From contig JAGBEG010000017.1 of the NCBI GenBank assembly GCA_017937095.1, positions 62,001-126,000 of the forward strand: 64,000 nucleotides of DNA, in the 5' to 3' direction. The position numbers were made by a program, and so were the translations under genes. The notes below the pieces were generated by a model that did not search any database, was not told the DNA's origin, and saw only the letters and a program-made list of their open reading frames with translations. The stretch's first letter is position 1. The number at the start of each line of letters is the position of its first letter. Of this stretch, positions 1 through 64,000 are shown piece after piece. Source of the stretch: Roseburia sp. (GTDB lineage: Bacteria; Bacillota; Clostridia; Lachnospirales; Lachnospiraceae).

Positions 1-1215
1 GAGATCGTAGGAACGGACGTTTTTTCCGCCGACATAGACGGTGCCCTCCGACACGTCATAGAGGCGGCTGATCAGGCTGACGAGGGAAGATTTTGAACTT
101 CCGGTTCCGCCAAGGATGCCGATGGTCTCTCCCGATTTGATTGACAGACAGATGTCATCAAGAACCGGTTTCGCCGCCGTCGCATTGTAGCGGAAGGTCA
201 CATGGTCGAACGTGATACTGCCGTCTGCGACGTTATAATCCGGCTCGTCGGGATTGGTGATATCGCTCTTTTCGTTTAAGACCTCACAGATACGCTCTGC
301 ACTGGCAACACTCATCGTCAGCATGACAAAAACCATCGAGAGCATCATCAGGCTCATCATGATATTCATGCAGTAGGTGAGCAGGCTCATCAGATTTCCG
401 GTGGAAAGCGTGCTTCCGACGATCATCTTCGCGCCGAACCAGCTAATGCAGAGAATACAGCTATATACCGTGATCTGCATGACAGGGTTATTGAACGCCA
501 GAATGCCCTCAGCCTTGACGAACATGTTATAAATGTTCTGGCTTGCCGTTTTGAATTTGGTCTTCTCGTAATCCTCGCGGACATATGCCTTTACAACGCG
601 GATCGCGGAGACATTTTCCTGTACGGAGGCGTTTAGATCGTCGTATTTCGGAAAGACCTCCATAAAATAATGATGTGCACGCACCGTGATGAAAGCGAGA
701 ATGATGCCGAGCACGATGACTGCGATCAGATAAATGCTCGCAAGTTTCGGGCTGATGAAGAAAGCCATACACATAGCGCAGATCAGGCTGATCGGTGCAC
801 GGACGCACATACGAAGAAGCATCTGATATGCGTTCTGCAGGTTCGTGACGTCGGTGGTAAGTCTGGTGACAAGTCCTGCGGTGCTGAACTTGTCGATGTT
901 GGAAAAGGAGAAGGTCTGAATATTTTCATACATTGCCCGGCGCAGATTGCGGGCGAAACCGGCGGAAGCCCTTGCTCCGTATTTTCCGCCCATCACGCCG
1001 CAGAAAAGAGAAAAACAGGCTGCGACAACCATCCATGCGCCCATGACATAGATATGGTTGATGTCGCCTGCTTCCACGCCGTCGTCAATGATAGATGCCA
1101 TCATGAGAGGGATAATTGTCTCCATAAATACTTCTAAAATCATGAAAACGGGAGTGAGAAAGGAATCCTTTTTAAATTCCTTGACCTGTGCTCCTAAAGT
1201 TTTTAGCATAAACAT
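1..1215 (-). CDS. ABC exporter, fused membrane and ATP-binding half (partial)
   Basis: This is the N-terminal 405 residues of an MdlB/MsbA-type half transporter; the gene runs off the window start. Six membrane helices occupy about the first 310 residues, followed by the nucleotide-binding domain, whose Walker A motif reads GGTGSSKSSL. Start chosen at 1215, preceded by AAAAAAGGATGTG; an in-frame ATG at 1209 is the alternative. Such proteins pump drugs, lipids or peptides out of the cell as heterodimers, so a partner gene probably lies just beyond the edge. It is divergent from a MarR regulator and has a good sigma-A promoter (1271-1299) and an inverted-repeat operator at its start point, which suggests repression by that regulator. 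The substrate cannot be told. Confidence 0.9.
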   Translation of the reverse strand, partial: MFMLKTLGAQVKEFKKDSFLTPVFMILEVFMETIIPLMMASIIDDGVEAGDINHIYVMGAWMVVAACFSLFCGVMGGKYGARASAGFARNLRRAMYENIQTFSFSNIDKFSTAGLVTRLTTDVTNLQNAYQMLLRMCVRAPISLICAMCMAFFISPKLASIYLIAVIVLGIILAFITVRAHHYFMEVFPKYDDLNASVQENVSAIRVVKAYVREDYEKTKFKTASQNIYNMFVKAEGILAFNNPVMQITVYSCILCISWFGAKMIVGSTLSTGNLMSLLTYCMNIMMSLMMLSMVFVMLTMSVASAERICEVLNEKSDITNPDEPDYNVADGSITFDHVTFRYNATAAKPVLDDICLSIKSGETIGILGGTGSSKSSLVSLISRLYDVSEGTVYVGGKNVRSYDL

Positions 1216-1248
1216 CACATCCTTTTTTAAAATTATATTGATTTTTAT

Positions 1249-1266
1249 TTGTTAGTGTGCTAACAA
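1249..1266. promoter_or_regulatory. Inverted-repeat operator, probable MarR site
   Basis: TTGTTAG-TGTG-CTAACAA is a perfect 7-bp inverted repeat with a 4-bp centre. It lies immediately downstream of the -10 box of the exporter promoter, so a bound protein would cover the transcription start. Its size and symmetry suit a MarR dimer; that the neighbouring MarR binds it is inference. Confidence 0.65.
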
Positions 1267-1270
1267 TAAT

Positions 1271-1299
1271 GTTATACGATAATAAAAAAAATATGTCAA
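1271..1299 (-). promoter_or_regulatory. Sigma-A promoter of the ABC exporter
   Basis: On the minus strand, TTGACA (1299-1294), a 17-bp spacer and TATAAC (1276-1271). A near-consensus vegetative promoter reading toward the exporter start at 1215. Confidence 0.8.
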
Positions 1300-1368
1300 C
1301 GATAACTTTAAAGTCATTTTCGAGATAACTTTGTGCATTTTACATAAAGAGAAAGAGAGTAAACAGAT

Positions 1369-1854
1369 ATGGACAAAATCAGGCGCAACGACACAGTTGG
1401 ATATAAGATACGGCTGCTTCATAATCAGATTCACTGGCATATGGAGGCGAGAAGGAAGGAGAACCGCGACGACCTTACCGGCATGCAGCGCTGGACATTG
1501 GGATTTTTAAAAGAACATATCGGGCAGGATGTGTATCAGCGCGACATTGAGGAGGCGTTTTCTGTTTCGCGCGCGACGGCGTCTAACATGCTGTCTGTCA
1601 TGGAGCGCAAGGGGCTGATCGATCGGCTGTCTGTGGAACACGACGCGCGTTTGAAAAAACTTGTGCTGACAGATAAGGCAATGGACATGCTGGCGCGTGT
1701 GGATGTGGATATCCGAAAGATGGAAGCACGGCTGACAGAGGGAATGGACGAGCAGGAGATCGCGGAATTGAAAGGCTACCTCGACCGCATGTTAGCGAAC
1801 CTTGGGGTGGACACAGAAGGACACACAAGATGTTGTGGTAGAGAAGACAAGTAA
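1369..1854 (+). CDS. MarR-family transcriptional regulator
   Basis: A 161-residue winged-helix protein of usual MarR length. The recognition region (about residues 55-100) contains VYQRDIEEAFSVSRATASNM followed by a wing ending in DARLKKLVLTDKA, the standard MarR pattern. MarR dimers usually repress a neighbouring exporter and let go when a small phenolic or lipophilic ligand binds. The gene is divergent from the ABC exporter at 1-1215 and an inverted repeat lies between them, so it is the likely local repressor. The ribosome binding site is weak (purine-rich AGAGAAAGAGAG), which fits low expression of a regulator. C-terminal tail is Cys-containing (RCCGRED), function unknown. Confidence 0.9.
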   Translation: MDKIRRNDTVGYKIRLLHNQIHWHMEARRKENRDDLTGMQRWTLGFLKEHIGQDVYQRDIEEAFSVSRATASNMLSVMERKGLIDRLSVEHDARLKKLVLTDKAMDMLARVDVDIRKMEARLTEGMDEQEIAELKGYLDRMLANLGVDTEGHTRCCGREDK

Positions 1855-1979
1855 AAAATTCCCAAAGAAATAGAAGAAAATTTGGTGATAATGAATAGGG
1901 ACAGCGTATTTACTGGGCTTGATACGCTGTCTTTATCTGTTTTCCCACAAAAACAGACCACACAATCTTGTAAAACGCA

Positions 1980-2007
1980 TTGACAAAAACACAATATATT
2001 GTATAAT
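1980..2007 (+). promoter_or_regulatory. nrdD: Sigma-A promoter for the nrdD leader
   Basis: TTGACA (1980-1985), 16-bp spacer, TATAAT (2002-2007). Transcription would start near 2014, giving an untranslated leader of about 280 bases before nrdD at 2292. Confidence 0.8.
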
Positions 2008-2013
2008 GTACAA

Positions 2014-2030
2014 GTAAGCAATGAGCAGTG
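2014..2030 (+). repeat. 17-base leader motif shared with the IMP cyclohydrolase leader
   Basis: GTAAGCAATGAGCAGTG is found identically at 62335-62351, in both cases just after a predicted -10 box. Here it begins at the expected transcription start and is followed by a small hairpin GTGCC-ag-GGCAC (2029-2040). Confidence 0.7.
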
Positions 2031-2052
2031 CCAGGGCACATAGAGACGGAAT

Positions 2053-2252
2053 GACAGCTTGCTGGCAATTCCGGCTATATGGGGACTGATAGGGCGAATG
2101 CCCGTGAGCCCGGCAGCTATGCTGACGGGCGTGCACTGCGGAGTAAAGTCGAAGCGACAGCAAGCAGGCAATTCCGGCTATATGCGGACTGATAGGGCGA
2201 ATCGCCCAAGCGTCAGCCAAGCTGCCACGTGCACTGCGGAGTAAAGCCGGAA
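2053..2252 (+). ncRNA. Tandem pair of structured leader elements before nrdD
   Basis: Two direct repeats, 2053-2154 and 2155-2252. Each has conserved blocks (GGCAATTCCGGCTATATG, GGACTGATAGGGCGAAT, GTGCACTGCGGAGTAAAG) and can fold as a closed three-way junction: an outer stem CCGGC with GCCGG (copy 2) or with GTCG (copy 1), a first hairpin GGGC-GAAT-GCCC or GGGCG-AAT-CGCCC, and a second hairpin that differs in sequence but keeps pairing: CCCG-g-CAGC-tat-GCTG-a-CGGG in copy 1, CGT-c-AGC-caa-GCT-gc-C-ACG in copy 2. Compensating change plus conserved loops points to a functional RNA, possibly a tandem riboswitch controlling nrdD. I do not recognise a known class. A dispersed repeat element that happens to sit here is the main alternative. 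The rest of the 1855-2052 spacer holds only the promoter and short motif already listed. Confidence 0.6.
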
Positions 2253-2291
2253 CCAATTGTTTACATGGAGAAAGAAGAAGGGATTTTTAAA

Positions 2292-4484
2292 ATGAAGATT
2301 ATTAAAAGAAGCGGCAGTGAGGATACATTTGATCTCGGAAAAATCGAGGCGGCGATCCGCAAGGCAAATGACAGTGTCATTGATTATGAAAAGCTGAGTG
2401 ACGAAAAGATTCAGACGATTCTTGCAAACGTAGAGAAAGCCTGTGAGAATATGAAGCGTTCTCCTAGTGTGGAGGAGATTCAGGATATGGTAGAGAATCA
2501 GATCATGAGTCAGCGCGCCTTCAATGTCGCACGTAATTATATTACCTATCGTTATAAGAGGGAACTGGTGCGTAAGTCCAATTCCACGGACGAGCAGATT
2601 TTAAGCCTATTAGAGTGCAATAACGAGGAAGTAAAGCAGGAGAACTCCAACAAGAATCCGACCGTAAACAGCGTACAGCGCGATTATATGGCGGGCGAGG
2701 TCAGCAAGGACATCACCAGAAGATTCCTGCTTCCGCCGGATATCGTGGAGGCGCATGAAAAGGGAATCATCCATTTCCATGACGCGGACTATTTCGCACA
2801 GCACATGCATAACTGCTGTCTGGTCAACCTCGAGGATATGCTCCAGAACGGAACCGTCATCAGCGAGACGATGATCGATACGCCCAAGAGCTTTTCTACG
2901 GCGTGCAATATTGCAACACAGGCGATCGCGCAGATTGCAAGTTCCCAGTACGGCGGACAGAGCATTTCCCTGTCTCATCTTGCGCCGTTCGTTCAGGTGA
3001 GCCGCGAGAAATTCCGCAGACAGGTACACGCAGAACTTCTGGAAGCGGGGATTGAGGCGACCGAGGAAGAGGTCAACAAGATGGCGGAGATGCGCGTGAA
3101 GGAAGAAATCAACCGCGGCGTACAGATGATTCAGTATCAGGTCATCACACTGATGACGACGAACGGACAGGCACCGTTCATTACAGTGTTCATGTATCTG
3201 GATGAAGTGCCGGAGGGACAGCTCAGAGACGACCTCGCAGCGGTGATCGAAGAGATGCTGCACCAGAGGATTCTGGGTGTTAAGAACGAGCAGGGCGTGT
3301 ATATCACCCCGGCGTTCCCGAAGCTGATCTATGTGCTTGAGGAGGACAATATCAGAGAGGGTTCCAAGTACTGGTATCTGACAAAGCTCGCGGCGGAGTG
3401 TACGGCCAAACGCATGGTGCCGGATTACATTTCCGAGAAAATCATGAAGAAGCTGAAAGCAGGCGACTGCTATACCTGTATGGGATGCCGTTCGTTTTTG
3501 ACGGTGGACCGCACAGAGAGCAATCTGGCAAATGCCCTCAACTATAAAGAGGGCGGACATAAGTATTACGGTCGTTTCAATCAGGGCGTTGTGACGCTGA
3601 ATCTGGTGGATGCGGCATGTTCTTCCGGCGGAGACGAGAAGAAGTTCTGGGAGATTATGGACGAGCGCCTTGATATGTGCTACCGTGCGCTTATGATTCG
3701 CCATAACCGCCTGAAAGGTACGCCTTCCGATGTGGCGCCGATTCTCTGGCAGAACGGTGCGCTTGCACGCCTGAAAAAGGGAGAGACGATCGATAAGCTT
3801 CTTTATCACGGCTATTCGACGATTTCACTTGGCTATGCGGGACTGTGCGAGTGTACAAGATACATGAAGGGCGTTTCCCACACAGAGCCGGAAGGCACGG
3901 AGTTTGCGCTTGCTGTGATGCGGTATTTGAACGATGCCTGCGCGAAGTGGAAGGCAGAGACGGATATCGATTTCAGCCTTTACGGAACGCCGTTAGAGTC
4001 CACGACTTATAAGTTCGCAAAGTGCCTGCAGAAGCGTTTCGGCGTGATTGCGGGTGTTACCGATAAGAATTACATCACGAACAGCTACCATGTGCATGTG
4101 ACAGAGGAAATCAACGCATTTGACAAGCTGAAATTCGAATCCCAGTTTCAGGAGCTGTCGCCGGGCGGTGCAATCAGCTATGTGGAAGTGCCGAATATGC
4201 AGAACAATCTGGATGCCGTGCTCTCAGTCATGCAGTATATCTATGAAAATATCATGTATGCAGAGCTGAATACGAAGAGTGACTATTGTATGGAATGCGG
4301 ATATTCGGGAGAGATTAAGATTGTCACAGACAAGGACGGAAAGCTCGTATGGGAGTGTCCGAACTGTGCAAACCGCGATCAGAACAAGATGAGTGTCGCC
4401 AGAAGAACCTGTGGGTATATTGGAACACAGTTCTGGAATCAGGGCAGGACACAGGAAATCAAAGAACGCGTATTACATTTGTAA
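2292..4484 (+). CDS. nrdD: Anaerobic (class III) ribonucleoside-triphosphate reductase
   Basis: Reduces ribonucleoside triphosphates to deoxynucleotides under strict anaerobiosis, using a glycyl radical made by NrdG. The 730-residue protein starts with an ATP-cone allosteric domain (about residues 3-90, MKIIKRSGSEDTFDLGKIE), has the catalytic barrel with the YTCMGCRSFL segment, a C-terminal four-cysteine zinc site (CMECGYSG and CPNCANRD) and the glycyl-radical loop RTCGYIG about 20 residues from the end. Start at 2292 is set by the AGAAGAAGGG ribosome binding site; upstream in-frame codons lie in the structured leader. It forms a pair with nrdG but a terminator lies between them. A tandem leader element and a strong promoter precede it. 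Confidence 0.97.
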   Translation: MKIIKRSGSEDTFDLGKIEAAIRKANDSVIDYEKLSDEKIQTILANVEKACENMKRSPSVEEIQDMVENQIMSQRAFNVARNYITYRYKRELVRKSNSTDEQILSLLECNNEEVKQENSNKNPTVNSVQRDYMAGEVSKDITRRFLLPPDIVEAHEKGIIHFHDADYFAQHMHNCCLVNLEDMLQNGTVISETMIDTPKSFSTACNIATQAIAQIASSQYGGQSISLSHLAPFVQVSREKFRRQVHAELLEAGIEATEEEVNKMAEMRVKEEINRGVQMIQYQVITLMTTNGQAPFITVFMYLDEVPEGQLRDDLAAVIEEMLHQRILGVKNEQGVYITPAFPKLIYVLEEDNIREGSKYWYLTKLAAECTAKRMVPDYISEKIMKKLKAGDCYTCMGCRSFLTVDRTESNLANALNYKEGGHKYYGRFNQGVVTLNLVDAACSSGGDEKKFWEIMDERLDMCYRALMIRHNRLKGTPSDVAPILWQNGALARLKKGETIDKLLYHGYSTISLGYAGLCECTRYMKGVSHTEPEGTEFALAVMRYLNDACAKWKAETDIDFSLYGTPLESTTYKFAKCLQKRFGVIAGVTDKNYITNSYHVHVTEEINAFDKLKFESQFQELSPGGAISYVEVPNMQNNLDAVLSVMQYIYENIMYAELNTKSDYCMECGYSGEIKIVTDKDGKLVWECPNCANRDQNKMSVARRTCGYIGTQFWNQGRTQEIKERVLHL

Positions 4485-4489
4485 AGTAT

Positions 4490-4526
4490 AAAAAGGAACC
4501 CCCGGCAATGGGCGGTTCCTTTTTTG
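4490..4526 (+). terminator. Intrinsic terminator between nrdD and nrdG
   Basis: AAAAAGGAACC and GGTTCCTTTTTT form an 11-bp stem followed by a U tract, six bases after the nrdD stop. It should lower nrdG transcription relative to nrdD. Confidence 0.8.
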
Positions 4527-4541
4527 GGAAAGGACGGACCG

Positions 4542-5060
4542 ATGAATTATTCGGGAATCAAATATTGCGATATCGCAAACGGTACAGGAGTAAGGACGGT
4601 ATTGTTCGTTTCCGGGTGCAGAAATCATTGCAAGGACTGTTTCCAGCCGGAAACATGGTCGTTTCAATACGGGAAGCCGTTTACCGCGGAGGTGGAGGAA
4701 GAACTTCTTGCATCACTTGCGCCGGATTATATCAGAGGGATTACTCTGCTCGGGGGAGACCCGTTTGAACCGGAGAACCAGAAAGCACTGCTTCCGTTTA
4801 TGAGACGCGTGTGGCAGGAGCATCCCGGCAAGGACGTCTGGGCGTACACAGGCTATGTGCTGGAACGTGACCTCGTCCCGGGCGGAAAATGTTATACAGA
4901 AAATACAAAGGAACTTTTATCCGGCATTGACGTGCTTGTGGACGGACCGTTCGTCACGGAGCTTCACGACATTACCCTGAAATTCAAGGGATCGAAGAAC
5001 CAGCGCGTCATTGATTGTAAGCATTATTGCAGTACCGGGGAGATCCGGGAACTTATGTAG
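4542..5060 (+). CDS. nrdG: Anaerobic ribonucleotide reductase activating enzyme
   Basis: A 172-residue radical SAM enzyme that installs the glycyl radical on NrdD. The iron-sulfur motif CRNHCKDC sits about 27 residues from the start, followed by GGDPFEPEN, the SAM-binding glycine-rich segment. The start at 4542 follows AAAGGA with a 7-base spacing; a start further upstream would lie inside the terminator stem and is unlikely. It is downstream of nrdD and separated from it by an intrinsic terminator, which would keep the activase substoichiometric, as fits a catalyst. Confidence 0.96.
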   Translation: MNYSGIKYCDIANGTGVRTVLFVSGCRNHCKDCFQPETWSFQYGKPFTAEVEEELLASLAPDYIRGITLLGGDPFEPENQKALLPFMRRVWQEHPGKDVWAYTGYVLERDLVPGGKCYTENTKELLSGIDVLVDGPFVTELHDITLKFKGSKNQRVIDCKHYCSTGEIRELM

Positions 5061-5078
5061 CGGAGATTGGAGGGAGTT

Positions 5079-6134
5079 ATGGCAAATCAGCATATTGCAA
5101 TTCCGGCGATCCTGAAGGTGGGAAAAGGAACACTGGGAAAGATCGGAACATATTTGAGTGAAAACGGACTGAAAAATGTGGCTCTTTATTTTGGAGACGG
5201 ACTGATTGAACTGTTTGGGACCACTGTGATGCAGGGAATGGAGACTGCGGGCGTGGAGATGTTGGAATATCGGGAAATCAATACGACGAAGATCGATGAT
5301 CTTGTCGAAATCGCATTTTCCATTGACAACCGGGCGCAGGCGGTCATAGGGCTTGGAGGGGGAAAAGTCATTGACGCTGCAAAATACGCCGCATTTTTGC
5401 GCAAACTGCCGTTTATCAGCGTGCCCACCTCCGCATCCAGCGATGGTTTTTCCAGTTCGAGCGCATCCCTTCTGGTGGAGGGCAGGCGCACGTCGGTTCC
5501 GGCGCGCCTTGCCTATGGCATTATTGTAGATACGGATGTGATAAAGAGTGCACCGGAAAAATTTATTTACTCCGGTATCGGCGATCTGGTCTCTAAGATT
5601 ACATCGCTTTATGACTGGGTATATGAGGATTCGCTTGGTTATACGGTGCTTAACGACTTTTCTGTGATGATTGCAAAGAAAGCGGTGAACAGCTTCGTGC
5701 GGACGCCGTTCGTGTCGATTAAGGATGACCTGTTTTTGAAGGAACTGGTGGATTCTCTGGCGATGAGCGGAATCGCCAACGAGATTGCCGGAAGCAGCGC
5801 GCCCACGAGCGGAAGCGAGCATCTGATTTCCCATGCGCTGGATAAGATGTCGGAGCAGCCGCAGCTTCATGGAATACAGGTCGGCGTCGCGACCTATCTG
5901 ATGAGCCGTGTGCAGGATCACAGGTGGAAGCGGGTAAATACCGTATTTACGGAAACGGGATTCTGGGATTACGTGAGGACGCTTGATCTCAAACGTGAGG
6001 AATATCTTGCGGCAATCGATATGGCGCCTTCCATCAAACCGCATCGCCACACTTACCTGCACGAAGAGAAATACAGAGAGCTGGCGAAGCGTATTTTGCT
6101 GGAGGATGAGATCTTAAGAGAGGTTGTCCGCTGA
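5079..6134 (+). CDS. sn-glycerol-1-phosphate dehydrogenase family (AraM/EgsA-like)
   Basis: A 351-residue iron-containing-dehydrogenase fold protein. It has the NAD(P) loop IGLGGGKVIDAAKYAA near residue 95, the VPTSASSDGFSSSSASL strand, and metal-site histidines in GSEHLISHALD and LHGIQVG, the arrangement seen in glycerol-1-phosphate dehydrogenases such as B. subtilis AraM and archaeal EgsA. These reduce dihydroxyacetone phosphate to sn-glycerol-1-phosphate, a precursor of archaeal-type or heptaprenyl glycerol lipids. Start at 5079 is set by GGAGGGAG; a TTG four codons earlier is less likely. It follows nrdG by 18 bases. A broader glycerol dehydrogenase role cannot be excluded. Confidence 0.85.
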   Translation: MANQHIAIPAILKVGKGTLGKIGTYLSENGLKNVALYFGDGLIELFGTTVMQGMETAGVEMLEYREINTTKIDDLVEIAFSIDNRAQAVIGLGGGKVIDAAKYAAFLRKLPFISVPTSASSDGFSSSSASLLVEGRRTSVPARLAYGIIVDTDVIKSAPEKFIYSGIGDLVSKITSLYDWVYEDSLGYTVLNDFSVMIAKKAVNSFVRTPFVSIKDDLFLKELVDSLAMSGIANEIAGSSAPTSGSEHLISHALDKMSEQPQLHGIQVGVATYLMSRVQDHRWKRVNTVFTETGFWDYVRTLDLKREEYLAAIDMAPSIKPHRHTYLHEEKYRELAKRILLEDEILREVVR

Positions 6135-6192
6135 CAGGCGTTTGAGGTTGTTCACTGAAAAGTGTTTGAGGTTGTTCGCCGACAGTTGTTTG
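6121..6192 (+). repeat. Three tandem 24-bp repeats over the gene end
   Basis: Units start at 6121, 6145 and 6169, each beginning AGGTTGT and ending TTTG. The first contains the last codons and stop of the preceding dehydrogenase gene, so the array looks like an expansion of the gene terminus. Confidence 0.75.
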
Positions 6193-6200
6193 CGGGAATT

Positions 6201-6229
6201 TTGCATCTTTGAAAAGAGTGTGCTATAAT
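6201..6229 (+). promoter_or_regulatory. Sigma-A promoter of the small membrane protein gene
   Basis: TTGCAT (6201-6206), 17-bp spacer, TATAAT (6224-6229). A leader hairpin ACGGT-t-GCG-gatt-CGC-ACCGT follows at about 6242-6263. Confidence 0.75.
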
Positions 6230-6306
6230 AGACAGGAAAATGACGGTTGCGGATTCGCACCGTGAATTTTACGTAAGGTGTAAGTGATACAAAGGGAGAG
6301 TTAGAA

Positions 6307-6558
6307 ATGAAAATTACATGGAAGACACTGTTGGCGCTGTTTTTCTATGCGCTTGGCATTGTCGGCTGGTGCTATGTGGGCGGATGGATGATTCTCACAA
6401 GACCGGTCAGGAGTTTGATCGCGGCGCATCTGGCGGGTAGTTTTTCCGTAGGAAAGCTGATCGTGGCGCTGATACAGGCATTTATATATTTGTCACTGGC
6501 AGGCGGAGTGTGGTGTGTCGGCTATATGTTAAGCAATCATTTCCGTGATGACCAATAA
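6307..6558 (+). CDS. Small two-helix membrane protein
   Basis: An 83-residue protein with two hydrophobic segments, about residues 7-29 (LLALFFYALGIVGWCYVGGW) and 50-75 (LIVALIQAFIYLSLAGGVWC), joined by a short basic loop and ending in a charged NHFRDDQ tail. It has its own promoter, an AAGGGAGAG ribosome binding site and a terminator, so it is probably a real single-gene unit. I do not recognise the family and assign no function. Confidence 0.75.
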   Translation: MKITWKTLLALFFYALGIVGWCYVGGWMILTRPVRSLIAAHLAGSFSVGKLIVALIQAFIYLSLAGGVWCVGYMLSNHFRDDQ

Positions 6559-6584
6559 ATAATGCATGGAAATGCAGGGGCGAA

Positions 6585-6611
6585 GGTGCGGCGTTGTGCT
6601 GCATCTTTTTT
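6585..6611 (+). terminator. Intrinsic terminator after the small membrane protein
   Basis: GGTGCGGC-gttgt-GCTGCATC (8-bp stem with G-T pairs) followed by six T. Confidence 0.75.
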
Positions 6612-6667
6612 GCGCTATGGAAACACCGTGTTGTTGTAAAGCGTGAAAGTGCTGATTCCTATAGAGC
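6612..6667 (-). repeat. Terminator-associated palindromic repeat, copy A
   Basis: Read on the minus strand it begins GCTCTATAGGAATCA and ends GTTTCCATAGCGC, sharing the central CTTTCACGCTTTA and AACACGG blocks with copies at 34486 and 35579. It abuts the T tract of the preceding terminator. Confidence 0.75.
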
Positions 6668-6696
6668 AAAAATGGCTGCAATAAGAGGAGAGAACC

Positions 6697-8019
6697 ATGA
6701 TTTTTGGAACACCGTCATACTACAGGAAGTTTCGCTGCATTGCGGACCGCTGTAAGGATAGCTGCTGTATCGGCTGGGAGATTGATATTGACGAGGATAC
6801 CTTTGCATATTATAAAAGTGTGGAGGGCACATTTGGCAGACGGCTTTCGGAGCATATGACAGAGGAGGGGCAGAACAGCTTCGCTTTAAGAGAAAACGGC
6901 TGGTGTCCGTTCCTCAACGACCAGAAGCTCTGCGATATCTGTATCGAGCTGGGCGAGGAAGCGCTCTGCGAGGTGTGCACGGAGTACCCGCGTTTTACGA
7001 TGGAATATGAAAATGTCAGGGAGAAGGTTTTAAGCCTCTCCTGCGAGGAGGTCGGGCGCATCCTGTTTTCATCGGCGGAGAAGACGGTATGGGAGGAGAG
7101 GGAACTGCCGGATTTCTGCGCTGATGCGGAAGATGCTGCTTGGGAAGCCGGGTACGCCGGGGAAGAAGACGCTGCGTGGGATGTCGGGGATGACGAAGAA
7201 GATGCAGACGAGGGCACGGTCGACGCCGTGTGGCTTCGCGAGGTGCGCGCACGTGCGGTAGAGATTCTGCAGGACCGCACAAAGCCGGTGTTTGTCCGTG
7301 CTGCAGAGTATCTGTGTTATTGTGAGGAAATGCAGCAGGAGCTGCTGAATTTCGGGCTGGTATCTGAGGAGCGGCTAGTGTCTAAGGAGCGGAAGACATC
7401 CGGGGAGAAGACGTCAGTCTGTGGACGAACGGAGACTGCAGGCAGAGCGTGTGCAGGAGATGGGCAAAAAGCAACGCCGGACCGGAAGCAGGCATGGCAG
7501 CGGTGGTGCGGCGGTGAAACGGCAGAGGATGCATATGAGGCGTTCCTTTTGCGCATGGAGCGCTTCGGACAGCTTGAGGTTTTAGATGCGGCGTGGGAGA
7601 CACAAAAGGAACAGCTCCTACATACCTTTACAAGGGAAAACTATCTTGCGGTCATGTGTGAGTTCTGGCAGAGCCGCAGACAGTTTGAATATGAGTATGA
7701 GCATTTGCTCGTGTATTTTACATATCGGTATTTTATGCGCGCGTACTATGACAATCAGATTCTTGCTAAGGCGCAGTTTGCGGTGGCAAGCGTGATTATG
7801 ATCCGGGATATGGATGTACTGCGCTATTTGCAGAACGAACGCTGTTTTTCGTTGGACGACCGGATTGAAACGGCGAAGCTCTATTCGAGGGAGGTCGAAC
7901 ACTCGGAGGAGAATATGGAGCTTTTGGCGGAGGATTTTGGATTTGAGGAAATTTTCTCCGCAGAGAGCCTGTGTCAGGCATTGCTCGCCTGCGGGGCAGA
8001 GCAGGCAGAAACAAGGTGA
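6697..8019 (+). CDS. FliB-family (flagellin lysine-N-methylase-like) protein
   Basis: A 440-residue protein with the cysteine-rich N-terminus of the FliB family: FRCIADRCKDSCCIGWEIDI at about residues 11-30, then CDICIELGEEALCEVC TEYPRF. FliB methylates lysines of flagellin in Salmonella and probably carries an iron-sulfur cluster; many Clostridia carry homologues away from flagellar genes. Residues about 140-175 are an acidic, alanine-rich insertion and 225-270 a low-complexity K/E/T-rich stretch, both likely disordered and variable. No flagellar gene is nearby, so its substrate is open. Ribosome binding site GAGGAGAG precedes the start. Confidence 0.8.
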   Translation: MIFGTPSYYRKFRCIADRCKDSCCIGWEIDIDEDTFAYYKSVEGTFGRRLSEHMTEEGQNSFALRENGWCPFLNDQKLCDICIELGEEALCEVCTEYPRFTMEYENVREKVLSLSCEEVGRILFSSAEKTVWEERELPDFCADAEDAAWEAGYAGEEDAAWDVGDDEEDADEGTVDAVWLREVRARAVEILQDRTKPVFVRAAEYLCYCEEMQQELLNFGLVSEERLVSKERKTSGEKTSVCGRTETAGRACAGDGQKATPDRKQAWQRWCGGETAEDAYEAFLLRMERFGQLEVLDAAWETQKEQLLHTFTRENYLAVMCEFWQSRRQFEYEYEHLLVYFTYRYFMRAYYDNQILAKAQFAVASVIMIRDMDVLRYLQNERCFSLDDRIETAKLYSREVEHSEENMELLAEDFGFEEIFSAESLCQALLACGAEQAETR

Positions 8020-8053
8020 CAGAGAAGCATAAAATAAAAAAGGAGGATATACA

Positions 8054-8677
8054 ATGAAGGTTATTTTGGTAAACGGAAGCCCGAAGGAAAAGGGATGTAC
8101 GTACACGGCGCTTTGCGAGGTGGCAGGCGCGCTTGAGAAAAACGGAATTGAGACGGAAATCTTTCAGGTAGGTGCAAAACCGATAGCGGGCTGCATCGGC
8201 TGTGGAGCCTGTTCGAAGACCGGAAAATGCTTTGTGGATGACGGGGTCAATGAATTTGTGGAGAAGGCAAAGGCTGCGGACGGATTTGTTTTTGGCTCTC
8301 CGGTACATTATGCGGCGGCGTCCGGTGCGCTGACCTCATTTCTGGACCGCGCGTTTTATGGCAAGGGCGCGGTGTTTGCGGGAAAGCCGGGTGCGGCAAT
8401 CGTAAGCTGCAGACGCGGCGGCGCTTCGGCGGCATTCGACCAGTTGAATAAGTATTTTACGATCAGCAATATGCCGGTGGTCTCTTCGCAGTACTGGAAT
8501 CAGGTGCACGGCAATACCCCCGAAGAGGTGCGAAAGGATGCGGAAGGGATGCAGACCATGCGCACGCTCGGAAACAACATGGCATGGCTGTTAAAATGTA
8601 TCGAGGCGGGAGCGGCAGCAGGAATCACATTCCCGGAGCGTGAGCCGGCAGTTAAGACGAATTTTATCCGTGAGTGA
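8054..8677 (+). CDS. NAD(P)H-dependent FMN reductase, flavodoxin fold
   Basis: A 207-residue protein starting with the flavin-phosphate loop VNGSPKEKGCTYTAL and carrying a CIGCGACSKTGKC segment near residue 50, as in iron-sulfur flavoproteins and multimeric flavodoxin WrbA-like reductases. FGSPVHYAAASGALTSFLDRA is the second flavin loop. It probably passes electrons from NAD(P)H or ferredoxin to quinones or other acceptors in the cytoplasm. It follows the FliB-like gene by 34 bases with an AAGGAGG ribosome binding site, so co-transcription is likely. The exact substrate is unknown. Confidence 0.85.
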   Translation: MKVILVNGSPKEKGCTYTALCEVAGALEKNGIETEIFQVGAKPIAGCIGCGACSKTGKCFVDDGVNEFVEKAKAADGFVFGSPVHYAAASGALTSFLDRAFYGKGAVFAGKPGAAIVSCRRGGASAAFDQLNKYFTISNMPVVSSQYWNQVHGNTPEEVRKDAEGMQTMRTLGNNMAWLLKCIEAGAAAGITFPEREPAVKTNFIRE

Positions 8678-8873
8678 TAAAATATGTTTGATTCATAGTT
8701 GAAAAAATTTTTTTTGCCATATTACGTTGCCAGAAAGTTCCATTTTTTGGAGAAAATGCATAAAAATTAAGACAATTTTAAAACACAGCACCGTATATCT
8801 GCGGTAAGATAGAAACAGAACGCTAAGGAGAAGCGGAAAACAGACAAAAGCGGATAGGGGAACAGAAGAGCAT

Positions 8874-9626
8874 ATGCGGTACGAGGAAGAGGAGAACTTA
8901 AGGGAAGAGGAGAGACGCAGATACGAGGAGCGGAGACGGCAAAGGCGAAAGCGGCTAAGACGCCGGAGGAGGATAAAAATCGCGCTTATCATCAGTGTAC
9001 CGGTTCTGGCGGTTATTTTGGTATCCGGCATCGTGCACTGGGTCAGAGGACGGATGGAAGAGGAGCCGGTGATGGCGTATGATGTGAAATACATAGCGGA
9101 AGCGCCGGATTATCAGGTGGAGCTTTTGGATTACAACGAATACTCAAGACCCGGAACCGCGCTTCCCACTGTGAAGGGAATTGTGGTGCATTACACGGCA
9201 AATCCGGGGACGACGGCGGAACAGAACCGGAATTATTTTAACGGACTCAAAGAATCCGGCGAGACGTATGCGAGCAGCCATTTTGTAATCGGGATGCAGG
9301 GGGAAATCGTGCAGTGCATTCCGTGCAATGAAATCGCCTATGCATCCAATGAGAGAAATGAAGATACGATTTCCATCGAGTGCTGCATACCGGACGAGAC
9401 GGGCAAATTTACCGATGAGACGTATCAGTCGCTTGTCGCGCTCACAACGTGGCTGATGGGGCGTTATGAATTGGGAACGGACGATGTGATCCGTCACTAC
9501 GACGTGACCGGAAAAGCGTGTCCGAAATATTATGTGGAGCACGAGCAGGAATGGCTTGCATTTAAGGAAGATCTGCTTTCTTACATCGACGCGAATGGTA
9601 TTGCCAAAAATGAGGAAATACAGTAG
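8874..9626 (+). CDS. Membrane-anchored N-acetylmuramoyl-L-alanine amidase (Amidase_2)
   Basis: A 250-residue protein with an unusually basic and acidic N-terminal tail (about 35 residues rich in E and R), one membrane anchor (IALIISVPVLAVILVSGIV, about residues 36-55) and a T7-lysozyme-like amidase domain outside the membrane. Zinc ligands are visible: H in VVHYTANPG, H and C in RHYDVTGKACPKY. It would cut the bond between muramic acid and the stem peptide of peptidoglycan. The charged cytoplasmic tail is odd and could bind a partner or nucleic acid; that is speculation. The 8678-8873 spacer shows no clear promoter or gene. Confidence 0.9.
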   Translation: MRYEEEENLREEERRRYEERRRQRRKRLRRRRRIKIALIISVPVLAVILVSGIVHWVRGRMEEEPVMAYDVKYIAEAPDYQVELLDYNEYSRPGTALPTVKGIVVHYTANPGTTAEQNRNYFNGLKESGETYASSHFVIGMQGEIVQCIPCNEIAYASNERNEDTISIECCIPDETGKFTDETYQSLVALTTWLMGRYELGTDDVIRHYDVTGKACPKYYVEHEQEWLAFKEDLLSYIDANGIAKNEEIQ

Positions 9627-9672
9627 AATACCAGTATAAATGGTATGAAAATGCCGATGAGAGGAAAGCAAA

Positions 9673-12324
9673 ATGGCGTTTGCAATCAAGGAAAAAGAGG
9701 AAAGCGGACAGAATCCGGATATGGAGTTGTTGGACGCATCGCTGATGCAGAATCTGCAGGATCGATTTTGTGATGCCAACAATGTCTACCTTGTATGTTT
9801 AAGTAAAAAGCGGGGAGTTATCACCAAAGCGTATGGTTCCAGAGAAGAGCTTGCCTATATTCACGGACTTGTGGATATGGACAAGCATATTTTGCTTATG
9901 AACAAGCTGACAGACAATGGAATCGAAAGTGTGCTCGAGGAGGACTGCGGCAAAGACTTTGTGAAAATGTGCGGGGTTTCTATCAAGATCAGCGGGCAGA
10001 CAGCGGCGACGTGGATTGTGATCGGCGTTATGGAACATGCAAATGAAGAGGTTCCGGACTATATTATGCGCACGACCCCGGAGCGTTATTACAAGTCTCT
10101 GGAATTTCTGGAGACGCTTTCAAGACAGATGTTCGCGGTCAAGATGGAAGAACTTCTGGCGCAGGAGGCGTTTCTTAAGAGCAGGGAATCTGAGACGCAG
10201 ATGGAGGCGGAGCTTCACCGGAATGAGGTGATGACGTCTGTCGTAAAGATGCTGGAATCCGAAAATTCATTTGACAAGATCGTCGATGACATTCTGGAGG
10301 AGGCATGCGGTTATCTGGAGGTCTCGGCAGGTGCGCTTTTGCGCAGGGGCAAGGCGGGGCAGTCGGTGGAGATGCTCTGTGAATATACTCTGCCGGAGAC
10401 GGAACCCGCGATCACAAGATGGGCGGATATGCCTATGGACGAGGTTCCCTTTTTTAATGGCAAGCCGTATATGATATCGACGAATACAATGATGCCTGAG
10501 GATTTCCGCCGTTTTTTTGAGCGGGAAAAGCTGCGCGCGGGTATTTTCCTGCCGATTGAGGTCAACGGAAGTGCGGAGATGTATCTTTGCTTCGTAGAGA
10601 AGCGGACGGAGCGGAACTGGAACATGGGAGACATCAAGTTCGTCAACGATGTCAAACGCGTCATCCAGAGTATTCTTGTAAAGCGGATCGCGAAAAATTC
10701 GCTGGCAAGCTCTTATGCATCCTTAAAAGCCATTCTGGAAAATATGGGCTGCGGCATCTATGTAAAGGACCCCGTCAGTGAGCAGATTCTCTACGCGAAC
10801 CAGCGTCTTCAGGAATTTCTTCCTGCCGGAGCAGGTACGGAGGTGTTGGAGGAGTATCTTAAGGGGGCGGAAGAAGGCGGTACGGACGGTTGCTTCCGTG
10901 AGATTTATCTTGAGGGTGAGAAGCGATGGTTCGATTATCACAGGACAGATATTAACTGGGTGGACGGAAGAAATGTATACTTGTATACACTCTATGAAGT
11001 TACGGATAAGAAGCTGTATCAGCAGAAGATTGAACGTCAGGCGAATAATGATTTTCTGACGGGACTTTATAACAGGATGCGGTGCGAGCAGGATCTGCAG
11101 CATTACATAGAGCAGACGAAAGAGACCGGAGGCGAGGGTGCGCTTCTTTATATTGATCTGGATGATTTCAAGCATATCAATGACGGGCTGGGACACCAGT
11201 ACGGGGATATCCTTCTTAAGAATATCTCGGACAGCCTAAAGCAGATTCCGGGAGTGGAGAACAACTGCTACCGCATGGGAGGCGACGAGTTCATTATTAT
11301 TCTTACACATCATCAGATTATGCGTCTGCAGCAGATTTTAGAGGAGATACGCACGCTCTTTTCACGCCCGTGGATGCTTAAGGGAACGGATTATTACTGC
11401 ACGATGAGTATGGGCGTCGTGCGCTTCCCGACGGACGGCGACACCGTGGAGGAGCTGATCAAGAAGGCGGATATTGCGCTGTACGCAGCGAAATGCTCCG
11501 GCAAGAACCGTGTGGAGTTCTATGATGAGAATGTGGAATCCACCTCCTTTAAGCGCCTTGACATGGAGAAAAATATGCGCAACGCGACCCGCAATGCGTT
11601 CACGGAATTTGAGGTGGTCTACCAGCCGATTGTGGATGTGACGAAAGAGGACAGCCCCTGTGTTGGAGCGGAGGCGCTTATTCGCTGGAACTCCGGGGAG
11701 CTCGGCCTGATTTCACCGACCGATTTCATCCCGTTAGCGGAATATCTGGGACTGATCAATCCGATTGGGGACTATGTGTTAAAGGAAGCGTGCAAGCGCT
11801 GTAAATACTGGAATGACATGGGGCATCCGGAGTATAAGGTCAATGTCAACCTGTCGGTCGTACAGCTATTGCAGAATGATATTGTCGACAAGGTGCGTGC
11901 TGCGATCAGGGAGACGGGAATCACACCGCAGAATCTCACGCTTGAGGTGACGGAGAGTCTGGCAATCAACGACATGAGCCGTATGAAGATGATACTGGCG
12001 GATATCAGGGCACTTGGTGTGCGCGTTGCGCTGGATGATTTTGGAACGGGCTATTCCTCGCTGAATCATATCCGCGAGATGCCGATTGACGTCATCAAGA
12101 TTGACCGCTGCTTTATCATTGATATCGGAAAGGACGAGTTCTCGGCGGCGTTTGTGAAGATGGTGGCGGAGCTTGCCGGGGCGATCGGTGTGAAAGTGTG
12201 CGTGGAAGGGGTTGAGACGGCGGAGCAGCTCGCGGCGCTAAAGCAGACGCGCATCCAGTTGATTCAGGGGTATTATTTCGGGAAACCGCTGCATAAAGAA
12301 GAGTTTGAACAGAAATATTTATAG
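9673..12324 (+). CDS. GGDEF-EAL cyclic-di-GMP turnover protein
   Basis: An 883-residue cytoplasmic protein. Order: an N-terminal sensor of PocR-like appearance (about 15-130), a short coiled segment, a GAF-like domain (about 200-335), a PAS-like domain (about 345-440), GGDEF (about 450-620) and EAL (about 640-880). The cyclase motif GGDEF is intact at about residue 537. The phosphodiesterase motifs EALIRW, NLTLEVTES, LDDFGTGYSSL and EGVETAEQL are also intact, so both activities are possible. No membrane segment is seen. A PilZ protein at 23540 could be a c-di-GMP reader. An inverted repeat ATACCA-N7-TGGTAT (9628-9646) precedes the gene. Confidence 0.93.
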   Translation: MAFAIKEKEESGQNPDMELLDASLMQNLQDRFCDANNVYLVCLSKKRGVITKAYGSREELAYIHGLVDMDKHILLMNKLTDNGIESVLEEDCGKDFVKMCGVSIKISGQTAATWIVIGVMEHANEEVPDYIMRTTPERYYKSLEFLETLSRQMFAVKMEELLAQEAFLKSRESETQMEAELHRNEVMTSVVKMLESENSFDKIVDDILEEACGYLEVSAGALLRRGKAGQSVEMLCEYTLPETEPAITRWADMPMDEVPFFNGKPYMISTNTMMPEDFRRFFEREKLRAGIFLPIEVNGSAEMYLCFVEKRTERNWNMGDIKFVNDVKRVIQSILVKRIAKNSLASSYASLKAILENMGCGIYVKDPVSEQILYANQRLQEFLPAGAGTEVLEEYLKGAEEGGTDGCFREIYLEGEKRWFDYHRTDINWVDGRNVYLYTLYEVTDKKLYQQKIERQANNDFLTGLYNRMRCEQDLQHYIEQTKETGGEGALLYIDLDDFKHINDGLGHQYGDILLKNISDSLKQIPGVENNCYRMGGDEFIIILTHHQIMRLQQILEEIRTLFSRPWMLKGTDYYCTMSMGVVRFPTDGDTVEELIKKADIALYAAKCSGKNRVEFYDENVESTSFKRLDMEKNMRNATRNAFTEFEVVYQPIVDVTKEDSPCVGAEALIRWNSGELGLISPTDFIPLAEYLGLINPIGDYVLKEACKRCKYWNDMGHPEYKVNVNLSVVQLLQNDIVDKVRAAIRETGITPQNLTLEVTESLAINDMSRMKMILADIRALGVRVALDDFGTGYSSLNHIREMPIDVIKIDRCFIIDIGKDEFSAAFVKMVAELAGAIGVKVCVEGVETAEQLAALKQTRIQLIQGYYFGKPLHKEEFEQKYL

Positions 12325-12376
12325 CTGCATTTAAAGTGCGGCAAAAAATTTCTTCAAAATAATTTGAAAATACCCA

Positions 12377-12405
12377 TTGACATTTTCTAAAGTGTTTGTT
12401 ATTAT
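12377..12405 (+). promoter_or_regulatory. Promoter of the tRNA-Leu pair
   Basis: TTGACA (12377-12382), 17-bp spacer, TATTAT (12400-12405), about 30 bases before the first tRNA. Confidence 0.75.
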
Positions 12406-12435
12406 AATCAAGTCGTCACGAAAGATGACTGATAT

Positions 12436-12520
12436 GCGGAAGTGTCGGAACTGGCAGACGAGCAAGACTAAGGATCTTGTGAGCATTGCGCTCGTGTGGG
12501 TTCAAGTCCCATCTTCCGCA
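12436..12520 (+). tRNA. tRNA-Leu, anticodon AAG
   Basis: Acceptor GCGGAAG pairs with CTTCCGC; anticodon stem CAAGA/TCTTG encloses loop CTAAGGA, giving anticodon AAG. A long variable arm (GAGCATTGCGCTC) and T-loop GGTTCAAGTCC are as expected for a class II leucine tRNA. CCA is not encoded. A34 would need deamination to inosine to read CUC as well as CUU. Confidence 0.95.
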
Positions 12521-12547
12521 TTTTGATTCTCTTTTTGTGAAGATTCT

Positions 12548-12631
12548 GCAGGAGTGGCGGAATTGGCAGACGCGCAGGCTTCAGGTGCCTGTGGTAGCAA
12601 TATCGTGTGGGTTCAAGTCCCATCTCCTGCA
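12548..12631 (+). tRNA. tRNA-Leu, anticodon CAG
   Basis: Acceptor GCAGGAG pairs with CTCCTGC; anticodon stem CAGGC/GCCTG encloses loop TTCAGGT, giving CAG, which reads CUG. Long variable arm present, CCA not encoded. Co-transcribed with the preceding tRNA. Confidence 0.96.
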
Positions 12632-12638
12632 TGTGAAT

Positions 12639-12667
12639 AGGAAGTCTGATAAGGCTTCCTATTTTTT
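12639..12667 (+). terminator. Terminator of the tRNA-Leu pair
   Basis: AGGAAG ... CTTCCT stem followed by ATTTTTT. Confidence 0.8.
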
Positions 12668-12760
12668 GTCGTTTTTGACAAAAATAAAGGAAATCGAGGC
12701 TTGGTATCGAATTATATATATGGAGCCATTGCAGGCGCATGGCGAAAAGAGGAGAATTAC

Positions 12761-13774
12761 ATGTCGATACGAGAGGAAATAGAGAGCATGGAGCGTGAGA
12801 CATTAAGTCCTTACGCGATGCTGAGTGTCAATTCGAGGGGAAGGGAAGTATACGAGGAGCCGTGTGATATACGCCCGGTTTTCCAGAGGGACCGAGACCG
12901 TATTCTGCACAGCAAAGCGTTCCGGCGTCTTAAGAATAAGACGCAGGTATTCCTGACTCCGAAGGGAGACCACTACCGGACAAGGCTTTCACACACGCTG
13001 GAGGTCTCGCAGAATGCGCGGACGATCGCAAAGGCGTTGCGGCTCAATGAAGACCTGGTGGAGGCAATCGCGCTCGGGCATGATATCGGGCACACACCGT
13101 TTGGACATGCAGGTGAATTTGTGCTGAACGGATTGTGCACGGACGGATTCCGGCACAATGAGCAGAGCGTCCGCATTGTGGAGAAGCTTGAGAAGGATGG
13201 CAGGGGTCTGAATCTTACATGGGAGGTGCGGGACGGCATTTTAAACCATCAGTCGAGGCTGATGCCCCATACCCTTGAGGGGAAGATTGTCCGCCTGTCC
13301 GATAAGATTGCCTACATCAATCATGATATTGACGATGCTATCCGCGCACAGGTACTCACAGAGGACGATATTCCGCTGGAACTGAAAAAGACGCTCGGCT
13401 TTACGACGAAGCAGAGGCTTAACACCCTGATCCACAATATTATCATGAACAGCCGGGAGAAGGATGATATCATCATGTCCGCCGAGGTGGAGGAAGCGAT
13501 GATCGACCTTCGGAAGTTCATGTTCGAGAATGTCTATAAGAATCCGGTTGCAAAAGGCGAAGAGGTCAAGGCGAAGGCGATGGTCGAGCAGTTGTTCCAT
13601 TATTACAGAGAACATATCGAGCTGCTTCCGTCAAAGTATCTTCGGATGCTGGACGAAGGGGAGAGCGAGGAACGCGTAGTCTGCGATTACATAGCGGGCA
13701 TGACAGACCAGTACGCGATCACCAAATTCAGTGAGTACTTTCTGCCGCAGGCTTGGCAGGTAGATGGTTATTAA
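12761..13774 (+). CDS. Deoxyguanosinetriphosphate triphosphohydrolase-like HD hydrolase
   Basis: A 337-residue HD-domain phosphohydrolase of the dGTPase type. The metal site is visible: H in TRLSHTLEVSQ and HD in ALGHDIGHTPFGHAGE. Members hydrolyse deoxynucleoside triphosphates to the nucleoside and triphosphate, limiting dNTP pools. The start at 12761 follows AAGAGGAG; in-frame codons upstream lack a ribosome binding site. It sits directly before dnaG, a placement common in Clostridia, and may be expressed with the replication genes. Called dGTPase-like because nucleotide preference varies among homologues of this shorter type. Confidence 0.92.
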   Translation: MSIREEIESMERETLSPYAMLSVNSRGREVYEEPCDIRPVFQRDRDRILHSKAFRRLKNKTQVFLTPKGDHYRTRLSHTLEVSQNARTIAKALRLNEDLVEAIALGHDIGHTPFGHAGEFVLNGLCTDGFRHNEQSVRIVEKLEKDGRGLNLTWEVRDGILNHQSRLMPHTLEGKIVRLSDKIAYINHDIDDAIRAQVLTEDDIPLELKKTLGFTTKQRLNTLIHNIIMNSREKDDIIMSAEVEEAMIDLRKFMFENVYKNPVAKGEEVKAKAMVEQLFHYYREHIELLPSKYLRMLDEGESEERVVCDYIAGMTDQYAITKFSEYFLPQAWQVDGY

Positions 13775-13845
13775 GCCGCAGGCACGCAGCATAAAGCTGC
13801 AGGCAGGTAGACGGCTATTAGACGACTAAGAGAAAGGAGTGCGGG

Positions 13846-15657
13846 ATGCCATTATATTCAGAGGATATCATAGAAGAAGTGCGCTCGCGGAATGACATCG
13901 TGGATGTGATTTCACAGTATGTGCGTCTGACGAGAAAGGGCAGCACCTATTTTGGGCTTTGTCCGTTCCACAACGAGAAGACAGGGTCGTTTTCCGTATC
14001 TCCGAACAAACAGATGTATTACTGCTTTGGATGTCATGCAGGGGGAAATGTGTTTACATTTCTGATGCAGTATGAGAATTTTACCTTCGGGGAGGCGATG
14101 GAGGCGCTCGCCGAGCGCGCCGGAGTGGCGCTGCCAAGACAGGAGTACTCGGCGGCGCAGCGGATGGAAGCGGATAGGCGGGCGCGGCTTCTTGAAATCA
14201 ATAAGGAGGCGGCAAAGTATTTTTACATGCTGCTGCGCAGTGAGCGGGGAAAACACGCCATGGCGTATTTTAAGAAGCGTGAGCTTTCCGATGAGACGAT
14301 CAAGAAGTTCGGGCTGGGCTGTTCCGACCAGTACAGCGACGATCTGTACCGCTATCTGCGCAAGAAGGGATATGAGGATGAGATTCTAAAGGACTCCGGT
14401 CTTGTGACGATCGATGAGCGCCGGGGCGGTTACGATAAATTCTGGAACCGGGCAATGTTCCCGATTATGGATGTACATAATAAGGTCATCGGTTTTGGCG
14501 GACGTGTCATGGGAGACGGAGAGCCAAAGTACCTCAATTCTCCCGAGACGAAGATTTTCGACAAGAGCCGCAATCTCTACGGGCTTAATTTTGCAAGGGC
14601 GACGAAAAAGCCGCAGCTTCTTTTGTGCGAGGGCTATATGGATGTGATCGCCCTGCATCAGGCGGGCTTTGACAATGCGGTCGCATCGCTTGGAACAGCG
14701 CTTACGAGCGGTCACGCCAATCTGCTGAAACGCTATACGAAGGATGTGTATCTGACCTACGACAGCGACGGCGCGGGCGTCAATGCGGCACTCCGTGCGA
14801 TTCCGATCTTAAAGGAGGTCGGCATTACCACGAAGGTCATTAACATGAAGCCGTACAAGGATCCCGATGAATTTATCAAGGCGCTTGGAGCGGAAGCGTA
14901 TCAGGAGCGGATCGATCAGGCGGAGAACAGCTTCCTGTTCGAGGTGCGTATCTTAGAGCAGCAGTATGATATGCATGATCCGGAGAGCAAGACCGCATTC
15001 TATAATGAACTGGCGAAGAAGCTCTGCGGATTTTCCGAAAAGCTTGAGCGCGACAATTACATTGAGGCGGTCGCGGCGAAGTATATGATCGCCACGGAGG
15101 ATCTGAGGCGGCTCGTCAATCAATATGGTCTGAAAGCCGGACTTGCGGGAGGCTCTTCGGGAAACAGCGATAAACAGCAGAGCGGTATCTATGGGAACGA
15201 GAAGAATAAGGGCAGGAAGAAAGAGGACGGAATGAAGCAGTCCCAGAAGCTTTTGCTCACATGGCTCATTGAGAATACCGGGCTGTTTCAGAAAATAAAG
15301 AAATATATTACGCCGGCGGATTTTACGGAGGAGATTTACCACAGGGTGGCGGAACTGCTCTTTGCCCAGTATGAGGAGACCGGGACGGTCAATCCGGCAA
15401 AGATTGTCAGCATGTTCGAGAATGAAGAAGAACAGCGCGAGATCGCGGGTCTTTTTAATGCCACGATTCCTGCCGCCGCGACAAAAGAAGACAGGGATAA
15501 GGCGCTCAAGGAGACGATTGTCCGGATCAAGGAGAACAGCATCAACCACCGCTCAAAGGAGCTTGCACCGACCGACATGGAAGGACTGATGAAGATCGTG
15601 CAGGATAAAAAGGCGCTGGAGGAGCTGGAGAGGATGCATATTTCGATGGATAGCTGA
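13846..15657 (+). CDS. dnaG: DNA primase
   Basis: A 603-residue primase that makes RNA primers at the replication fork. The N-terminal zinc-binding domain is seen in CPFHNEKTGSFSV and YYCFGCHAGG (about residues 40-62). The TOPRIM catalytic core has LLCEGYMDVIALH and YDSDGAG. The C-terminal third binds DnaB helicase and is divergent, with a low-complexity linker at about 435-465. It is followed by rpoD, the usual Firmicutes macromolecular-synthesis order. Ribosome binding site AGAAAGGAG. Confidence 0.97.
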   Translation: MPLYSEDIIEEVRSRNDIVDVISQYVRLTRKGSTYFGLCPFHNEKTGSFSVSPNKQMYYCFGCHAGGNVFTFLMQYENFTFGEAMEALAERAGVALPRQEYSAAQRMEADRRARLLEINKEAAKYFYMLLRSERGKHAMAYFKKRELSDETIKKFGLGCSDQYSDDLYRYLRKKGYEDEILKDSGLVTIDERRGGYDKFWNRAMFPIMDVHNKVIGFGGRVMGDGEPKYLNSPETKIFDKSRNLYGLNFARATKKPQLLLCEGYMDVIALHQAGFDNAVASLGTALTSGHANLLKRYTKDVYLTYDSDGAGVNAALRAIPILKEVGITTKVINMKPYKDPDEFIKALGAEAYQERIDQAENSFLFEVRILEQQYDMHDPESKTAFYNELAKKLCGFSEKLERDNYIEAVAAKYMIATEDLRRLVNQYGLKAGLAGGSSGNSDKQQSGIYGNEKNKGRKKEDGMKQSQKLLLTWLIENTGLFQKIKKYITPADFTEEIYHRVAELLFAQYEETGTVNPAKIVSMFENEEEQREIAGLFNATIPAAATKEDRDKALKETIVRIKENSINHRSKELAPTDMEGLMKIVQDKKALEELERMHISMDS

Positions 15658-15742
15658 GAAAATGCGAGAGGATAGCAATCTGTGGTTTAAAATCCACAAT
15701 TAAGGACAAAATAGTAACGAACTATGAGAGGATGAAGCGAAA

Positions 15743-16942
15743 ATGGCAAAAAAGAAAGAAAACACCGAGAATAAGGAAATTTTGGAAGAAAGCCGTAAGA
15801 CTGCCGGAAAAGAGACGGCGGAAGAGACGGCGGGCGAGAGCGCGCAGGAGAAGTTCCAGGCGAAGCTTAAGGAGCTGCTTGCCAATGCCAGAAAGAAAAA
15901 GAATATGCTCGAATATCAGGAAATCAGCGATTTCTTTGCGGATATGCAGCTCGATGCAGAGCAGTTTGAAAAGATTCTTGATTTTCTGGAGGCGAACAAT
16001 ATCGACGTGCTGCGCATCACCGATGATGACGTTGACGACGATATGCTGCTTGAGGTCGAGGAGGAAGAGGAAATCGAGGTAGAGAAGATTGACCTCTCGG
16101 TTCCTGACGGCGTTTCCATCGAGGACCCGGTGCGTATGTATCTGAAAGAAATCGGTAAGGTCCCGCTGCTCTCGGCAGAGGAGGAGATCGAGCTTGCGAA
16201 GCGCATGGAGCTGGGCGATCAGGAGGCAAAGAAACGTCTTGCAGAGGCGAACCTCCGTCTCGTTGTCAGTATCGCGAAGCGTTATGTGGGACGCGGTATG
16301 CTGTTTCTCGATCTGATTCAGGAGGGAAATCTCGGTCTGATCAAGGCGGTGGAGAAGTTCGATTACCGCAAGGGTTATAAATTTTCTACCTATGCGACCT
16401 GGTGGATTCGTCAGGCAATCACAAGAGCGATTGCAGATCAGGCGAGAACGATCCGTATCCCGGTGCATATGGTCGAGACGATCAACAAACTGATCCGCGT
16501 GAGCAGACAGTTACTTCAGGAGTTAGGACGTGAACCGACCCCGGAGGAGATTGCAGCAGAGATGAATATGCCGGTGGAGCGTGTGCGTGAAATCTTAAAG
16601 ATTTCCCAGGAGCCGGTTTCTTTGGAGACCCCGATCGGCGAGGAGGAGGACAGCCATCTTGGTGATTTCATTCAGGACGACAATGTGCCTGTACCGGCGG
16701 ACGCGGCAGCCTTTACCCTGTTGAAGGAACAGCTTGAGGAGGTGCTTGGCACGCTCACAGAGCGTGAGCAGAAGGTACTGACGCTGCGTTTCGGACTTGA
16801 GGACGGACGCGCGAGAACGCTCGAGGAAGTCGGCAAGGAGTTTAACGTAACGCGTGAGCGTATCCGCCAGATCGAGGCGAAAGCGCTGCGCAAGCTTCGC
16901 CATCCGAGCAGAAGCCGCAAGTTAAAGGATTATCTGGAGTAA
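15743..16942 (+). CDS. rpoD: Primary sigma factor (sigma-A)
   Basis: A 399-residue vegetative sigma factor. After a charged N-terminus (region 1.1), region 1.2 ([16 protein letters not shown]), region 2 with the -10 helix ([18 protein letters not shown]), region 3 and region 4.2 ([20 protein letters not shown]) are all in place. It directs RNA polymerase to the TTGACA/TATAAT promoters seen across this window. A short inverted repeat, TGTGG ... CCACA (15681-15698), lies in the 85-base gap after dnaG and could be a processing or regulatory hairpin; no terminator is seen there. Confidence 0.98.
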
Positions 16943-16944
16943 AT

Positions 16945-17721
16945 ATGATTCATATATCAGAGCGGTTAAAGACGGCGGCAGGACTGATCGGGGATGGGAA
17001 GAGACTGGCGGATGTGGGAACGGATCACGGATATGTGCCGATTTATCTGATGGAGCAGGGACGTATTCCGTGCGCCATTGCAATGGACATCAATCGCGGT
17101 CCGCTTGCGCGGGCACAGGAACATATCCGGCGTTATGGAATGGAGTCTTACATACAGACGCGCCTTTCCGACGGCGTCGCGGCGCTTGGGGCAGGAGAAG
17201 CGGATTCGATTCTGATCGCAGGAATGGGCGGCGGGCTCGTCATCCATATTCTGGAGGCTGGCAGCGGGGTATGCCAGAGCGTGTCAGAGCTTGTGCTCCA
17301 GCCGCAGTCGGAGCTGATGCGCGTCCGGCAGTTTTTGGATGAGAGCGGCTATGTTGTCGAGGCGGAGGAGATGGTAAAGGAGGATGGCAAGTACTATCCG
17401 ATGATGCGGGTGCACTATGAGCCGTCTGCAAAGAAACTATCGCCTCAAGACCAGAAGCCGTCGTCCCGGGACAAGGAACTGCTGTCCAGGGACAAGGAGC
17501 TTTTTTATCGTTACGGCAGATTTCTTTTGGAGCAAAAGCACCCGGTGCTCTATGACTATCTGTTGTGGGAGCGGCAGATTCAAAGGGGAATTAAGGAGCA
17601 GCTTGGCGGGCAGGAAGCCACGGAGCAGATTGCAGCACGCCTTGCGGAAGTGGAGCATACGCTGGAACAGAATGAAAAAGCGCTGGCATATTTTGATGCG
17701 CTGGCTTTCGGGCAGGTCTGA
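16945..17721 (+). CDS. trmK: tRNA (adenine22-N1)-methyltransferase
   Basis: A 258-residue SAM-dependent methyltransferase that modifies A22 in the D-loop of tRNAs. The SAM loop reads LADVGTDHGYVPIYL at about residues 21-35, followed by MDINRGPLARAQEH and the family motif IAGMGGGLVIHIL. The C-terminal region is a coiled coil, with a small tandem duplication SRDKELLSRDKELFYR. Only two bases separate it from the rpoD stop, so the two are translationally coupled. This rpoD-trmK order is widespread in Firmicutes. Confidence 0.93.
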   Translation: MIHISERLKTAAGLIGDGKRLADVGTDHGYVPIYLMEQGRIPCAIAMDINRGPLARAQEHIRRYGMESYIQTRLSDGVAALGAGEADSILIAGMGGGLVIHILEAGSGVCQSVSELVLQPQSELMRVRQFLDESGYVVEAEEMVKEDGKYYPMMRVHYEPSAKKLSPQDQKPSSRDKELLSRDKELFYRYGRFLLEQKHPVLYDYLLWERQIQRGIKEQLGGQEATEQIAARLAEVEHTLEQNEKALAYFDALAFGQV

Positions 17722-17823
17722 ATTTTGCAAAGGCGGCTCCGCAGGGAGAACACGGTCTGCCATGCAGAACCGGAACAGCGGCTGTGAACCAGTGGAAGGT
17801 ATGTCTGGAATTGGAGGGATTTT

Positions 17824-19503
17824 ATGGGAGATAAGCTGATTACGCTCTCTGTGGAGGGGGAAGAGAGGCAATATCCGTATGGAACAAGTTTTCTTGCCAT
17901 CGCACAGGAGTATCAGGAGCGGTATACGGATGACATCGTACTTGTGGTGTACAATAACAGGTTAAGGGAACTTAGCAAGAGAGTCGAGAGCGACGGCGAG
18001 CTGTCGTTTATCACGACGGCGGATAAGACCGGAAAGAAGGCGTATCGCAGGAGCGTTACGCTTCTGATGCAGAAAGCTGTCCAGAATCTGTGGGGAGAAG
18101 AACAGATCAGAGTACGCGTGCTCTATTCTATCGGACAGGGCTACTATTGTGAATTGAGAAAGCAGGACGCGCCGGAGCAGCCGGTTCCTGTGGACGAGGC
18201 AATGCTGTCCGCCCTGAAAAAAGAAATGTACCGCATGGTGATGGCGGATATCGAGATCGAGAAGCGCAGCATCAATACGGACGAAGCCATCGAACTGTTC
18301 CGTGAGCTTGGTATGAAGGATAAGGAAAAGCTGTTCCGATACCGCAGAAGCTCCCGTGTCAACATCTATGTGCTCGACCACTATAAGGATTATTTCTATG
18401 GCTTCATGGTGCCGTCCACGGGCTATCTGCGCTATTACGATGTGACGGCGTATGAGGATGGATTCGTACTTCTGTTTCCGAATGAGAACGCGAAGGAGGT
18501 CGCCGGATTCCAGCCGTCCGGCAAGCTGTTCCACACCCTAAAGGCGTCGAGAGACTGGGGCAGGATGCAGGAAATCGGTACGATCGGCGCGCTCAACGAC
18601 GCGATCGCTGCGGGGCGTATGCAGGAGATCATCCTCACGCAGGAAGCGCTTTTTGAGGAGCGCATCGGCAGACTTGCAGAGGAGATCGTGCAGGCGGAGG
18701 GAAAGAAGTTCATTATGATTGCCGGACCGTCTTCTTCCGGTAAGACGACCTTTTCACACCGCTTGTCGATTCAGCTTGCCGCAAAGGGGCTAAAGCCGCA
18801 TCCGTTCCCTCTGGATGATTATTATGTCGACCGGGATAAGTGCCCGAGGGATGAAAACGGGGAATTGGATCTGGAGTGTCTGGATGCACTGGATGTGGAA
18901 TTGTTCAATCACGATATGAACGAGCTCCTTGCAGGAAAGAGAGTCAATCTTCCGATTTTCAATTTCAAGACCGGACGGCGGGAGTACAAGGACAAAATCA
19001 TGCAGCTTGGCAGGGATGACGTTCTTGTCATTGAGGGGATTCATGGCCTGAATGACAGACTGTCCTATTCGCTCCCGGTGGAGAGCAAGTTTAAGATTTA
19101 TATCAGTGCGCTCACACAGTTAAACATTGACGAGCATAACTGCCTGCCGACGACGGACGGCAGAATGATCCGCCGCATCGTAAGAGACGCGAGAACAAGA
19201 GGGACCTCGGCGAGGGAGACGATCGCCATGTGGGATTCTGTGCGCCGCGGGGAGGAGAAATACATTTTCCCGTTCCAGGAGGGCGCGGATGTGATGTTCA
19301 ACTCCGCACTCATCTATGAGCTTGCGGTCCTAAAACTGTATGCGGAGCCGCTTCTTTTCGCAATCGATAAGGAATGCCCGGAATATCTGGAGGCAAAGAG
19401 ACTGCTCAAGTTTCTGGATTATTTCCTGCCGATGCCGAGCGAGGGAATCAGCCAGAATTCGATTATCCGCGAATTTATCGGCGGGTCGTGCTTCCATGTG
19501 TAG
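17824..19503 (+). CDS. TGS-domain nucleoside kinase (uridine kinase-like)
   Basis: A 559-residue protein: an N-terminal TGS domain (about 1-65) and a threonyl-tRNA-synthetase-like accessory region, then a phosphoribulokinase/uridine-kinase domain with Walker A MIAGPSSSGKTTFSHRL at about residue 300. DDYYVDRDKCPRDENGELD and VIEGIHGLN match the family. It probably phosphorylates uridine, cytidine or another nucleoside. The TGS fusion suggests binding of RNA or a nucleotide regulator. GGAGGG ribosome binding site before the start. It follows trmK by 102 bases with no terminator seen between. Confidence 0.88.
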   Translation: MGDKLITLSVEGEERQYPYGTSFLAIAQEYQERYTDDIVLVVYNNRLRELSKRVESDGELSFITTADKTGKKAYRRSVTLLMQKAVQNLWGEEQIRVRVLYSIGQGYYCELRKQDAPEQPVPVDEAMLSALKKEMYRMVMADIEIEKRSINTDEAIELFRELGMKDKEKLFRYRRSSRVNIYVLDHYKDYFYGFMVPSTGYLRYYDVTAYEDGFVLLFPNENAKEVAGFQPSGKLFHTLKASRDWGRMQEIGTIGALNDAIAAGRMQEIILTQEALFEERIGRLAEEIVQAEGKKFIMIAGPSSSGKTTFSHRLSIQLAAKGLKPHPFPLDDYYVDRDKCPRDENGELDLECLDALDVELFNHDMNELLAGKRVNLPIFNFKTGRREYKDKIMQLGRDDVLVIEGIHGLNDRLSYSLPVESKFKIYISALTQLNIDEHNCLPTTDGRMIRRIVRDARTRGTSARETIAMWDSVRRGEEKYIFPFQEGADVMFNSALIYELAVLKLYAEPLLFAIDKECPEYLEAKRLLKFLDYFLPMPSEGISQNSIIREFIGGSCFHV

Positions 19504-19563
19504 GGGATGCGGCAGTCCTGTTGATGGGAACGCTGTGAACGTGCTGCCGGTCAGAGATTCGCT

Positions 19564-19592
19564 TTGACATTTTGCGGAATGCAACGTATAAT
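19564..19592 (+). promoter_or_regulatory. rnpB: Promoter of RNase P RNA
   Basis: Consensus TTGACA (19564-19569), 17-bp spacer, TATAAT (19587-19592). Confidence 0.9.
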
Positions 19593-19607
19593 GTTATCTG
19601 TTATGTC

Positions 19608-20065
19608 ATGATAAGTAGAGCAAATGATCGCGGCCCGGCAGCGAAACCGTGGGAATCCATGAGTTTTTCACGGTTTTGCTGCCGGGGTGAGGAAAGTCCG
19701 GGCTTCACAGGGCAGGATGCCGGATAACGTCCGGTGGAGGCGACTCCAAGGATAGTGCAACAGAAATATACCGCCCGTTGCAGCTTCGGTTGCAATGGAA
19801 GAATCTGTAAAGATTCTTCGGATTCCGGCGAGCCGGAATCTGGTAAGGGTGGAAGGGCAGTGTAAGAGACTACCGCCTCTCTGGTAACAGCGAGGGCATA
19901 TGTAAACCCCATCCGAAGCAAGACCGAATCAAAGCGTTGACGCGGCCCGCCAGCTTTAGGTAGGTTGCTTGAGGTGGCTGGCAACAGTCATCCTAGATAG
20001 ATGATCATTCCGACTGCGGCTTGCCGCAGTTTAGACATAACCCGGCTTATCGCTCTGCTTATCAT
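19608..20065 (+). ncRNA. rnpB: RNase P RNA, bacterial type A
   Basis: The catalytic RNA that trims tRNA 5' ends. Recognised from GAGGAAAGTCCGGGC, ACAGAAATATACCGCC, GTAAGGGTGGAAGGGCAG, CTCTGGTAACAGCGAGGG and the 3' ATAACCCGGCTTAT. Both ends pair in P1: ATGATAAG-t-AGAGC at 19608 with GCTCT-g-CTTATCAT at 20065. Length about 458 bases. A consensus promoter precedes and a terminator follows. Confidence 0.96.
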
Positions 20066-20086
20066 TTCATATTAACAAGAGGTTTT

Positions 20087-20113
20087 AGAGAACGCTTTTT
20101 TGCGTTCTTTTTT
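20087..20113 (+). terminator. Terminator of rnpB
   Basis: AGAACGC-tttttt-GCGTTCT followed by a T tract. Confidence 0.85.
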
Positions 20114-20128
20114 CGTTCTATAGAAAAT
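20114..20128 (+). repeat. Half copy (E) of the terminator-associated repeat
   Basis: CGTTCTATAGAAAAT next to the rnpB terminator T tract. Its reverse complement matches the ATTTTCTATAGAGC end of the full repeat at 34486. Confidence 0.45.
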
Positions 20129-20288
20129 TTCTTTCCATTGTAGTTTTGTTAAGATATCAACAGGCTTTTGCTGAAAATATAATACGGATTCGATACAGAA
20201 GGTTTGAAACACAGCCCAAAATGTTGTATGATAAGATGAACGCAAGAGAAAATATACGATTGCAACGGTCGATAAAGGGGTATTACGA

Positions 20289-21356
20289 ATGGATGGAGAG
20301 AACAGCTTAGAGAGACTGCGGGAAATCATAGCGCGGGCGATGGCGCAGCGGGCTTCGGATGTACATCTGGCAGCGGGCGGGAAGGTATTCTGCCGCGTGG
20401 ACGGAAGACTGCAGCCGATGGAGGATGCGGTAGAGGAAGCATGGATTTTGGCGCTTTGCGGGGAGCTTCTGACAGACGCACAGAAGGAAAGCTTTGCACA
20501 GAAGGGAGAACTGGAATTTGGATATACGCTGCCGGAGTGCTGCAGGCTCCGTGTGAATTTATACAGGCAGCGCGGCGCTTTGGCGATGGCGCTCCGGCTT
20601 CTGCCGCTGGCGCCGCCGACGCCAGAAGAGCTTGGCATACCGGATGCCGCAGTTTCACTTTCCAGAGAGAAGAGCGGGCTGATCCTTGTCACGGGAGCGG
20701 CGGGAAGCGGTGTGACGACAACGCTCGCCGCCCTTGTAGGAGCGCTTGCGGCAAATGAAGTGCGGACAATTCTCACCATAGAAAAACCGGTGGAATATCT
20801 GTATGGACAGTGCAGCTCCATGGTGTTTCAGCGGGAAATCGGAACCGACAGCATGTCCTATGAGAGTGCGCTTGGTGCTGCACTAAGGCAGGATGCAGAC
20901 GTTATCCTTGTGGGAGAGCTTAATGATGCGGGAAGCGTATCGTTGGCGCTTTCGGCGGCAGAGTCGGGGCGGCTGGTATTTGCGGCTTGCACAGAACCGG
21001 GCGTAGAGGCGGCAATCGACCGTGTGATAAGAACCGGAGGCGGGGAGACGCGGACTGCCGAAAGACTTGCAGGCGTATTAAAGGGTGCGCTTGCACAGAA
21101 GCTTCTTCCGGGCGCGGAGGGAGGACGTGTTGCAGCGTTTGAAATGCTTTATGCAGACCCCGCGGTAAGGGGGCTGATTGCGGAGGGCAGAGTCAGTCAG
21201 TTGACCTCGCTTGCAAAGTCAGAGAACGGCGACGGCATGGAACTGCTCGACGATGCGATCTACAATCTCTATATGAGGAGCCGTATCTCTTCGGAAACGG
21301 CGATCCTATATGCCGGGGATGCGGATGACATGCGAAGAAAGGTACGGTTATTCTAG
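20289..21356 (+). CDS. PilT-like ATPase with degenerate Walker A
   Basis: A 355-residue homologue of the twitching-motility ATPase PilT, aligned over the whole length: N-terminal PAS-like half (ASDVHLAAGGKVFCRVDGRL) and RecA-like core. Key residues are changed: the Walker A loop reads GAAGSGVTTT, with valine (codon 20712-20714) in place of the lysine that binds ATP phosphates; the Walker B region keeps the glutamate (ILVGELND); the His-box GTLHT is replaced by AACTE. ATP hydrolysis is therefore doubtful. The frame is open and conserved elsewhere, so it is not simply a pseudogene. No pilin or assembly genes are adjacent. It could be a regulatory or structural paralogue. Confidence 0.85.
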   Translation: MDGENSLERLREIIARAMAQRASDVHLAAGGKVFCRVDGRLQPMEDAVEEAWILALCGELLTDAQKESFAQKGELEFGYTLPECCRLRVNLYRQRGALAMALRLLPLAPPTPEELGIPDAAVSLSREKSGLILVTGAAGSGVTTTLAALVGALAANEVRTILTIEKPVEYLYGQCSSMVFQREIGTDSMSYESALGAALRQDADVILVGELNDAGSVSLALSAAESGRLVFAACTEPGVEAAIDRVIRTGGGETRTAERLAGVLKGALAQKLLPGAEGGRVAAFEMLYADPAVRGLIAEGRVSQLTSLAKSENGDGMELLDDAIYNLYMRSRISSETAILYAGDADDMRRKVRLF

Positions 21357-21421
21357 TGAACGTGTCACTGCGCTAGTTTCTAATCAAAGTATAAAATGTT
21401 TCTTAAAAGACAATAGAACGG

Positions 21422-21450
21422 TTGACACGCCAATTTTCTGGGCTTACCAT
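21422..21450 (+). promoter_or_regulatory. Possible promoter of the 21482-23448 operon
   Basis: Consensus TTGACA (21422-21427), 17-bp spacer, weak TACCAT (21445-21450). Confidence 0.55.
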
Positions 21451-21481
21451 TATCTCATGATTTTGAAAGGCGGGAATGAAC

Positions 21482-21889
21482 ATGAGAGAGAAGCTGCAGA
21501 GATTTATGACAGGCAGATACGGTGTAGATGAACTGGCGAAGTTTTTGAACGCATTTGTACTGATCTGTCTGGTGATATCCATATTTGGCGGATGGCTGCC
21601 GGTGCTTTCCGTATTTTACTGGCTTGGAATCGGCTTGATGATATATAATTGCTTTCGGATGTTTTCGAGAAATGTATCGAAGCGCTACGAAGAGAATCAG
21701 AAGTTTCTCAGCATGCGTTACCGCTTTGCGGTGAAGCGGGAACGGATGAAGAAGCGTTTTGCGCAGAGACGTACATACCGCTTTTATAAGTGTCCTGATT
21801 GCAGGCAGATGGTCCGCGTGCCGAAGGGACGAGGCAAGATCTGTATTACCTGTCCGAAGTGCAGGAAAGAATTTATTCGGAGAAGCTGA
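21482..21889 (+). CDS. Membrane protein with C-terminal zinc ribbon
   Basis: A 135-residue protein: two close hydrophobic stretches (about 20-60, LNAFVLICLVISIFGGWLPV and VFYWLGIGLMIYNCF), a very basic middle, and a zinc ribbon CPDCRQMVRVPKGRGKICIT followed by CPKC. Start chosen at 21482 because AAAGGCGGG has proper spacing; an ATG two codons earlier overlaps it. First gene of an apparent operon with a DUF5685 protein and a J-domain protein. The family is common in Lachnospiraceae; no function is known to me. Confidence 0.8.
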   Translation: MREKLQRFMTGRYGVDELAKFLNAFVLICLVISIFGGWLPVLSVFYWLGIGLMIYNCFRMFSRNVSKRYEENQKFLSMRYRFAVKRERMKKRFAQRRTYRFYKCPDCRQMVRVPKGRGKICITCPKCRKEFIRRS

Positions 21890-21922
21890 CGGATTAAAGC
21901 GGCGGTCAAAGGAGAACACGAA

Positions 21923-22786
21923 ATGTTCGGTTATATAAATATCAACCAGAAGATAATGACAGAGGAGAACAGGAAAGCGTATCAGGCGTATTATTGCGGA
22001 CTGTGCCGTAGGCTTAAGTCGAACTGCGGGGCGAAGGGTCAGATGCTGTTGAACTATGACATGACGTTTCTGATCGTACTTCTGACGGGGCTCTATGAAC
22101 TCACAAATGAGACGTCCGATATTACCTGCGCGCTGCATCCGACGAAAAAGCGGACGGTGTGGATGAATGAGGCGACGGATTATGCAGCGGATATGAATCT
22201 GATTCTGGCATATCATAATCTCATCGATGACTGGAAGGATGAGAAGGCATACACGAAGAAGGCGTTCGCGAAGATGCTGGATAAGGATTATGCCCGTGTT
22301 ATGGAGAAGTATCCAAGGCAGGTGAAGGCGGTGGAGGAGTACATGCGCCGGACAGAGGAAGTGGAGAAGAATCAGGAGACGAACCTTGATGCAGTGGCGG
22401 GACTGACGGGCGAGATGCTTGGAGAAGTATTCTGCTGGCGCGAGGATGAGTGGAAGGACGAGCTTCGGACGCTTGGCTTCTACATGGGGAAGTTCATATA
22501 TATTATGGACGCTTATGAGGACTACGAGACAGATCTTTCAAGGAATGAATATAATCCGCTGACATATGCTATGAAGGAGAGCGAGGGTGATATGGATACC
22601 CTTTGCCGCTTACTGCTCACCAGCATGATGTCGGAATGTGCGAAGTCCTTTGAGAGGCTTCCGATTCTTCTGCATGCGGATATTCTGCGGAATGTTCTCT
22701 ATTCCGGCGTGTGGTCGAAGTATGAATATCTACAGTTGAAGAAACGCAAGGCAGAAGAGAAAACAAAAAAGAAAGCGCGGAAATAG
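21923..22786 (+). CDS. DUF5685-family protein
   Basis: A 287-residue, largely helical protein starting [12 protein letters not shown] with a [10 protein letters not shown] motif at about residue 25, which I recall as DUF5685. Histidine and aspartate-rich helices ([12 protein letters not shown] and [18 protein letters not shown]) resemble the helical bundle of isoprenoid synthases in spacing, but the similarity is weak and no activity is assigned. It lies 33 bases after the zinc-ribbon protein and 14 bases before a J-domain gene. Basic C-terminal tail [15 protein letters not shown]. Confidence 0.75.
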
Positions 22787-22800
22787 CGAGGGTACAATTT

Positions 22801-23448
22801 ATGACAGATCCTTATCAGGTGCTCGGTGTATCACGGAGTGCCTCTGATGAAGAAATAAAAAAGGCTTACCGGGCACTCAGCAGGAAGTATCACCCGGATG
22901 CGAACATTAACAATCCGAACAGGGCGCAGGCAGAAGAGAAGTTCAAGGAAGTGCAGCAGGCATACGACCAGATCATGAAGGAAAAGCAGCAGGGAGGTGC
23001 TTACAGCTACGGATATGGCGGGGCGGCAGGCGCGAACCGCAGCTATAGCTATGGAGGAAACCGCAGCTACTATCAGAATCAGAGCGATTCTCCGAAGATG
23101 CAGGCGGCTGCCAACTATATTGCGAACCGCCGTTATGCGGAAGCGCTCAATGTCTTAAATGAGATTCCCTTTGGGGAGAGACGGGCGCGGTGGTATTATT
23201 TCAGCGCAATTGCGAATCAGGAGACAGGCAACAATATCATTGCAATGGAGCACGCCAAGCGCGCGGTCGAGATGGAACCGAGCAACATGGAATACCGTCA
23301 GTTTCTGCAGCATTTGCAGTATGGCGGTACGTGGTATACGAATATGGGCAGCGAGTATGACCGCCCGTATTCAAGTGCGGGGAGCTGGTGCCTTAGCATG
23401 CTGTTTTTGAATATGCTCTGCAATTGCTGCTGCTGCCGTCCGTTTTAG
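22801..23448 (+). CDS. J-domain protein with cysteine-rich C-terminus
   Basis: A 215-residue protein. Residues 4-65 are a J domain with the HPD motif intact ([14 protein letters not shown]), which stimulates DnaK. A Gly/Tyr/Ser-rich linker follows (about 68-95), then two helical repeats like TPRs ([19 protein letters not shown] onward), and a short hydrophobic C-terminus ending [11 protein letters not shown]. It lacks the DnaJ zinc-finger and substrate domains, so it is a specialised co-chaperone that may recruit DnaK to a membrane or to its operon partners. The cysteine cluster could be acylated or bind metal; that is inference. Confidence 0.85.
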
Positions 23449-23539
23449 TGTACCTTTTTCTTAAGATGTGCTATACTTTCCATATAAAGGTAATCATGTG
23501 TCGTGGGGCATAGATACAGATTGGAGGAGATTCAATTAT

Positions 23540-23875
23540 ATGGAAGAACGGAGAAGGAGTATTCGGACGGAACTTTTGGCGGAGCTTTTGATGAACCGGC
23601 TGGATTCGAAGACAGAGGAGAAGATCAGGATACAGATCTGCGATCTGTCAAAGCGGGGAATCGGATTTATCTGCGAGGAGCAGTTGGAGATAGGCGCTGT
23701 GTATGAATGCAGCCTTACCATATGGACAAAGGAAGTCATACAGGTCTTTATCGAAATCGTGCGCGGGGAGAAGTTAGAGAACGGATTCCGGTATGGCGGT
23801 TCGTTCGTGGGCATGAATGATCTCGATGCCTACCGGATTCAGGTGTACCAGACCGTGGAGGAATATAAGCAATAG
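23540..23875 (+). CDS. PilZ-domain protein, probable c-di-GMP receptor
   Basis: A 111-residue single-domain protein. The c-di-GMP motifs are present: an arginine-rich ERRRSIR at residues 2-8 and DLSKRGIGF at about residue 36 (the D-x-S-x-x-G motif). Start at 23540 follows TTGGAGGAG; in-frame codons upstream have no ribosome binding site. It would sense c-di-GMP made by diguanylate cyclases such as the GGDEF-EAL protein at 9673. The output is unknown. A strong terminator follows. Confidence 0.82.
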   Translation: MEERRRSIRTELLAELLMNRLDSKTEEKIRIQICDLSKRGIGFICEEQLEIGAVYECSLTIWTKEVIQVFIEIVRGEKLENGFRYGGSFVGMNDLDAYRIQVYQTVEEYKQ

Positions 23876-23891
23876 AATAGATGCAGCAAGG

Positions 23892-23920
23892 GAGAATCCG
23901 GCAAGCCGGGTTCTTTTTTT
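23892..23920 (+). terminator. Terminator of the PilZ gene
   Basis: GAAtCCGGC-aa-GCCGGgTTC followed by seven T. Confidence 0.85.
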
Positions 23921-23940
23921 GCTCTATAGAAAATACCATG
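23921..23940 (+). repeat. Half copy (D) of the terminator-associated repeat
   Basis: GCTCTATAGAAAATACCATG, directly after the T tract. It is the reverse complement of the end of the full copy at 34486 except for one base. Confidence 0.65.
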
Positions 23941-23991
23941 ATAAAAAAATATTAACAAATTATAAAAACCGCAATTTTTCGAGATTGACTG

Positions 23992-24020
23992 TTGACAAAG
24001 AAATGGTATGGTGCTATCTT
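23992..24020 (+). promoter_or_regulatory. Sigma-A promoter of the hrcA operon
   Basis: TTGACA (23992-23997), 17-bp spacer, TATCTT (24015-24020), directly before the CIRCE element. Confidence 0.8.
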
Positions 24021-24033
24021 AAGTACATAGATG

Positions 24034-24060
24034 TTAGCACTCCACATCATCGAGTGCTAA
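24034..24060 (+). promoter_or_regulatory. CIRCE operator (HrcA binding site)
   Basis: A perfect consensus: TTAGCACTC, nine bases, GAGTGCTAA. HrcA binds it to repress the heat-shock operon at normal temperature. It lies at the expected transcription start of hrcA. Confidence 0.98.
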
Positions 24061-24107
24061 TAAAACAAAAAGGAATTGCATATACTCCAATGGTCGGAGG
24101 AAGGACG

Positions 24108-25160
24108 ATGGATGAAATCGAATTAGATGAGCGAAAAATTAAAATATTAGACGCAGTTATCCGGAATTACCTTGAGACCGGGGAGCCAGTCGGTTCGCGG
24201 ACGATTTCCAAATATACGGATCTGAATTTAAGTTCCGCGACGATTCGCAATGAGATGGCGGATTTGGAGGAGCTTGGCTATATCCTGCAGCCGCACACAT
24301 CGGCGGGGCGTATTCCTTCCGATAAGGGTTACCGCTTTTACGTGGATCATCTGATGCAGGAGAAGAACCGTGAGGTGGCTGACATGAAGCAGTTTGTCAT
24401 CGAGCACACGGAGAAGGTAGAGCAGGTGCTCCAGCAGGTGGCAAAGATTCTGGCAGCGAACACGAACTATGCGACGATGGTGACTGCACCGAGCTATCAC
24501 CGCAACAAGGTGAAGTTCATACAGCTTTCCAATCTGGATGAGGAACAGATCCTTGCAGTTATCGTCACCGAGGGCAAGCTGGTCAAGAATAAGATTATTC
24601 CGGTGTCGGAGCCGATTGATAACGAGACGATGCTTAAGCTCAATATCCTGCTCAATTCCAATCTCAACGGGCTGGCGCTCGAGGAAATCAACCTTGGAAC
24701 GATTGCAAAGCTAAAGGAGCAGGCGGGGATTCACAGCGACATCATCAGCAATGTCCTTGACACGGTCGCAGAGACAATGGGACAGGATGAGGATATCCGT
24801 ATTTATACGAGCGGTACGACGAACCTGTTCAAGTATCCGGAGTTAAGCGATTCGACGGAGAAGGCGAGCGAGCTCCTTTCCACCTTTGAAGAGAAGCAGC
24901 AGTTAGCAAGTCTTGTGACGGAGAATCTTCTGGAGGAAGAGAACACAGGGATTCAGGTATATATTGGAAATGAAAGCCCGATTCAGACGATGAAGGACTG
25001 CAGCGTTGTGACAGCGACTTACGAACTGGGCGAGGGCATCCGCGGAACGATTGGAATTGTAGGTCCCAAACGGATGGATTACGAGAAAGTCATGGATAAC
25101 TTAAAGGTGCTGAAGAACTCCCTTGACGGAATTTTAGACAAACCGAAGGGGCAGACATAG
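24108..25160 (+). CDS. hrcA: Heat-inducible transcription repressor HrcA
   Basis: A 350-residue repressor with an N-terminal winged helix (VGSRTISKYTDLNLSSATIR, about residues 25-45) and the family signature HTSAGRIPSDKGYRFYVD, then a GAF-like domain. It binds CIRCE just upstream and controls its own operon; in other bacteria its activity depends on GroEL. The start at 24108 is set by GGAGGAAGGA; an in-frame extension upstream would run through the promoter and CIRCE and is not real. It is followed by grpE after 24 bases. Confidence 0.97.
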   Translation: MDEIELDERKIKILDAVIRNYLETGEPVGSRTISKYTDLNLSSATIRNEMADLEELGYILQPHTSAGRIPSDKGYRFYVDHLMQEKNREVADMKQFVIEHTEKVEQVLQQVAKILAANTNYATMVTAPSYHRNKVKFIQLSNLDEEQILAVIVTEGKLVKNKIIPVSEPIDNETMLKLNILLNSNLNGLALEEINLGTIAKLKEQAGIHSDIISNVLDTVAETMGQDEDIRIYTSGTTNLFKYPELSDSTEKASELLSTFEEKQQLASLVTENLLEEENTGIQVYIGNESPIQTMKDCSVVTATYELGEGIRGTIGIVGPKRMDYEKVMDNLKVLKNSLDGILDKPKGQT

Positions 25161-25184
25161 GAACCTTGGTAATGGAGGATTAAG

Positions 25185-25904
25185 ATGTCAGAGATGAATG
25201 AAGAAATCTTAAAAGAAGCAGCAGAAGCGTGCGAAGCGGAGAACACAGATCAGACGGCGGATGCGGCAGATACCCAGTCTGAGGCAGAGGAGAAAGCCGC
25301 AGAGGACGCACAGGCTGACGAAGACGGAGAAGACGCCGAAGCGGCCGCACAGGCAGACGATGAAGCCGGACAGGAGAGCGGACCGGAAGAAGACGAAGAG
25401 GCAGAGGAATCCGGCGCATCAGAAGAAAAGCCGGGCGATAAGAAAAGCTTTTTCAAGAAGAAGAAGGATAAAAAGGATGAGCAGATCGAGGAATTGAATG
25501 ATAAGCTCAAGCGTCAGATGGCGGAATTTGATAACTTCCGTAAGCGTACAGAGAAGGAGAAAGCCCAGATGTACGATATGGGAGCAAGGAGCATTATAGA
25601 AAAGGTGCTTCCGGTCATTGACAACTTTGAACGCGGGCTTGCCGCAGTGCCAGAAGAGGCGAAGGAAGATGCCTTTGTCGTGGGCATGGATAAGGTATAT
25701 AAGCAGATGCTTAGTGAGTTAGAGGCAATCGGCGTGAAGGCGATTGATGCAGTCGGACAGGAATTTGATCCGGAGTTCCACAATGCGGTGATGCAGACGG
25801 AGAGCGACGAATATGAGTCCGGCGTCGTGGCACAGGAATTGCAGAAAGGCTATATGTACAAGGATTCTGTGGTACGTCACAGCATGGTAGCCGTTGTATC
25901 CTAG
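25185..25904 (+). CDS. grpE: Nucleotide exchange factor GrpE
   Basis: A 239-residue homodimeric exchange factor for DnaK. The first 100 residues are highly acidic and alanine/glutamate-rich, longer than in E. coli GrpE, then a basic patch (KKSFFKKKKDKK), the long helix (RQMAEFDNFRKRTEKEKAQM) and the C-terminal beta domain with FDPEFHNAVM and VRHSMVAV. Co-transcribed in hrcA-grpE-dnaK-dnaJ under CIRCE. The acidic extension is probably disordered. Confidence 0.96.
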   Translation: MSEMNEEILKEAAEACEAENTDQTADAADTQSEAEEKAAEDAQADEDGEDAEAAAQADDEAGQESGPEEDEEAEESGASEEKPGDKKSFFKKKKDKKDEQIEELNDKLKRQMAEFDNFRKRTEKEKAQMYDMGARSIIEKVLPVIDNFERGLAAVPEEAKEDAFVVGMDKVYKQMLSELEAIGVKAIDAVGQEFDPEFHNAVMQTESDEYESGVVAQELQKGYMYKDSVVRHSMVAVVS

Positions 25905-25965
25905 CGGCGGCATAGATATTTTGTCAGACGCGCAGACGTGTATTCACGTCCACGTTCTTATATAA

Positions 25966-27897
<1,932 letters not shown>

Positions 27898-27959
27898 TTT
27901 GGAAACAGGCATTAAAAAAGCAGCCAGAGTATGATATTTTGGCACGAGGTATGAGATAT

Positions 27960-27991
27960 GGGGTTTTTGGATGGCAGCATCCAAAAGCCCC
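27960..27991 (+). promoter_or_regulatory. Stem-loop between dnaK and dnaJ
   Basis: GGGGTTTTTGGATG and CATCCAAAAGCCCC form a 14-bp stem (one G-T pair) with loop GCA. There is no T tract after it, so it is more likely an RNA processing or mRNA-stabilising element than a terminator. Confidence 0.65.
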
Positions 27992-28023
27992 GTGTTCAGT
28001 AGAGAAAATCAGAGGAAAAGGTT

Positions 28024-29211
28024 ATGGCAGATAAGAGAGATTATTATGAGGTCCTTGGTGTAAGTAAGACTGCATCGGACGACGAGATCAAGAAAGCATT
28101 CCGTGCGCTTGCCAAAAAATATCATCCCGACATGCATCCGGGAGACAAAGAGTGTGAAGAGAAGTTCAAAGAAGCACAGGAGGCATACGCCGTTTTGAGT
28201 GATGCGGAGAAGAGACGTCAGTATGACCAGTTCGGTCATGCCGCATTTGATGGAACGGGCGGTGCCGGAGGTTTTGATTTCTCCGGCATGGATATGGGAG
28301 ACATTTTCGGAGATATTTTCGGAGATTTCTTTGGCGGCAGCAGAAGACGGGGAAACGACGGACCGATGAAGGGCGCGAATCTGCGTACCAGCGTCCGCAT
28401 TACGTTTGAGGAAGCCGTATTCGGATGTGAAAAAGAGATTGAGATGGTCTTAAAGGATGAGTGCCATACCTGTCACGGAACGGGAGCAAAGCCGGGAACA
28501 TCCCCGGAGACCTGTCCGAAGTGCGGCGGTAAGGGAAAAGTCGTATTCACACAGCAGTCCTTCTTTGGCACGGTACAGAATGTGCAGACCTGTCCGGAGT
28601 GTAATGGTTCCGGTAAGATCGTCAAGGAGAAATGCAGCGACTGCCGCGGCACAGGTTATATTTCAAGCAAGAAAAAGATTCAGGTGTCGATCCCGGCGGG
28701 TATCGATAACGGACAGAGCGTGCGCATCCGCGAGAAGGGCGAGCCGGGAGTCAACGGCGGTCCGAGAGGCGATCTTCTGGTGGAGGTCGTGGTGTCCAGA
28801 CATCCGACGTTACAGCGTCAGGATATGAATATTTACTCTACGGCAAAGATTTCCTATGCACAGGCGGCGCTTGGCGCTGAGATACGCATCGGTACGGTAG
28901 ACGGCGATGTGCTCTATGAGGTGAAGCCGGGCACGCAGACCGGAACCCGTATCCGCTTAAAGGGCAAGGGTGTTCCGTCTCTGCGCAATAAATCCGTGCG
29001 CGGCGATCACTATGTGGATCTGGTCGTACAGACGCCGACCGGGCTGAATGCTGAGGCGAAGGAGCTTCTTCGCAGGTTCGATGAACTGACGGGTGATTCC
29101 TTAAACCGAAGCGGCGCCCAGGACGGGGCGGCATCTTCCGATAAGCAGGAGAAGCCAAAGAAAAAGAAAGGATTCATGGATAAAATCAAGGAATCTTTGG
29201 ATGATATCTAA
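28024..29211 (+). CDS. dnaJ: Chaperone DnaJ (Hsp40)
   Basis: A 395-residue co-chaperone. It has a J domain with HPD ([11 protein letters not shown]), a Gly/Phe-rich linker ([14 protein letters not shown]), four zinc-finger repeats ([32 protein letters not shown]) and the two C-terminal substrate domains. Last gene of the CIRCE operon, followed by a strong terminator. The C-terminal 30 residues are an extra basic tail ([18 protein letters not shown]). Confidence 0.97.
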
Positions 29212-29249
29212 AAATAAGGGAATGTCCTGCGCGGCATTCCCTTATTTTT
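29212..29249 (+). terminator. Terminator of the dnaK operon
   Basis: AAATAAGGGAATG ... CATTCCCTTATTTTT, a 12-13 bp stem with T tract. Confidence 0.88.
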
Positions 29250-29264
29250 CGTGAATATTGCCTA

Positions 29265-29293
29265 TTGAGCATCCCTACTAAATGTTGTATCAT
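29265..29293 (+). promoter_or_regulatory. Promoter of the coiled-coil J protein gene
   Basis: TTGAGC (29265-29270), 17-bp spacer, TATCAT (29288-29293). Confidence 0.6.
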
Positions 29294-29351
29294 GGCAATA
29301 GTTGGAAACTATACATGGTACTTTGTCAGAGCATACAAGGAGAGAACCGTC

Positions 29352-29864
29352 GTGGAGCAGGCAGCGATGAGAATAGAAACGGATGAAATCGCTTTTGCGC
29401 AGTGGAGTCATGAAGAGGCAGATTTACTTGAACGCGGAAAACAGGCATTGCGGAAAGAAAAGAAGGAGTTAGAGCGTCAGCGCAGGAAGCTTGAGCGTGA
29501 GAAACGGGATTTCGCTGCTGTCAAGCACTGTGAGGATAAGCGCATGGAGAAAGAAAAGCAGCTTTTCGAGATGAAGTGGAGAATCCTTGAGGAGGAGCTA
29601 AAGAAGCTTGCCGATGAAAAGAAGCAGGTGGAGAGACAGCGGAATTTCTACAAATATCTGGCGGATCATGAGATCAAAGAGGAGAAAAATACCGCCGTTG
29701 TGCGCGGTGAGCTGTTTTTCGCGGGCGTCGAGGATAAGCAGGCGCTCAAAAAGCGCTATAAGGACCTTCTTAAAATTTACCATCCCGACAACCGTTCCGG
29801 GGATGTCCAAACGATACAGGAAATCAACCGCGAGTACGACAGACTGCAGGCGATATATCAGTAG
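29352..29864 (+). CDS. Coiled-coil protein with C-terminal J domain
   Basis: A 170-residue protein. Residues about 15-110 are a long charged coiled coil (RKEKKELERQRRKLEREKRD), and the last 45 form a short J domain with HPD in YKDLLKIYHPDNRSGD. Having the J domain at the C-terminus is unusual. I chose the GTG at 29352, seven bases after AAGGAGAG, because in-frame ATGs upstream overlap the predicted promoter; an ATG at 29367 is the alternative. It is a separate unit right behind the heat-shock operon and probably a specialised DnaK partner; its client is unknown. Confidence 0.75.
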   Translation: MEQAAMRIETDEIAFAQWSHEEADLLERGKQALRKEKKELERQRRKLEREKRDFAAVKHCEDKRMEKEKQLFEMKWRILEEELKKLADEKKQVERQRNFYKYLADHEIKEEKNTAVVRGELFFAGVEDKQALKKRYKDLLKIYHPDNRSGDVQTIQEINREYDRLQAIYQ

Positions 29865-29904
29865 GAGTATAATCGTCTGTGCATGGCTGCAGCAGGCGTT
29901 GGCA

Positions 29905-29948
29905 AAAAGAATGCCGTCATGGTTTTTTAACCGGGACGGCATTCTTTG
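29905..29948. terminator. Bidirectional terminator between J-protein gene and luxS
   Basis: AAAGAATGCCGTC and GACGGCATTCTTT form a 13-bp stem. The T tract is better on the minus strand (TTCTTTTT), so it mainly ends luxS transcripts, and also serves the convergent plus-strand gene. Confidence 0.8.
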
Positions 29949-30017
29949 TGTATGTGGGAAAGTACTACAAATTTGCAGGAAGCTGCGCCAAAGAACGGCT
30001 CTATCTGCTGGACGCGC

Positions 30018-30497
30018 CTATGCCGGATAGATTAAGTGCGCTTCGTCGATGTCATAGAGCGTGTTCTTAAGGTAGCGGTCTGCAAGGTAATTTGCCATGC
30101 CAAGATTCATATCCAGATAGTTGCCGCAGTCCTTTGGCGCAGCGCCCGGCACTTCTCCTCTAAAATCACGGATAAATTCGAACATTTCGATCATAAGAGG
30201 TATGATATCCTTCGACGCATAATCGCCCGCGAGCAGAAGATAAAAGCCTGTGCGGCAGCCCATTGGTCCGAAGTATACGGTCTTATCCGAGAAATCCCTG
30301 TGGTTGCGCAGGAAGGTTGCGCCGAGATGCTCGATCGTGTGAACCTCGGCAGTGTTCATGACCGGCTCGTCGTTCGGTGACGTCATGCGAAGGTCAAAGG
30401 TTGTGATGACCTCTGCGCCGACGTGATCCTTTCTTGATACATAGACGCCTGGCTGCAGTTTGATGTGGTCTATGGTAAAGCTTGCGATTTTTTCCAT
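30018..30497 (-). CDS. luxS: S-ribosylhomocysteine lyase
   Basis: A 159-residue enzyme that splits S-ribosylhomocysteine into homocysteine and DPD, the precursor of the signal AI-2. The metal site is clear: HTIEHLGA (two His) and the cysteine in GPMGCRTGFY. Start at 30497 follows AGGAGG; an earlier in-frame codon overlaps that site. It lies back to back with the nucleosidase gene mtnN, which makes its substrate. Confidence 0.97.
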   Translation of the reverse strand: MEKIASFTIDHIKLQPGVYVSRKDHVGAEVITTFDLRMTSPNDEPVMNTAEVHTIEHLGATFLRNHRDFSDKTVYFGPMGCRTGFYLLLAGDYASKDIIPLMIEMFEFIRDFRGEVPGAAPKDCGNYLDMNLGMANYLADRYLKNTLYDIDEAHLIYPA

Positions 30498-30556
30498 GGA
30501 AAATCCTCCTGTCATTCGGTATATGCCTGCCGCATACCGGCAGACAATTCATTTAA

Positions 30557-30585
30557 ACATTAAATCAGAACGGAACCTTCGTCAA
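30557..30585 (-). promoter_or_regulatory. luxS: Promoter of luxS
   Basis: On the minus strand TTGACG (30585-30580), 17-bp spacer, TAATGT (30562-30557). A leader hairpin CTGCCG-gtatg-CGGCAG follows before the ribosome binding site. Confidence 0.65.
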
Positions 30586-30638
30586 GAGGAAAATTTCTCT
30601 TTTGTCTGCAAACAGCATCCATATGTGGGAAACCGACC

Positions 30639-30668
30639 TTGACAGCAGGGAGAGAGAAAACGTATAGT
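30639..30668 (+). promoter_or_regulatory. mtnN: Promoter of mtnN
   Basis: TTGACA (30639-30644), 18-bp spacer, TATAGT (30663-30668). A hairpin GGGATG-cgta-CATCCC (30680-30695) follows. Confidence 0.7.
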
Positions 30669-30708
30669 AGAGATATGCGGGATGCGTACATCCCGGAAAA
30701 TGAAGAGA

Positions 30709-30804
30709 CTGCCATGGGAGATGTCGGGAGAAGGAAAACACGATAGAAGCTGCCATGAGAGATGTCGGGAGAAGGAAAACACGGTGAAAGCTGCCGGAGA
30801 AATG
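30709..30804 (+). repeat. 41-bp tandem repeats in the mtnN leader
   Basis: Units starting CTGCC at 30709, 30750 and 30791 (last one partial); each contains GAGATGTCGGGAGAAGGAAA. They sit between the promoter and the start codon, so copy number would change leader length. With the two promoters this explains the 320-base gap between luxS and mtnN. Confidence 0.75.
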
Positions 30805-30818
30805 TAAAGGATAGATGG

Positions 30819-31586
30819 ATGATGGACAGATACGATTTTAGGAATAAGCCGTCGGTTCTGATACAGGGCGCGATGGAGACGGAGACGGAATATATGATAG
30901 CGCGGCTTTTGGACGCAGAGTGTGTCGCGCTTGGCAACTGGAGGTTTCACACCGGATTTCTGGGGAAGCATCGCGAGCCGGTGATTATTTCAAGAACCTA
31001 TCAGGGAATGGTAAATGCGGCGGCAGCGACCAGCCTTGCACTGGCGCATTTTATGCCGCGGGCGGTTATCAATCAGGGAATTGCAGGCGGACATGATCCG
31101 CAGTTCCACAGGGGCGATATCGTGCTTGGGGAGCGCGTCGTTCCGATGGGAGCCATGCTGTATGGATTTGCGGAGGCGGGAGCAGGGATCGACGCGGATG
31201 ATTTTAAGCCGCTTCCGATTGAAATTTATAATCGAAGGGCGCAGACGACGGAAAAGGCGATTGATTTTCCATGCGACAGGCGGCTTTTGGAACTGGCGGA
31301 GAAGGTGGAAAGCCCGTATCGCACTGCGCGCGGTGTGATAGGCTCGGCGGACGAGTGGAACAATCAGCTTGACCGGATTGCGCTGCTGCGCCGGCGTTAT
31401 GGGACGACAACGGAGGATATGGAATCGGCGGCTGTGGCGCAGCTTTGCCTTTCTTATGGCATACCGTTTATCGGCATCCGTATTTTGTCCAATTCCATTG
31501 TAAATGCGGAGGACTATGACGAAGCGGTAGGGGAAGACGTGCAGAAATTTATGATAAAATATGTGGAGGCATTGCAGGAGTTTTAG
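30819..31586 (+). CDS. mtnN: 5'-methylthioadenosine/S-adenosylhomocysteine nucleosidase
   Basis: A 255-residue purine-nucleosidase-fold enzyme that removes adenine from methylthioadenosine and S-adenosylhomocysteine. NQGIAGGHDPQFHRGDIVLG and the C-terminal EDMESAAVAQLCLSYGIPF (catalytic Glu and Asp-containing region) match the family. It is longer than the E. coli enzyme (232). Start at 30819 follows AAAGGA; a second ATG directly follows. It produces S-ribosylhomocysteine, the LuxS substrate, so this locus forms the SAH detoxification and AI-2 route. Confidence 0.88.
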   Translation: MMDRYDFRNKPSVLIQGAMETETEYMIARLLDAECVALGNWRFHTGFLGKHREPVIISRTYQGMVNAAAATSLALAHFMPRAVINQGIAGGHDPQFHRGDIVLGERVVPMGAMLYGFAEAGAGIDADDFKPLPIEIYNRRAQTTEKAIDFPCDRRLLELAEKVESPYRTARGVIGSADEWNNQLDRIALLRRRYGTTTEDMESAAVAQLCLSYGIPFIGIRILSNSIVNAEDYDEAVGEDVQKFMIKYVEALQEF

Positions 31587-31615
31587 GTGCGGCATATTCG
31601 ATAAGGGGGAGTGAT

Positions 31616-34459
31616 ATGCTTCAGTTGAAAAAGAGATGGATTGCAGCGGTCGTGATACTTCTTTGCATCGTGGCGGAAATCGGCTGTCTGCCGGTGCATG
31701 GGGCGCAAAAGCAGGCGTCGGGCAGGGTAATCCGCATTGGCTATATTGATTATGACGGTTTTATCACAGAGGATAAAGACGGAGATTACACAGGGTACGG
31801 CGTGGAATATCTGCGCAAAATTGCGCAGTATACCGGATGGGAGTATGAGTATCACTACGATAGCTGGGAAAATCAATTGGAGAAGCTTAAAAGCGGTGAG
31901 ATTGATTTTCTCTGCCATGCGCAAAAGACGCCGGAGCGTGAACGGGCGTATCTGTTCTCGAAATACTCCATCGGCGCAGAGGCGAGCGTGCTCTATGCGA
32001 GAGCGGATGATGAGCGCTATTTTTTCAATGATTACGAGGCGTATGACGGCATGAAGATTGCAATCCTTGCAGACAGCTTTCAGAACGCAGAGTTTGCGGC
32101 ATACGCGAAGAAGAAGGATTTTACCTATGAGACAGTGACCTGCGCAACGCAGGCGGAATGCTTTGCGGCACTGGACGAACAGCGGGTGGATGCGGTCGCG
32201 ATGGGAAGCCTCGCGTTAAAGAGCGGGTATAAGGCAATCTGCAGATTCGGCTCCGATCCCTTCTATTTCATGACCGGAGGGGAAAATCAGGAGCTTATGG
32301 ACGAACTGGACGATGCGCTGGGGCAGATTCTGGCGTCAGACGCGTCTTTCCAGTCGGAGCTGTATGAGAAATATTACGGCGAGTATGAGATGGAGAGCGG
32401 CATCGTATTCACGAGGGAGGAGGCGGAATACATAAAGACGGCGGAGCCGGTCCGTATCGCGTGCATTCCTTCCCGTCAGCCGTTTTCCTATGTGAATGGA
32501 AAGGGCGAGATCGACGGTATCACGGTCGATATTTTAAGGCTTCTTTCTGCCCAAAGCGGGCTTACGTTCGAGTATGTCATGCTTCCGCAGGGAATGCGGA
32601 CGACGGAATATCTGGAACAGAATCCGGATGTATTGGTGGCGGGCGTATTGACGGACAATCCCGCCTTTGACGGACAGCCGTACCTGTTGACGGATAACTT
32701 CTATACGGATGACGTCGCACTTGCAGCACTCGATGATATGGAATACAATCTGGATGCGGGCAAGGAGACTTATACGCTTGCAATTCCAAGAAGCTATATC
32801 GCGCTTGAGGACTATATTTTAAGAAATTATCCCCAGTTTGAAATTGTGGAGTGCCAGACAACGCAGGAGTGTCTGGATAAGGTCGCAGACGGGAGCGTTG
32901 ACTTTGTGGCGCAGAATATCAATGTCATCAAGTACTATCTGGCGAATCCGCACTATGAAAGGATTACCGTTGTGCCGACCTTTTTCATGGATGAGCGCAC
33001 GGGAATCGTGTCGCTTGACAGCGAAGACCATCGGATGATCACAGGGATTTTAAATAAGTGTATTGCTACGATCACACCGAAAGAACTGGCGCAGTTTACG
33101 GTGGATCACACGCTTGCGAACCGCTACACGCTGACCTGGAAAGACATGATGTATAAGTTCCGCTATCCGTTTCTGATGATCGGTGTGCTGCTTATCGCGG
33201 TGATTTCGCTTTTGTGTTCCTTTGAAGTCATGCGGCGGAAAAATTACCGCAGCTTAGAGGAGAAGAACGGGCAGCTCGCAGTGGCGGTCGCGCAGGCAAA
33301 CAGTACGAATCAGGCGAAAAGCGAGTTCCTTGCAAGGATGAGCCATGAGATCCGGACGCCGATGAATGCAATCGCCGGTCTTACGCAGCTTGCAAGGAAA
33401 AGAGCGGACGAGCCGGAGCAGGTGAAGGCTTACCTCGATAAAATCGAGACGTCTTCTGCCATGCTTTTGAACATTATCAATGACGTGCTTGATATGTCGG
33501 CAATCGAAAGTAATAAGCTTAAGATTGCGCAGAGTTCCTTTGTGCTGGATGAACTTTTGGATTCGGTGGAAACTGTGTACAGTGCGCAGTGCAGACAGAA
33601 GGGCGTCGCCTTTGTCATGGAGAAGAAGATTTCAAACGGTATGCTCGTAGGTGACGCACTCCGCTTAAACCAGATTCTTCTCAATCTCGTCTCGAATGCC
33701 TATAAGTTCACGCCGGAGGGCGGCACGATCACAGTGACCGTTTTGGAGATGCCGGGGCACGCAGAACGGGAATACTATAAGTTCATTGTCTCGGATACGG
33801 GCGAAGGAATGTCAGAGGAGATGCTGGAGAAGCTATTTACGCCGTTTGAGCAGGAGGAGGCGGATACCGCCAGACGTCACGGCGGAAGCGGACTTGGGCT
33901 TTCCATTGCCAAGAATCTGGTGGAACTGATGGGCGGTTCGATTTCCTGTCAGTCCAAAAAGGGAGAGGGAACGACTTTTACGGTATCGCTGCCGTTTGTG
34001 AGTGCGGCGGAGGAGAAGAAAGCGGTGCCGGGGGAGGCAGAGAAGGCGAACGAGGAGACGTTTGATTTCGGAGGCAGGCGGGTACTACTTGTGGAGGACA
34101 CTGAAATGAATGCCGAGATTATGACGGACCTTCTTGGCACTGTCAATCTGAACGTGGATCATGCATGGAACGGGAAAGAAGGCGTGGAGCTGTTTGAGCG
34201 GTCAAAGCCTGGAACCTATCTGGCGATTCTGATGGATGTGCAGATGCCGGTCATGAATGGCTATGAGGCGGCGAAGGCTATCCGTGCGCTCCCGCGCTAT
34301 GAAGCGGCGCAGATTCCGATTTATGCAATGACGGCGAATGCGTTTACCGAGGATATCAGCGCCGCGTTAAATGCGGGTATGAACGGTCATATTGCAAAGC
34401 CGGTTGATACGATGGCGTTATATAGAATATTAAAGAAGGTGATGGAGGAGAGGGGATAA
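31616..34459 (+). CDS. Hybrid sensor histidine kinase with two solute-binding domains
   Basis: A 947-residue membrane sensor. Order: signal/anchor helix (about 8-30), two extracellular SBP_bac_3 domains (about 40-265 and 275-500), one membrane helix (about 520-545), HisKA with the phospho-histidine in MSHEIRTPMNAI (about residue 577), HATPase (GGSGLGLSIAKNLV), and a receiver whose aspartate lies in MDVQMPVMNGYEAA (about residue 873). Twin solute-binding domains, as in BvgS/EvgS kinases, suggest sensing of amino acids or other small polar ligands. It lacks an HPt domain, so a separate phosphotransfer protein is needed; one is encoded at 41742. Ribosome binding site AAGGGGGAG. Confidence 0.93.
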   Translation: MLQLKKRWIAAVVILLCIVAEIGCLPVHGAQKQASGRVIRIGYIDYDGFITEDKDGDYTGYGVEYLRKIAQYTGWEYEYHYDSWENQLEKLKSGEIDFLCHAQKTPERERAYLFSKYSIGAEASVLYARADDERYFFNDYEAYDGMKIAILADSFQNAEFAAYAKKKDFTYETVTCATQAECFAALDEQRVDAVAMGSLALKSGYKAICRFGSDPFYFMTGGENQELMDELDDALGQILASDASFQSELYEKYYGEYEMESGIVFTREEAEYIKTAEPVRIACIPSRQPFSYVNGKGEIDGITVDILRLLSAQSGLTFEYVMLPQGMRTTEYLEQNPDVLVAGVLTDNPAFDGQPYLLTDNFYTDDVALAALDDMEYNLDAGKETYTLAIPRSYIALEDYILRNYPQFEIVECQTTQECLDKVADGSVDFVAQNINVIKYYLANPHYERITVVPTFFMDERTGIVSLDSEDHRMITGILNKCIATITPKELAQFTVDHTLANRYTLTWKDMMYKFRYPFLMIGVLLIAVISLLCSFEVMRRKNYRSLEEKNGQLAVAVAQANSTNQAKSEFLARMSHEIRTPMNAIAGLTQLARKRADEPEQVKAYLDKIETSSAMLLNIINDVLDMSAIESNKLKIAQSSFVLDELLDSVETVYSAQCRQKGVAFVMEKKISNGMLVGDALRLNQILLNLVSNAYKFTPEGGTITVTVLEMPGHAEREYYKFIVSDTGEGMSEEMLEKLFTPFEQEEADTARRHGGSGLGLSIAKNLVELMGGSISCQSKKGEGTTFTVSLPFVSAAEEKKAVPGEAEKANEETFDFGGRRVLLVEDTEMNAEIMTDLLGTVNLNVDHAWNGKEGVELFERSKPGTYLAILMDVQMPVMNGYEAAKAIRALPRYEAAQIPIYAMTANAFTEDISAALNAGMNGHIAKPVDTMALYRILKKVMEERG

Positions 34460-34485
34460 TTCTCTCCTGCCCGGCAGAACTTTTG

Positions 34486-34542
34486 GCTCTATAGGAATCA
34501 GTGCTTTCACGCTTTATGGCAACACGGTATTTTCTATAGAGC
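34486..34542 (+). repeat. Terminator-associated palindromic repeat, copy B
   Basis: A 57-bp element beginning GCTCTATAGGAATCAG and ending GTATTTTCTATAGAGC; the ends form an inverted repeat. It leads straight into the A tract of the following terminator. Confidence 0.8.
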
Positions 34543-34544
34543 GA

Positions 34545-34578
34545 AAAAAGAACCATGAGAGATCTCATGGTTCTTTTT
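34545..34578. terminator. Bidirectional terminator between sensor kinase and tRNA-Leu
   Basis: A perfect 15-bp stem, AAAAAGAACCATGAG with CTCATGGTTCTTTTT, loop AGAT. Serves the kinase gene on the plus strand and the tRNA on the minus strand. Confidence 0.9.
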
Positions 34579-34580
34579 GA

Positions 34581-34663
34581 TGCCGGCAGCGGGACTTGAA
34601 CCCGCACGTGGTTGCCCACAACAGATTTTGAGTCTGCCTCGTCTGCCATTCCGACACGCCGGC
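34581..34663 (-). tRNA. tRNA-Leu, anticodon CAA
   Basis: Minus strand: acceptor GCCGGCG pairs with the 3' CGCTGCCGGC region, anticodon stem GCAGA/TCTGT with loop CTCAAAA gives CAA, reading UUG. Long variable arm; CCA is not encoded. Confidence 0.96.
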
Positions 34664-34719
34664 GCATCCAGACCGTAAACGGAATCTGTGACCGAAACCG
34701 TTACGCTCGAACAAATGTT

Positions 34720-34748
34720 ATCTTATCATAACATTTCAAAGATTGCAA
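34720..34748 (-). promoter_or_regulatory. Promoter of tRNA-Leu(CAA)
   Basis: Minus strand TTGCAA (34748-34743), 17-bp spacer, TAAGAT (34725-34720). The -10 region lies in an inverted repeat TGTTAT-cttatc-ATAACA (34717-34734). Confidence 0.7.
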
Positions 34749-34794
34749 GCTAAAATTTGCACACAGCTTTTGAATGTGCGCAAATTTTAGCTTG
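34746..34794. repeat. 15-bp inverted repeat between tRNA and XRE promoters
   Basis: CAAGCTAAAATTTGC (34746-34760) and GCAAATTTTAGCTTG (34780-34794), perfect arms, followed on the plus strand by TTGTTTTTT. Terminator-like on the plus strand although no open gene precedes it there. Confidence 0.7.
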
Positions 34795-34815
34795 TTGTTT
34801 TTTGCGGCATTTTCA

Positions 34816-34846
34816 TTGACAAAAGTTATCATATATGATAACTTTT
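34816..34846 (+). promoter_or_regulatory. Promoter with palindromic operator of the XRE operon
   Basis: TTGACA (34816-34821), 17-bp spacer, TAACTT (34839-34844). The spacer and -10 box form a perfect 26-bp palindrome (34821-34846, half-site AAAAGTTATCATA). This is the layout of an autoregulated XRE or antitoxin operon. Confidence 0.75.
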
Positions 34847-34894
34847 TAATAGAGCGATTGAAAAAAAGCCGGATTTTCCGGCAGATATGAGGGA

Positions 34895-35122
34895 ATGATG
34901 AAGGATGGCGAGAAAGGCACCGGCGCGCGTTACGAGGTAGTGGAGCAGCTTAAGAACGCGCGCCGGGCGCAGAACGTGACACAGGAAGTGCTTGCGGAGC
35001 GTGTCGGTACGAAGAAATCCAATATCTCCCGTTTTGAGAGCGGGAGGTACAATCCAAGTCTGGATTTTCTGATCAAGATGGCGGAGAGTCTTGGCAAGCA
35101 GATTCATATTAAGATCAGTTGA
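34895..35122 (+). CDS. Small XRE-family HTH regulator
   Basis: A 75-residue protein that is almost all one HTH_3 domain: VVEQLKNARRAQNVTQEVLA, then RVGTKKSNISRFESGRYNPS, then LDFLIKMAESLGKQIHIKI. The form and the short C-terminal beta strand resemble HigA-type antitoxins. It most likely binds the 26-bp palindrome in its own promoter. A 94-residue gene follows after 24 bases. Start may be 34895 or the adjacent ATG at 34898. Confidence 0.88.
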   Translation: MMKDGEKGTGARYEVVEQLKNARRAQNVTQEVLAERVGTKKSNISRFESGRYNPSLDFLIKMAESLGKQIHIKIS

Positions 35123-35146
35123 GAACTTTGAAGGAGGACAGGATAG

Positions 35147-35431
35147 ATGGCAAAGACACTGGGTGATGTAAGAGAACTGGATAAGGACGTGGAGCTGTGC
35201 AGGACGACGAACGAGCGCATCAGCAATCAGGCGGCGCAGCTATTGATCGAGAACCGGATTCCGTTCACGCGCAATTGGGTTAAGATTCCGTTTTTTCTGC
35301 GGGAGAAGTACCGCGGCGCAAGCCAGATTTATATTATCCGCACGAACCGCAACCGCTATGGACAGGCGAGACGCACGATCGACCAGATGGAAGCGCCGTT
35401 TCGCAAGAGACTTGTCATGAGCAATTACTAA
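35147..35431 (+). CDS. Small basic protein of unknown family, partner of the XRE regulator
   Basis: A 94-residue protein with a helical N-terminus (LGDVRELDKDVELCRTTNER), then IPFTRNWVKIPFFLREKY, a predicted strand YIIRTNRNRYGQARR and a basic C-terminus. GAAGGAGG ribosome binding site. Its place behind an autoregulated XRE gene suggests a toxin-antitoxin-like or small regulatory pair, but I see no known toxin motif and the order (regulator first, partner second) fits several system types. Function unknown. Confidence 0.7.
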   Translation: MAKTLGDVRELDKDVELCRTTNERISNQAAQLLIENRIPFTRNWVKIPFFLREKYRGASQIYIIRTNRNRYGQARRTIDQMEAPFRKRLVMSNY

Positions 35432-35445
35432 AGCAGATAGGAGAA

Positions 35446-35505
35446 CAAAGTGTGCTTCGCACACTCTCGCGAATTTGCTTCAACTTACATGCGAAGCACA
35501 CTTTG
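35446..35505 (+). repeat. Nested alternative hairpins after the XRE operon
   Basis: CAAAGTGTGCTTCGC (35446-35460) pairs perfectly with GCGAAGCACACTTTG (35491-35505), but its middle can instead form the short hairpin AGTGTGC-ttc-GCACACT (35449-35465). The two folds exclude each other. No T tract follows. The rest of 35506-35578 shows nothing I can name. Confidence 0.65.
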
Positions 35506-35578
35506 CTGCGCCCGAGCGGTGCCGTTTACGGCTATCTTCCATTTCGCGAGGTGCGCATCCTGCCCGGCAGGGCTTTTT

Positions 35579-35635
35579 ACTCTATAGGAATCATGGCTTT
35601 CACGCTTTACAGTAACACGGTATTTCCTATAGAGT
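35579..35635 (+). repeat. Terminator-associated palindromic repeat, copy C
   Basis: 57 bp with perfect 12-bp terminal inverted repeats ACTCTATAGGAA and TTCCTATAGAGT; the outermost pair is A-T here and G-C in copy B. It borders the terminator at 35642. Confidence 0.8.
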
Positions 35636-35641
35636 AAGAAA

Positions 35642-35686
35642 AGACAAAAGAATCCCGGCGCCTAGCGTGCCGGGATTTTCTTGTCT
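35642..35686. terminator. Terminator overlapping the end of the hemerythrin gene
   Basis: AGACAA-a-AGAATCCCGGC pairs with GCCGGGATT-t-TCTTGTCT. The right arm (35669-35686) is also coding sequence: it encodes the last residues (TDKKIPAR) of the minus-strand gene ending at 35662. Minus-strand T tract CTTTTGTCTT. Confidence 0.75.
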
Positions 35687-36483
35687 GTATACATAATGTG
35701 ATTGATAAGCCAGCCAAGCAGGAACTCGATGAGACTTTCCATGTATTTCTGCGGGTCCTCGTCAAGCTCAAAGAGATTGACGCTCTCAAGCTTTTCGATA
35801 AAAGAGGCGTGGGCGCATTTCTGTGCCGCCAGTCCTTCGTAGTGAATGCTCTCCATGTATTCTTCTTCGTCTGCAAAGTGCCGGTTCGTGTAGTCCTTAA
35901 GCTCATTTAAGATATCGATGATCTCGTCATAACTGTCTGCAACAACGCCTGACCTTACCAGATGGTAAGCCTTTTCGACAATTTCAAAGAGCAGGCGGTG
36001 TTCCTCGTCGATTAAATCGATGCCCGTCAGATAGTCGTCGGTAAATTCGCAGGGGTTATCGCGGATCATCCACTCCTCGAGCGGCGGAAGCTTTCCGATC
36101 ATGATGTCGCTGCCGATAATGTGATGGTAGAGCCAGCGGGCAAGGAAATTCATAAGCTCCTCAAGAACTTCCTGCTGTTTTTCCTCCGATTCGATATCGT
36201 GAAGCAGAAAATCGCGGATTTTGTCGCGGAAAATCGAATGCTGCATACGCTGGCGGATCAGCTCGGGATCACGGATCTGCTCCATGTAAGCTTCCTCATG
36301 GGCAAAGTGCGTCTCGGCGTAATCGTCCAGCTCGCCCAACAGTTCTTTGACCTTTTCATAGCGGTCGGCAAGATATTCGTTGTGCAGCAGCAGCACCGCC
36401 TTGTCAATCAGCGAGAAAAGATAACGGTGTTCGTTATCCAGTTGTTCAATTCCTATGATGCAGTCATCTGTAAAATGAAACAT
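35662..36483 (-). CDS. Tandem bacteriohemerythrin
   Basis: A 273-residue protein of two hemerythrin domains (about 1-130 and 145-270), each a four-helix bundle holding a di-iron oxygen site. Ligands are visible in both: NEHRYLF, HFAHEEAYM, QHSIFRDKI, WLYHHIIGSD in the first; EEHRLLF, HFADEEEYM, AHASFIEKL, WLINHIMYTD in the second. Start at 36483 is set by GAAAGGATG; earlier in-frame codons overlap it. In anaerobes such proteins bind or sense oxygen or nitric oxide. Single-domain bacteriohemerythrins are about 135 residues, so this is a duplication. Confidence 0.93.
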   Translation of the reverse strand: MFHFTDDCIIGIEQLDNEHRYLFSLIDKAVLLLHNEYLADRYEKVKELLGELDDYAETHFAHEEAYMEQIRDPELIRQRMQHSIFRDKIRDFLLHDIESEEKQQEVLEELMNFLARWLYHHIIGSDIMIGKLPPLEEWMIRDNPCEFTDDYLTGIDLIDEEHRLLFEIVEKAYHLVRSGVVADSYDEIIDILNELKDYTNRHFADEEEYMESIHYEGLAAQKCAHASFIEKLESVNLFELDEDPQKYMESLIEFLLGWLINHIMYTDKKIPAR

Positions 36484-36542
36484 CTCAATCATCCTTTCGT
36501 GAGATTCCACTGCCTAAGCAGAGGAATATTTTATTTGCACTT

Positions 36543-36571
36543 ATTATAATACAGCCGTTTCAAAAGGTAAA
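36543..36571 (-). promoter_or_regulatory. Promoter of the bacteriohemerythrin gene
   Basis: Minus strand TTTACC (36571-36566), 17-bp spacer, TATAAT (36548-36543). Confidence 0.7.
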
Positions 36572-36572
36572 C

Positions 36573-36596
36573 AAAAAAGAGGCTTCCGCCCCTCTT
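36573..36596 (-). terminator. Terminator of the 46-residue gene
   Basis: Minus strand AGAGG-ggcggaag-CCTCT followed by TTTTT, directly upstream of the hemerythrin promoter. Confidence 0.7.
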
Positions 36597-36604
36597 TCTC
36601 TGAA

Positions 36605-36745
36605 CTACTTATGCAGTCTTGCATTCTGATCCTTTAAAATGAAATGGTCAATCATGCGGTTTAAGGTACTCTGCTGTGTCTTGATGATCTTTCTGAAATT
36701 CTCGTTCTCTTTTGTTAAACGATGTAACTCCATATTTTCGTCCAT
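36605..36745 (-). CDS. 46-residue helical protein
   Basis: A short gene with every expression signal: promoter (36781-36809), AAGGTGG ribosome binding site 6 bases before the ATG, and a terminator. The product starts MDENMELHRLTKENENFRKI and ends NARLHK; it is charged, lacks a membrane segment and should form one or two helices, with heptad-like spacing of L, I and F. No family recognised. It may be a small DNA- or protein-binding adaptor; that is a guess. Confidence 0.75.
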   Translation of the reverse strand: MDENMELHRLTKENENFRKIIKTQQSTLNRMIDHFILKDQNARLHK

Positions 36746-36780
36746 ATTTACCACCTTATTTTTCCTCGTGCACACTTGCA

Positions 36781-36809
36781 ATCATAGTTTATCGGGAATG
36801 AATTGTCAA
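36781..36809 (-). promoter_or_regulatory. Promoter of the 46-residue gene
   Basis: Minus strand consensus TTGACA (36809-36804), 17-bp spacer, TATGAT (36786-36781). Confidence 0.8.
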
Positions 36810-37022
36810 TTTAAATTGTGCGACTTGTGCGAAAGAAACGGCATTGTAAACAATATGCGCCAAAATTTGCGCAGGATTCGACAAAATACAGAAAAACAGG
36901 GGGATTTCCGGGGCTTAAGGATTTATGAATTTTTTGCGAAATAAATAGGAAAACAAGGGACAGTGTGCTAAAATAGCAGGGGTAATTTGGAACGGAAACA
37001 AAAAGAAGCATGAGGCGTTGAC

Positions 37023-38867
37023 ATGAATCTGAGAAAAAAAATCAAAAACGATCTGAAATATATGATGTGGGGAATCGGTGCGCTGCTTCCTCCGGCGGCT
37101 TTTTTTTATCTGCTGGAATGTTATACCCACAATCCGTTTATGGAAGTGCGTCCGTGGGCGCAGCTTTTTAATATCGTGTTGTTTGAACTGCTTGCCGGAA
37201 TCCTGTTCTGCCTGACGGGACGTCTCCGGGCGGCATATTGGATATTGGGCGGCGTGTCGATGGTGTTTGGCATTGCAAATGCGTATGTGGTGCGGTTTCG
37301 GACGAATCCGATCGTGCCGTGGGATATCCTTTCGTGGCGGACGGCGGCGAGCGTGGCGGATAATTATGATTTTACCCCGGATAAGCGGATGCTTGCGGTG
37401 ACACTCGCTTTTGCGGCAGTGCTCGCGGCGCTTTCTTTTGTAAAGCTTCGCATGGGAAAGCTCGTGTTCTGGAAACGCTGTATTCCGGGCGCATGTCTTG
37501 CGGCGGTGCTCGTTTTGTTTGCAGGCGTGCTGCAGCAGGAGAGCTTTCAGAATGCGCACAGGCTGTACAATAAGCTGTTTACGCCTGTGTTCATGACGGA
37601 GGTGGACGGAATCCCGGTAACGTTTGTGATGAATCTTGCGTACATGTCGATTGAGAAGCCGAAGGACTACAGCGCGGATGAAGCGAAAGCGCTGCTCGCA
37701 CAGTATGAAAAAACGGATGAGGCTGCGGCGTATGTGACCGGGCAGGACATGGATGATGCGGCATATGCAAACGGAACGGGCGCAGATGGGGAACTCCCCA
37801 ATATTATCGTCGTGATGAACGAGTCGTTTGCCGATCTTGCGGTGCTCGGAGACTTCCAGACGAACCGGGACGCCACGCCTTATCTGCACAGCCTGCAGCA
37901 GGGGGCGGAAAATACGGTGACGGGAATGCTGAATGTGTCCGTCTGCGGCGGCAACACGGCGAACACAGAGTTCGAGTTCCTGACGGGCAATACGATGGCG
38001 TTCCTGCCGCAGGGAAGCATTCCCTACCAGCAGTATATTACGGGCGAGAGGCTGTCGCTGGCGTCCTATCTTAAGGAGCTTGGCTATCAGACGGTGGCGA
38101 CGCATCCCTATAACGCTTCGGGATGGGAGCGGGATACGGTCTATCCGTGGCTTGGCTTTGACGAGAGTATTTTTAAGGAGGGTTATTACGGCGCGCAGTA
38201 TGTGAGAAATTATATCAGCGATATAAGCTGCGTGCAGAAGATCATCCAGTTGTATGAGGAAAAAGAGGAGGGAAAGCCGCTGTTCATATTCAATGTGACG
38301 ATGCAGAACCATGGCGGCTATCAGGATACATATCCCAATTTTACACCGGAGATTGCGGTGGAGGGAGCGGACAGCATTTCGCTGGAGCAGTATCTGTCTT
38401 TGACGGAGCTGTCGGATCAGTCGTTAGAGCAGCTCATTTCTTATTTTTCCGGCGTGGAGGAGAAGACGGTTGTAGTATTCTTTGGAGATCATCAGCCAGG
38501 CGATGCGGTTGCGGAGCCGATTCTTGCGATGAACGGGATGCACTGGAATACGCTGGATGAGGAGCAGTTAAAACTGCGGTATCAGGTGCCGTATGTGATC
38601 TGGGCAAATTATGACATTGCCGAGGCGCAGAATGCGGATACAAGCGCCAATTATCTCGGCGCAGAGGTGCTGGCGCGGGCGGGTGTGCCTGTGGATGCAT
38701 ACCGGAATTTCCTGCTCGGGTTAAAGGAAGATTATCCGGTGCTTTCGGCTGTGCGGACAGTGGATGCGGACGGAACGGAGCTTCCTGCGGCAGGAGAGAC
38801 GGAGGAGCTGGAGGGCTACCGGAAGCTGCAATATTATATGCTGTTTGACTGGAAAGAGGAGTCGTAG
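37023..38867 (+). CDS. LTA synthase-family phosphoglycerol transferase
   Basis: A 614-residue membrane enzyme: about five helices in the first 175 residues, then an extracellular sulfatase-fold domain. NIIVVMNESFADL gives the first metal ligand, the nucleophile threonine is in GGNTANTEFEFLTG (about residue 311), and VVVFFGDHQPGDA gives further ligands. The family moves glycerol phosphate from phosphatidylglycerol onto lipoteichoic acid or glycans. It is followed three bases later by a YfhO-family gene, suggesting a joint role in teichoic-acid synthesis and decoration. The 36810-37022 spacer has no clear promoter. Confidence 0.9.
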   Translation: MNLRKKIKNDLKYMMWGIGALLPPAAFFYLLECYTHNPFMEVRPWAQLFNIVLFELLAGILFCLTGRLRAAYWILGGVSMVFGIANAYVVRFRTNPIVPWDILSWRTAASVADNYDFTPDKRMLAVTLAFAAVLAALSFVKLRMGKLVFWKRCIPGACLAAVLVLFAGVLQQESFQNAHRLYNKLFTPVFMTEVDGIPVTFVMNLAYMSIEKPKDYSADEAKALLAQYEKTDEAAAYVTGQDMDDAAYANGTGADGELPNIIVVMNESFADLAVLGDFQTNRDATPYLHSLQQGAENTVTGMLNVSVCGGNTANTEFEFLTGNTMAFLPQGSIPYQQYITGERLSLASYLKELGYQTVATHPYNASGWERDTVYPWLGFDESIFKEGYYGAQYVRNYISDISCVQKIIQLYEEKEEGKPLFIFNVTMQNHGGYQDTYPNFTPEIAVEGADSISLEQYLSLTELSDQSLEQLISYFSGVEEKTVVVFFGDHQPGDAVAEPILAMNGMHWNTLDEEQLKLRYQVPYVIWANYDIAEAQNADTSANYLGAEVLARAGVPVDAYRNFLLGLKEDYPVLSAVRTVDADGTELPAAGETEELEGYRKLQYYMLFDWKEES

Positions 38868-38870
38868 AGA

Positions 38871-41396
38871 ATGAAAAGGAAACTTCCACTGGCGATGGCG
38901 TTTATCATGCCCTTTTTGATCGCTGTCATCATCTGTATCGATCACGAAATATACCCCTTTGGGGATCAGTGTATGCTTCATATCGACATGTATCACCAGT
39001 ATTGTCCGTTCTTTACGGAACTGATGGAGAAGCTGAAATCCGGCGGGAGCCTGCTCTACTCGTGGAACATCGGGCTTGGCGCGGACTTTGTGTCTCTGTA
39101 TGCCTATTATCTGGCAAGTCCCTTAAACTGGCTGATCGTGCTTTGCCCCAGAGAGTACGTCATCGAGTTTATGACGTTTCTTGTACTGCTTAAGATCGGG
39201 CTTTGCGGATTGACATTTTCCTATTATTTACAGCAGCATTTTGCCGTATGGCAGGAAAAGCGTGCGGGAGGAGCTTTGCCTGCGAAGGGAAAGCCGATGT
39301 CCGGCGAGACGTGCGCGTATGCGGCGGCGGTTTTTGGCACGGCGTATGCGCTCTCGGCGTTTATGGCGGCGTATGCGTGGAATATCATGTGGGCGGATTG
39401 TATGGTGCTTGCCCCGCTCGTGATTCTGGGGCTGGAGCGTCTGATAAAGGAGGGGAAGCCGCTGCTTTACTATGCGGCGCTGTCGGTCTGCATTTTAAGC
39501 AACTATTATATCTCGATTATGATCTGCATTTTTCTGGTGCTCTGGTTTTTCCTGTACTGGGCGGCTCACAGGCAGACGGGGTATCTGGCATGGCTCCGTT
39601 TCGCATGGTACTCGCTGCTTGCCGGGGGTACGGGTGCGGTGCTTATCATCCCGACCGCAATCGTGCTGGGATATAGCGGGGCGTCCGGGATTTCTTTTCC
39701 TGAGAGTATGGAGTGGTATTTTAATATCGCTTCGGAACTCGCGCGGTCGCTTATGATGGTGGAGACCTATACGGGTGACGCGCACTGGCCGAATCTGTAC
39801 TGCGGTATGTTCGCGGTCGCCTGTTTTTTCCTGTTTTTGTGCAACAGGCAGATCGGGTGGAAGAGAAAGCTTGCCATGACAGGGCTGCTTGCGCTGTTCT
39901 GGGTCAGCTTTGCGAATAATGTTCTTGATTTTATCTGGCACGGGCTTCATTTCCCTACTTCCCTGCCGGGGAGACAGTCGTTTCTGTACGCGTTCGTTCT
40001 GCTTGTGATCGCGTATGAGGCGCTTATGAAGCTTGCGGGAAATAAGCTGTGGCACGTTGCAGGAGCATTTGCGGCGGGAGCGGCGTTTCTGGTGATGGCG
40101 TACTTCTTTTTGGATGAGGCGACGATGGAGCGGGACGCTGTCTTTGCCAGCGCCGTTTTTCTGGGAAGCTATCTGGCGCTTGCCGCCGGGTATCTTATCG
40201 GAACGGAGAAGATCAGGCGTCTGATGCTTGCCGTGGGCTGTCTTGCGGTCATCGCCGAGCTTACGGTCAATTTTGATGTGACGGGACTTGAGACGACAAG
40301 CAGGACGTCCTATGTGGAACATCTGGCGGATTACCGCGCGGTGCTTGCGGCGGCGGGGGAGCAGCAGGGCGGTAAGGAGGAGGCGGTATTTTACCGGACG
40401 GAGGAACTGGAGCGCAAGACCAAGAACGACGCGGCGCTCTTCGGTTATCGCTCGGGAACGCAGTTTTCGTCTCTGATGAATCTGAACGTGAGCCATTTCT
40501 ATCAGGACGTCGGGATGGAGGGCGGCAAGAATTTCTACTGCGCCGGAGGTGCGACTCCGCTCCTTTCTGCAATGCTTTCCATCCGCTATGTGATTGCCGA
40601 CAATGCGATGGAGGGGGGACCGCTGCGTGCGCCTGTGGCAGAGAGCGGCGGCACGTATCTCTATGAGAATGCGTATGTGCTCCCGCTTGGCTTTATGATG
40701 AGCGAGGAGGCGATTGCGGCGTGGAATTATGATGAACTGGGAGACATCGGGTCGCAGAATGTACTTGCAGAGCTTTTGGGCAGCGAGGAGGCGATGCTCG
40801 TTCCGGTCGCGTCGGTATCCGGCGCGGGAGAGTCGTCCTTTGACGTGAGCGAGCCGGGCTACTATTATGCCACTTATGATAAGACGACAGTGGATAATCT
40901 GACCGAGGAAACAAGCGGCGGCAGGACGCGCTCCTTCACGAAGGTGTCGCACGGCTACACGCTCGAACTCGGCTACTGTGAGGCGGGGGAGAGCGTGAAG
41001 GTGACGAATACGCTGGACGAGACGGTCACGCTGCACGTCTACCGCCTGAATCCGGAGGCACTTGACGCCGCGTATCAGACGCTCTGCGCCCAGACGATGG
41101 AACTGACCGCGTTCTCTGACACACGGATCGAGGGGAAAATCTGGGTGGAGCAGCCGGGCAGGCTGATTTTCTCAATCGCGAGCGAGCCGGGCTGGACGCT
41201 TTATGTGGACGGAAAAGAGACGGAGAGCGAGATGTTCGGCGGGGCGTTCTTAAGCGTCCATTTGGAGCATGGCTTTCATGAAATTGAACTGAAATACGAG
41301 ACGCCGGGCGTGCGGACCGGTGCGGCGGTTTCGTTTGGCTGTATGCTTGCCGCGGGCGCGAGTATCGCACTGCGGCGCCGCCGGAGAGCGCTTTGA
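38871..41396 (+). CDS. YfhO-family polytopic membrane protein
   Basis: An 841-residue protein with about 12 membrane helices in the first 480 residues, a large extracellular domain and a C-terminal helix (AAVSFGCMLAAGASIAL). The N-terminal FGDQCMLHIDMYHQYCPFF and LLYSWNIGLGADF segments are the YfhO signature, with the acidic residue expected of GT-C glycosyltransferases. YfhO and its relative CsbB-pathway proteins glycosylate lipoteichoic acid in Bacillus and Listeria. Coupled to the upstream LTA-synthase-like gene. Confidence 0.9.
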   Translation: MKRKLPLAMAFIMPFLIAVIICIDHEIYPFGDQCMLHIDMYHQYCPFFTELMEKLKSGGSLLYSWNIGLGADFVSLYAYYLASPLNWLIVLCPREYVIEFMTFLVLLKIGLCGLTFSYYLQQHFAVWQEKRAGGALPAKGKPMSGETCAYAAAVFGTAYALSAFMAAYAWNIMWADCMVLAPLVILGLERLIKEGKPLLYYAALSVCILSNYYISIMICIFLVLWFFLYWAAHRQTGYLAWLRFAWYSLLAGGTGAVLIIPTAIVLGYSGASGISFPESMEWYFNIASELARSLMMVETYTGDAHWPNLYCGMFAVACFFLFLCNRQIGWKRKLAMTGLLALFWVSFANNVLDFIWHGLHFPTSLPGRQSFLYAFVLLVIAYEALMKLAGNKLWHVAGAFAAGAAFLVMAYFFLDEATMERDAVFASAVFLGSYLALAAGYLIGTEKIRRLMLAVGCLAVIAELTVNFDVTGLETTSRTSYVEHLADYRAVLAAAGEQQGGKEEAVFYRTEELERKTKNDAALFGYRSGTQFSSLMNLNVSHFYQDVGMEGGKNFYCAGGATPLLSAMLSIRYVIADNAMEGGPLRAPVAESGGTYLYENAYVLPLGFMMSEEAIAAWNYDELGDIGSQNVLAELLGSEEAMLVPVASVSGAGESSFDVSEPGYYYATYDKTTVDNLTEETSGGRTRSFTKVSHGYTLELGYCEAGESVKVTNTLDETVTLHVYRLNPEALDAAYQTLCAQTMELTAFSDTRIEGKIWVEQPGRLIFSIASEPGWTLYVDGKETESEMFGGAFLSVHLEHGFHEIELKYETPGVRTGAAVSFGCMLAAGASIALRRRRRAL

Positions 41397-41413
41397 TGCC
41401 CGGGAGGCGGATG

Positions 41414-41463
41414 TGTCCAAAGAATTGGACAGATAAAGAAGACGTGTCCAAAGAATTGGACAC
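41414..41463 (+). repeat. Twin hairpins after the YfhO gene
   Basis: TGTCCAA-agaa-TTGGACA at 41414-41431 and GTGTCCAA-agaa-TTGGACAC at 41444-41463. The loops are identical, there is no T tract, and both lie before a short gene; protein binding site or RNA motif. Confidence 0.65.
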
Positions 41464-41476
41464 ATAAAACGTTACA

Positions 41477-41502
41477 CTCCTTTTATCAGATGATGAAAGG
41501 AG
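41477..41502 (+). promoter_or_regulatory. Hairpin holding the ribosome binding site of the 34-residue gene
   Basis: CTCCTTT (41477-41483) pairs with the Shine-Dalgarno AAAGGAG (41496-41502), with inner TCA/TGA pairs. The fold would hide the ribosome binding site. Confidence 0.6.
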
Positions 41503-41512
41503 CGTATATTTT

Positions 41513-41617
41513 ATGAAGGGATATGTAGTAGACGCCGGATATATGGGATATGTGGAGGGCAGATATATGCTTTTTGCAAATGAAGAGGACTACAGAGAAT
41601 ACTATTCGGGAAAATAG
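41513..41617 (+). CDS. 34-residue peptide of a short conserved-looking type
   Basis: ATG follows AAAGGAG by ten bases. The product starts MKGYVVDAGYMGYVEGRYML and continues FANEEDYREYYSGK: rich in Tyr and Gly, acidic, no membrane segment and no signal. I have a memory of similar short 'GYMG-GxYMLF' peptides in Clostridia, but cannot confirm it here. Its ribosome binding site lies in a hairpin and its 3' end in another, so the small transcript is highly structured. Function unknown. Confidence 0.65.
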   Translation: MKGYVVDAGYMGYVEGRYMLFANEEDYREYYSGK

Positions 41618-41626
41618 TATTCTCTG
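41593..41626 (+). repeat. Inverted repeat over the end of the 34-residue gene
   Basis: CAGAGAATACTATT and AATAGTATTCTCTG, perfect 14-bp arms, loop CGGGAA; the stop codon is within the right arm. No clear T tract, so terminator function is uncertain. Confidence 0.7.
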
Positions 41627-41741
41627 AAATATTTTACTGAAATATTTTGCGGGGTAAAGTGATTGAAACAAGTGGGCAGAGTATGTTAAAATCATAGATG
41701 AGCTTTTTGAGAACTGCGACGCAAAGGAAAGGAATGAGGAC

Positions 41742-42092
41742 ATGACGATTCAGGAATTTTATGCGGCGGTGGGCGGAGATTACGATGAAGTAATCGGGCG
41801 GCTGAGAAAGGAAGAACGGGTCACGAGGTTTGCCCGGCTTTTTTTGGAGGATCCCAGTTACGGCCAGCTTGTCGACAGCATGAGAGAGCAGAATACAGAC
41901 GAGGCATTTCGCGCGGCGCATACCTTAAAGGGAGTGTGCCAGAATCTGTCCTTTACCAGATTGTACGAGGCGGCTTACGAGATCACAGAGACGCTCCGGT
42001 GCGGCGACCTGGAGAAGGCAAAGCTGCAGATGACACCGGTGCAGGAAGCATATCAGGTGATTATCGAGGCGTTGGATAAGATCGAGGCGTAA
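41742..42092 (+). CDS. HPt-domain phosphotransfer protein
   Basis: A 116-residue single-domain protein. The phospho-histidine lies in FRAAHTLKGVCQNL at about residue 60, the HPt consensus. It should relay phosphate between a hybrid kinase receiver and a final response regulator. The CheY-like receiver gene follows after 23 bases. The hybrid kinase at 31616 has no HPt of its own and is a possible partner; that link is inference from the complementarity of parts. Confidence 0.88.
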   Translation: MTIQEFYAAVGGDYDEVIGRLRKEERVTRFARLFLEDPSYGQLVDSMREQNTDEAFRAAHTLKGVCQNLSFTRLYEAAYEITETLRCGDLEKAKLQMTPVQEAYQVIIEALDKIEA

Positions 42093-42115
42093 GAAGCCAG
42101 AAGGAGGAAAATAGT

Positions 42116-42472
42116 ATGGCGAGAATACTGATTACGGATGATTCTACGTTTATGAGAAATCTGATCGATGATATTCTGATCGAGGAAGGTCACGAGGTGT
42201 TCCACGCAGCGGACGGGCAGGAAATGCTTGCGAAGTTTGAAGAGATTCATCCGGATCTCGTCCTGCTTGACATCGTGATGCCGGTCATGGATGGAATGTC
42301 GGCGATTGACCGGCTCCGCAGCAGCAATCCGGATGCAAAGATCGTAATGTGTACGGCGCAGGGACAGAAGTTCTTAAGAGACGAGGCGTTTGAGAAGGGT
42401 GCGTGCGCTTACATTGAGAAGCCGTTTGGCGCGGATCAGATTCTTGACGTCATCCGGGACGCGTTGAAATAG
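42116..42472 (+). CDS. CheY-like single-domain response regulator
   Basis: A 118-residue receiver alone, without an output domain. Acidic pocket ITDDSTFMRN, phospho-aspartate in LVLLDIVMPVMDGM (about residue 54), conserved Thr in MCTAQGQ and Lys in YIEKPFGADQ. It could act on flagellar motors, or as a phosphate sink or relay with the HPt protein just before it. Ribosome binding site AGAAGGAGG. Confidence 0.92.
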   Translation: MARILITDDSTFMRNLIDDILIEEGHEVFHAADGQEMLAKFEEIHPDLVLLDIVMPVMDGMSAIDRLRSSNPDAKIVMCTAQGQKFLRDEAFEKGACAYIEKPFGADQILDVIRDALK

Positions 42473-42504
42473 CGTCCGGCGAGGGAAAGAAAGAAGGAAT
42501 TTGT

Positions 42505-42969
42505 ATGTCAGAAAAAGAAATCGAAGTCTACGGAAAGCAGATGGAGGGGCTTGTGATACGCCCTTATGAGCATCATGCCAAGTACTACGAAACAGATCAG
42601 ATGGGCATTATCCACCATTCCAATTATATCAAGTGGATGGAGGAGGCAAGGATGGATCTGATGGAGCAGATCGGTCTGTCCTACAAGGAGATGGAGGCGA
42701 TGGAGATCATCAGCCCGGTGCTCTCGGTGTCCTGTGAATATCACAGCATGGTTCATTTCGATGATGTGGTCGTGATTGAGCCGCGCATTGTCAAGTACAA
42801 CGGCATCAAGATGGAGGTTGAGTATCGGATGACAGACAAGGCGACGGGTGAACTCAGGACGACGGGCAGAAGCTCGCACTGCTTTTTGAACCGTGCGGGC
42901 AGACCGATTTCCCTGAAACGGTCCTATCCGGAAATCGATACGAAGTTTTTTGAATATACGGATGTATAA
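42505..42969 (+). CDS. Acyl-CoA thioesterase, YbgC/4HBT family
   Basis: A 154-residue hot-dog-fold protein. The catalytic segment YYETDQMGIIHHSNYIKWME (about residues 27-46) has the Asp and His pattern of YbgC-type thioesterases. It probably hydrolyses acyl-CoA or aromatic acyl-CoA thioesters. It follows the CheY-like gene by 32 bases and precedes an aminopeptidase gene, so it may be part of a loose operon with no clear pathway link. Start at 42505; AAGAAGGAA precedes. Confidence 0.85.
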   Translation: MSEKEIEVYGKQMEGLVIRPYEHHAKYYETDQMGIIHHSNYIKWMEEARMDLMEQIGLSYKEMEAMEIISPVLSVSCEYHSMVHFDDVVVIEPRIVKYNGIKMEVEYRMTDKATGELRTTGRSSHCFLNRAGRPISLKRSYPEIDTKFFEYTDV

Positions 42970-43000
42970 ACAGGAATATTTTATTTAGGAGTGAAAGACA

Positions 43001-44791
43001 ATGATACAGGAAAGACTTAAGGCGCTGCGCGAGGAGATGGCGCAGAGAAACATTGACATCTACATTGTTCCGACATCGGATTTTCATGAGTCCGAGTATG
43101 TCGGGGAGCATTTCAAGGCGAGAAAGTTTATCACAGGTTTTACAGGATCTGCGGGAACTGCTGTCATCACGAGAACAGAGGCGGGGCTCTGGACAGACGG
43201 ACGTTATTTTGTGCAGGCGGAGAAGCAGCTTGCAGGAAGCACGGTGACGCTTTACCGCATGGGAGAAGAGGGCGTTCCCAAGGTGGATGAATTTGTCGAG
43301 GAGAAGCTCCCGGAGGGCGGATGCCTTGGATTCGACGGAAGGGTTGTAAACGGAAGCTGGGGCAGGAAGCTCCTTGGAATTGCAGAGAAGAAGAATGGCT
43401 CGCTGCATGTGGACGAGGATCTCATTGATCTGATCTGGAAGGACCGTCCGGCGCTTTCCAAGAAGCCGCTGTTTTTGCTGGACGAGAAATATTCCGGCAG
43501 AAGTACCGCGGATAAGCTCGCGGCGCTTAGAAAGGCAATGGAAGAGGAGGGCGCGAATTTCCATATCTTAACCTCTCTGTATGATATTGCGTGGCTCTTA
43601 AATATCCGCGGAGGCGACATCGATTATGTTCCGGTGGTGCTCTCCTACCTTGTTCTGACAGAGAAAGAATGTATCTGGTTTCTGCAGGAGGAGATCGTGG
43701 ATGAGAAGATTGCCGCTTATTTAAAGGACAACCAGATCACCACAAGACCGTACGACGATATTTATTCCTATGTAAAGGAGATTCCGGCGGATGCAAGCGT
43801 GCTGATGAACGGAAGCACGGTCAATTACCGGATCACAGCGAGCCTGAAACCGGAGATTACGATTGTAGACAAGCCGAATCCGACCGAGCTGATGAAAGCT
43901 GTCAAGAATCCGGTCGAGGTGGATAATACGAGAAAGGCGCACATCAAGGATGGCGTTGCATTTACCAAGTTTATGTACTGGCTTAAGACGAATATCGGCA
44001 AGATTCCGATGACAGAGATTTCCGCTTCCGATTATCTGGAGCAGTGCAGAAGAGCGCAGGAGAATTTTATCGACTTAAGCTTTGACACGATCTGCGCATA
44101 CGGACCGAATGCGGCGATGATGCACTATGCAGCGACGCCGGAGTCCGATACCGAGTTAAAGCCGGAGGGCTTCCTTCTGGTGGATTCCGGCGGACACTAT
44201 TTCGAGGGAACGACGGATATCACAAGGACGATGGCGCTCGGCTCGATTACGGATGAGATGCGTCTTCACTTCACCGCAGTATGCCGCTCGAACATGAATC
44301 TGGCAAATGCGAAGTTCCTCTATGGCTGCTGCGGACTGAACCTCGATATTTTAGCGCGCGAACCGCTGTGGGATATGGGTATTGACTACAAGTGCGGTAC
44401 AGGACACGGCGTCGGCTATATCTTAAACGTACACGAGGGTCCGAACGGTTTCCGCTGGAGAGTCGTGCCGGAGCGCCATGACAACGGAACGCTCGAGGAA
44501 GGCATGATCACGACGGATGAACCGGGCGTATATCTGGAAGGAAAGTACGGCATCCGCACGGAGAATGAGCTTGTGTGCCATAAGGCGGAGAAGAACGAGT
44601 ACGGTCAGTTCATGACTTTTGAGAATATCACGTACGCGCCGATCGATCTGGATGCGATCGATCCGAACGAGATGACAGGGCGTGAGAAGAAGATGCTGAA
44701 TGATTATCATGCGCTGGTATATAAGACGCTTTCCCCGTATATGACAGAGGAAGAGAACGAGTGGCTTAAGAAGTACACCCGTGCAATTTAA
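43001..44791 (+). CDS. Xaa-Pro aminopeptidase (M24)
   Basis: A 596-residue cytoplasmic peptidase that removes N-terminal residues ahead of proline. Two creatinase-like N-terminal domains (about 1-310) precede the pita-bread catalytic domain. Metal ligands: Asp in LVDSGGHYFEGTTDITRT (two), His in GTGHGVGYILNVHEG, Glu in TDEPGVYLEGKYGIRTENEL. The length matches the long aminopeptidase P form with a C-terminal extension. Ribosome binding site TAGGAG. Confidence 0.94.
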   Translation: MIQERLKALREEMAQRNIDIYIVPTSDFHESEYVGEHFKARKFITGFTGSAGTAVITRTEAGLWTDGRYFVQAEKQLAGSTVTLYRMGEEGVPKVDEFVEEKLPEGGCLGFDGRVVNGSWGRKLLGIAEKKNGSLHVDEDLIDLIWKDRPALSKKPLFLLDEKYSGRSTADKLAALRKAMEEEGANFHILTSLYDIAWLLNIRGGDIDYVPVVLSYLVLTEKECIWFLQEEIVDEKIAAYLKDNQITTRPYDDIYSYVKEIPADASVLMNGSTVNYRITASLKPEITIVDKPNPTELMKAVKNPVEVDNTRKAHIKDGVAFTKFMYWLKTNIGKIPMTEISASDYLEQCRRAQENFIDLSFDTICAYGPNAAMMHYAATPESDTELKPEGFLLVDSGGHYFEGTTDITRTMALGSITDEMRLHFTAVCRSNMNLANAKFLYGCCGLNLDILAREPLWDMGIDYKCGTGHGVGYILNVHEGPNGFRWRVVPERHDNGTLEEGMITTDEPGVYLEGKYGIRTENELVCHKAEKNEYGQFMTFENITYAPIDLDAIDPNEMTGREKKMLNDYHALVYKTLSPYMTEEENEWLKKYTRAI

Positions 44792-44888
44792 GAAGAACTT
44801 CCAGATCTTATACCAGAGGGCATTTCGCTGGGAAGTTCTAAGTCTCACGTGGAATTGTGCCGGGTAAGAAAGTTTAGAGGAGAATGAC

Positions 44889-47663
44889 ATGAGCGAAAAG
44901 CTGGTATTGATTGACGGACATAGTATTTTGAACCGGGCGTTTTTCGGAATCCCGGATTTGACGAACTCCGAGGGAATGCACACAAATGCGGTATATGGGT
45001 TTTTGAACATTATGTTCAAGATTCTCGAGGAGGAGAAGCCGAATTATCTCACCGTTGCATTTGATGTGTCGGAGCCGACTTTTCGCCATAAGATGTACGA
45101 TGCGTATAAGGGCACCAGAAAGCCGATGGCGTCAGAGCTTAAGGAGCAGGTGCCCCTGATGAAAGAAATGCTTCGGGCGATGGGGGTTACAGTCATCGAG
45201 AAGGGCGGCTATGAAGCCGACGATCTGCTGGGAACCATCGCAAAGAGCAGCGAGGCAAAAGGGGTTACGGTGTCGGTCGTTTCCGGTGACCGTGACCTCC
45301 TGCAGCTCGCCTCGGACAATATCAAAATCCGGATTCCAAAGACCAAGCGAACCGGAACGGAGATTGAGGACTACAATACGAAGGAAGTATTGGAAAAATA
45401 TATGGTGACGCCGACGCAGTTCATCGATGTGAAGGCGCTGATGGGCGATACGTCCGACAATATCCCGGGCGTGCCGGGGATCGGTGAGAAGACGGCGACG
45501 GCAATCATCGCGCAGTACGGCAGCATTGAGAATGCCTACGCGCATGTGGATGAGATACGACCGCCGCGTGCAAGCGCCAATTTGAAAGAGCATTACGATA
45601 TGGCGCAGATGAGTAAGACGCTGGCGACAATCGAAATCAATGCGGATATCGATTACAGTCTTGCCGATGCGAGATTAGAGAAGGTTTCCGATCTGTATAC
45701 AGAGGAAGCCTATTTGTTGTGTAAGAGATTGGAATTTAAGAATCTCCTCAGCAGATTTGAGGTGAGCGCGCCGAAGAATCTGGCGGAGGAGCATTTTAAG
45801 AAGATAGAGGACAGGAAGGAAGCGGAGAGGATATTTGCCGCGCTCCGTGGAAAGGAATGCGGATTCTATGTCGTGCCGTATGAGGAGCACCAAGATTCGC
45901 ACATGGAGGCGGACGGGCAGATGAATCTGTTCGGGGACGCGGAGACTGCTTCCGGCAACGCAGACGGAGCTTCTGCGGCAGACGGGCAGAATGCAGGAAC
46001 TCTGTTCCTGGGGCTTGCGGTGGCATACGGCGGGGAGGACATCTATTATGTGGAGGCGGGGGCAGCGCTTAGCTGTGACGTCATCCGCAAATTGTTCACG
46101 GAAAGCGGCGCAGCTTCCTACGCGACGCTCGATTTGAAGCCGCAGCTTGCGGCGCTTGGAATGCTGGAGAAGAAATGTGCCGGGACGGTTTCACAGGAGA
46201 ACCTCTTTGACAATACGATTGCGGCATATCTGTTAAACCCGATCAAGAACGAGTATCCTTATGAGGATATCGCAAAAGATTACGCGGGTTGTATGCCGCC
46301 GTCGCGCAGAGATCTTATGGAGAAGCTGACCTGTGAAAAGGCGGCGAAGGAGAAGCCGGAAGCGCTCCTGAAATATGTCTGCTATATGGCGTATGTGGCG
46401 TTTGCTTCAAGGAAGCAGTTGGAGGCAGAGCTAAAGGACACCGGAATGCATGAGCTTTTTACTGCTATCGAGATGCCGCTCGTGTTCACGCTGGCGGATA
46501 TGGAGAAGGAGGGCATTATCGCATCCGGCGAGGCGCTTAGGGAATATGGAGACAAGCTCGCCGTGCGCATCGGTGAACTGGAGCAGAAGATTTACGGGGA
46601 AGCGGGCGAGGAGTTCAACATCAATTCCCCAAAGCAGCTCGGCGTGATTCTGTTTGAGAAGCTTTCGCTTCCGAACGGCAAGAAGACCAAGACGGGCTAT
46701 TCGACAGCGGCGGACGTGCTGGAGCACCTTGCGCCGGATTACCCGATCGTGGCGGATATCTTAGAGTACCGCCAGCTTGCCAAGCTAAAGTCCACCTACG
46801 CGGACGGTCTGGTGAATTATATTGCAGAGGACGGAAGGATTCACACGTCCTTTAACCAGACGATCACGGCGACCGGAAGACTCAGCAGCACGGAGCCGAA
46901 TCTGCAGAACATCCCGATGCGAATTGAGCTGGGAAGACTGATCCGCAAGGCATTCCTGCCGAAGGAGGGCTTTGTATTCGTGGATGCGGACTACTCGCAG
47001 ATTGAGCTGCGCGTGCTGGCGCATCTTTCGGGCGACGAGAAGCTGATCGAGGCATACCGTACGGCACAGGATATTCACCGGACGACGGCTTCCCAGGTGT
47101 TTCATATCCCGTTTGACGAGGTGACGGATTTGCAGCGAAGGAACGCCAAAGCGGTCAATTTCGGTATCGTCTATGGAATCAGTTCGTTTGGCTTAAGTCA
47201 GGATCTTTCCATCAGCAAGAAGGAAGCGGCGGAATATATTGAGCGCTATTTTGAGACATACCCGAAGATTAAGGGTTATCTCGACGGTCTGGTAGCAGAG
47301 GCGAAGGAAAAGGGCTATGTCACGACAATGTTTGGCAGACGGCGCCAGATTCCGGAGCTTTCCTCGAGCAATTTCATGCAGCGTTCCTTCGGGGAGCGTA
47401 TCGCGATGAATTCCCCGATTCAGGGAACGGCGGCGGATATTATTAAGATTGCAATGAACCGTGTGCATGACAGGCTTCTCGCGGAGGGGCTTAAGTCCAG
47501 ACTGATTCTGACGGTGCACGATGAACTGCTGGTTGAGACGGCGGAGAATGAGGAGAATGAAGTGAGAAAGATTCTCGAAGAGGAGATGCACGGTGCGGCA
47601 GAGCTTGCAGTTACGCTGGAAATTGACGTGCATTCCGGACACGACTGGTACGAGGCGAAGTAA
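44889..47663 (+). CDS. polA: DNA polymerase I
   Basis: A 924-residue repair and Okazaki-fragment polymerase. The 5'-nuclease domain (about 1-300) starts LVLIDGHSILNRAFF and includes GYEADDLLGT and GDTSDNIPGVPGIG. The middle exonuclease domain (about 310-500) lacks the DxE motif that coordinates metal (here FLGLAVAYGG), so proofreading is probably lost, as in Bacillus and Thermus enzymes. The polymerase domain has DADYSQIELRVLAHLSGD, RRNAKAVNFGIVYG and VHDELLVE. A low-complexity segment (about 335-380) separates domains. It is followed by coaE. Confidence 0.97.
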   Translation: MSEKLVLIDGHSILNRAFFGIPDLTNSEGMHTNAVYGFLNIMFKILEEEKPNYLTVAFDVSEPTFRHKMYDAYKGTRKPMASELKEQVPLMKEMLRAMGVTVIEKGGYEADDLLGTIAKSSEAKGVTVSVVSGDRDLLQLASDNIKIRIPKTKRTGTEIEDYNTKEVLEKYMVTPTQFIDVKALMGDTSDNIPGVPGIGEKTATAIIAQYGSIENAYAHVDEIRPPRASANLKEHYDMAQMSKTLATIEINADIDYSLADARLEKVSDLYTEEAYLLCKRLEFKNLLSRFEVSAPKNLAEEHFKKIEDRKEAERIFAALRGKECGFYVVPYEEHQDSHMEADGQMNLFGDAETASGNADGASAADGQNAGTLFLGLAVAYGGEDIYYVEAGAALSCDVIRKLFTESGAASYATLDLKPQLAALGMLEKKCAGTVSQENLFDNTIAAYLLNPIKNEYPYEDIAKDYAGCMPPSRRDLMEKLTCEKAAKEKPEALLKYVCYMAYVAFASRKQLEAELKDTGMHELFTAIEMPLVFTLADMEKEGIIASGEALREYGDKLAVRIGELEQKIYGEAGEEFNINSPKQLGVILFEKLSLPNGKKTKTGYSTAADVLEHLAPDYPIVADILEYRQLAKLKSTYADGLVNYIAEDGRIHTSFNQTITATGRLSSTEPNLQNIPMRIELGRLIRKAFLPKEGFVFVDADYSQIELRVLAHLSGDEKLIEAYRTAQDIHRTTASQVFHIPFDEVTDLQRRNAKAVNFGIVYGISSFGLSQDLSISKKEAAEYIERYFETYPKIKGYLDGLVAEAKEKGYVTTMFGRRRQIPELSSSNFMQRSFGERIAMNSPIQGTAADIIKIAMNRVHDRLLAEGLKSRLILTVHDELLVETAENEENEVRKILEEEMHGAAELAVTLEIDVHSGHDWYEAK

Positions 47664-47713
47664 AGCGGACTGCCGCAGAAAACGGGCGGAAGGAACCAAA
47701 GCAGGAGAGACAT

Positions 47714-48340
47714 ATGAAGTTTATCGGAATTACCGGCGGGGTGGGGGCAGGCAAGTCAGAGGTTCTGTCCTATCTTGCGAAAAAGCCGGGGACGAAGGTC
47801 ATGCTGGCGGATGAGATCGCGCATGACTTGATGGAACCGGGAACGGAGTGTTATAATCAGATTCACAGCGCATTTGCGGGGGAGGATATTTTTCTGCCGC
47901 AGGGCGGTCTGGACAGAGGGAAGCTTGCGTCTGTTATTTTTTCGGACGATAAGAAGCGCCTTGCCATGAACGCCATCGTGCATCCGGCGGTAAAGCGTTA
48001 TGTGCAGCAGACCGCAGAGCGTGAGAGGGCAGAGGGTAAGACAGGACTTCTGGTGCTTGAGGCGGCGCTTTTGATTGAAGAACATTATGATGAAATTTGT
48101 GATGAACTCTGGTATATTTATACGAGAGAAGAGATACGGCAAAAGCGTCTGATGGAGAGCAGAGGGTATTCACCCGGGAAGGTGCGTCAGATTTTTGCCA
48201 GTCAGCTTGGTGAGGAGGTCTATCGCGCCGCGTGCCGCGTCGTCATTGACAACAACGGTACGGTGGAGGAGGTTTTCGCGCAGATTGACCGGGCGATTTC
48301 GAACATGAGCAGAGGAACAGGAGATACCGCAGATGAGTGA
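47714..48340 (+). CDS. coaE: Dephospho-CoA kinase
   Basis: A 208-residue P-loop kinase for the last step of CoA synthesis. Walker A is ITGGVGAGKSEVL at residues 6-18; DEIAHDLMEPG and LLVLEAALLIEEHYDE match the family. The polA-coaE order is common in Firmicutes. Its end overlaps the start of the FtsA-like gene by eight bases, so translation is coupled. Ribosome binding site AGGAGAG. Confidence 0.94.
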   Translation: MKFIGITGGVGAGKSEVLSYLAKKPGTKVMLADEIAHDLMEPGTECYNQIHSAFAGEDIFLPQGGLDRGKLASVIFSDDKKRLAMNAIVHPAVKRYVQQTAERERAEGKTGLLVLEAALLIEEHYDEICDELWYIYTREEIRQKRLMESRGYSPGKVRQIFASQLGEEVYRAACRVVIDNNGTVEEVFAQIDRAISNMSRGTGDTADE

Positions 48341-50795
48341 AACAAGCGTATTCGACCAGTCACTGGTGTTTGGTCTTGATATTGGAACAAGAAATGTCGT
48401 CGGAACCGTCGGCTATAAGGATGGGGATGAGTTTGTCGTCGTGGCGCAGTACGTTGTGGAACATGAGACGCGCGCGATGCTCGACGGGCAGATTCATGAT
48501 ATCGGCCGTGTGGGCCGAACCATCAGCAGGGTAAAGGAAGAACTCGAGTCACAGATCGGGCAGGAGCTTACCGAGGTATGTATCGCAGCCGCTGGCCGTG
48601 TGCTTAAGACGGTGACGACGAATATTCAGTATGATTTCCCGGAGGAGACGGTCGTGACGGGAGAGGACATTCATACCCTTGATCTGCTTGGAATTGAGAA
48701 GGCGCAGACGATTTTAAAGGAAATGAATGATACCCGCTATAAGTTCTACTGTGTGGGCTACTCGGTCATGAAGTATTTCTTGAACGACGAGCCTTTTTCG
48801 AGTCTGGAATCCCATAAGGCGGAGCGGATCGCCGAGGACATCATTGTGACCTTCCTTCCGGAGGACGTTGTGGACGGGCTTTATGCGGCGGTCGGTATGG
48901 CGGGGCTTTCTGTGGCAAATATGACGTTGGAGCCTATTGCCGCAATCAATGTCGCAATCCCTGAGAATTTCCGTCTGTTGAATATCGCGCTTGTCGATAT
49001 CGGCGCGGGAACAAGCGATATTTCCGTCACAAGGGACGGAAGCATTATCGCTTATGGCATGATTCCGCTCGCGGGGGATGAGATTACGGAGCTGATCGTG
49101 CAGAACTATCTGGTTGATTTTAAGACGGCGGAGTACATCAAGCTTACCAGCGGAATTGCGGATAAGGTTACATATAAGGATATCATGCTGATCGAACACA
49201 CGATTCCGTCGAAGGATGTCTGGGATCTCACGGAGCCGGTGGTCGATAAGATGACGACCGAGGTGGCGGAGAAGATCAAAGAGTTAAACGGCGATAAAAC
49301 AGTGAGCGCAGCGTTTATCGTAGGGGGCGGAGGCAAGATTCACGGCTATACGCAGATGCTTGCAAAGAAGCTCGATCTGCCGGAGGAGCGTGTCGCGCTC
49401 CGCGGCGAGGAAGTGCTTGGCGAGGTAACGTTCCTGCAGACAGAGATTCAGAAGGACCCGCTGCTCGTAACGCCGATCGGTATCTGCCTCAATTATTACG
49501 ATCAGCGCAACAGCTTCATTATGGTGCGTTTTAACGGGGAGCGCATCAAGCTGTATGACAATAACAAACTTACAATCGTAGACGCGGCGCTTCAGGCGGG
49601 CTTCCCGAATGAGGAACTGTTCCCGAAGAGAGGAAAAGAGCTGCAGTTCTTCGTCAATGGAACGAGCCGTATCGTCCGCGGAGAACTGGGAGAATCGGCT
49701 GAGATTTTCATGAATGACCGGCTGGTAAATATCAACACGCCGCTTGAGCCGAACAGTGATATCGTGATTGAGGCGTCCACGCAGGGAGAGCCTGCGGTCT
49801 GCACATTAGAGCAGCTCCCGGAGTATTCTTCCTCAGACATGAAGTTCATCGTAAACGGGCGTATTGTCCGCTGCCCGAAATATTTAGAGGTCAACGGCAG
49901 TCTGGAACTTCCGTCCTACGAAATTCAGGACGGCGATCAGGTTGAGACGCGCAGCTTCTACACGGTGGGACAGTTGGCGGCGTTCATGGACGTGGAAGTG
50001 GATATGGATCATGAGATTCTGGTCAATAACCGTGTCGCGACGATGGACAGCCTCATCTATGAGAATTTTACGATCGACTGGACGGTGCTGTCCTTTGGTG
50101 CAGCGGCGGTAGACCCGTCGGAACTCCCTGTGGCAACTGATTTTGGGGCGGCGGCTGGTGCAGCGGCGCAGGCAGCCGAAGCAGATGTTGCGACGGCAGG
50201 CGAAAGCGCTGCTCCCAGTGCGGTGGAGATCCTGACAGGCTGGGAAAGACGGAGGTCGGAAGCGAGAGAAAAACAGAACGCTTTAAAAGAGCAGGAGAAG
50301 AAGCCGGGAGAAATGCCGGATGTGCCGGAAGATGAAGCGCAGGCGCAGGAGGCAGAAGAAGGTACCGACGGGCAGAGGGAAGGAAAAACGTCTGGCACGT
50401 CGGAAAATAAGCAGGGAGCGGCAGATACCGGAGACGTTGGAGAAAACAGCGTGAACATGGCAGCGGCATCCGGCATGTCGGAAAATAAGCAGGGAGCGGC
50501 AGATACCGGAAGTGCCGGGGAAGACAGCGTGAATGCGGCAGCCGGAGCATCTGCGGCAGCCAGCGAGAAAAACGCCGCAGCCGGGAATACGGTCAATATT
50601 TTTATCAACGGACAGCCTGTCCGCCTCACCGGGAAAAAGAGTTATATTTTTGTAGATATTTTTGATTTTTATGAGTTCGATCTTAAGGCTTCTGCCGGAA
50701 GAGCAGTCGTCACGAAACGAAACGGCGAGAATGCGCAGTTTACGGCGGAGCTTTGCGAAGGCGATCAGATCGAGCTTGGATGGCAGGAGAATTAG
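48333..50795 (+). CDS. Large FtsA/PilM-like actin-fold protein
   Basis: An 820-residue protein, about twice the length of FtsA. Residues about 10-390 are an actin-like ATPase fold: FGLDIGTRNVVGTVGYKDG, VDIGAGTSDISVTRDG and FIVGGGGKIHGY. After it come several similar short beta-rich units, each with a V-x-F-x-V-N-G-like strand (MVRFNGERIKLY, FFVNGTSRIV, FIVNGRIVRCP, ILVNNRVATM, NIFINGQPVRL), a low-complexity linker with a 26-residue duplication (SENKQGAADTG, DNA period 78 bp at 50401 and 50479), and a last unit. No membrane-binding amphipathic helix is obvious. It may organise a surface or division structure; function unproven. Confidence 0.8.
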   Translation: MSETSVFDQSLVFGLDIGTRNVVGTVGYKDGDEFVVVAQYVVEHETRAMLDGQIHDIGRVGRTISRVKEELESQIGQELTEVCIAAAGRVLKTVTTNIQYDFPEETVVTGEDIHTLDLLGIEKAQTILKEMNDTRYKFYCVGYSVMKYFLNDEPFSSLESHKAERIAEDIIVTFLPEDVVDGLYAAVGMAGLSVANMTLEPIAAINVAIPENFRLLNIALVDIGAGTSDISVTRDGSIIAYGMIPLAGDEITELIVQNYLVDFKTAEYIKLTSGIADKVTYKDIMLIEHTIPSKDVWDLTEPVVDKMTTEVAEKIKELNGDKTVSAAFIVGGGGKIHGYTQMLAKKLDLPEERVALRGEEVLGEVTFLQTEIQKDPLLVTPIGICLNYYDQRNSFIMVRFNGERIKLYDNNKLTIVDAALQAGFPNEELFPKRGKELQFFVNGTSRIVRGELGESAEIFMNDRLVNINTPLEPNSDIVIEASTQGEPAVCTLEQLPEYSSSDMKFIVNGRIVRCPKYLEVNGSLELPSYEIQDGDQVETRSFYTVGQLAAFMDVEVDMDHEILVNNRVATMDSLIYENFTIDWTVLSFGAAAVDPSELPVATDFGAAAGAAAQAAEADVATAGESAAPSAVEILTGWERRRSEAREKQNALKEQEKKPGEMPDVPEDEAQAQEAEEGTDGQREGKTSGTSENKQGAADTGDVGENSVNMAAASGMSENKQGAADTGSAGEDSVNAAAGASAAASEKNAAAGNTVNIFINGQPVRLTGKKSYIFVDIFDFYEFDLKASAGRAVVTKRNGENAQFTAELCEGDQIELGWQEN

Positions 50796-50799
50796 GAAC

Positions 50800-51597
50800 A
50801 TGGAATTATGCAGCATTGCGAGCGGCAGCAGCGGAAACTGTATCTGCGTCGGAACGGACGAGTGTCATCTTCTGGTGGATGCGGGAATCAGCGGAAAACG
50901 GATTGAGGCAGGACTCAATTCTATCGATCTTAAGACGGAGGAGATGCAGGGGATTCTGATTACGCATGAGCACGGCGATCATATCGCGGGACTTGGCGTG
51001 CTGGCGAGACGCTATGGACTTCCTCTGTATGCAACGGCGGGAACGATTGAGGCAATCAAGCGTACCGCCTCGGTCGGAAAGATCGATGAGACGCTGTTTC
51101 GTGAGGTGCACGCGGGGGAGGAGTTCGTGGTCGGCGATATGACGATTGAGCCGGTTGCGATTTCGCATGACGCGGCAGAGCCGGTGGCGTACAAAATGAC
51201 GCAGCCGGGGAAGGCGATGGCGGTCATGACGGATCTTGGAAAATATGACGATAATATTGTGAAAAAGCTGAAGAATCTCGACGTGCTGCTCCTTGAGGCG
51301 AACCATGATGTACATATGCTGCAGGTCGGAAGCTATCCGTACCCGCTCAAGCAGCGTATTTTAGGGGAGAGGGGACATCTTTCCAACGAGCTTTCGGGCA
51401 GGCTTTTGGGGGAGGTGCTGCACGATCATTTTAAGACGGTGGTGTTAGGGCATCTTTCCAAGGAAAATAATTATGAGGAGCTTGCATATGAGACGGTGCG
51501 GCTGGAAGTGACGCTGGGAGAGAATCCGTATCGCGGAGACGATTTCCCGATGTATGTGGCAAAGAGAGACGAACCGTCGCAGATGATCCGGTTTTAG
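50800..51597 (+). CDS. Metallo-beta-lactamase-fold hydrolase, YycJ/WalJ-like
   Basis: A 265-residue protein. The metal motif THEHGDHIAGL is at about residue 55, and MELCSIASGSSGNCICVGTD is the typical YycJ start. YycJ relatives are 5'-to-3' DNA exonucleases linked to mismatch repair and cell-wall control in Bacillus. Start at 50800 follows AGGAG; an in-frame extension upstream lies in the FtsA-like gene. It begins five bases after that gene, so they are probably co-transcribed. Confidence 0.87.
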   Translation: MELCSIASGSSGNCICVGTDECHLLVDAGISGKRIEAGLNSIDLKTEEMQGILITHEHGDHIAGLGVLARRYGLPLYATAGTIEAIKRTASVGKIDETLFREVHAGEEFVVGDMTIEPVAISHDAAEPVAYKMTQPGKAMAVMTDLGKYDDNIVKKLKNLDVLLLEANHDVHMLQVGSYPYPLKQRILGERGHLSNELSGRLLGEVLHDHFKTVVLGHLSKENNYEELAYETVRLEVTLGENPYRGDDFPMYVAKRDEPSQMIRF

Positions 51598-51634
51598 GCA
51601 ATGGAGAACATGAGGAAGTGGAGGCGTATAGATT

Positions 51635-52090
51635 ATGAATGCAGAACTCATTGAGACGGTGATTGCGCTTGTTCTGGCGGGAATCGTGTTCCTGATTTGT
51701 TTTTTTGCGTTTCATCTTGGCGGAAAGTCAAAAAAAGAGCGGTTTATCGAAAAGGCGGCGGCAGCGGGCTGTATTGCAAAGGGCGTGGCGGTGAAAGCCG
51801 AAACCAGAGTTGCAGATACAGATGACCACAACCGTGTTACCAGCCCGGCAGCTACGTGGGTAACTTATGAGTACATGGTTTCCGGGAAAAAATATAATCT
51901 GGCATTACGGTTTGAGGGGCGCTGTCTAAGCGGCGGGTATCCGCAGGAAGTGACTTTTTATTACGACAAGAAAAATCCGCAGAAGGCGCTTACAGGCACA
52001 GAGCAGTCCAGACTGCACGAGAAGCAGGGGCGCTGGGTGGCGACGATCATTCTCACGATTCTGGTGTACAAGCTGGCGAAAATGATGTAA
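51635..52090 (+). CDS. DUF3592-like membrane protein
   Basis: A 151-residue protein with an N-terminal helix (about 5-28, TVIALVLAGIVFLICFFAFH), an extracellular or cytoplasmic beta-rich domain (TWVTYEYMVSGKKYNLALRF and VTFYYDKKNPQKAL, as in DUF3592), and a C-terminal helix (VATIILTILVYKLA). No enzyme motif. Follows the hydrolase gene by 37 bases. Function unknown. Confidence 0.7.
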   Translation: MNAELIETVIALVLAGIVFLICFFAFHLGGKSKKERFIEKAAAAGCIAKGVAVKAETRVADTDDHNRVTSPAATWVTYEYMVSGKKYNLALRFEGRCLSGGYPQEVTFYYDKKNPQKALTGTEQSRLHEKQGRWVATIILTILVYKLAKMM

Positions 52091-52135
52091 GGACACAGAT
52101 TTTGGAAAATGACGTGCCGGGGAGAGGAATAGGCA

Positions 52136-52165
52136 TTGACTTGGCAAAATGTCCTGTATTATAAT
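52136..52165 (+). promoter_or_regulatory. Promoter of the ACT-domain gene
   Basis: TTGACT (52136-52141), 18-bp spacer, TATAAT (52160-52165). Confidence 0.75.
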
Positions 52166-52216
52166 CAGTGTTAATGTGGCAAAGTGAGTAATAAGAGAAG
52201 AATAGGAGCAGAGGGA

Positions 52217-52501
52217 ATGGAAAACACGGCAGACAAGACAATTATTACGGTCGTAGGAAAAGATACAGTGGGTATTATCGCAAAGGTATGTACATATCTT
52301 TCCGAGAATCAGATCAATGTTCTGGATATTTCCCAGACGATCGTATCCGGTTTCTTTAATATGATGATGATCGTGGATATGAGCAGTTCGGCGAAGGGTT
52401 TTGGCGAGTGCCAGAAAGACCTTGATGAAATCGGGGCGCAGATCGGCGTTTCCATCAAGTGCCAGAAGGAAGAAATCTTCGAGAAGATGCACAGAATCTA
52501 G
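52217..52501 (+). CDS. ACT-domain protein, UPF0237 family
   Basis: A 94-residue single ACT-like domain: TIITVVGKDTVGIIAKVCTY is the ligand-binding N-terminal loop. Start at 52217, after AGGAGCAGAGGGA. ACT domains bind amino acids. It is followed by the UPF0210 gene, and these two families are found side by side in many bacteria and archaea, so they probably act as sensor and effector. Ligand unknown. Confidence 0.88.
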   Translation: MENTADKTIITVVGKDTVGIIAKVCTYLSENQINVLDISQTIVSGFFNMMMIVDMSSSAKGFGECQKDLDEIGAQIGVSIKCQKEEIFEKMHRI

Positions 52502-52674
52502 TGTGCGGTATCATTCACTTTCGGGCAAGTCATTATGCGAAATGCGAGTGACACAGTGCACGAGTGTACTGACACGGGAAGAGTTTCGAGGGCGTATGCC
52601 GCAAAGAAGGCAGCACTGCTTCGGGAGTTTCGAATTTCACATCGAAGAATGGATAGAAGGCATGGAGGACAGAG

Positions 52675-54039
52675 ATGATCAACATATGGGAAGTAAACGA
52701 GACGAATAAGATGGTGGAGCAGGAGAATCTGGATGTCCGCACCATCACAATCGGAATCAGTCTCCTGGAATGCATTGACTCCGATTTGAACAAATTAAAT
52801 GAGAATATTTACAATCGCATCACCACGGTCGCAAAGGATCTTGCGGCGGTCGGAGAGAAGATTGAGAATGAATATGGAATACCGATTGTCAACAAGCGTA
52901 TTTCCGTGACGCCGATCGCGTTGGTCGGCGGTTCCGCCTGCAAGTCGCCGGAGGATTTCGCGACAATCGCAGATACGCTTGACCGCGCGGCAAAGACGGT
53001 CGGTGCGAACTTGATCGGCGGCTATTCTGCGCTGGTGTCAAAGGGCATGACAAAGGCAGACGAGATGCTGATCCGCTCAATTCCAATGGCATTGTGCCGG
53101 ACAGAGCGGGTGTGCAGTTCCGTGAACCTTGCATCCACGAAGACGGGTATCAACATGGATGCGGTCAAGCTGATGGGAGAGATTCTGCTCGAACTGGCGG
53201 AGCAGTCGAAGGATCGCGACTCTGCAGACTGCATGAAGCTGGTCGTATTCTGCAATGCGCCGGACGACAACCCGTTTATGGCGGGTGCGTTCCACGGCGT
53301 GACGGAAGCGGACGCGATCATCAACGTCGGCGTCAGCGGTCCGGGCGTGGTAAAGACAGCGCTTGAAGCGGTGCGCGGCGAGAATTTCGAGGTGCTCTGC
53401 GAGACGATCAAGAAGACGGCGTTCAAGGTGACAAGAGTCGGACAGCTTGTGGCGCAGGAGGCGTCAAGGCTGCTTGGCATTCCGTTTGGTATCGTGGATT
53501 TATCTCTTGCACCGACTCCGGCGGTCGGGGATTCTGTGGCGGATATTCTCTGCGAAATCGGTCTGGAGTATGCGGGTGCGCCGGGAACGACGGCAGCGCT
53601 TGCAATGCTGAATGATCAGGTCAAGAAGGGCGGCGTGATGGCGTCCTCCTATGTCGGCGGCTTAAGCGGTGCGTTTATTCCGGTCAGCGAGGATCAGGGC
53701 ATGATCGACGCGGTACAGGCGGGAGCAATCACCTTAGAGAAGTTAGAGGCGATGACCTGCGTCTGCTCGGTAGGTCTGGATATGATCGCAATTCCGGGAG
53801 ATACGAAGGCGACGACGATTTCCGGTATGATTGCGGATGAGATGGCGCTTGGCATGGTAAATCAGAAGACGACGGCGGCGCGTCTGATTCCGGTCATCGG
53901 AAAGGGCGTCGGCGATACCGTAGAGTTCGGCGGATTGTTCGGCTATGCACCGATCATGCCTGTGAATCAGTTCTCCTGTGATGATTTTATCAATCGTGGG
54001 GGAAGGATTCCGGCGCCGATTCATAGTTTTAAGAATTAA
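52675..54039 (+). CDS. UPF0210 (DUF711, PFL-like) protein
   Basis: A 454-residue protein with the Gly-rich motifs [15 protein letters not shown] and [18 protein letters not shown]. The fold is related to glycyl-radical enzymes, but no glycyl-radical loop is present. Functionally uncharacterised, strongly linked to the ACT protein upstream. Ribosome binding site GGAGGAC. The 173-base gap between the two has no gene; a long hairpin (54101-54138) after the stop probably ends transcription. Confidence 0.88.
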
Positions 54040-54100
54040 GGGCAAAGGGAGAAGACCGGGTAATTTGTAATTTTTAATTATATAGAAATTATTTCATGGG

Positions 54101-54310
54101 GCTGCCGTTTTAGCGGATGAAATCCGTAAAGCGGCAGCTTCGTTTAATGCAATAGGAAATTGTGTCCTATTGCATTAAAAGCGCTTCGCGTAATGATGCG
54201 CACGGATGCAAGGGGTATTTTATTGCTGCGCAATATGCATCCGGCGCGGCAAAGCGTTCAATCCCCTCAAAATTGAGGGGTTGGGGAGTTGATGCGGGCT
54301 TGCCCGCTTT
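54101..54310. repeat. Cluster of five hairpins between UPF0210 and lectin genes
   Basis: 54101-54138: GCTGCC ... GGCAGC, a near-continuous 17-bp stem with loop GAA. 54143-54179: TTTAATGCAATAGGA with TCCTATTGCATTAAA, perfect 15-bp arms. 54204-54242: GGATGCA ... TGCATCC. 54263-54280: CCCCTCAA-aa-TTGAGGGG. 54294-54307: GCGGGC-tt-GCCCGC followed by TTTGTT. Some are likely terminators for the convergent genes; so many in 210 bases is unusual. Confidence 0.75.
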
Positions 54311-54314
54311 GTTC

Positions 54315-55412
54315 CTAATTGTCATATTCACATACGAAACCCATAACGCCGGAATATTGGGGTGATACATCCAACAATTCGTCGGGTCCAGGAAAAACAT
54401 ATATGCTTTCTGTTTCGTCATAATACTTGATGATGCCGCAGTCTTGATTATCATATTCCCATTCTTCGTCTCCGGTGTAATCCGGAGCATTATAATCCGA
54501 CAGGTAACTTGCTAAAAATGTAGGAATATATGAGCCGTCTGCATTTATCCATCTCGACCGACAAAATTCGTCATCAGACACCCATTCACTCTCTCTGTAC
54601 CCTACATAAAACACGTCGCCTGTTTTTCCCTCATCTGCAATCTGTCTTGCAATCGTTTCTGCTTCATCTGCACTTGTAATTGTTGCGAGATAGCCTCCGT
54701 TGGATTTGCAGATTTCCTGTGCTTCATTCCATGTACAATTCTGTATTATTAATTCATAGGAATGGTCGTATGATGTCCAATATCCGGTTGTAAGCAAAGA
54801 GAGCATTTCCTCTTTGGAATATTCTTTTTCAGGACGAATTCCTTTGTCAACATCGAAAAACTCTGCCACATGTTTCTGAAATTCTTCTTCCGTAACTTCT
54901 GCACCTTCCCACTCATAACTGTATCCTAGAATCTCTCCGTTTCCGGTGATTTCCTTACTGATTCCTTCCGCCAACTGAGTAAATGCTCCATTCTTCATTT
55001 CCGTAATATATACAGGATAATAGCCCATAAGCCCCGTAGCTGTGTATAGTAAGCCGCTTCGCTCAATATACCGTGTTCCGCGTCTGCTTAATTGGCAGGT
55101 CTCAACAGCTCCATTATAATAGGTGGCCACGATCTCGCCGCCTGATGCAGTGTCCGCAGAGATAAAAAGCTCAGGCACATCATTGTCGTCCAGATAAATC
55201 AAATAAAAATCATAGTGATCTGCATAATCCAGCGTTTCGATATATTGAACATATTTTTCTTTCCACTCACAGAGAATGGTTTCTTCCTGCTCTTTTGCGG
55301 GAGCTTCATTTACTTCACTGTCAGTAATGATAGCTTCTTCATTGTCACTGCTGCATGCAGTGGGAATGAACAGTAAAAGAGCAGACAGAATCATATACAA
55401 AATTTTTTTCAT
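54315..55412 (-). CDS. Lipoprotein with C-type lectin domain
   Basis: A 365-residue surface lipoprotein. The signal peptide ends in a lipobox (LFIPTACSS). Residues about 45-210 are a domain with strand-rich DFYLIYLDDNDVPELFIS, common in Clostridium surface proteins. The last 135 residues are a C-type lectin-like domain: SYELIIQNCTWNEAQEICKS ... GGYLATITSADEAETI ... ending GFVCEYDN. It may bind a glycan or protein on host or other cells. Start at 55412 follows AGGAGG. AT content looks higher than in the flanking genes and the spacer is hairpin-rich, so it may be acquired. Confidence 0.85.
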   Translation of the reverse strand: MKKILYMILSALLLFIPTACSSDNEEAIITDSEVNEAPAKEQEETILCEWKEKYVQYIETLDYADHYDFYLIYLDDNDVPELFISADTASGGEIVATYYNGAVETCQLSRRGTRYIERSGLLYTATGLMGYYPVYITEMKNGAFTQLAEGISKEITGNGEILGYSYEWEGAEVTEEEFQKHVAEFFDVDKGIRPEKEYSKEEMLSLLTTGYWTSYDHSYELIIQNCTWNEAQEICKSNGGYLATITSADEAETIARQIADEGKTGDVFYVGYRESEWVSDDEFCRSRWINADGSYIPTFLASYLSDYNAPDYTGDEEWEYDNQDCGIIKYYDETESIYVFPGPDELLDVSPQYSGVMGFVCEYDN

Positions 55413-55488
55413 GTATTTCCTCCTGTACATGATATAATGAGCGCAAGAGAGTCAACCTGCTTGCAGGAATGACGAACGGCGAATGCCG

Positions 55489-55513
55489 ATCGTGTGCCGT
55501 CTTTGCACACGAT
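55489..55513. repeat. Inverted repeat before the lectin gene
   Basis: ATCGTGTGC and GCACACGAT with a 7-base centre, between the divergent lectin and glycosyltransferase genes. Possible operator. Confidence 0.5.
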
Positions 55514-55634
55514 ATAATGATACCATATTTTACGGTTTATACAAGGCGAGGGTGGCTATAGTACGCATGGAAAGGGATAGCGTGAAATGATATTCCTTTT
55601 GGTGCAGGGCATACATTTGAATGGAGAGAATCAA

Positions 55635-56870
55635 ATGGGAAACATCACGAAACTCATATTCATCAAAAACGCAGTCGAGACGCTGGGATATTTTTCCGGG
55701 CAGCTTGCCGCAGAAATGGAGCGGCTTGGATTTGCGACGTATTTTATTGATTACAACTGTCTGTTTGAGACGGTGGACGGTCTGGCGCGGTTCGCGGGCA
55801 GGGGCGATACGGCGCTTGTCACGTTCAACTTCATCGGACTTCGCGGCGAGGAAGTGTTTGAGACAGCGGGGGAGAAGAGTCCGGGGGAAAGCAGACCGGG
55901 AGAAAGCAGCCGGAGGGAAAGCGGCACGGTCTGGGAAAAATATGGGATAGCGGTTTTTAATATTCTCGTGGATCATCCGCTGTATTATCACAAGTGGCTT
56001 GTAAACGCGCCTTCTGATATGAAGATATTCTGTATTGACAGGGAGCATGTCGCTTATATGAGGCGGTTTTATCGGGAGCTTCCGGTGAAATTCCTGCCGC
56101 TGGCGGGAAACGTGTTGTACGGGAATGAGCCTGCGACGATCCCGTATGAAAAGCGGAAGTACGATATTGTATTTACCGGAAACTATACGCCAGTGGAGCA
56201 TCTTTACCGTGAGATCGACGGTTTGGAGGCGGATTACCGGAAGTTCTACCGGGAAATCATAGAAGATCTGATCGCACATCCGAGTACGTCTGTAGATGAT
56301 GTAATGGAAGCGCATATCAGACGCGAGCTGGGAGAGGTACCGGATACGGACAAGCGGTCGGCGATTGCCGGGATGGTGTTTGTGGATATCTGTGTCAGGA
56401 GCTATTTTCGCGGGAAAATCATACGGAGCCTGGCGGAAAGCGGCGTGCGGATTCATGTGTTCGGAGCGAACTGGGAGAAGCTTTGCTGTGACAGAGCGGA
56501 GAACATCATAAGCACGGGCAGGGAAGTGGATTCCAAAGCCTGTGTGGAAGCGGTGCGCGACGCGCGGATTTCCTTAAATATCATGCCTTGGTTCAAGGAC
56601 GGCGCGCATGATCGCATTTTTACGGCAATGCTGCAAGAGACGGTCGCGCTCACGGATGACAGCCGCTATCTGCGCGAGGAGTTTACAGACGGGGAGGACA
56701 TTGTGTTCTTCTCGCTGGAAGAGAGAGAACGCCTGCCGGAGCTGGTCCATAGACTGCTTGAAGATGAGACGAGAGCGAAGCGCATTGCAGAAAACGGCTG
56801 CCGGAAGGCGCGTGAGAAGCATACATGGAGCGCGCGGGCGCGGGAATTACAGCGGGAATTGGGGGAATAA
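55635..56870 (+). CDS. CgeB/DUF3880-type glycosyltransferase
   Basis: A 411-residue protein with the N-terminal DUF3880 region (YFIDYNCLFETVDGLARF) and a GT1-like C-terminal half: RISLNIMPWFKDGAHDRIFT, ALTDDSRYLREEF and the end WSARARELQREL. CgeB-type proteins are likely glycosyltransferases for spore-coat or surface glycans. Start at 55635 follows GGAGAGAA; an ATG 16 codons upstream has no ribosome binding site. Residues about 80-100 are a Ser/Glu-rich repeat (PGESRPGESSRRES), probably a variable loop. Confidence 0.85.
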   Translation: MGNITKLIFIKNAVETLGYFSGQLAAEMERLGFATYFIDYNCLFETVDGLARFAGRGDTALVTFNFIGLRGEEVFETAGEKSPGESRPGESSRRESGTVWEKYGIAVFNILVDHPLYYHKWLVNAPSDMKIFCIDREHVAYMRRFYRELPVKFLPLAGNVLYGNEPATIPYEKRKYDIVFTGNYTPVEHLYREIDGLEADYRKFYREIIEDLIAHPSTSVDDVMEAHIRRELGEVPDTDKRSAIAGMVFVDICVRSYFRGKIIRSLAESGVRIHVFGANWEKLCCDRAENIISTGREVDSKACVEAVRDARISLNIMPWFKDGAHDRIFTAMLQETVALTDDSRYLREEFTDGEDIVFFSLEERERLPELVHRLLEDETRAKRIAENGCRKAREKHTWSARARELQRELGE

Positions 56871-56956
56871 GACAGATAGCTCTGCAAAGAATCCTGTATG
56901 ACGGTTTACTTGAAAATCATTTATAAAAGAAAATAAGCATATATGATTCATACCAT

Positions 56957-57006
56957 AGAACGATTTCAAACATGACTTTTGTCACGTTTGAAATCGTTCT
57001 TTTTTC
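56957..57006 (+). terminator. Terminator of the glycosyltransferase gene
   Basis: AGAACGATTTCAAAC and GTTTGAAATCGTTCT, perfect 15-bp arms extended by ATGAC/GTCAC, followed by TTTTTT. The rest of 56871-57145 shows only a weak possible promoter for the next gene. Confidence 0.9.
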
Positions 57007-57145
57007 ACTGTCCGCCGGATGCTGTCTTTGATATGATAAAGCTGTAAAAAATAATACTGCAAGAGATAAAATGCGCCGCAGAAGAAACGGAAACGAGAGA
57101 ATAGCAAAGAGAGAATGCGGGAATGGCAAAGAAAGGGATAGAAGG

Positions 57146-57913
57146 ATGGCGGAAATCATTTTAAGAACAAAGGATCTGACAAAGAAATATCACAATAAAG
57201 CGGTTGTGGACAGCCTGAATCTGGAAATCAGAAGAGGCGAGATTTTCGGTCTGTTAGGGCCGAACGGAGCGGGCAAGAGCACGACGATGAATATGATCTG
57301 CTCCATCACCAGACCGACCGCCGGAAGCATTGAGCTGCTTGGGAAAAATCCGTGGAAGCAGAAGCGGGAAGTGATACACAGAATCGGCTATATTCCGCAG
57401 GAACTGGCGATTCACGGGAATTTAAAGGCATGGGAAAACGTGGAGCTGTTTACCTCCCTTTACGGAATCAGGGGAAATGAGTTAAAGCAGACCGTTGAGG
57501 AGTCACTATCGTACGTCGGACTGCTGGAAAAGAAAAACGAGTTTGCAAAGAATTTTTCGGGAGGCATGAAGCGGCGGTTAAATATTGCCTGTGCAATCGG
57601 GCATAAGCCGGATCTGCTGATTTTCGACGAGCCGACGGTGGGCATCGATCCGCAGTCGAGAAATTTTATCTTAGAGAAAATCAAGGAGTCGAATAAAAAC
57701 GGAGCGACCGTGATTTATACCAGTCACTATATGGAGGAAGTGGAGGCGATCTGTACGAGGATTGCGATCATGGACAACGGAAAAGTGATTGCCTGCGGAA
57801 CGAGCGAGGAATTAAAGCGTCTTGTGACGAACGGAAGCGAAGACATTACGTTGGAGGAGGTATTCCTGACGCTCACGGGAAAGAGCCTGCGTGATTACAG
57901 CGGACATGAGTAA
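57146..57913 (+). CDS. ABC transporter ATP-binding protein
   Basis: A 255-residue ATPase: Walker [14 protein letters not shown], signature [20 protein letters not shown], Walker [13 protein letters not shown] and the H-loop TSHYMEE. It powers the two permeases that follow. Start at 57146 after AAAGGGATAGAAGG. Its partner set (two permeases, histidine kinase, response regulator) has the same composition as Bacillus LnrJK-LnrLMN, a lipopeptide/polyene resistance system. Confidence 0.95.
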
Positions 57914-57960
57914 GAGGGGCAGACATAATAAGAAAAATCAAAGGAGGAACATAGCAAACA

Positions 57961-59052
57961 ATGATTCGGTATTTGATAAAAAATAACTTAAAGCTCATGC
58001 TCCGTGGCAAATTGGCAATTGCAGCCATGATTGCGGGTCCGGTGCTTGTCATTGCGGTTCTATCGAGTGCTTTTCATGATCTGATGCAGTCCTATGAAGG
58101 CGTGGAGGAATTTAAGGCGGGATACCGCGTAGAAGAGGGAAGTTTTCTGGAGAATAACATGGAGGCAATTAAGGAGGCAGGAGAGGAAGCCGGAATTACC
58201 CTTCTGGAATACCCGGAGGGTGAGCCGAAAGAACTGGTCGAAAACAATGATCTGGCGGGCTTTGTGGAGATCGGAAAGGATGTCTATACGATATACGAAA
58301 GCGCGGACTACCCGGTGGAGGGCGTCACATTAGAATATTTCCTGAGCCGGTGCGTAAAGGAGGGCACGAAGCAGGCGCAAAAAGCGGTGATTCCGAATAT
58401 GGAATCAGAAGAGCTTACACTTCCTAAGACGGAAATAGACTATATGCCGTCGGTCGATTCCATAGATTATTACGGTATCATTGAAATTGTGTATTTTTCG
58501 TGGATGAGCATTATCTGTGCGGCGGGTGTGCTTACCAGTGAAAAGAAGAACCGGATCGAGCAGAAATATCAGGTCACAGGTATTTCAGGAATGAAGCTGT
58601 TTCTGGGAAAGTGGATTCCGGTCGTGCTTGCGACAGCGTTCGGAATCGGTATCTGTGTTGCCGTAACGATTGTGCTGTTTGATATTCACTGGGGCAATCC
58701 GGTGATGTCCGCGGCTCTTATGTTTCTGCTCATTATGGCAAGCGCGTCGTTCGGGCTTATGCTCTATGCTTTTTTCAAAAACATTGCGGTAACCGTAGTG
58801 GTTCTGTTCACCAGTGTCTGGTTTATGGGATTTTTCGGCGGCAGCTTTGAAACGTATATGTTTTCGAGTACGCCGGATGCGCTGAAAAATGCTTCGCCGA
58901 TTTACCATGTCAATCGGGCGCTTGTAGAATATTCCTGCATGGGACACAGCAGTTATACAAACAGCAGTATTTTCTATCTGCTGGCGATCATTTTGATTTG
59001 TTCGGTGCTTGCGGTTGTAGCGGACGGAATAAGAAAGAGGGGGAGAGCATGA
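57961..59052 (+). CDS. ABC transporter permease (ABC-2 type), first
   Basis: A 363-residue ABC-2 membrane protein: N-terminal helix (about 15-35), a large extracellular domain (about 45-170) and five or six C-terminal helices (YFSWMSIICAAGVLTSEKKN onward). It has GGAGGAACA ribosome binding site. Its stop overlaps the start of the second permease (ATGA), so they form a translationally coupled pair and a likely heterodimeric channel. Confidence 0.9.
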   Translation: MIRYLIKNNLKLMLRGKLAIAAMIAGPVLVIAVLSSAFHDLMQSYEGVEEFKAGYRVEEGSFLENNMEAIKEAGEEAGITLLEYPEGEPKELVENNDLAGFVEIGKDVYTIYESADYPVEGVTLEYFLSRCVKEGTKQAQKAVIPNMESEELTLPKTEIDYMPSVDSIDYYGIIEIVYFSWMSIICAAGVLTSEKKNRIEQKYQVTGISGMKLFLGKWIPVVLATAFGIGICVAVTIVLFDIHWGNPVMSAALMFLLIMASASFGLMLYAFFKNIAVTVVVLFTSVWFMGFFGGSFETYMFSSTPDALKNASPIYHVNRALVEYSCMGHSSYTNSSIFYLLAIILICSVLAVVADGIRKRGRA

Positions 59053-60314
59053 GCACATTTCTGACCTTATTAAAGATGAATATACGGCTGCTTCTGAGGA
59101 ATAAAGGATTTCTGTTTTTTCTGTGCATCACGCCGATCGTATCGACGGTGATTCTGGGTTTAAAGACAGGTGATTCGGTGTATTTCGAGGAGGAAGCAAG
59201 AAGCCGGATTTTAGAACTGGAAAATGTCACGGAAAGAGCCGTATACGCCGGGGACACGACGGCGTTTCTTGTAAAGGTGTATGATGCTTCGGGCACCGGG
59301 CTTTCTGAATATGTCTTGGAGGAGCTGACAGCGTCGGGAATGTACTCTGTATGCCGCGCCGACGCAGGCGGCATGACGGAGGAAGCGGTGACGGAGCAGG
59401 CAAAGAAGGATGCGTTTGACGACCGGGCGGGCGTGCTGCTTTATTTAAAACCGGATTTTGACAGAGGAGTGCTTGAAGGAAATTTAGAGGAGGCGCTTTT
59501 GACGTATACAGTAGCCGAGGATGAGCGTCTGGAACTGTTAGAGGAGGAATTGACGGAAGAACTGTCGCAGCTTCACAGTCTTTCGGCAAGCACAGGGATG
59601 GACGCGGAGGAAATCACAGAATTCTTAAAAGAGATGGAAGAGCAGCTGCCAAAGAAGGAGGTTGTCTCTCTAAGCGGCAAGAAGGATATCGCGCTGACGG
59701 CGGAGCAGACGGCGTGCCGGGACAGAATCGGCTATGCGTTTGCCATCATCACACTGGGCTTTTTGTTCTGCGGGGTATGCGTGGCGCATACAGTCATTGA
59801 GGAACAGGAAAATAAAGTGTATACAAGAATTATGCTATCCGGTATCGGCAGGAAGACTTACCTTGGTGCGAAGCTTGTGATGGCTCTCATGATCTCTGTG
59901 CTGCAGACGGTAATCCTGGGAATCTGTCTGTTCGTTGCGGGCAATACGGATTTTGGAATGAATCAATTTGCATTTCTGCTGTTGATCTTTTTGCTCGGGT
60001 TGATTTTTAGTACGGCAAGCCTTGGCATGGGGATTCTGCTCGGTGATGTCATGAGTTCGAATTATGCGGTGTTTGCGTTGTGGAGTATTTCGGCGTTGCT
60101 TGCGGGACTGTATTTTCCGCTGGATTCCACTTCCGCGGTGCTAAAGTCAATTTCCTACCTGATGCCGCAGAAATGGTTCCTGCGGGCGGCAGAACTGCTG
60201 TTTGTCGGAGACAAAAGCGTGTATTCTATGGTAATATGTATTACAGTGGCATATCTGATCGTGATTTTAAGCGTCAGCGGCGTAGGGCTTAAGATCAGGC
60301 GCGCGGATTCGTAA
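59049..60314 (+). CDS. ABC transporter permease (ABC-2 type), second
   Basis: A 421-residue protein of the same layout: helix at about 20-40, extracellular region with coiled stretches (about 50-230), then six helices including CVAHTVIEEQENKVYTRIML, the cytoplasmic coupling segment typical of ABC-2 exporters. Start at 59049 by the ATGA overlap. An in-frame extension upstream lies within the first permease. Confidence 0.92.
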   Translation: MSTFLTLLKMNIRLLLRNKGFLFFLCITPIVSTVILGLKTGDSVYFEEEARSRILELENVTERAVYAGDTTAFLVKVYDASGTGLSEYVLEELTASGMYSVCRADAGGMTEEAVTEQAKKDAFDDRAGVLLYLKPDFDRGVLEGNLEEALLTYTVAEDERLELLEEELTEELSQLHSLSASTGMDAEEITEFLKEMEEQLPKKEVVSLSGKKDIALTAEQTACRDRIGYAFAIITLGFLFCGVCVAHTVIEEQENKVYTRIMLSGIGRKTYLGAKLVMALMISVLQTVILGICLFVAGNTDFGMNQFAFLLLIFLLGLIFSTASLGMGILLGDVMSSNYAVFALWSISALLAGLYFPLDSTSAVLKSISYLMPQKWFLRAAELLFVGDKSVYSMVICITVAYLIVILSVSGVGLKIRRADS

Positions 60315-60335
60315 TGCAAGAGAGGATGACGGGCG

Positions 60336-61499
60336 ATGAAGGAACAGTTTCGGGGTGGGGAAAATTATTTCCGGGAAGGATACTTCCTTGGTATGCGGAT
60401 GGTTGTTTTATTCGTTTTGGAAATTTATATTGTTTTATCACAGTCTGTACTGACAGGGGCATCTGCATGGGTGCTCCTGCTTCTTGCGTTATTTGTCGGA
60501 GCGATGGCAGGAAAGGAACTCGCGAAGGAAAAATTAAAATGGGTCTTTTTGATCGCCGGGTGCGTGTGCTGCCTGTTGATGATTTGTTATCTCGGCAGGG
60601 AATTTCTTTTGCTGCTTGTTTTTCTTTGTTTTGAAGTTCTGACAACGGTAAAGCCGTCGCCCTTCTGGTACATCGTGCCTTTTCTGCCAGCCTGTCTGAC
60701 AAGCAGAATTGGGATAGGGGTACAGCTCCTTCTTACACTTTTTATGGGAATGCTCTACGTGCAGCATGACCTTGTCGTGGTGTCTTATCAAAGGCAGACG
60801 AGGGAGGACACGCTTTCGGAGCAGCAGCTTAAGAAAACCATGTATGAAAAAGAGCATGAACTTCATGAGGAAATAGACCGTGGCTTTCTTCGTGCGGAAA
60901 ATCAGCTTTTGGAGGAGCGCACAAGGCTGTCCCAGACGCTTCACGATAAGCTTGGGCATACGATCAACGGTTCTGTTTATCAGCTTGAGGCGGTAAAGGT
61001 CTTAATGGAGAGAGAGCCGGAGAGGGCTAAGGGCATGACGCAGGCGGTCATCGATCAGCTTCGGACGGGAATGGATGAAATCCGGGCGATCCTGAGGAAG
61101 GAACGGCCGGAAAAATATAAACTGGCGTTGCTGCAGCTTGAACAGCTCTGTGCGGACTGTGACCGAAAGGGTATTGAGGCGGTATTGTTCACGGAGGGGG
61201 ATGTGTCTTTTGTGCCGGAAGCGTATCTGGAAATCATACTCGACAATGCTTACGAGGCAGTATCAAATGCGTTAAAGTATGCGCAGTGCACGAAAATAGA
61301 AATCCGGCTCTATGTGATGAACCAGATGATAAGGTGCAGTATTTCCGATAACGGCGTGGGCTGCGACAAGGTTGTAGACGGCATGGGAATCGCAGGAATG
61401 AAGCGGAGAGTCCGCGGGGTGAACGGAATACTGGATTTTGATACGGAACTGGGATTTACGATCAATATGCTGCTTCCGCTTGAAAGGGAAAACGGATAG
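60336..61499 (+). CDS. NarL-type sensor histidine kinase
   Basis: A 387-residue kinase: six or so membrane helices in the first 155 residues with hardly any extracellular loop, a coiled linker, HisKA_3 with the phospho-histidine in LSQTLHDKLGHTINGS (about residue 204), and an HATPase with DNGVGCDKVVDGMGIAGM. A short-loop, helix-only sensor fits detection of a membrane-active compound. It lies 21 bases after the second permease and its regulator follows. Confidence 0.92.
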   Translation: MKEQFRGGENYFREGYFLGMRMVVLFVLEIYIVLSQSVLTGASAWVLLLLALFVGAMAGKELAKEKLKWVFLIAGCVCCLLMICYLGREFLLLLVFLCFEVLTTVKPSPFWYIVPFLPACLTSRIGIGVQLLLTLFMGMLYVQHDLVVVSYQRQTREDTLSEQQLKKTMYEKEHELHEEIDRGFLRAENQLLEERTRLSQTLHDKLGHTINGSVYQLEAVKVLMEREPERAKGMTQAVIDQLRTGMDEIRAILRKERPEKYKLALLQLEQLCADCDRKGIEAVLFTEGDVSFVPEAYLEIILDNAYEAVSNALKYAQCTKIEIRLYVMNQMIRCSISDNGVGCDKVVDGMGIAGMKRRVRGVNGILDFDTELGFTINMLLPLERENG

Positions 61500-61544
61500 C
61501 GGATAGGGAGGAGTTCGCAGAGTGCGGCAGAAAGGAAGATCAGT

Positions 61545-62177
61545 ATGGAAAAAATCAAGGTAATTATCGCGGACGACAGCGATTTTGTGCGCGACGGAAT
61601 GCGGATTATTCTGGACGTGGATGAGGAATTTGAGGTGTTAGGCTGTGCGGCGAACGGAAAGGAAGCCATCCGGCTTGCCGGGGAGACGGCGCCGGACGTA
61701 TTTCTGATGGATATACAGATGCCGGAAATGGATGGCATTGAGGCGACGAAATACATCGTGGAGCATGGGCTCGGAAAGGTGCTGATTTTGACTACTTTTG
61801 ACGATGACGAGCTGGTGCAGAAGGCGCTCTCAAACGGAGCGAACGGGTATCTCATTAAGAACCACACGCCGGAGCACTTAAAACAGATGATAAAGTCGGT
61901 CTGTAACGGCGCGGGGGTCATGGAGGAAACGATGCTGTCCAATATGGCGAAGTACAGCGGGGCTTCGGCGGGCTTTTGCGAAGAAGGCTATACGGCGCGG
62001 GAACTTGAGGTGGTTCGGGCAGTCGCGGAGGGGCTTTCCAACAAAGAAATTGCGGAAAAGCTTTTTATCAGCGAGGGAACGGTGAAAAATTATATCACAA
62101 CGATTCTGGCGAAGGAAAATCTGTCCCACCGGACGGCGCTCGCGGTGTATTATCTGACAGGGAAGAAGCAGGGGTGA
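61545..62177 (+). CDS. NarL/LuxR-type response regulator
   Basis: A 210-residue regulator: receiver domain with IIADDSDFVRDG, phospho-aspartate in VFLMDIQMPEMDGI (about residue 54) and switch residues, then an HTH LuxR domain (TARELEVVRAVAEGLSNKEI, KLFISEGTVKNYITTIL). It probably controls the ABC operon upstream. Ribosome binding site AAAGGAAG. Confidence 0.95.
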   Translation: MEKIKVIIADDSDFVRDGMRIILDVDEEFEVLGCAANGKEAIRLAGETAPDVFLMDIQMPEMDGIEATKYIVEHGLGKVLILTTFDDDELVQKALSNGANGYLIKNHTPEHLKQMIKSVCNGAGVMEETMLSNMAKYSGASAGFCEEGYTARELEVVRAVAEGLSNKEIAEKLFISEGTVKNYITTILAKENLSHRTALAVYYLTGKKQG

Positions 62178-62305
62178 CGGAAAGCGCACGGTTCAAGGAT
62201 TGGGAAGAAGAAATCCGGGTGATATATAGTAAGCGATACATATTATATAAGAAATGCTAATAAAATTAAGTAAATAAATTCATAACACTAATAATAGGGG
62301 ATTTA

Positions 62306-62334
62306 TTGTAAAAAAAATCCCTGCATGGTATATT
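62306..62334 (+). promoter_or_regulatory. Promoter of the IMP cyclohydrolase gene
   Basis: TTGTAA (62306-62311), 17-bp spacer, TATATT (62329-62334). A hairpin GGGGATTT ... AATCCC overlaps it, 62297-62321. Confidence 0.6.
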
Positions 62335-62351
62335 GTAAGCAATGAGCAGTG
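62335..62351 (+). repeat. 17-base leader motif, second copy
   Basis: GTAAGCAATGAGCAGTG, identical to 2014-2030 in the nrdD leader. Here it follows the -10 box directly. Confidence 0.7.
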
Positions 62352-62384
62352 TCAAGACGAAACGATACAAAAAGGAGGATTATC

Positions 62385-63098
62385 ATGGAAATGATGTCAT
62401 TAAAGAATGAACTTGCGACCAACGCATATCCTGGCAGAGGAATCGTCATCGGAAAATCCAAAGACGGAAAATATGCCGTAACCGCTTACTTTATTATGGG
62501 AAGAAGCGAGAACAGCCGCAACCGTGTATTCGTAGAGGACGGCGAGGGTATCCGCACGCAGGCATTCGATCCTTCGAAGTTGACAGATCCGAGTCTGATC
62601 ATTTACGCGCCGGTGCGTGTGCTCGGCAATAAGACGATCGTGACGAACGGCGATCAGACCGATACCATCTATGAGCTGATGGACAAGCAGCAGACCTTTG
62701 AGCAGGCGCTCCGCACGAGAGAGTTCGAGCCGGATGCTCCGAACTATACACCTAGAATTTCCGGTATCATGCACATCGAGAACGGAAGCTTCAACTATGC
62801 AATGTCTATCTTAAAGAGCAACAACGGCAATCCGGATGCATGTAACCGTTACACCTTTGCATATGAGAATCCTGTCGCTGGCGAGGGACATTTCATCCAC
62901 ACCTATATGGGCGACGGCAACCCACTTCCAAGCTTTGAGGGAGAACCGACCTGGGTTGGCATCGACGGCGATATCGATACCTTCACGAACATGGTATGGG
63001 AGAACTTGAATGCAGATAATAAAGTTTCCCTGTTCGTGCGTTACATAGAGATTGAGACAGGAAAATACGAGACGAGAATCATCAATAAAAATGTGTAA
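62385..63098 (+). CDS. IMP cyclohydrolase (PurO-like, IMP_cyclohyd family)
   Basis: A 237-residue protein that closes FAICAR to IMP, the final step of purine synthesis. Its start, LATNAYPGRGIVIGKSKDGK, and VTAYFIMGRSENSRNR match the IMP_cyclohyd family rather than the PurH N-terminal domain. Start at 62385 follows AAAGGAGG. The formyltransferase for the previous step is encoded 47 bases downstream. Confidence 0.9.
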   Translation: MEMMSLKNELATNAYPGRGIVIGKSKDGKYAVTAYFIMGRSENSRNRVFVEDGEGIRTQAFDPSKLTDPSLIIYAPVRVLGNKTIVTNGDQTDTIYELMDKQQTFEQALRTREFEPDAPNYTPRISGIMHIENGSFNYAMSILKSNNGNPDACNRYTFAYENPVAGEGHFIHTYMGDGNPLPSFEGEPTWVGIDGDIDTFTNMVWENLNADNKVSLFVRYIEIETGKYETRIINKNV

Positions 63099-63145
63099 AA
63101 CAACGAGGAACGCAGGTAAATATAATTAAGAGAGGATAAGATACG

Positions 63146-64000
63146 ATGAAAGAATTAGAATTAAAATATGGCTGTAACCCGAATCAGAAACCATCCCGCA
63201 TCTACATGGAGAACGGCGAGCTGCCGATCAAGGTGCTTTGCGGCAAGCCGGGTTACATCAATTTTCTGGACGCTTTTAACGGCTGGCAGCTTGTTTCCGA
63301 GTTAAAGAAAGCGACCGGACTTCCGGCTGCAACTTCCTTTAAACACGTATCTCCGGCAGGCGCGGCAGTCGGACTTCCGCTGTCTGAGGTAGAAAGAAAG
63401 ATTTACTGGGTAGATGATATGGACGTGGAGTTCACCCCGCTTGCAAACGCTTATATCCGCGCGCGCGGCGCTGATCGTATGTCCTCCTTCGGCGATTTCA
63501 TTTCCCTGTCCGATGTCTGCGACAAGGAGACGGCGCTTGTTATTAAAAGAGAGGTTTCCGACGGCGTGATCGCTCCGGGTTATACCGACGAGGCGCTTGA
63601 AATCTTAAAGGCGAAGAAGAACGGCAATTACAACGTGATCGAGATCGATCCTTCCTACGTTCCGGCTCCGATCGAGCATAAGGAAGTATTTGGAATCACC
63701 TTTGAGCAGGGCAGAAATGAGCTTGTGATCGACGAGCATTTCTTTGACAATATTGTGACAGAGAACAAGGAAATCCCGGAGTCTGCAAAGAGAGATCTTG
63801 CAATCGCAATGATTACTTTAAAATACACGCAGTCCAATTCCGTATGCTATGTCAAGGACGGACAGGCAATCGGTATCGGCGCAGGACAGCAGTCGAGAAT
63901 CCACTGTACGCGTCTTGCAGGCTCTAAGGCAGACAACTGGTGGCTGCGTCAGTCTCCGCAGGTCTTGAATCTGCCGTTTAAGGAGGGCATCAAGCGTGCC
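63146..64000 (+). CDS. AICAR formyltransferase (PurH C-terminal type), partial
   Basis: The first 285 residues of a stand-alone phosphoribosylaminoimidazolecarboxamide formyltransferase; it runs off the window end. It opens [20 protein letters not shown] and has [14 protein letters not shown] (formyl-transfer residues K and H), [20 protein letters not shown] and [14 protein letters not shown]. It formylates AICAR with 10-formyl-tetrahydrofolate. The usual PurH cyclohydrolase domain is absent, replaced by the separate enzyme just upstream. Confidence 0.95.

Follow-up and report, generated by a model that had tools for sequence, protein, structure and literature searches.

A doubled hairpin in the nrdD leader of a Roseburia sp. 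looks less like an nrdD riboswitch and more like a copy of an apparently mobile, structured repeat family of Lachnospiraceae

The window analysed here is a stretch of 64,000 nucleotides from a contig of Roseburia sp., in which nrdD and nrdG are preceded by a consensus promoter and a leader with two hairpin-rich modules. The features of the locus are the following, all on the + strand; nrdD and nrdG are host genes and lie outside the element.

1980-2007, +: promoter TTGACA-16-TATAAT, with 12 of 12 sigma-70 consensus bases
2008-2148, +: first, complete element, from GTACAAGTAAGCAATGAGC to GGAGTAAAG, its probable exact ends placed from relatives
2025-2031, +: P1 5' strand GCAGTGC, pairing with 2133-2139 in the fold and covarying in relatives
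2032-2088, +: P2, a long variable hairpin of the 57-nt class with a G(CUUG)C loop
2092-2103, +: P3, a short conserved hairpin, GGGC-GAAT-GCCC
2108-2130, +: P4, a hairpin with a Watson-Crick base in the window copy
2133-2139, +: P1 3' strand GCACTGC
2149-2246, +: second, partial module (47.9 bits with model R1), with a P3-like hairpin at 2195-2207, a degenerate P4 and a second GCACTGC at 2231-2237
2292-4484, +: nrdD, anaerobic ribonucleoside-triphosphate reductase (TIGR02487 and NF006732 over cut-off)
4542-5060, +: nrdG, activating protein (TIGR02491 over cut-off)

A sequence-only reading of this DNA had described two adjacent copies with shared blocks behind a strong promoter. Copies, blocks and promoter are all present. 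The borders given for the structure, 2053..2252, were misplaced, as the start falls inside P2 and the 5' strand of P1 lies upstream and was missed. The closing stem proposed at that time, CCGGC/GCCGG (2172-2178 with 2246-2252), is fully paired in the second copy but only there; comparison supports P1, not this stem. The second module lacks a 5' P1 strand of its own and contains P2 only in part, and similar degenerate modules were seen by eye at three other loci (L052, L325, L308). When folded alone (2013-2148), the element formed P1, P2, P3 and P4 in a four-way junction that matches the comparative structure (z -2.8; 2 of 200 shuffles fold as well), whereas the whole 261-nt leader folds less distinctly (z -1.8; 12 of 200 shuffles equally good). 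No Rfam family was found at the leader position at gathering score, and at E<=5 the two matches over 1850-2450 both lay outside the element and belonged to eukaryotic families. The description of the leader as structured, promoter-proximal and of no recognised class is supported, and its covariation is real.

Two models were used to find relatives. R1 was built from 16 cores (17 cores are listed); the window is one of these seeds, and its first element scored 82.4 bits. R2 was built from 35 elements, the window not among them, and found the window element at 2011-2141 with 79.1 bits and E 1.5e-17; the E-values of both models are rough, yet this match is still far beyond chance. Blastn with the leader matched 11 of 299 genomes of the family, this genome included. 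The R1 core was present in 155 of 397 sampled Lachnospiraceae genomes (E<=0.01), that is, in about two fifths, and in 7 of 10 genomes chosen from the genus. This genome carries 42 units, its nearest relative 20 and eight other congeners 0-8 each; R1 searches of more than 40 genomes used stricter filters and limited the number of candidates scored (12 per genome in the search of 397), so that their copy counts are to be read as "at least". A complete unit measures about 130-150 nt, extra tandem modules occur at some loci, and more than one unit was present in 26 of the 91 loci examined. Eighty loci were chosen by hand among the highest-ranking hits; the locus set drawn from genome contigs required GAGCAGTGC and ATAGGGCGAA.

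In the class sample R1 matched 9 of 291 genomes, five of them from other families; by eye, two of these five show the full design (L350, L353), one is plausible (L351) and two look like chance (L354, L355). A sequence-pattern scan of named genomes returned at least 119 stretches, and among the 80 listed nearly all titles were Lachnospiraceae or Clostridia, with four from clearly other phyla. On those four records R1 detected no element, only a 12-nt match at E 2.2, and on the single viral contig matching the pattern it found nothing at E<=10. As blastn of 2008-2246 gave no match in the phage or the plasmid collection, phage or plasmid cargo was rejected as an origin. Within the literature and terms covered, no paper on this element was found. 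A catalogue that lists putative structured RNAs from human microbiomes by the thousand (PMC8040213) could hold the element unnamed.

P1 was read in 197 elements, among which the search pattern had favoured GCAGTGC, and occurred as GCAGTGC/GCACTGC in 111, GCCGTGC/GCACGGC in 11 and GCCATGC/GCATGGC in 3; separate P1 pair counts from the core-unit set were left unused, because the search biases them to G-U. P3 is conserved, with the consensus GGGCGAA(N)GCCC, and of the 110 distinct core units 93 have a tandem G-A in P4, its place being taken by Watson-Crick pairs in 15-16. P2 falls into length classes of 57, 60, 61 and 65 nt. Covarying pairs, which the sequence-only reading had named as a check, are there. 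Alignment A4, from which R2 was built, comprises 35 of the 47 listed elements of the 65-nt class, the window not included; the 12 others were set aside before counting for their odd P4 length or uncertain ends. A4 contained 95.7% paired cells, and its covariation was 0.564, where shuffles gave 0.149 and none of 500 came up to it; each of the 24 pairs of P2 shows two-sided changes.

RNA families should contain more G-U than A-C. Among 144 distinct P2 sequences of the four length classes, counted at positions at least 60% Watson-Crick, there were 2573 Watson-Crick pairs, 77 GU, 69 AC and 267 others. A4 contained 23 GU, 28 AC and 325 two-sided changes, against 23 GU, 4 AC and 37 two-sided changes in a SAM riboswitch control of 23 sequences from the same bacterial family (23 of 30 loci; its structure came from RNAalifold, that of the element was defined manually). 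Fisher tests gave p 0.0007 (GU:AC) and 9e-10, the cells not being independent, and a small control of 12 tRNA genes pointed in the same direction (GU 8, AC 1). Paired double changes, transversions among them, distinguish orthologous copies. L178/L187 and L197 show a contiguous 3-nt difference in one arm, which leaves one arm perfect in L197, and in the orthologous pair L049/L141 the flanks are 83-90% alike while most of the P2 helix has been replaced, each version being self-complementary. That compensatory changes make so little use of G-U suggests maintenance in the DNA, where P2 pairing may be kept by template switching or because the folded DNA itself matters. Template switching has been proposed to maintain RNA hairpins (PMC8794818).

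Many elements stand at a fixed distance behind a -10 hexamer. Of 193 elements, 106 have a TATAAT-like hexamer that ends exactly 15 nt ahead of GAGC, whereas chance would give 1.7 per position; the left end of the window element has the same spacing, and 50 of the 193 have no such hexamer. Where no -10 was recognised and an upstream gene was called, 32 of 58 loci begin within 20 nt after the end of a same-strand gene, and by eye some elements follow the T-tracts of terminator-like hairpins. Towards the next gene, 156 loci are in sense and 10 in antisense orientation (p 8e-35) among 166 called loci outside ORFs; of 190 loci, 9 inside a called ORF and 15 without a called downstream gene were left out. 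The family is unusual in preferring the sense orientation and the downstream edge of a -10 box. The sequence-only reading had set its proposal against a dispersed repeat, scattered in both orientations with no link to gene starts; the matches are indeed dispersed, but they are linked to gene starts and run in the sense direction.

The genes behind the elements share little. Genes were called with a simple ORF script, and gene names were assigned by eye except for nrdD, nrdG and pcrA. From 223 element loci, 172 called downstream proteins were obtained, which form 146 sequence families, the largest with four members (murA by eye); judged by these families, the downstream genes do not belong to one pathway. 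Six loci are preceded by a gene and followed by a called convergent ORF, three of these ORFs being only 67-111 aa long. At L004 a SAM riboswitch is followed by the element and then by the downstream gene (metK by eye).

Related genomes differ in which loci are occupied. Ten gene starts of this genome were sought in the nearest relative and nine were found. By eye, L339 and L347 look clean and unfilled, L346 is ambiguous, L340 is occupied by a different insert, L342 lacks a similar leader, and L341, L343, L344 and L345 look like deletion relics with internal deletions, so apparent losses in the relative (four) outnumber clean empty sites (two) among the nine loci compared. L347 (opposite L314) appears clean, as does the pcrA site of the relative, where the same promoter is present and TATAAT leads straight into the leader without the element; L346, the counterpart of L325, still has CGCGT and is possibly a relic. 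Of 19 congeneric pcrA loci read, only that of this genome has the core, searched as the exact string TAGGGCGA, within 140 nt upstream, and the pcrA leader of G397 contains a GGGCGATGCGCCC stretch that may be a distant relative of the element. No direct repeat was visible at the pcrA locus. Across the element, direct repeats of at least 10 nt occurred in 7 of 168 cases, three of them tandem-module matches and four -10 repeats, against 2.2 expected in a swapped-partner control, a figure raised by the promoter consensus that the loci have in common. At five loci (L309, L231, L138, L227; L314 by eye) the element is followed immediately by a second extended -10.

The nrdD leaders of the genus, read by eye, contain the element in 2 of the 14 that were fully readable (four further loci were not anchorable and one was cut off), namely in this genome and at L257, where P2 is different; in the nearest relative there is at most a doubtful trace. 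The element is not tied to nrdD. At L257 (1190-1451) the element is followed by modules repeating every 78 nt in three copies. Short tandem repeats directly after the 3' end of the element were also observed at L117, L126, L115, L099, L076, L122 and L309, as though tandem duplication were favoured there.

Eight of the loci examined in this genome, the nrdD pair not counted, have a counterpart among the element loci of the relative. In the 12 of 18 orthologous pairs that were parsed, with gaps left out, identity was 94.6% in the core, 86.6% in P2, 76.8% in the next 60 nt and 87.8% at 100-400 nt downstream, which is mostly coding. Core conservation at orthologous loci exceeds what a dead insert should show; it is the best argument that some copies may also be useful, or that copies may be homogenised, and on account of it a regulatory role stands as a rival explanation.

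We consider it probable that the stretch before nrdD is a copy of a dispersed, non-autonomous and apparently mobile family of MITE/BOX-like structured repeats of Lachnospiraceae that inserts downstream of -10 hexamers, a reading that explains the fold, the spread, the turnover and the lack of gene coherence. Several observations speak against it: the search for PF01797 yielded no mobilising enzyme, -10 direct repeats are few, complementary ends extend beyond P1 in only a few copies, the core is highly conserved at orthologous loci, and apparent losses outnumber clean sites. The single strand folds into the four-way junction, closed by P1, with a hypervariable P2, a conserved P3 and a P4 that usually carries tandem G-A. 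Moved by an enzyme acting in trans, new copies would enter directly 3' of an existing -10 hexamer or, alternatively, in the short space that follows a stop codon or the T-tract of a terminator. With its own promoter kept, the gene would gain a structured leader, presumably transcribed in the sense direction, which would be mostly tolerated and possibly sometimes useful, and a step at the DNA level, involving the folded single strand or template switching, would keep P2 paired.

REP/RAYT elements and the ends of IS200/IS605 are hairpin DNA that is moved without an enzyme of its own. The likeness to the present family lies in the hairpin DNA, but the Y1 transposase PF01797, for which we searched as a candidate mobilising enzyme, does not track copy number (10 of 16 genomes rich in elements have it, and so do 8 of 12 with no hit) and gave no match in this genome, which is 94.57% complete; a REP/RAYT system with a Y1 transposase was rejected on both grounds, and the search yielded no mobilising enzyme. 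In L179 only housekeeping-like genes, by eye, lie between inverted copies, and an autonomous parent there was likewise rejected. With MITEs, as treated in PMC3049150, the family shares multiple dispersed copies in which no coding capacity was found and presence or absence at given sites, with empty sites in relatives (L339 and L347 apparently clean, L346 ambiguous, among nine loci); the short complementary ends (P1) and a possible target duplication may be further likenesses. It differs in that the PF01797 search found no transposase with matching ends, and the ends are complementary over 7-9 bp in most copies and over more only in a few, mostly from Roseburia; long complementary ends were therefore dropped as a general feature. 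BOX of Streptococcus pneumoniae, in the part of PMC3049150 that describes it with RUP and SPRITE, is also a short dispersed repeat that is predicted to fold strongly and is built of modules, the inner one repeated, without a clear functional class among its neighbours and able to lie in 5' leaders, even between T-box leaders. In the same source BOX is over-represented between convergent genes, whereas the Lachnospiraceae family is nearly always in sense orientation and upstream and often at a fixed distance from the -10. The likeness to BOX is one of design only.

More tentatively, and with the balance against it, the family may target the melted promoter, so that folded single-stranded DNA would enter the transcription bubble just where the -10 ends downstream, in a single orientation, and ordinary promoters would each acquire the same sort of structured leader. 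In the genus, inserts of other types take the same position and have a similar left end, TATAATGNNCGC, by eye.

Two further kinds of leader were observed. At 55431-55520 of the window a shorter, relative-looking insert sits right behind TATAAT and consists of a CUUG hairpin, a CGGCGAATGCCG hairpin and a third hairpin, with GATATAATGA on both flanks; copies lie at L386 and L387, in which R2 found no match, and blastn matched it in 10 of 21 genus genomes including this one, several matches being partial. By eye, a third kind of hairpin-rich leader is located directly behind TATAATGAACGC at L399 (the pcrA leader of G400) and at L077, with an AAGTTTC..GAAACTT hairpin and a left end resembling that of the other two kinds.

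A cis-acting regulatory RNA of general role, for instance a protein-binding leader, a processive antitermination element or a global riboswitch spread by selection to many promoters, is in our estimation rather unlikely. It would account for the sense bias (156 of 166), the strict fold, the conserved core in the 12 of 18 orthologous pairs, a predicted transcript start within the left end of the element where a -10 is present (about 2013-2016 in the window), and the place of the element between SAM riboswitch and downstream gene at L004, but it agrees poorly with 172 downstream proteins in 146 families, with presence, absence and apparent relics between related species, with the lack of a G-U preference over A-C and with the six loci before called convergent ORFs, short as three of these are. 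Still less probable is a 5' stabiliser of mRNA or an RNase III processing site, whose junction and long duplex would protect or process the transcript, also after stop codons inside operons; the location at the predicted 5' end, the 24 pairs of P2 in the 65-nt class and the 32 of 58 loci close behind a same-strand gene fit this proposal, whereas turnover between related species and, again, G-U not being preferred over A-C do not.

A leader peptide starting at ATGAGCAGTGCC is very improbable. Taking the four P2 length classes in turn, an ATG or TTG is present there in 52 of 56, 18 of 20, 20 of 21 and 44 of 49 elements, and by eye several copies carry the double stop TGATAG, but the frame is open through P2 in only 21 of 56, 9 of 20, 8 of 21 and 38 of 49, respectively, 22 of 56 elements of the 57 class stop after 6 codons, and P2 lengths of 57, 60, 61 and 65 keep no single frame; the peptide was rejected as its frame is not kept through P2.

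Tandem riboswitches such as the glycine riboswitch have two similar folded modules in one leader, and in this respect the nrdD leader is alike; it differs in having only one P1 5' strand, a partial second module, no gene link and no Rfam match. A riboswitch specific for nrdD, with a nucleotide or cobalamin as ligand, is hardly credible: structured leaders precede nrdD in two congeners, but the nucleotide or cofactor riboswitch linked to nrdD that had been guessed from the sequence was rejected in view of the 155 of 397 genomes with the core, the diverse downstream genes in 146 families, the patchy presence between related species and the low share of nrdD leaders with the element.

Altogether, the doubled hairpin before nrdD looks less like a riboswitch for this gene and more like a copy of an apparently mobile repeat. 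This repeat sits in the leaders of housekeeping genes (nrdD and pcrA, as well as murA and metK by eye), and it should be annotated before such leaders are interpreted as riboswitches. The P2 helix, the sequence of which changes with hardly any passage through G-U, offers a natural test case for the template-switching proposal of PMC8794818. If insertion next to the -10 is targeted, it would represent an unusual kind of target choice for a transposon, and if melted promoters are indeed the target and the like left ends are taken together with this, one shared mobilising enzyme may serve a superfamily of such elements.
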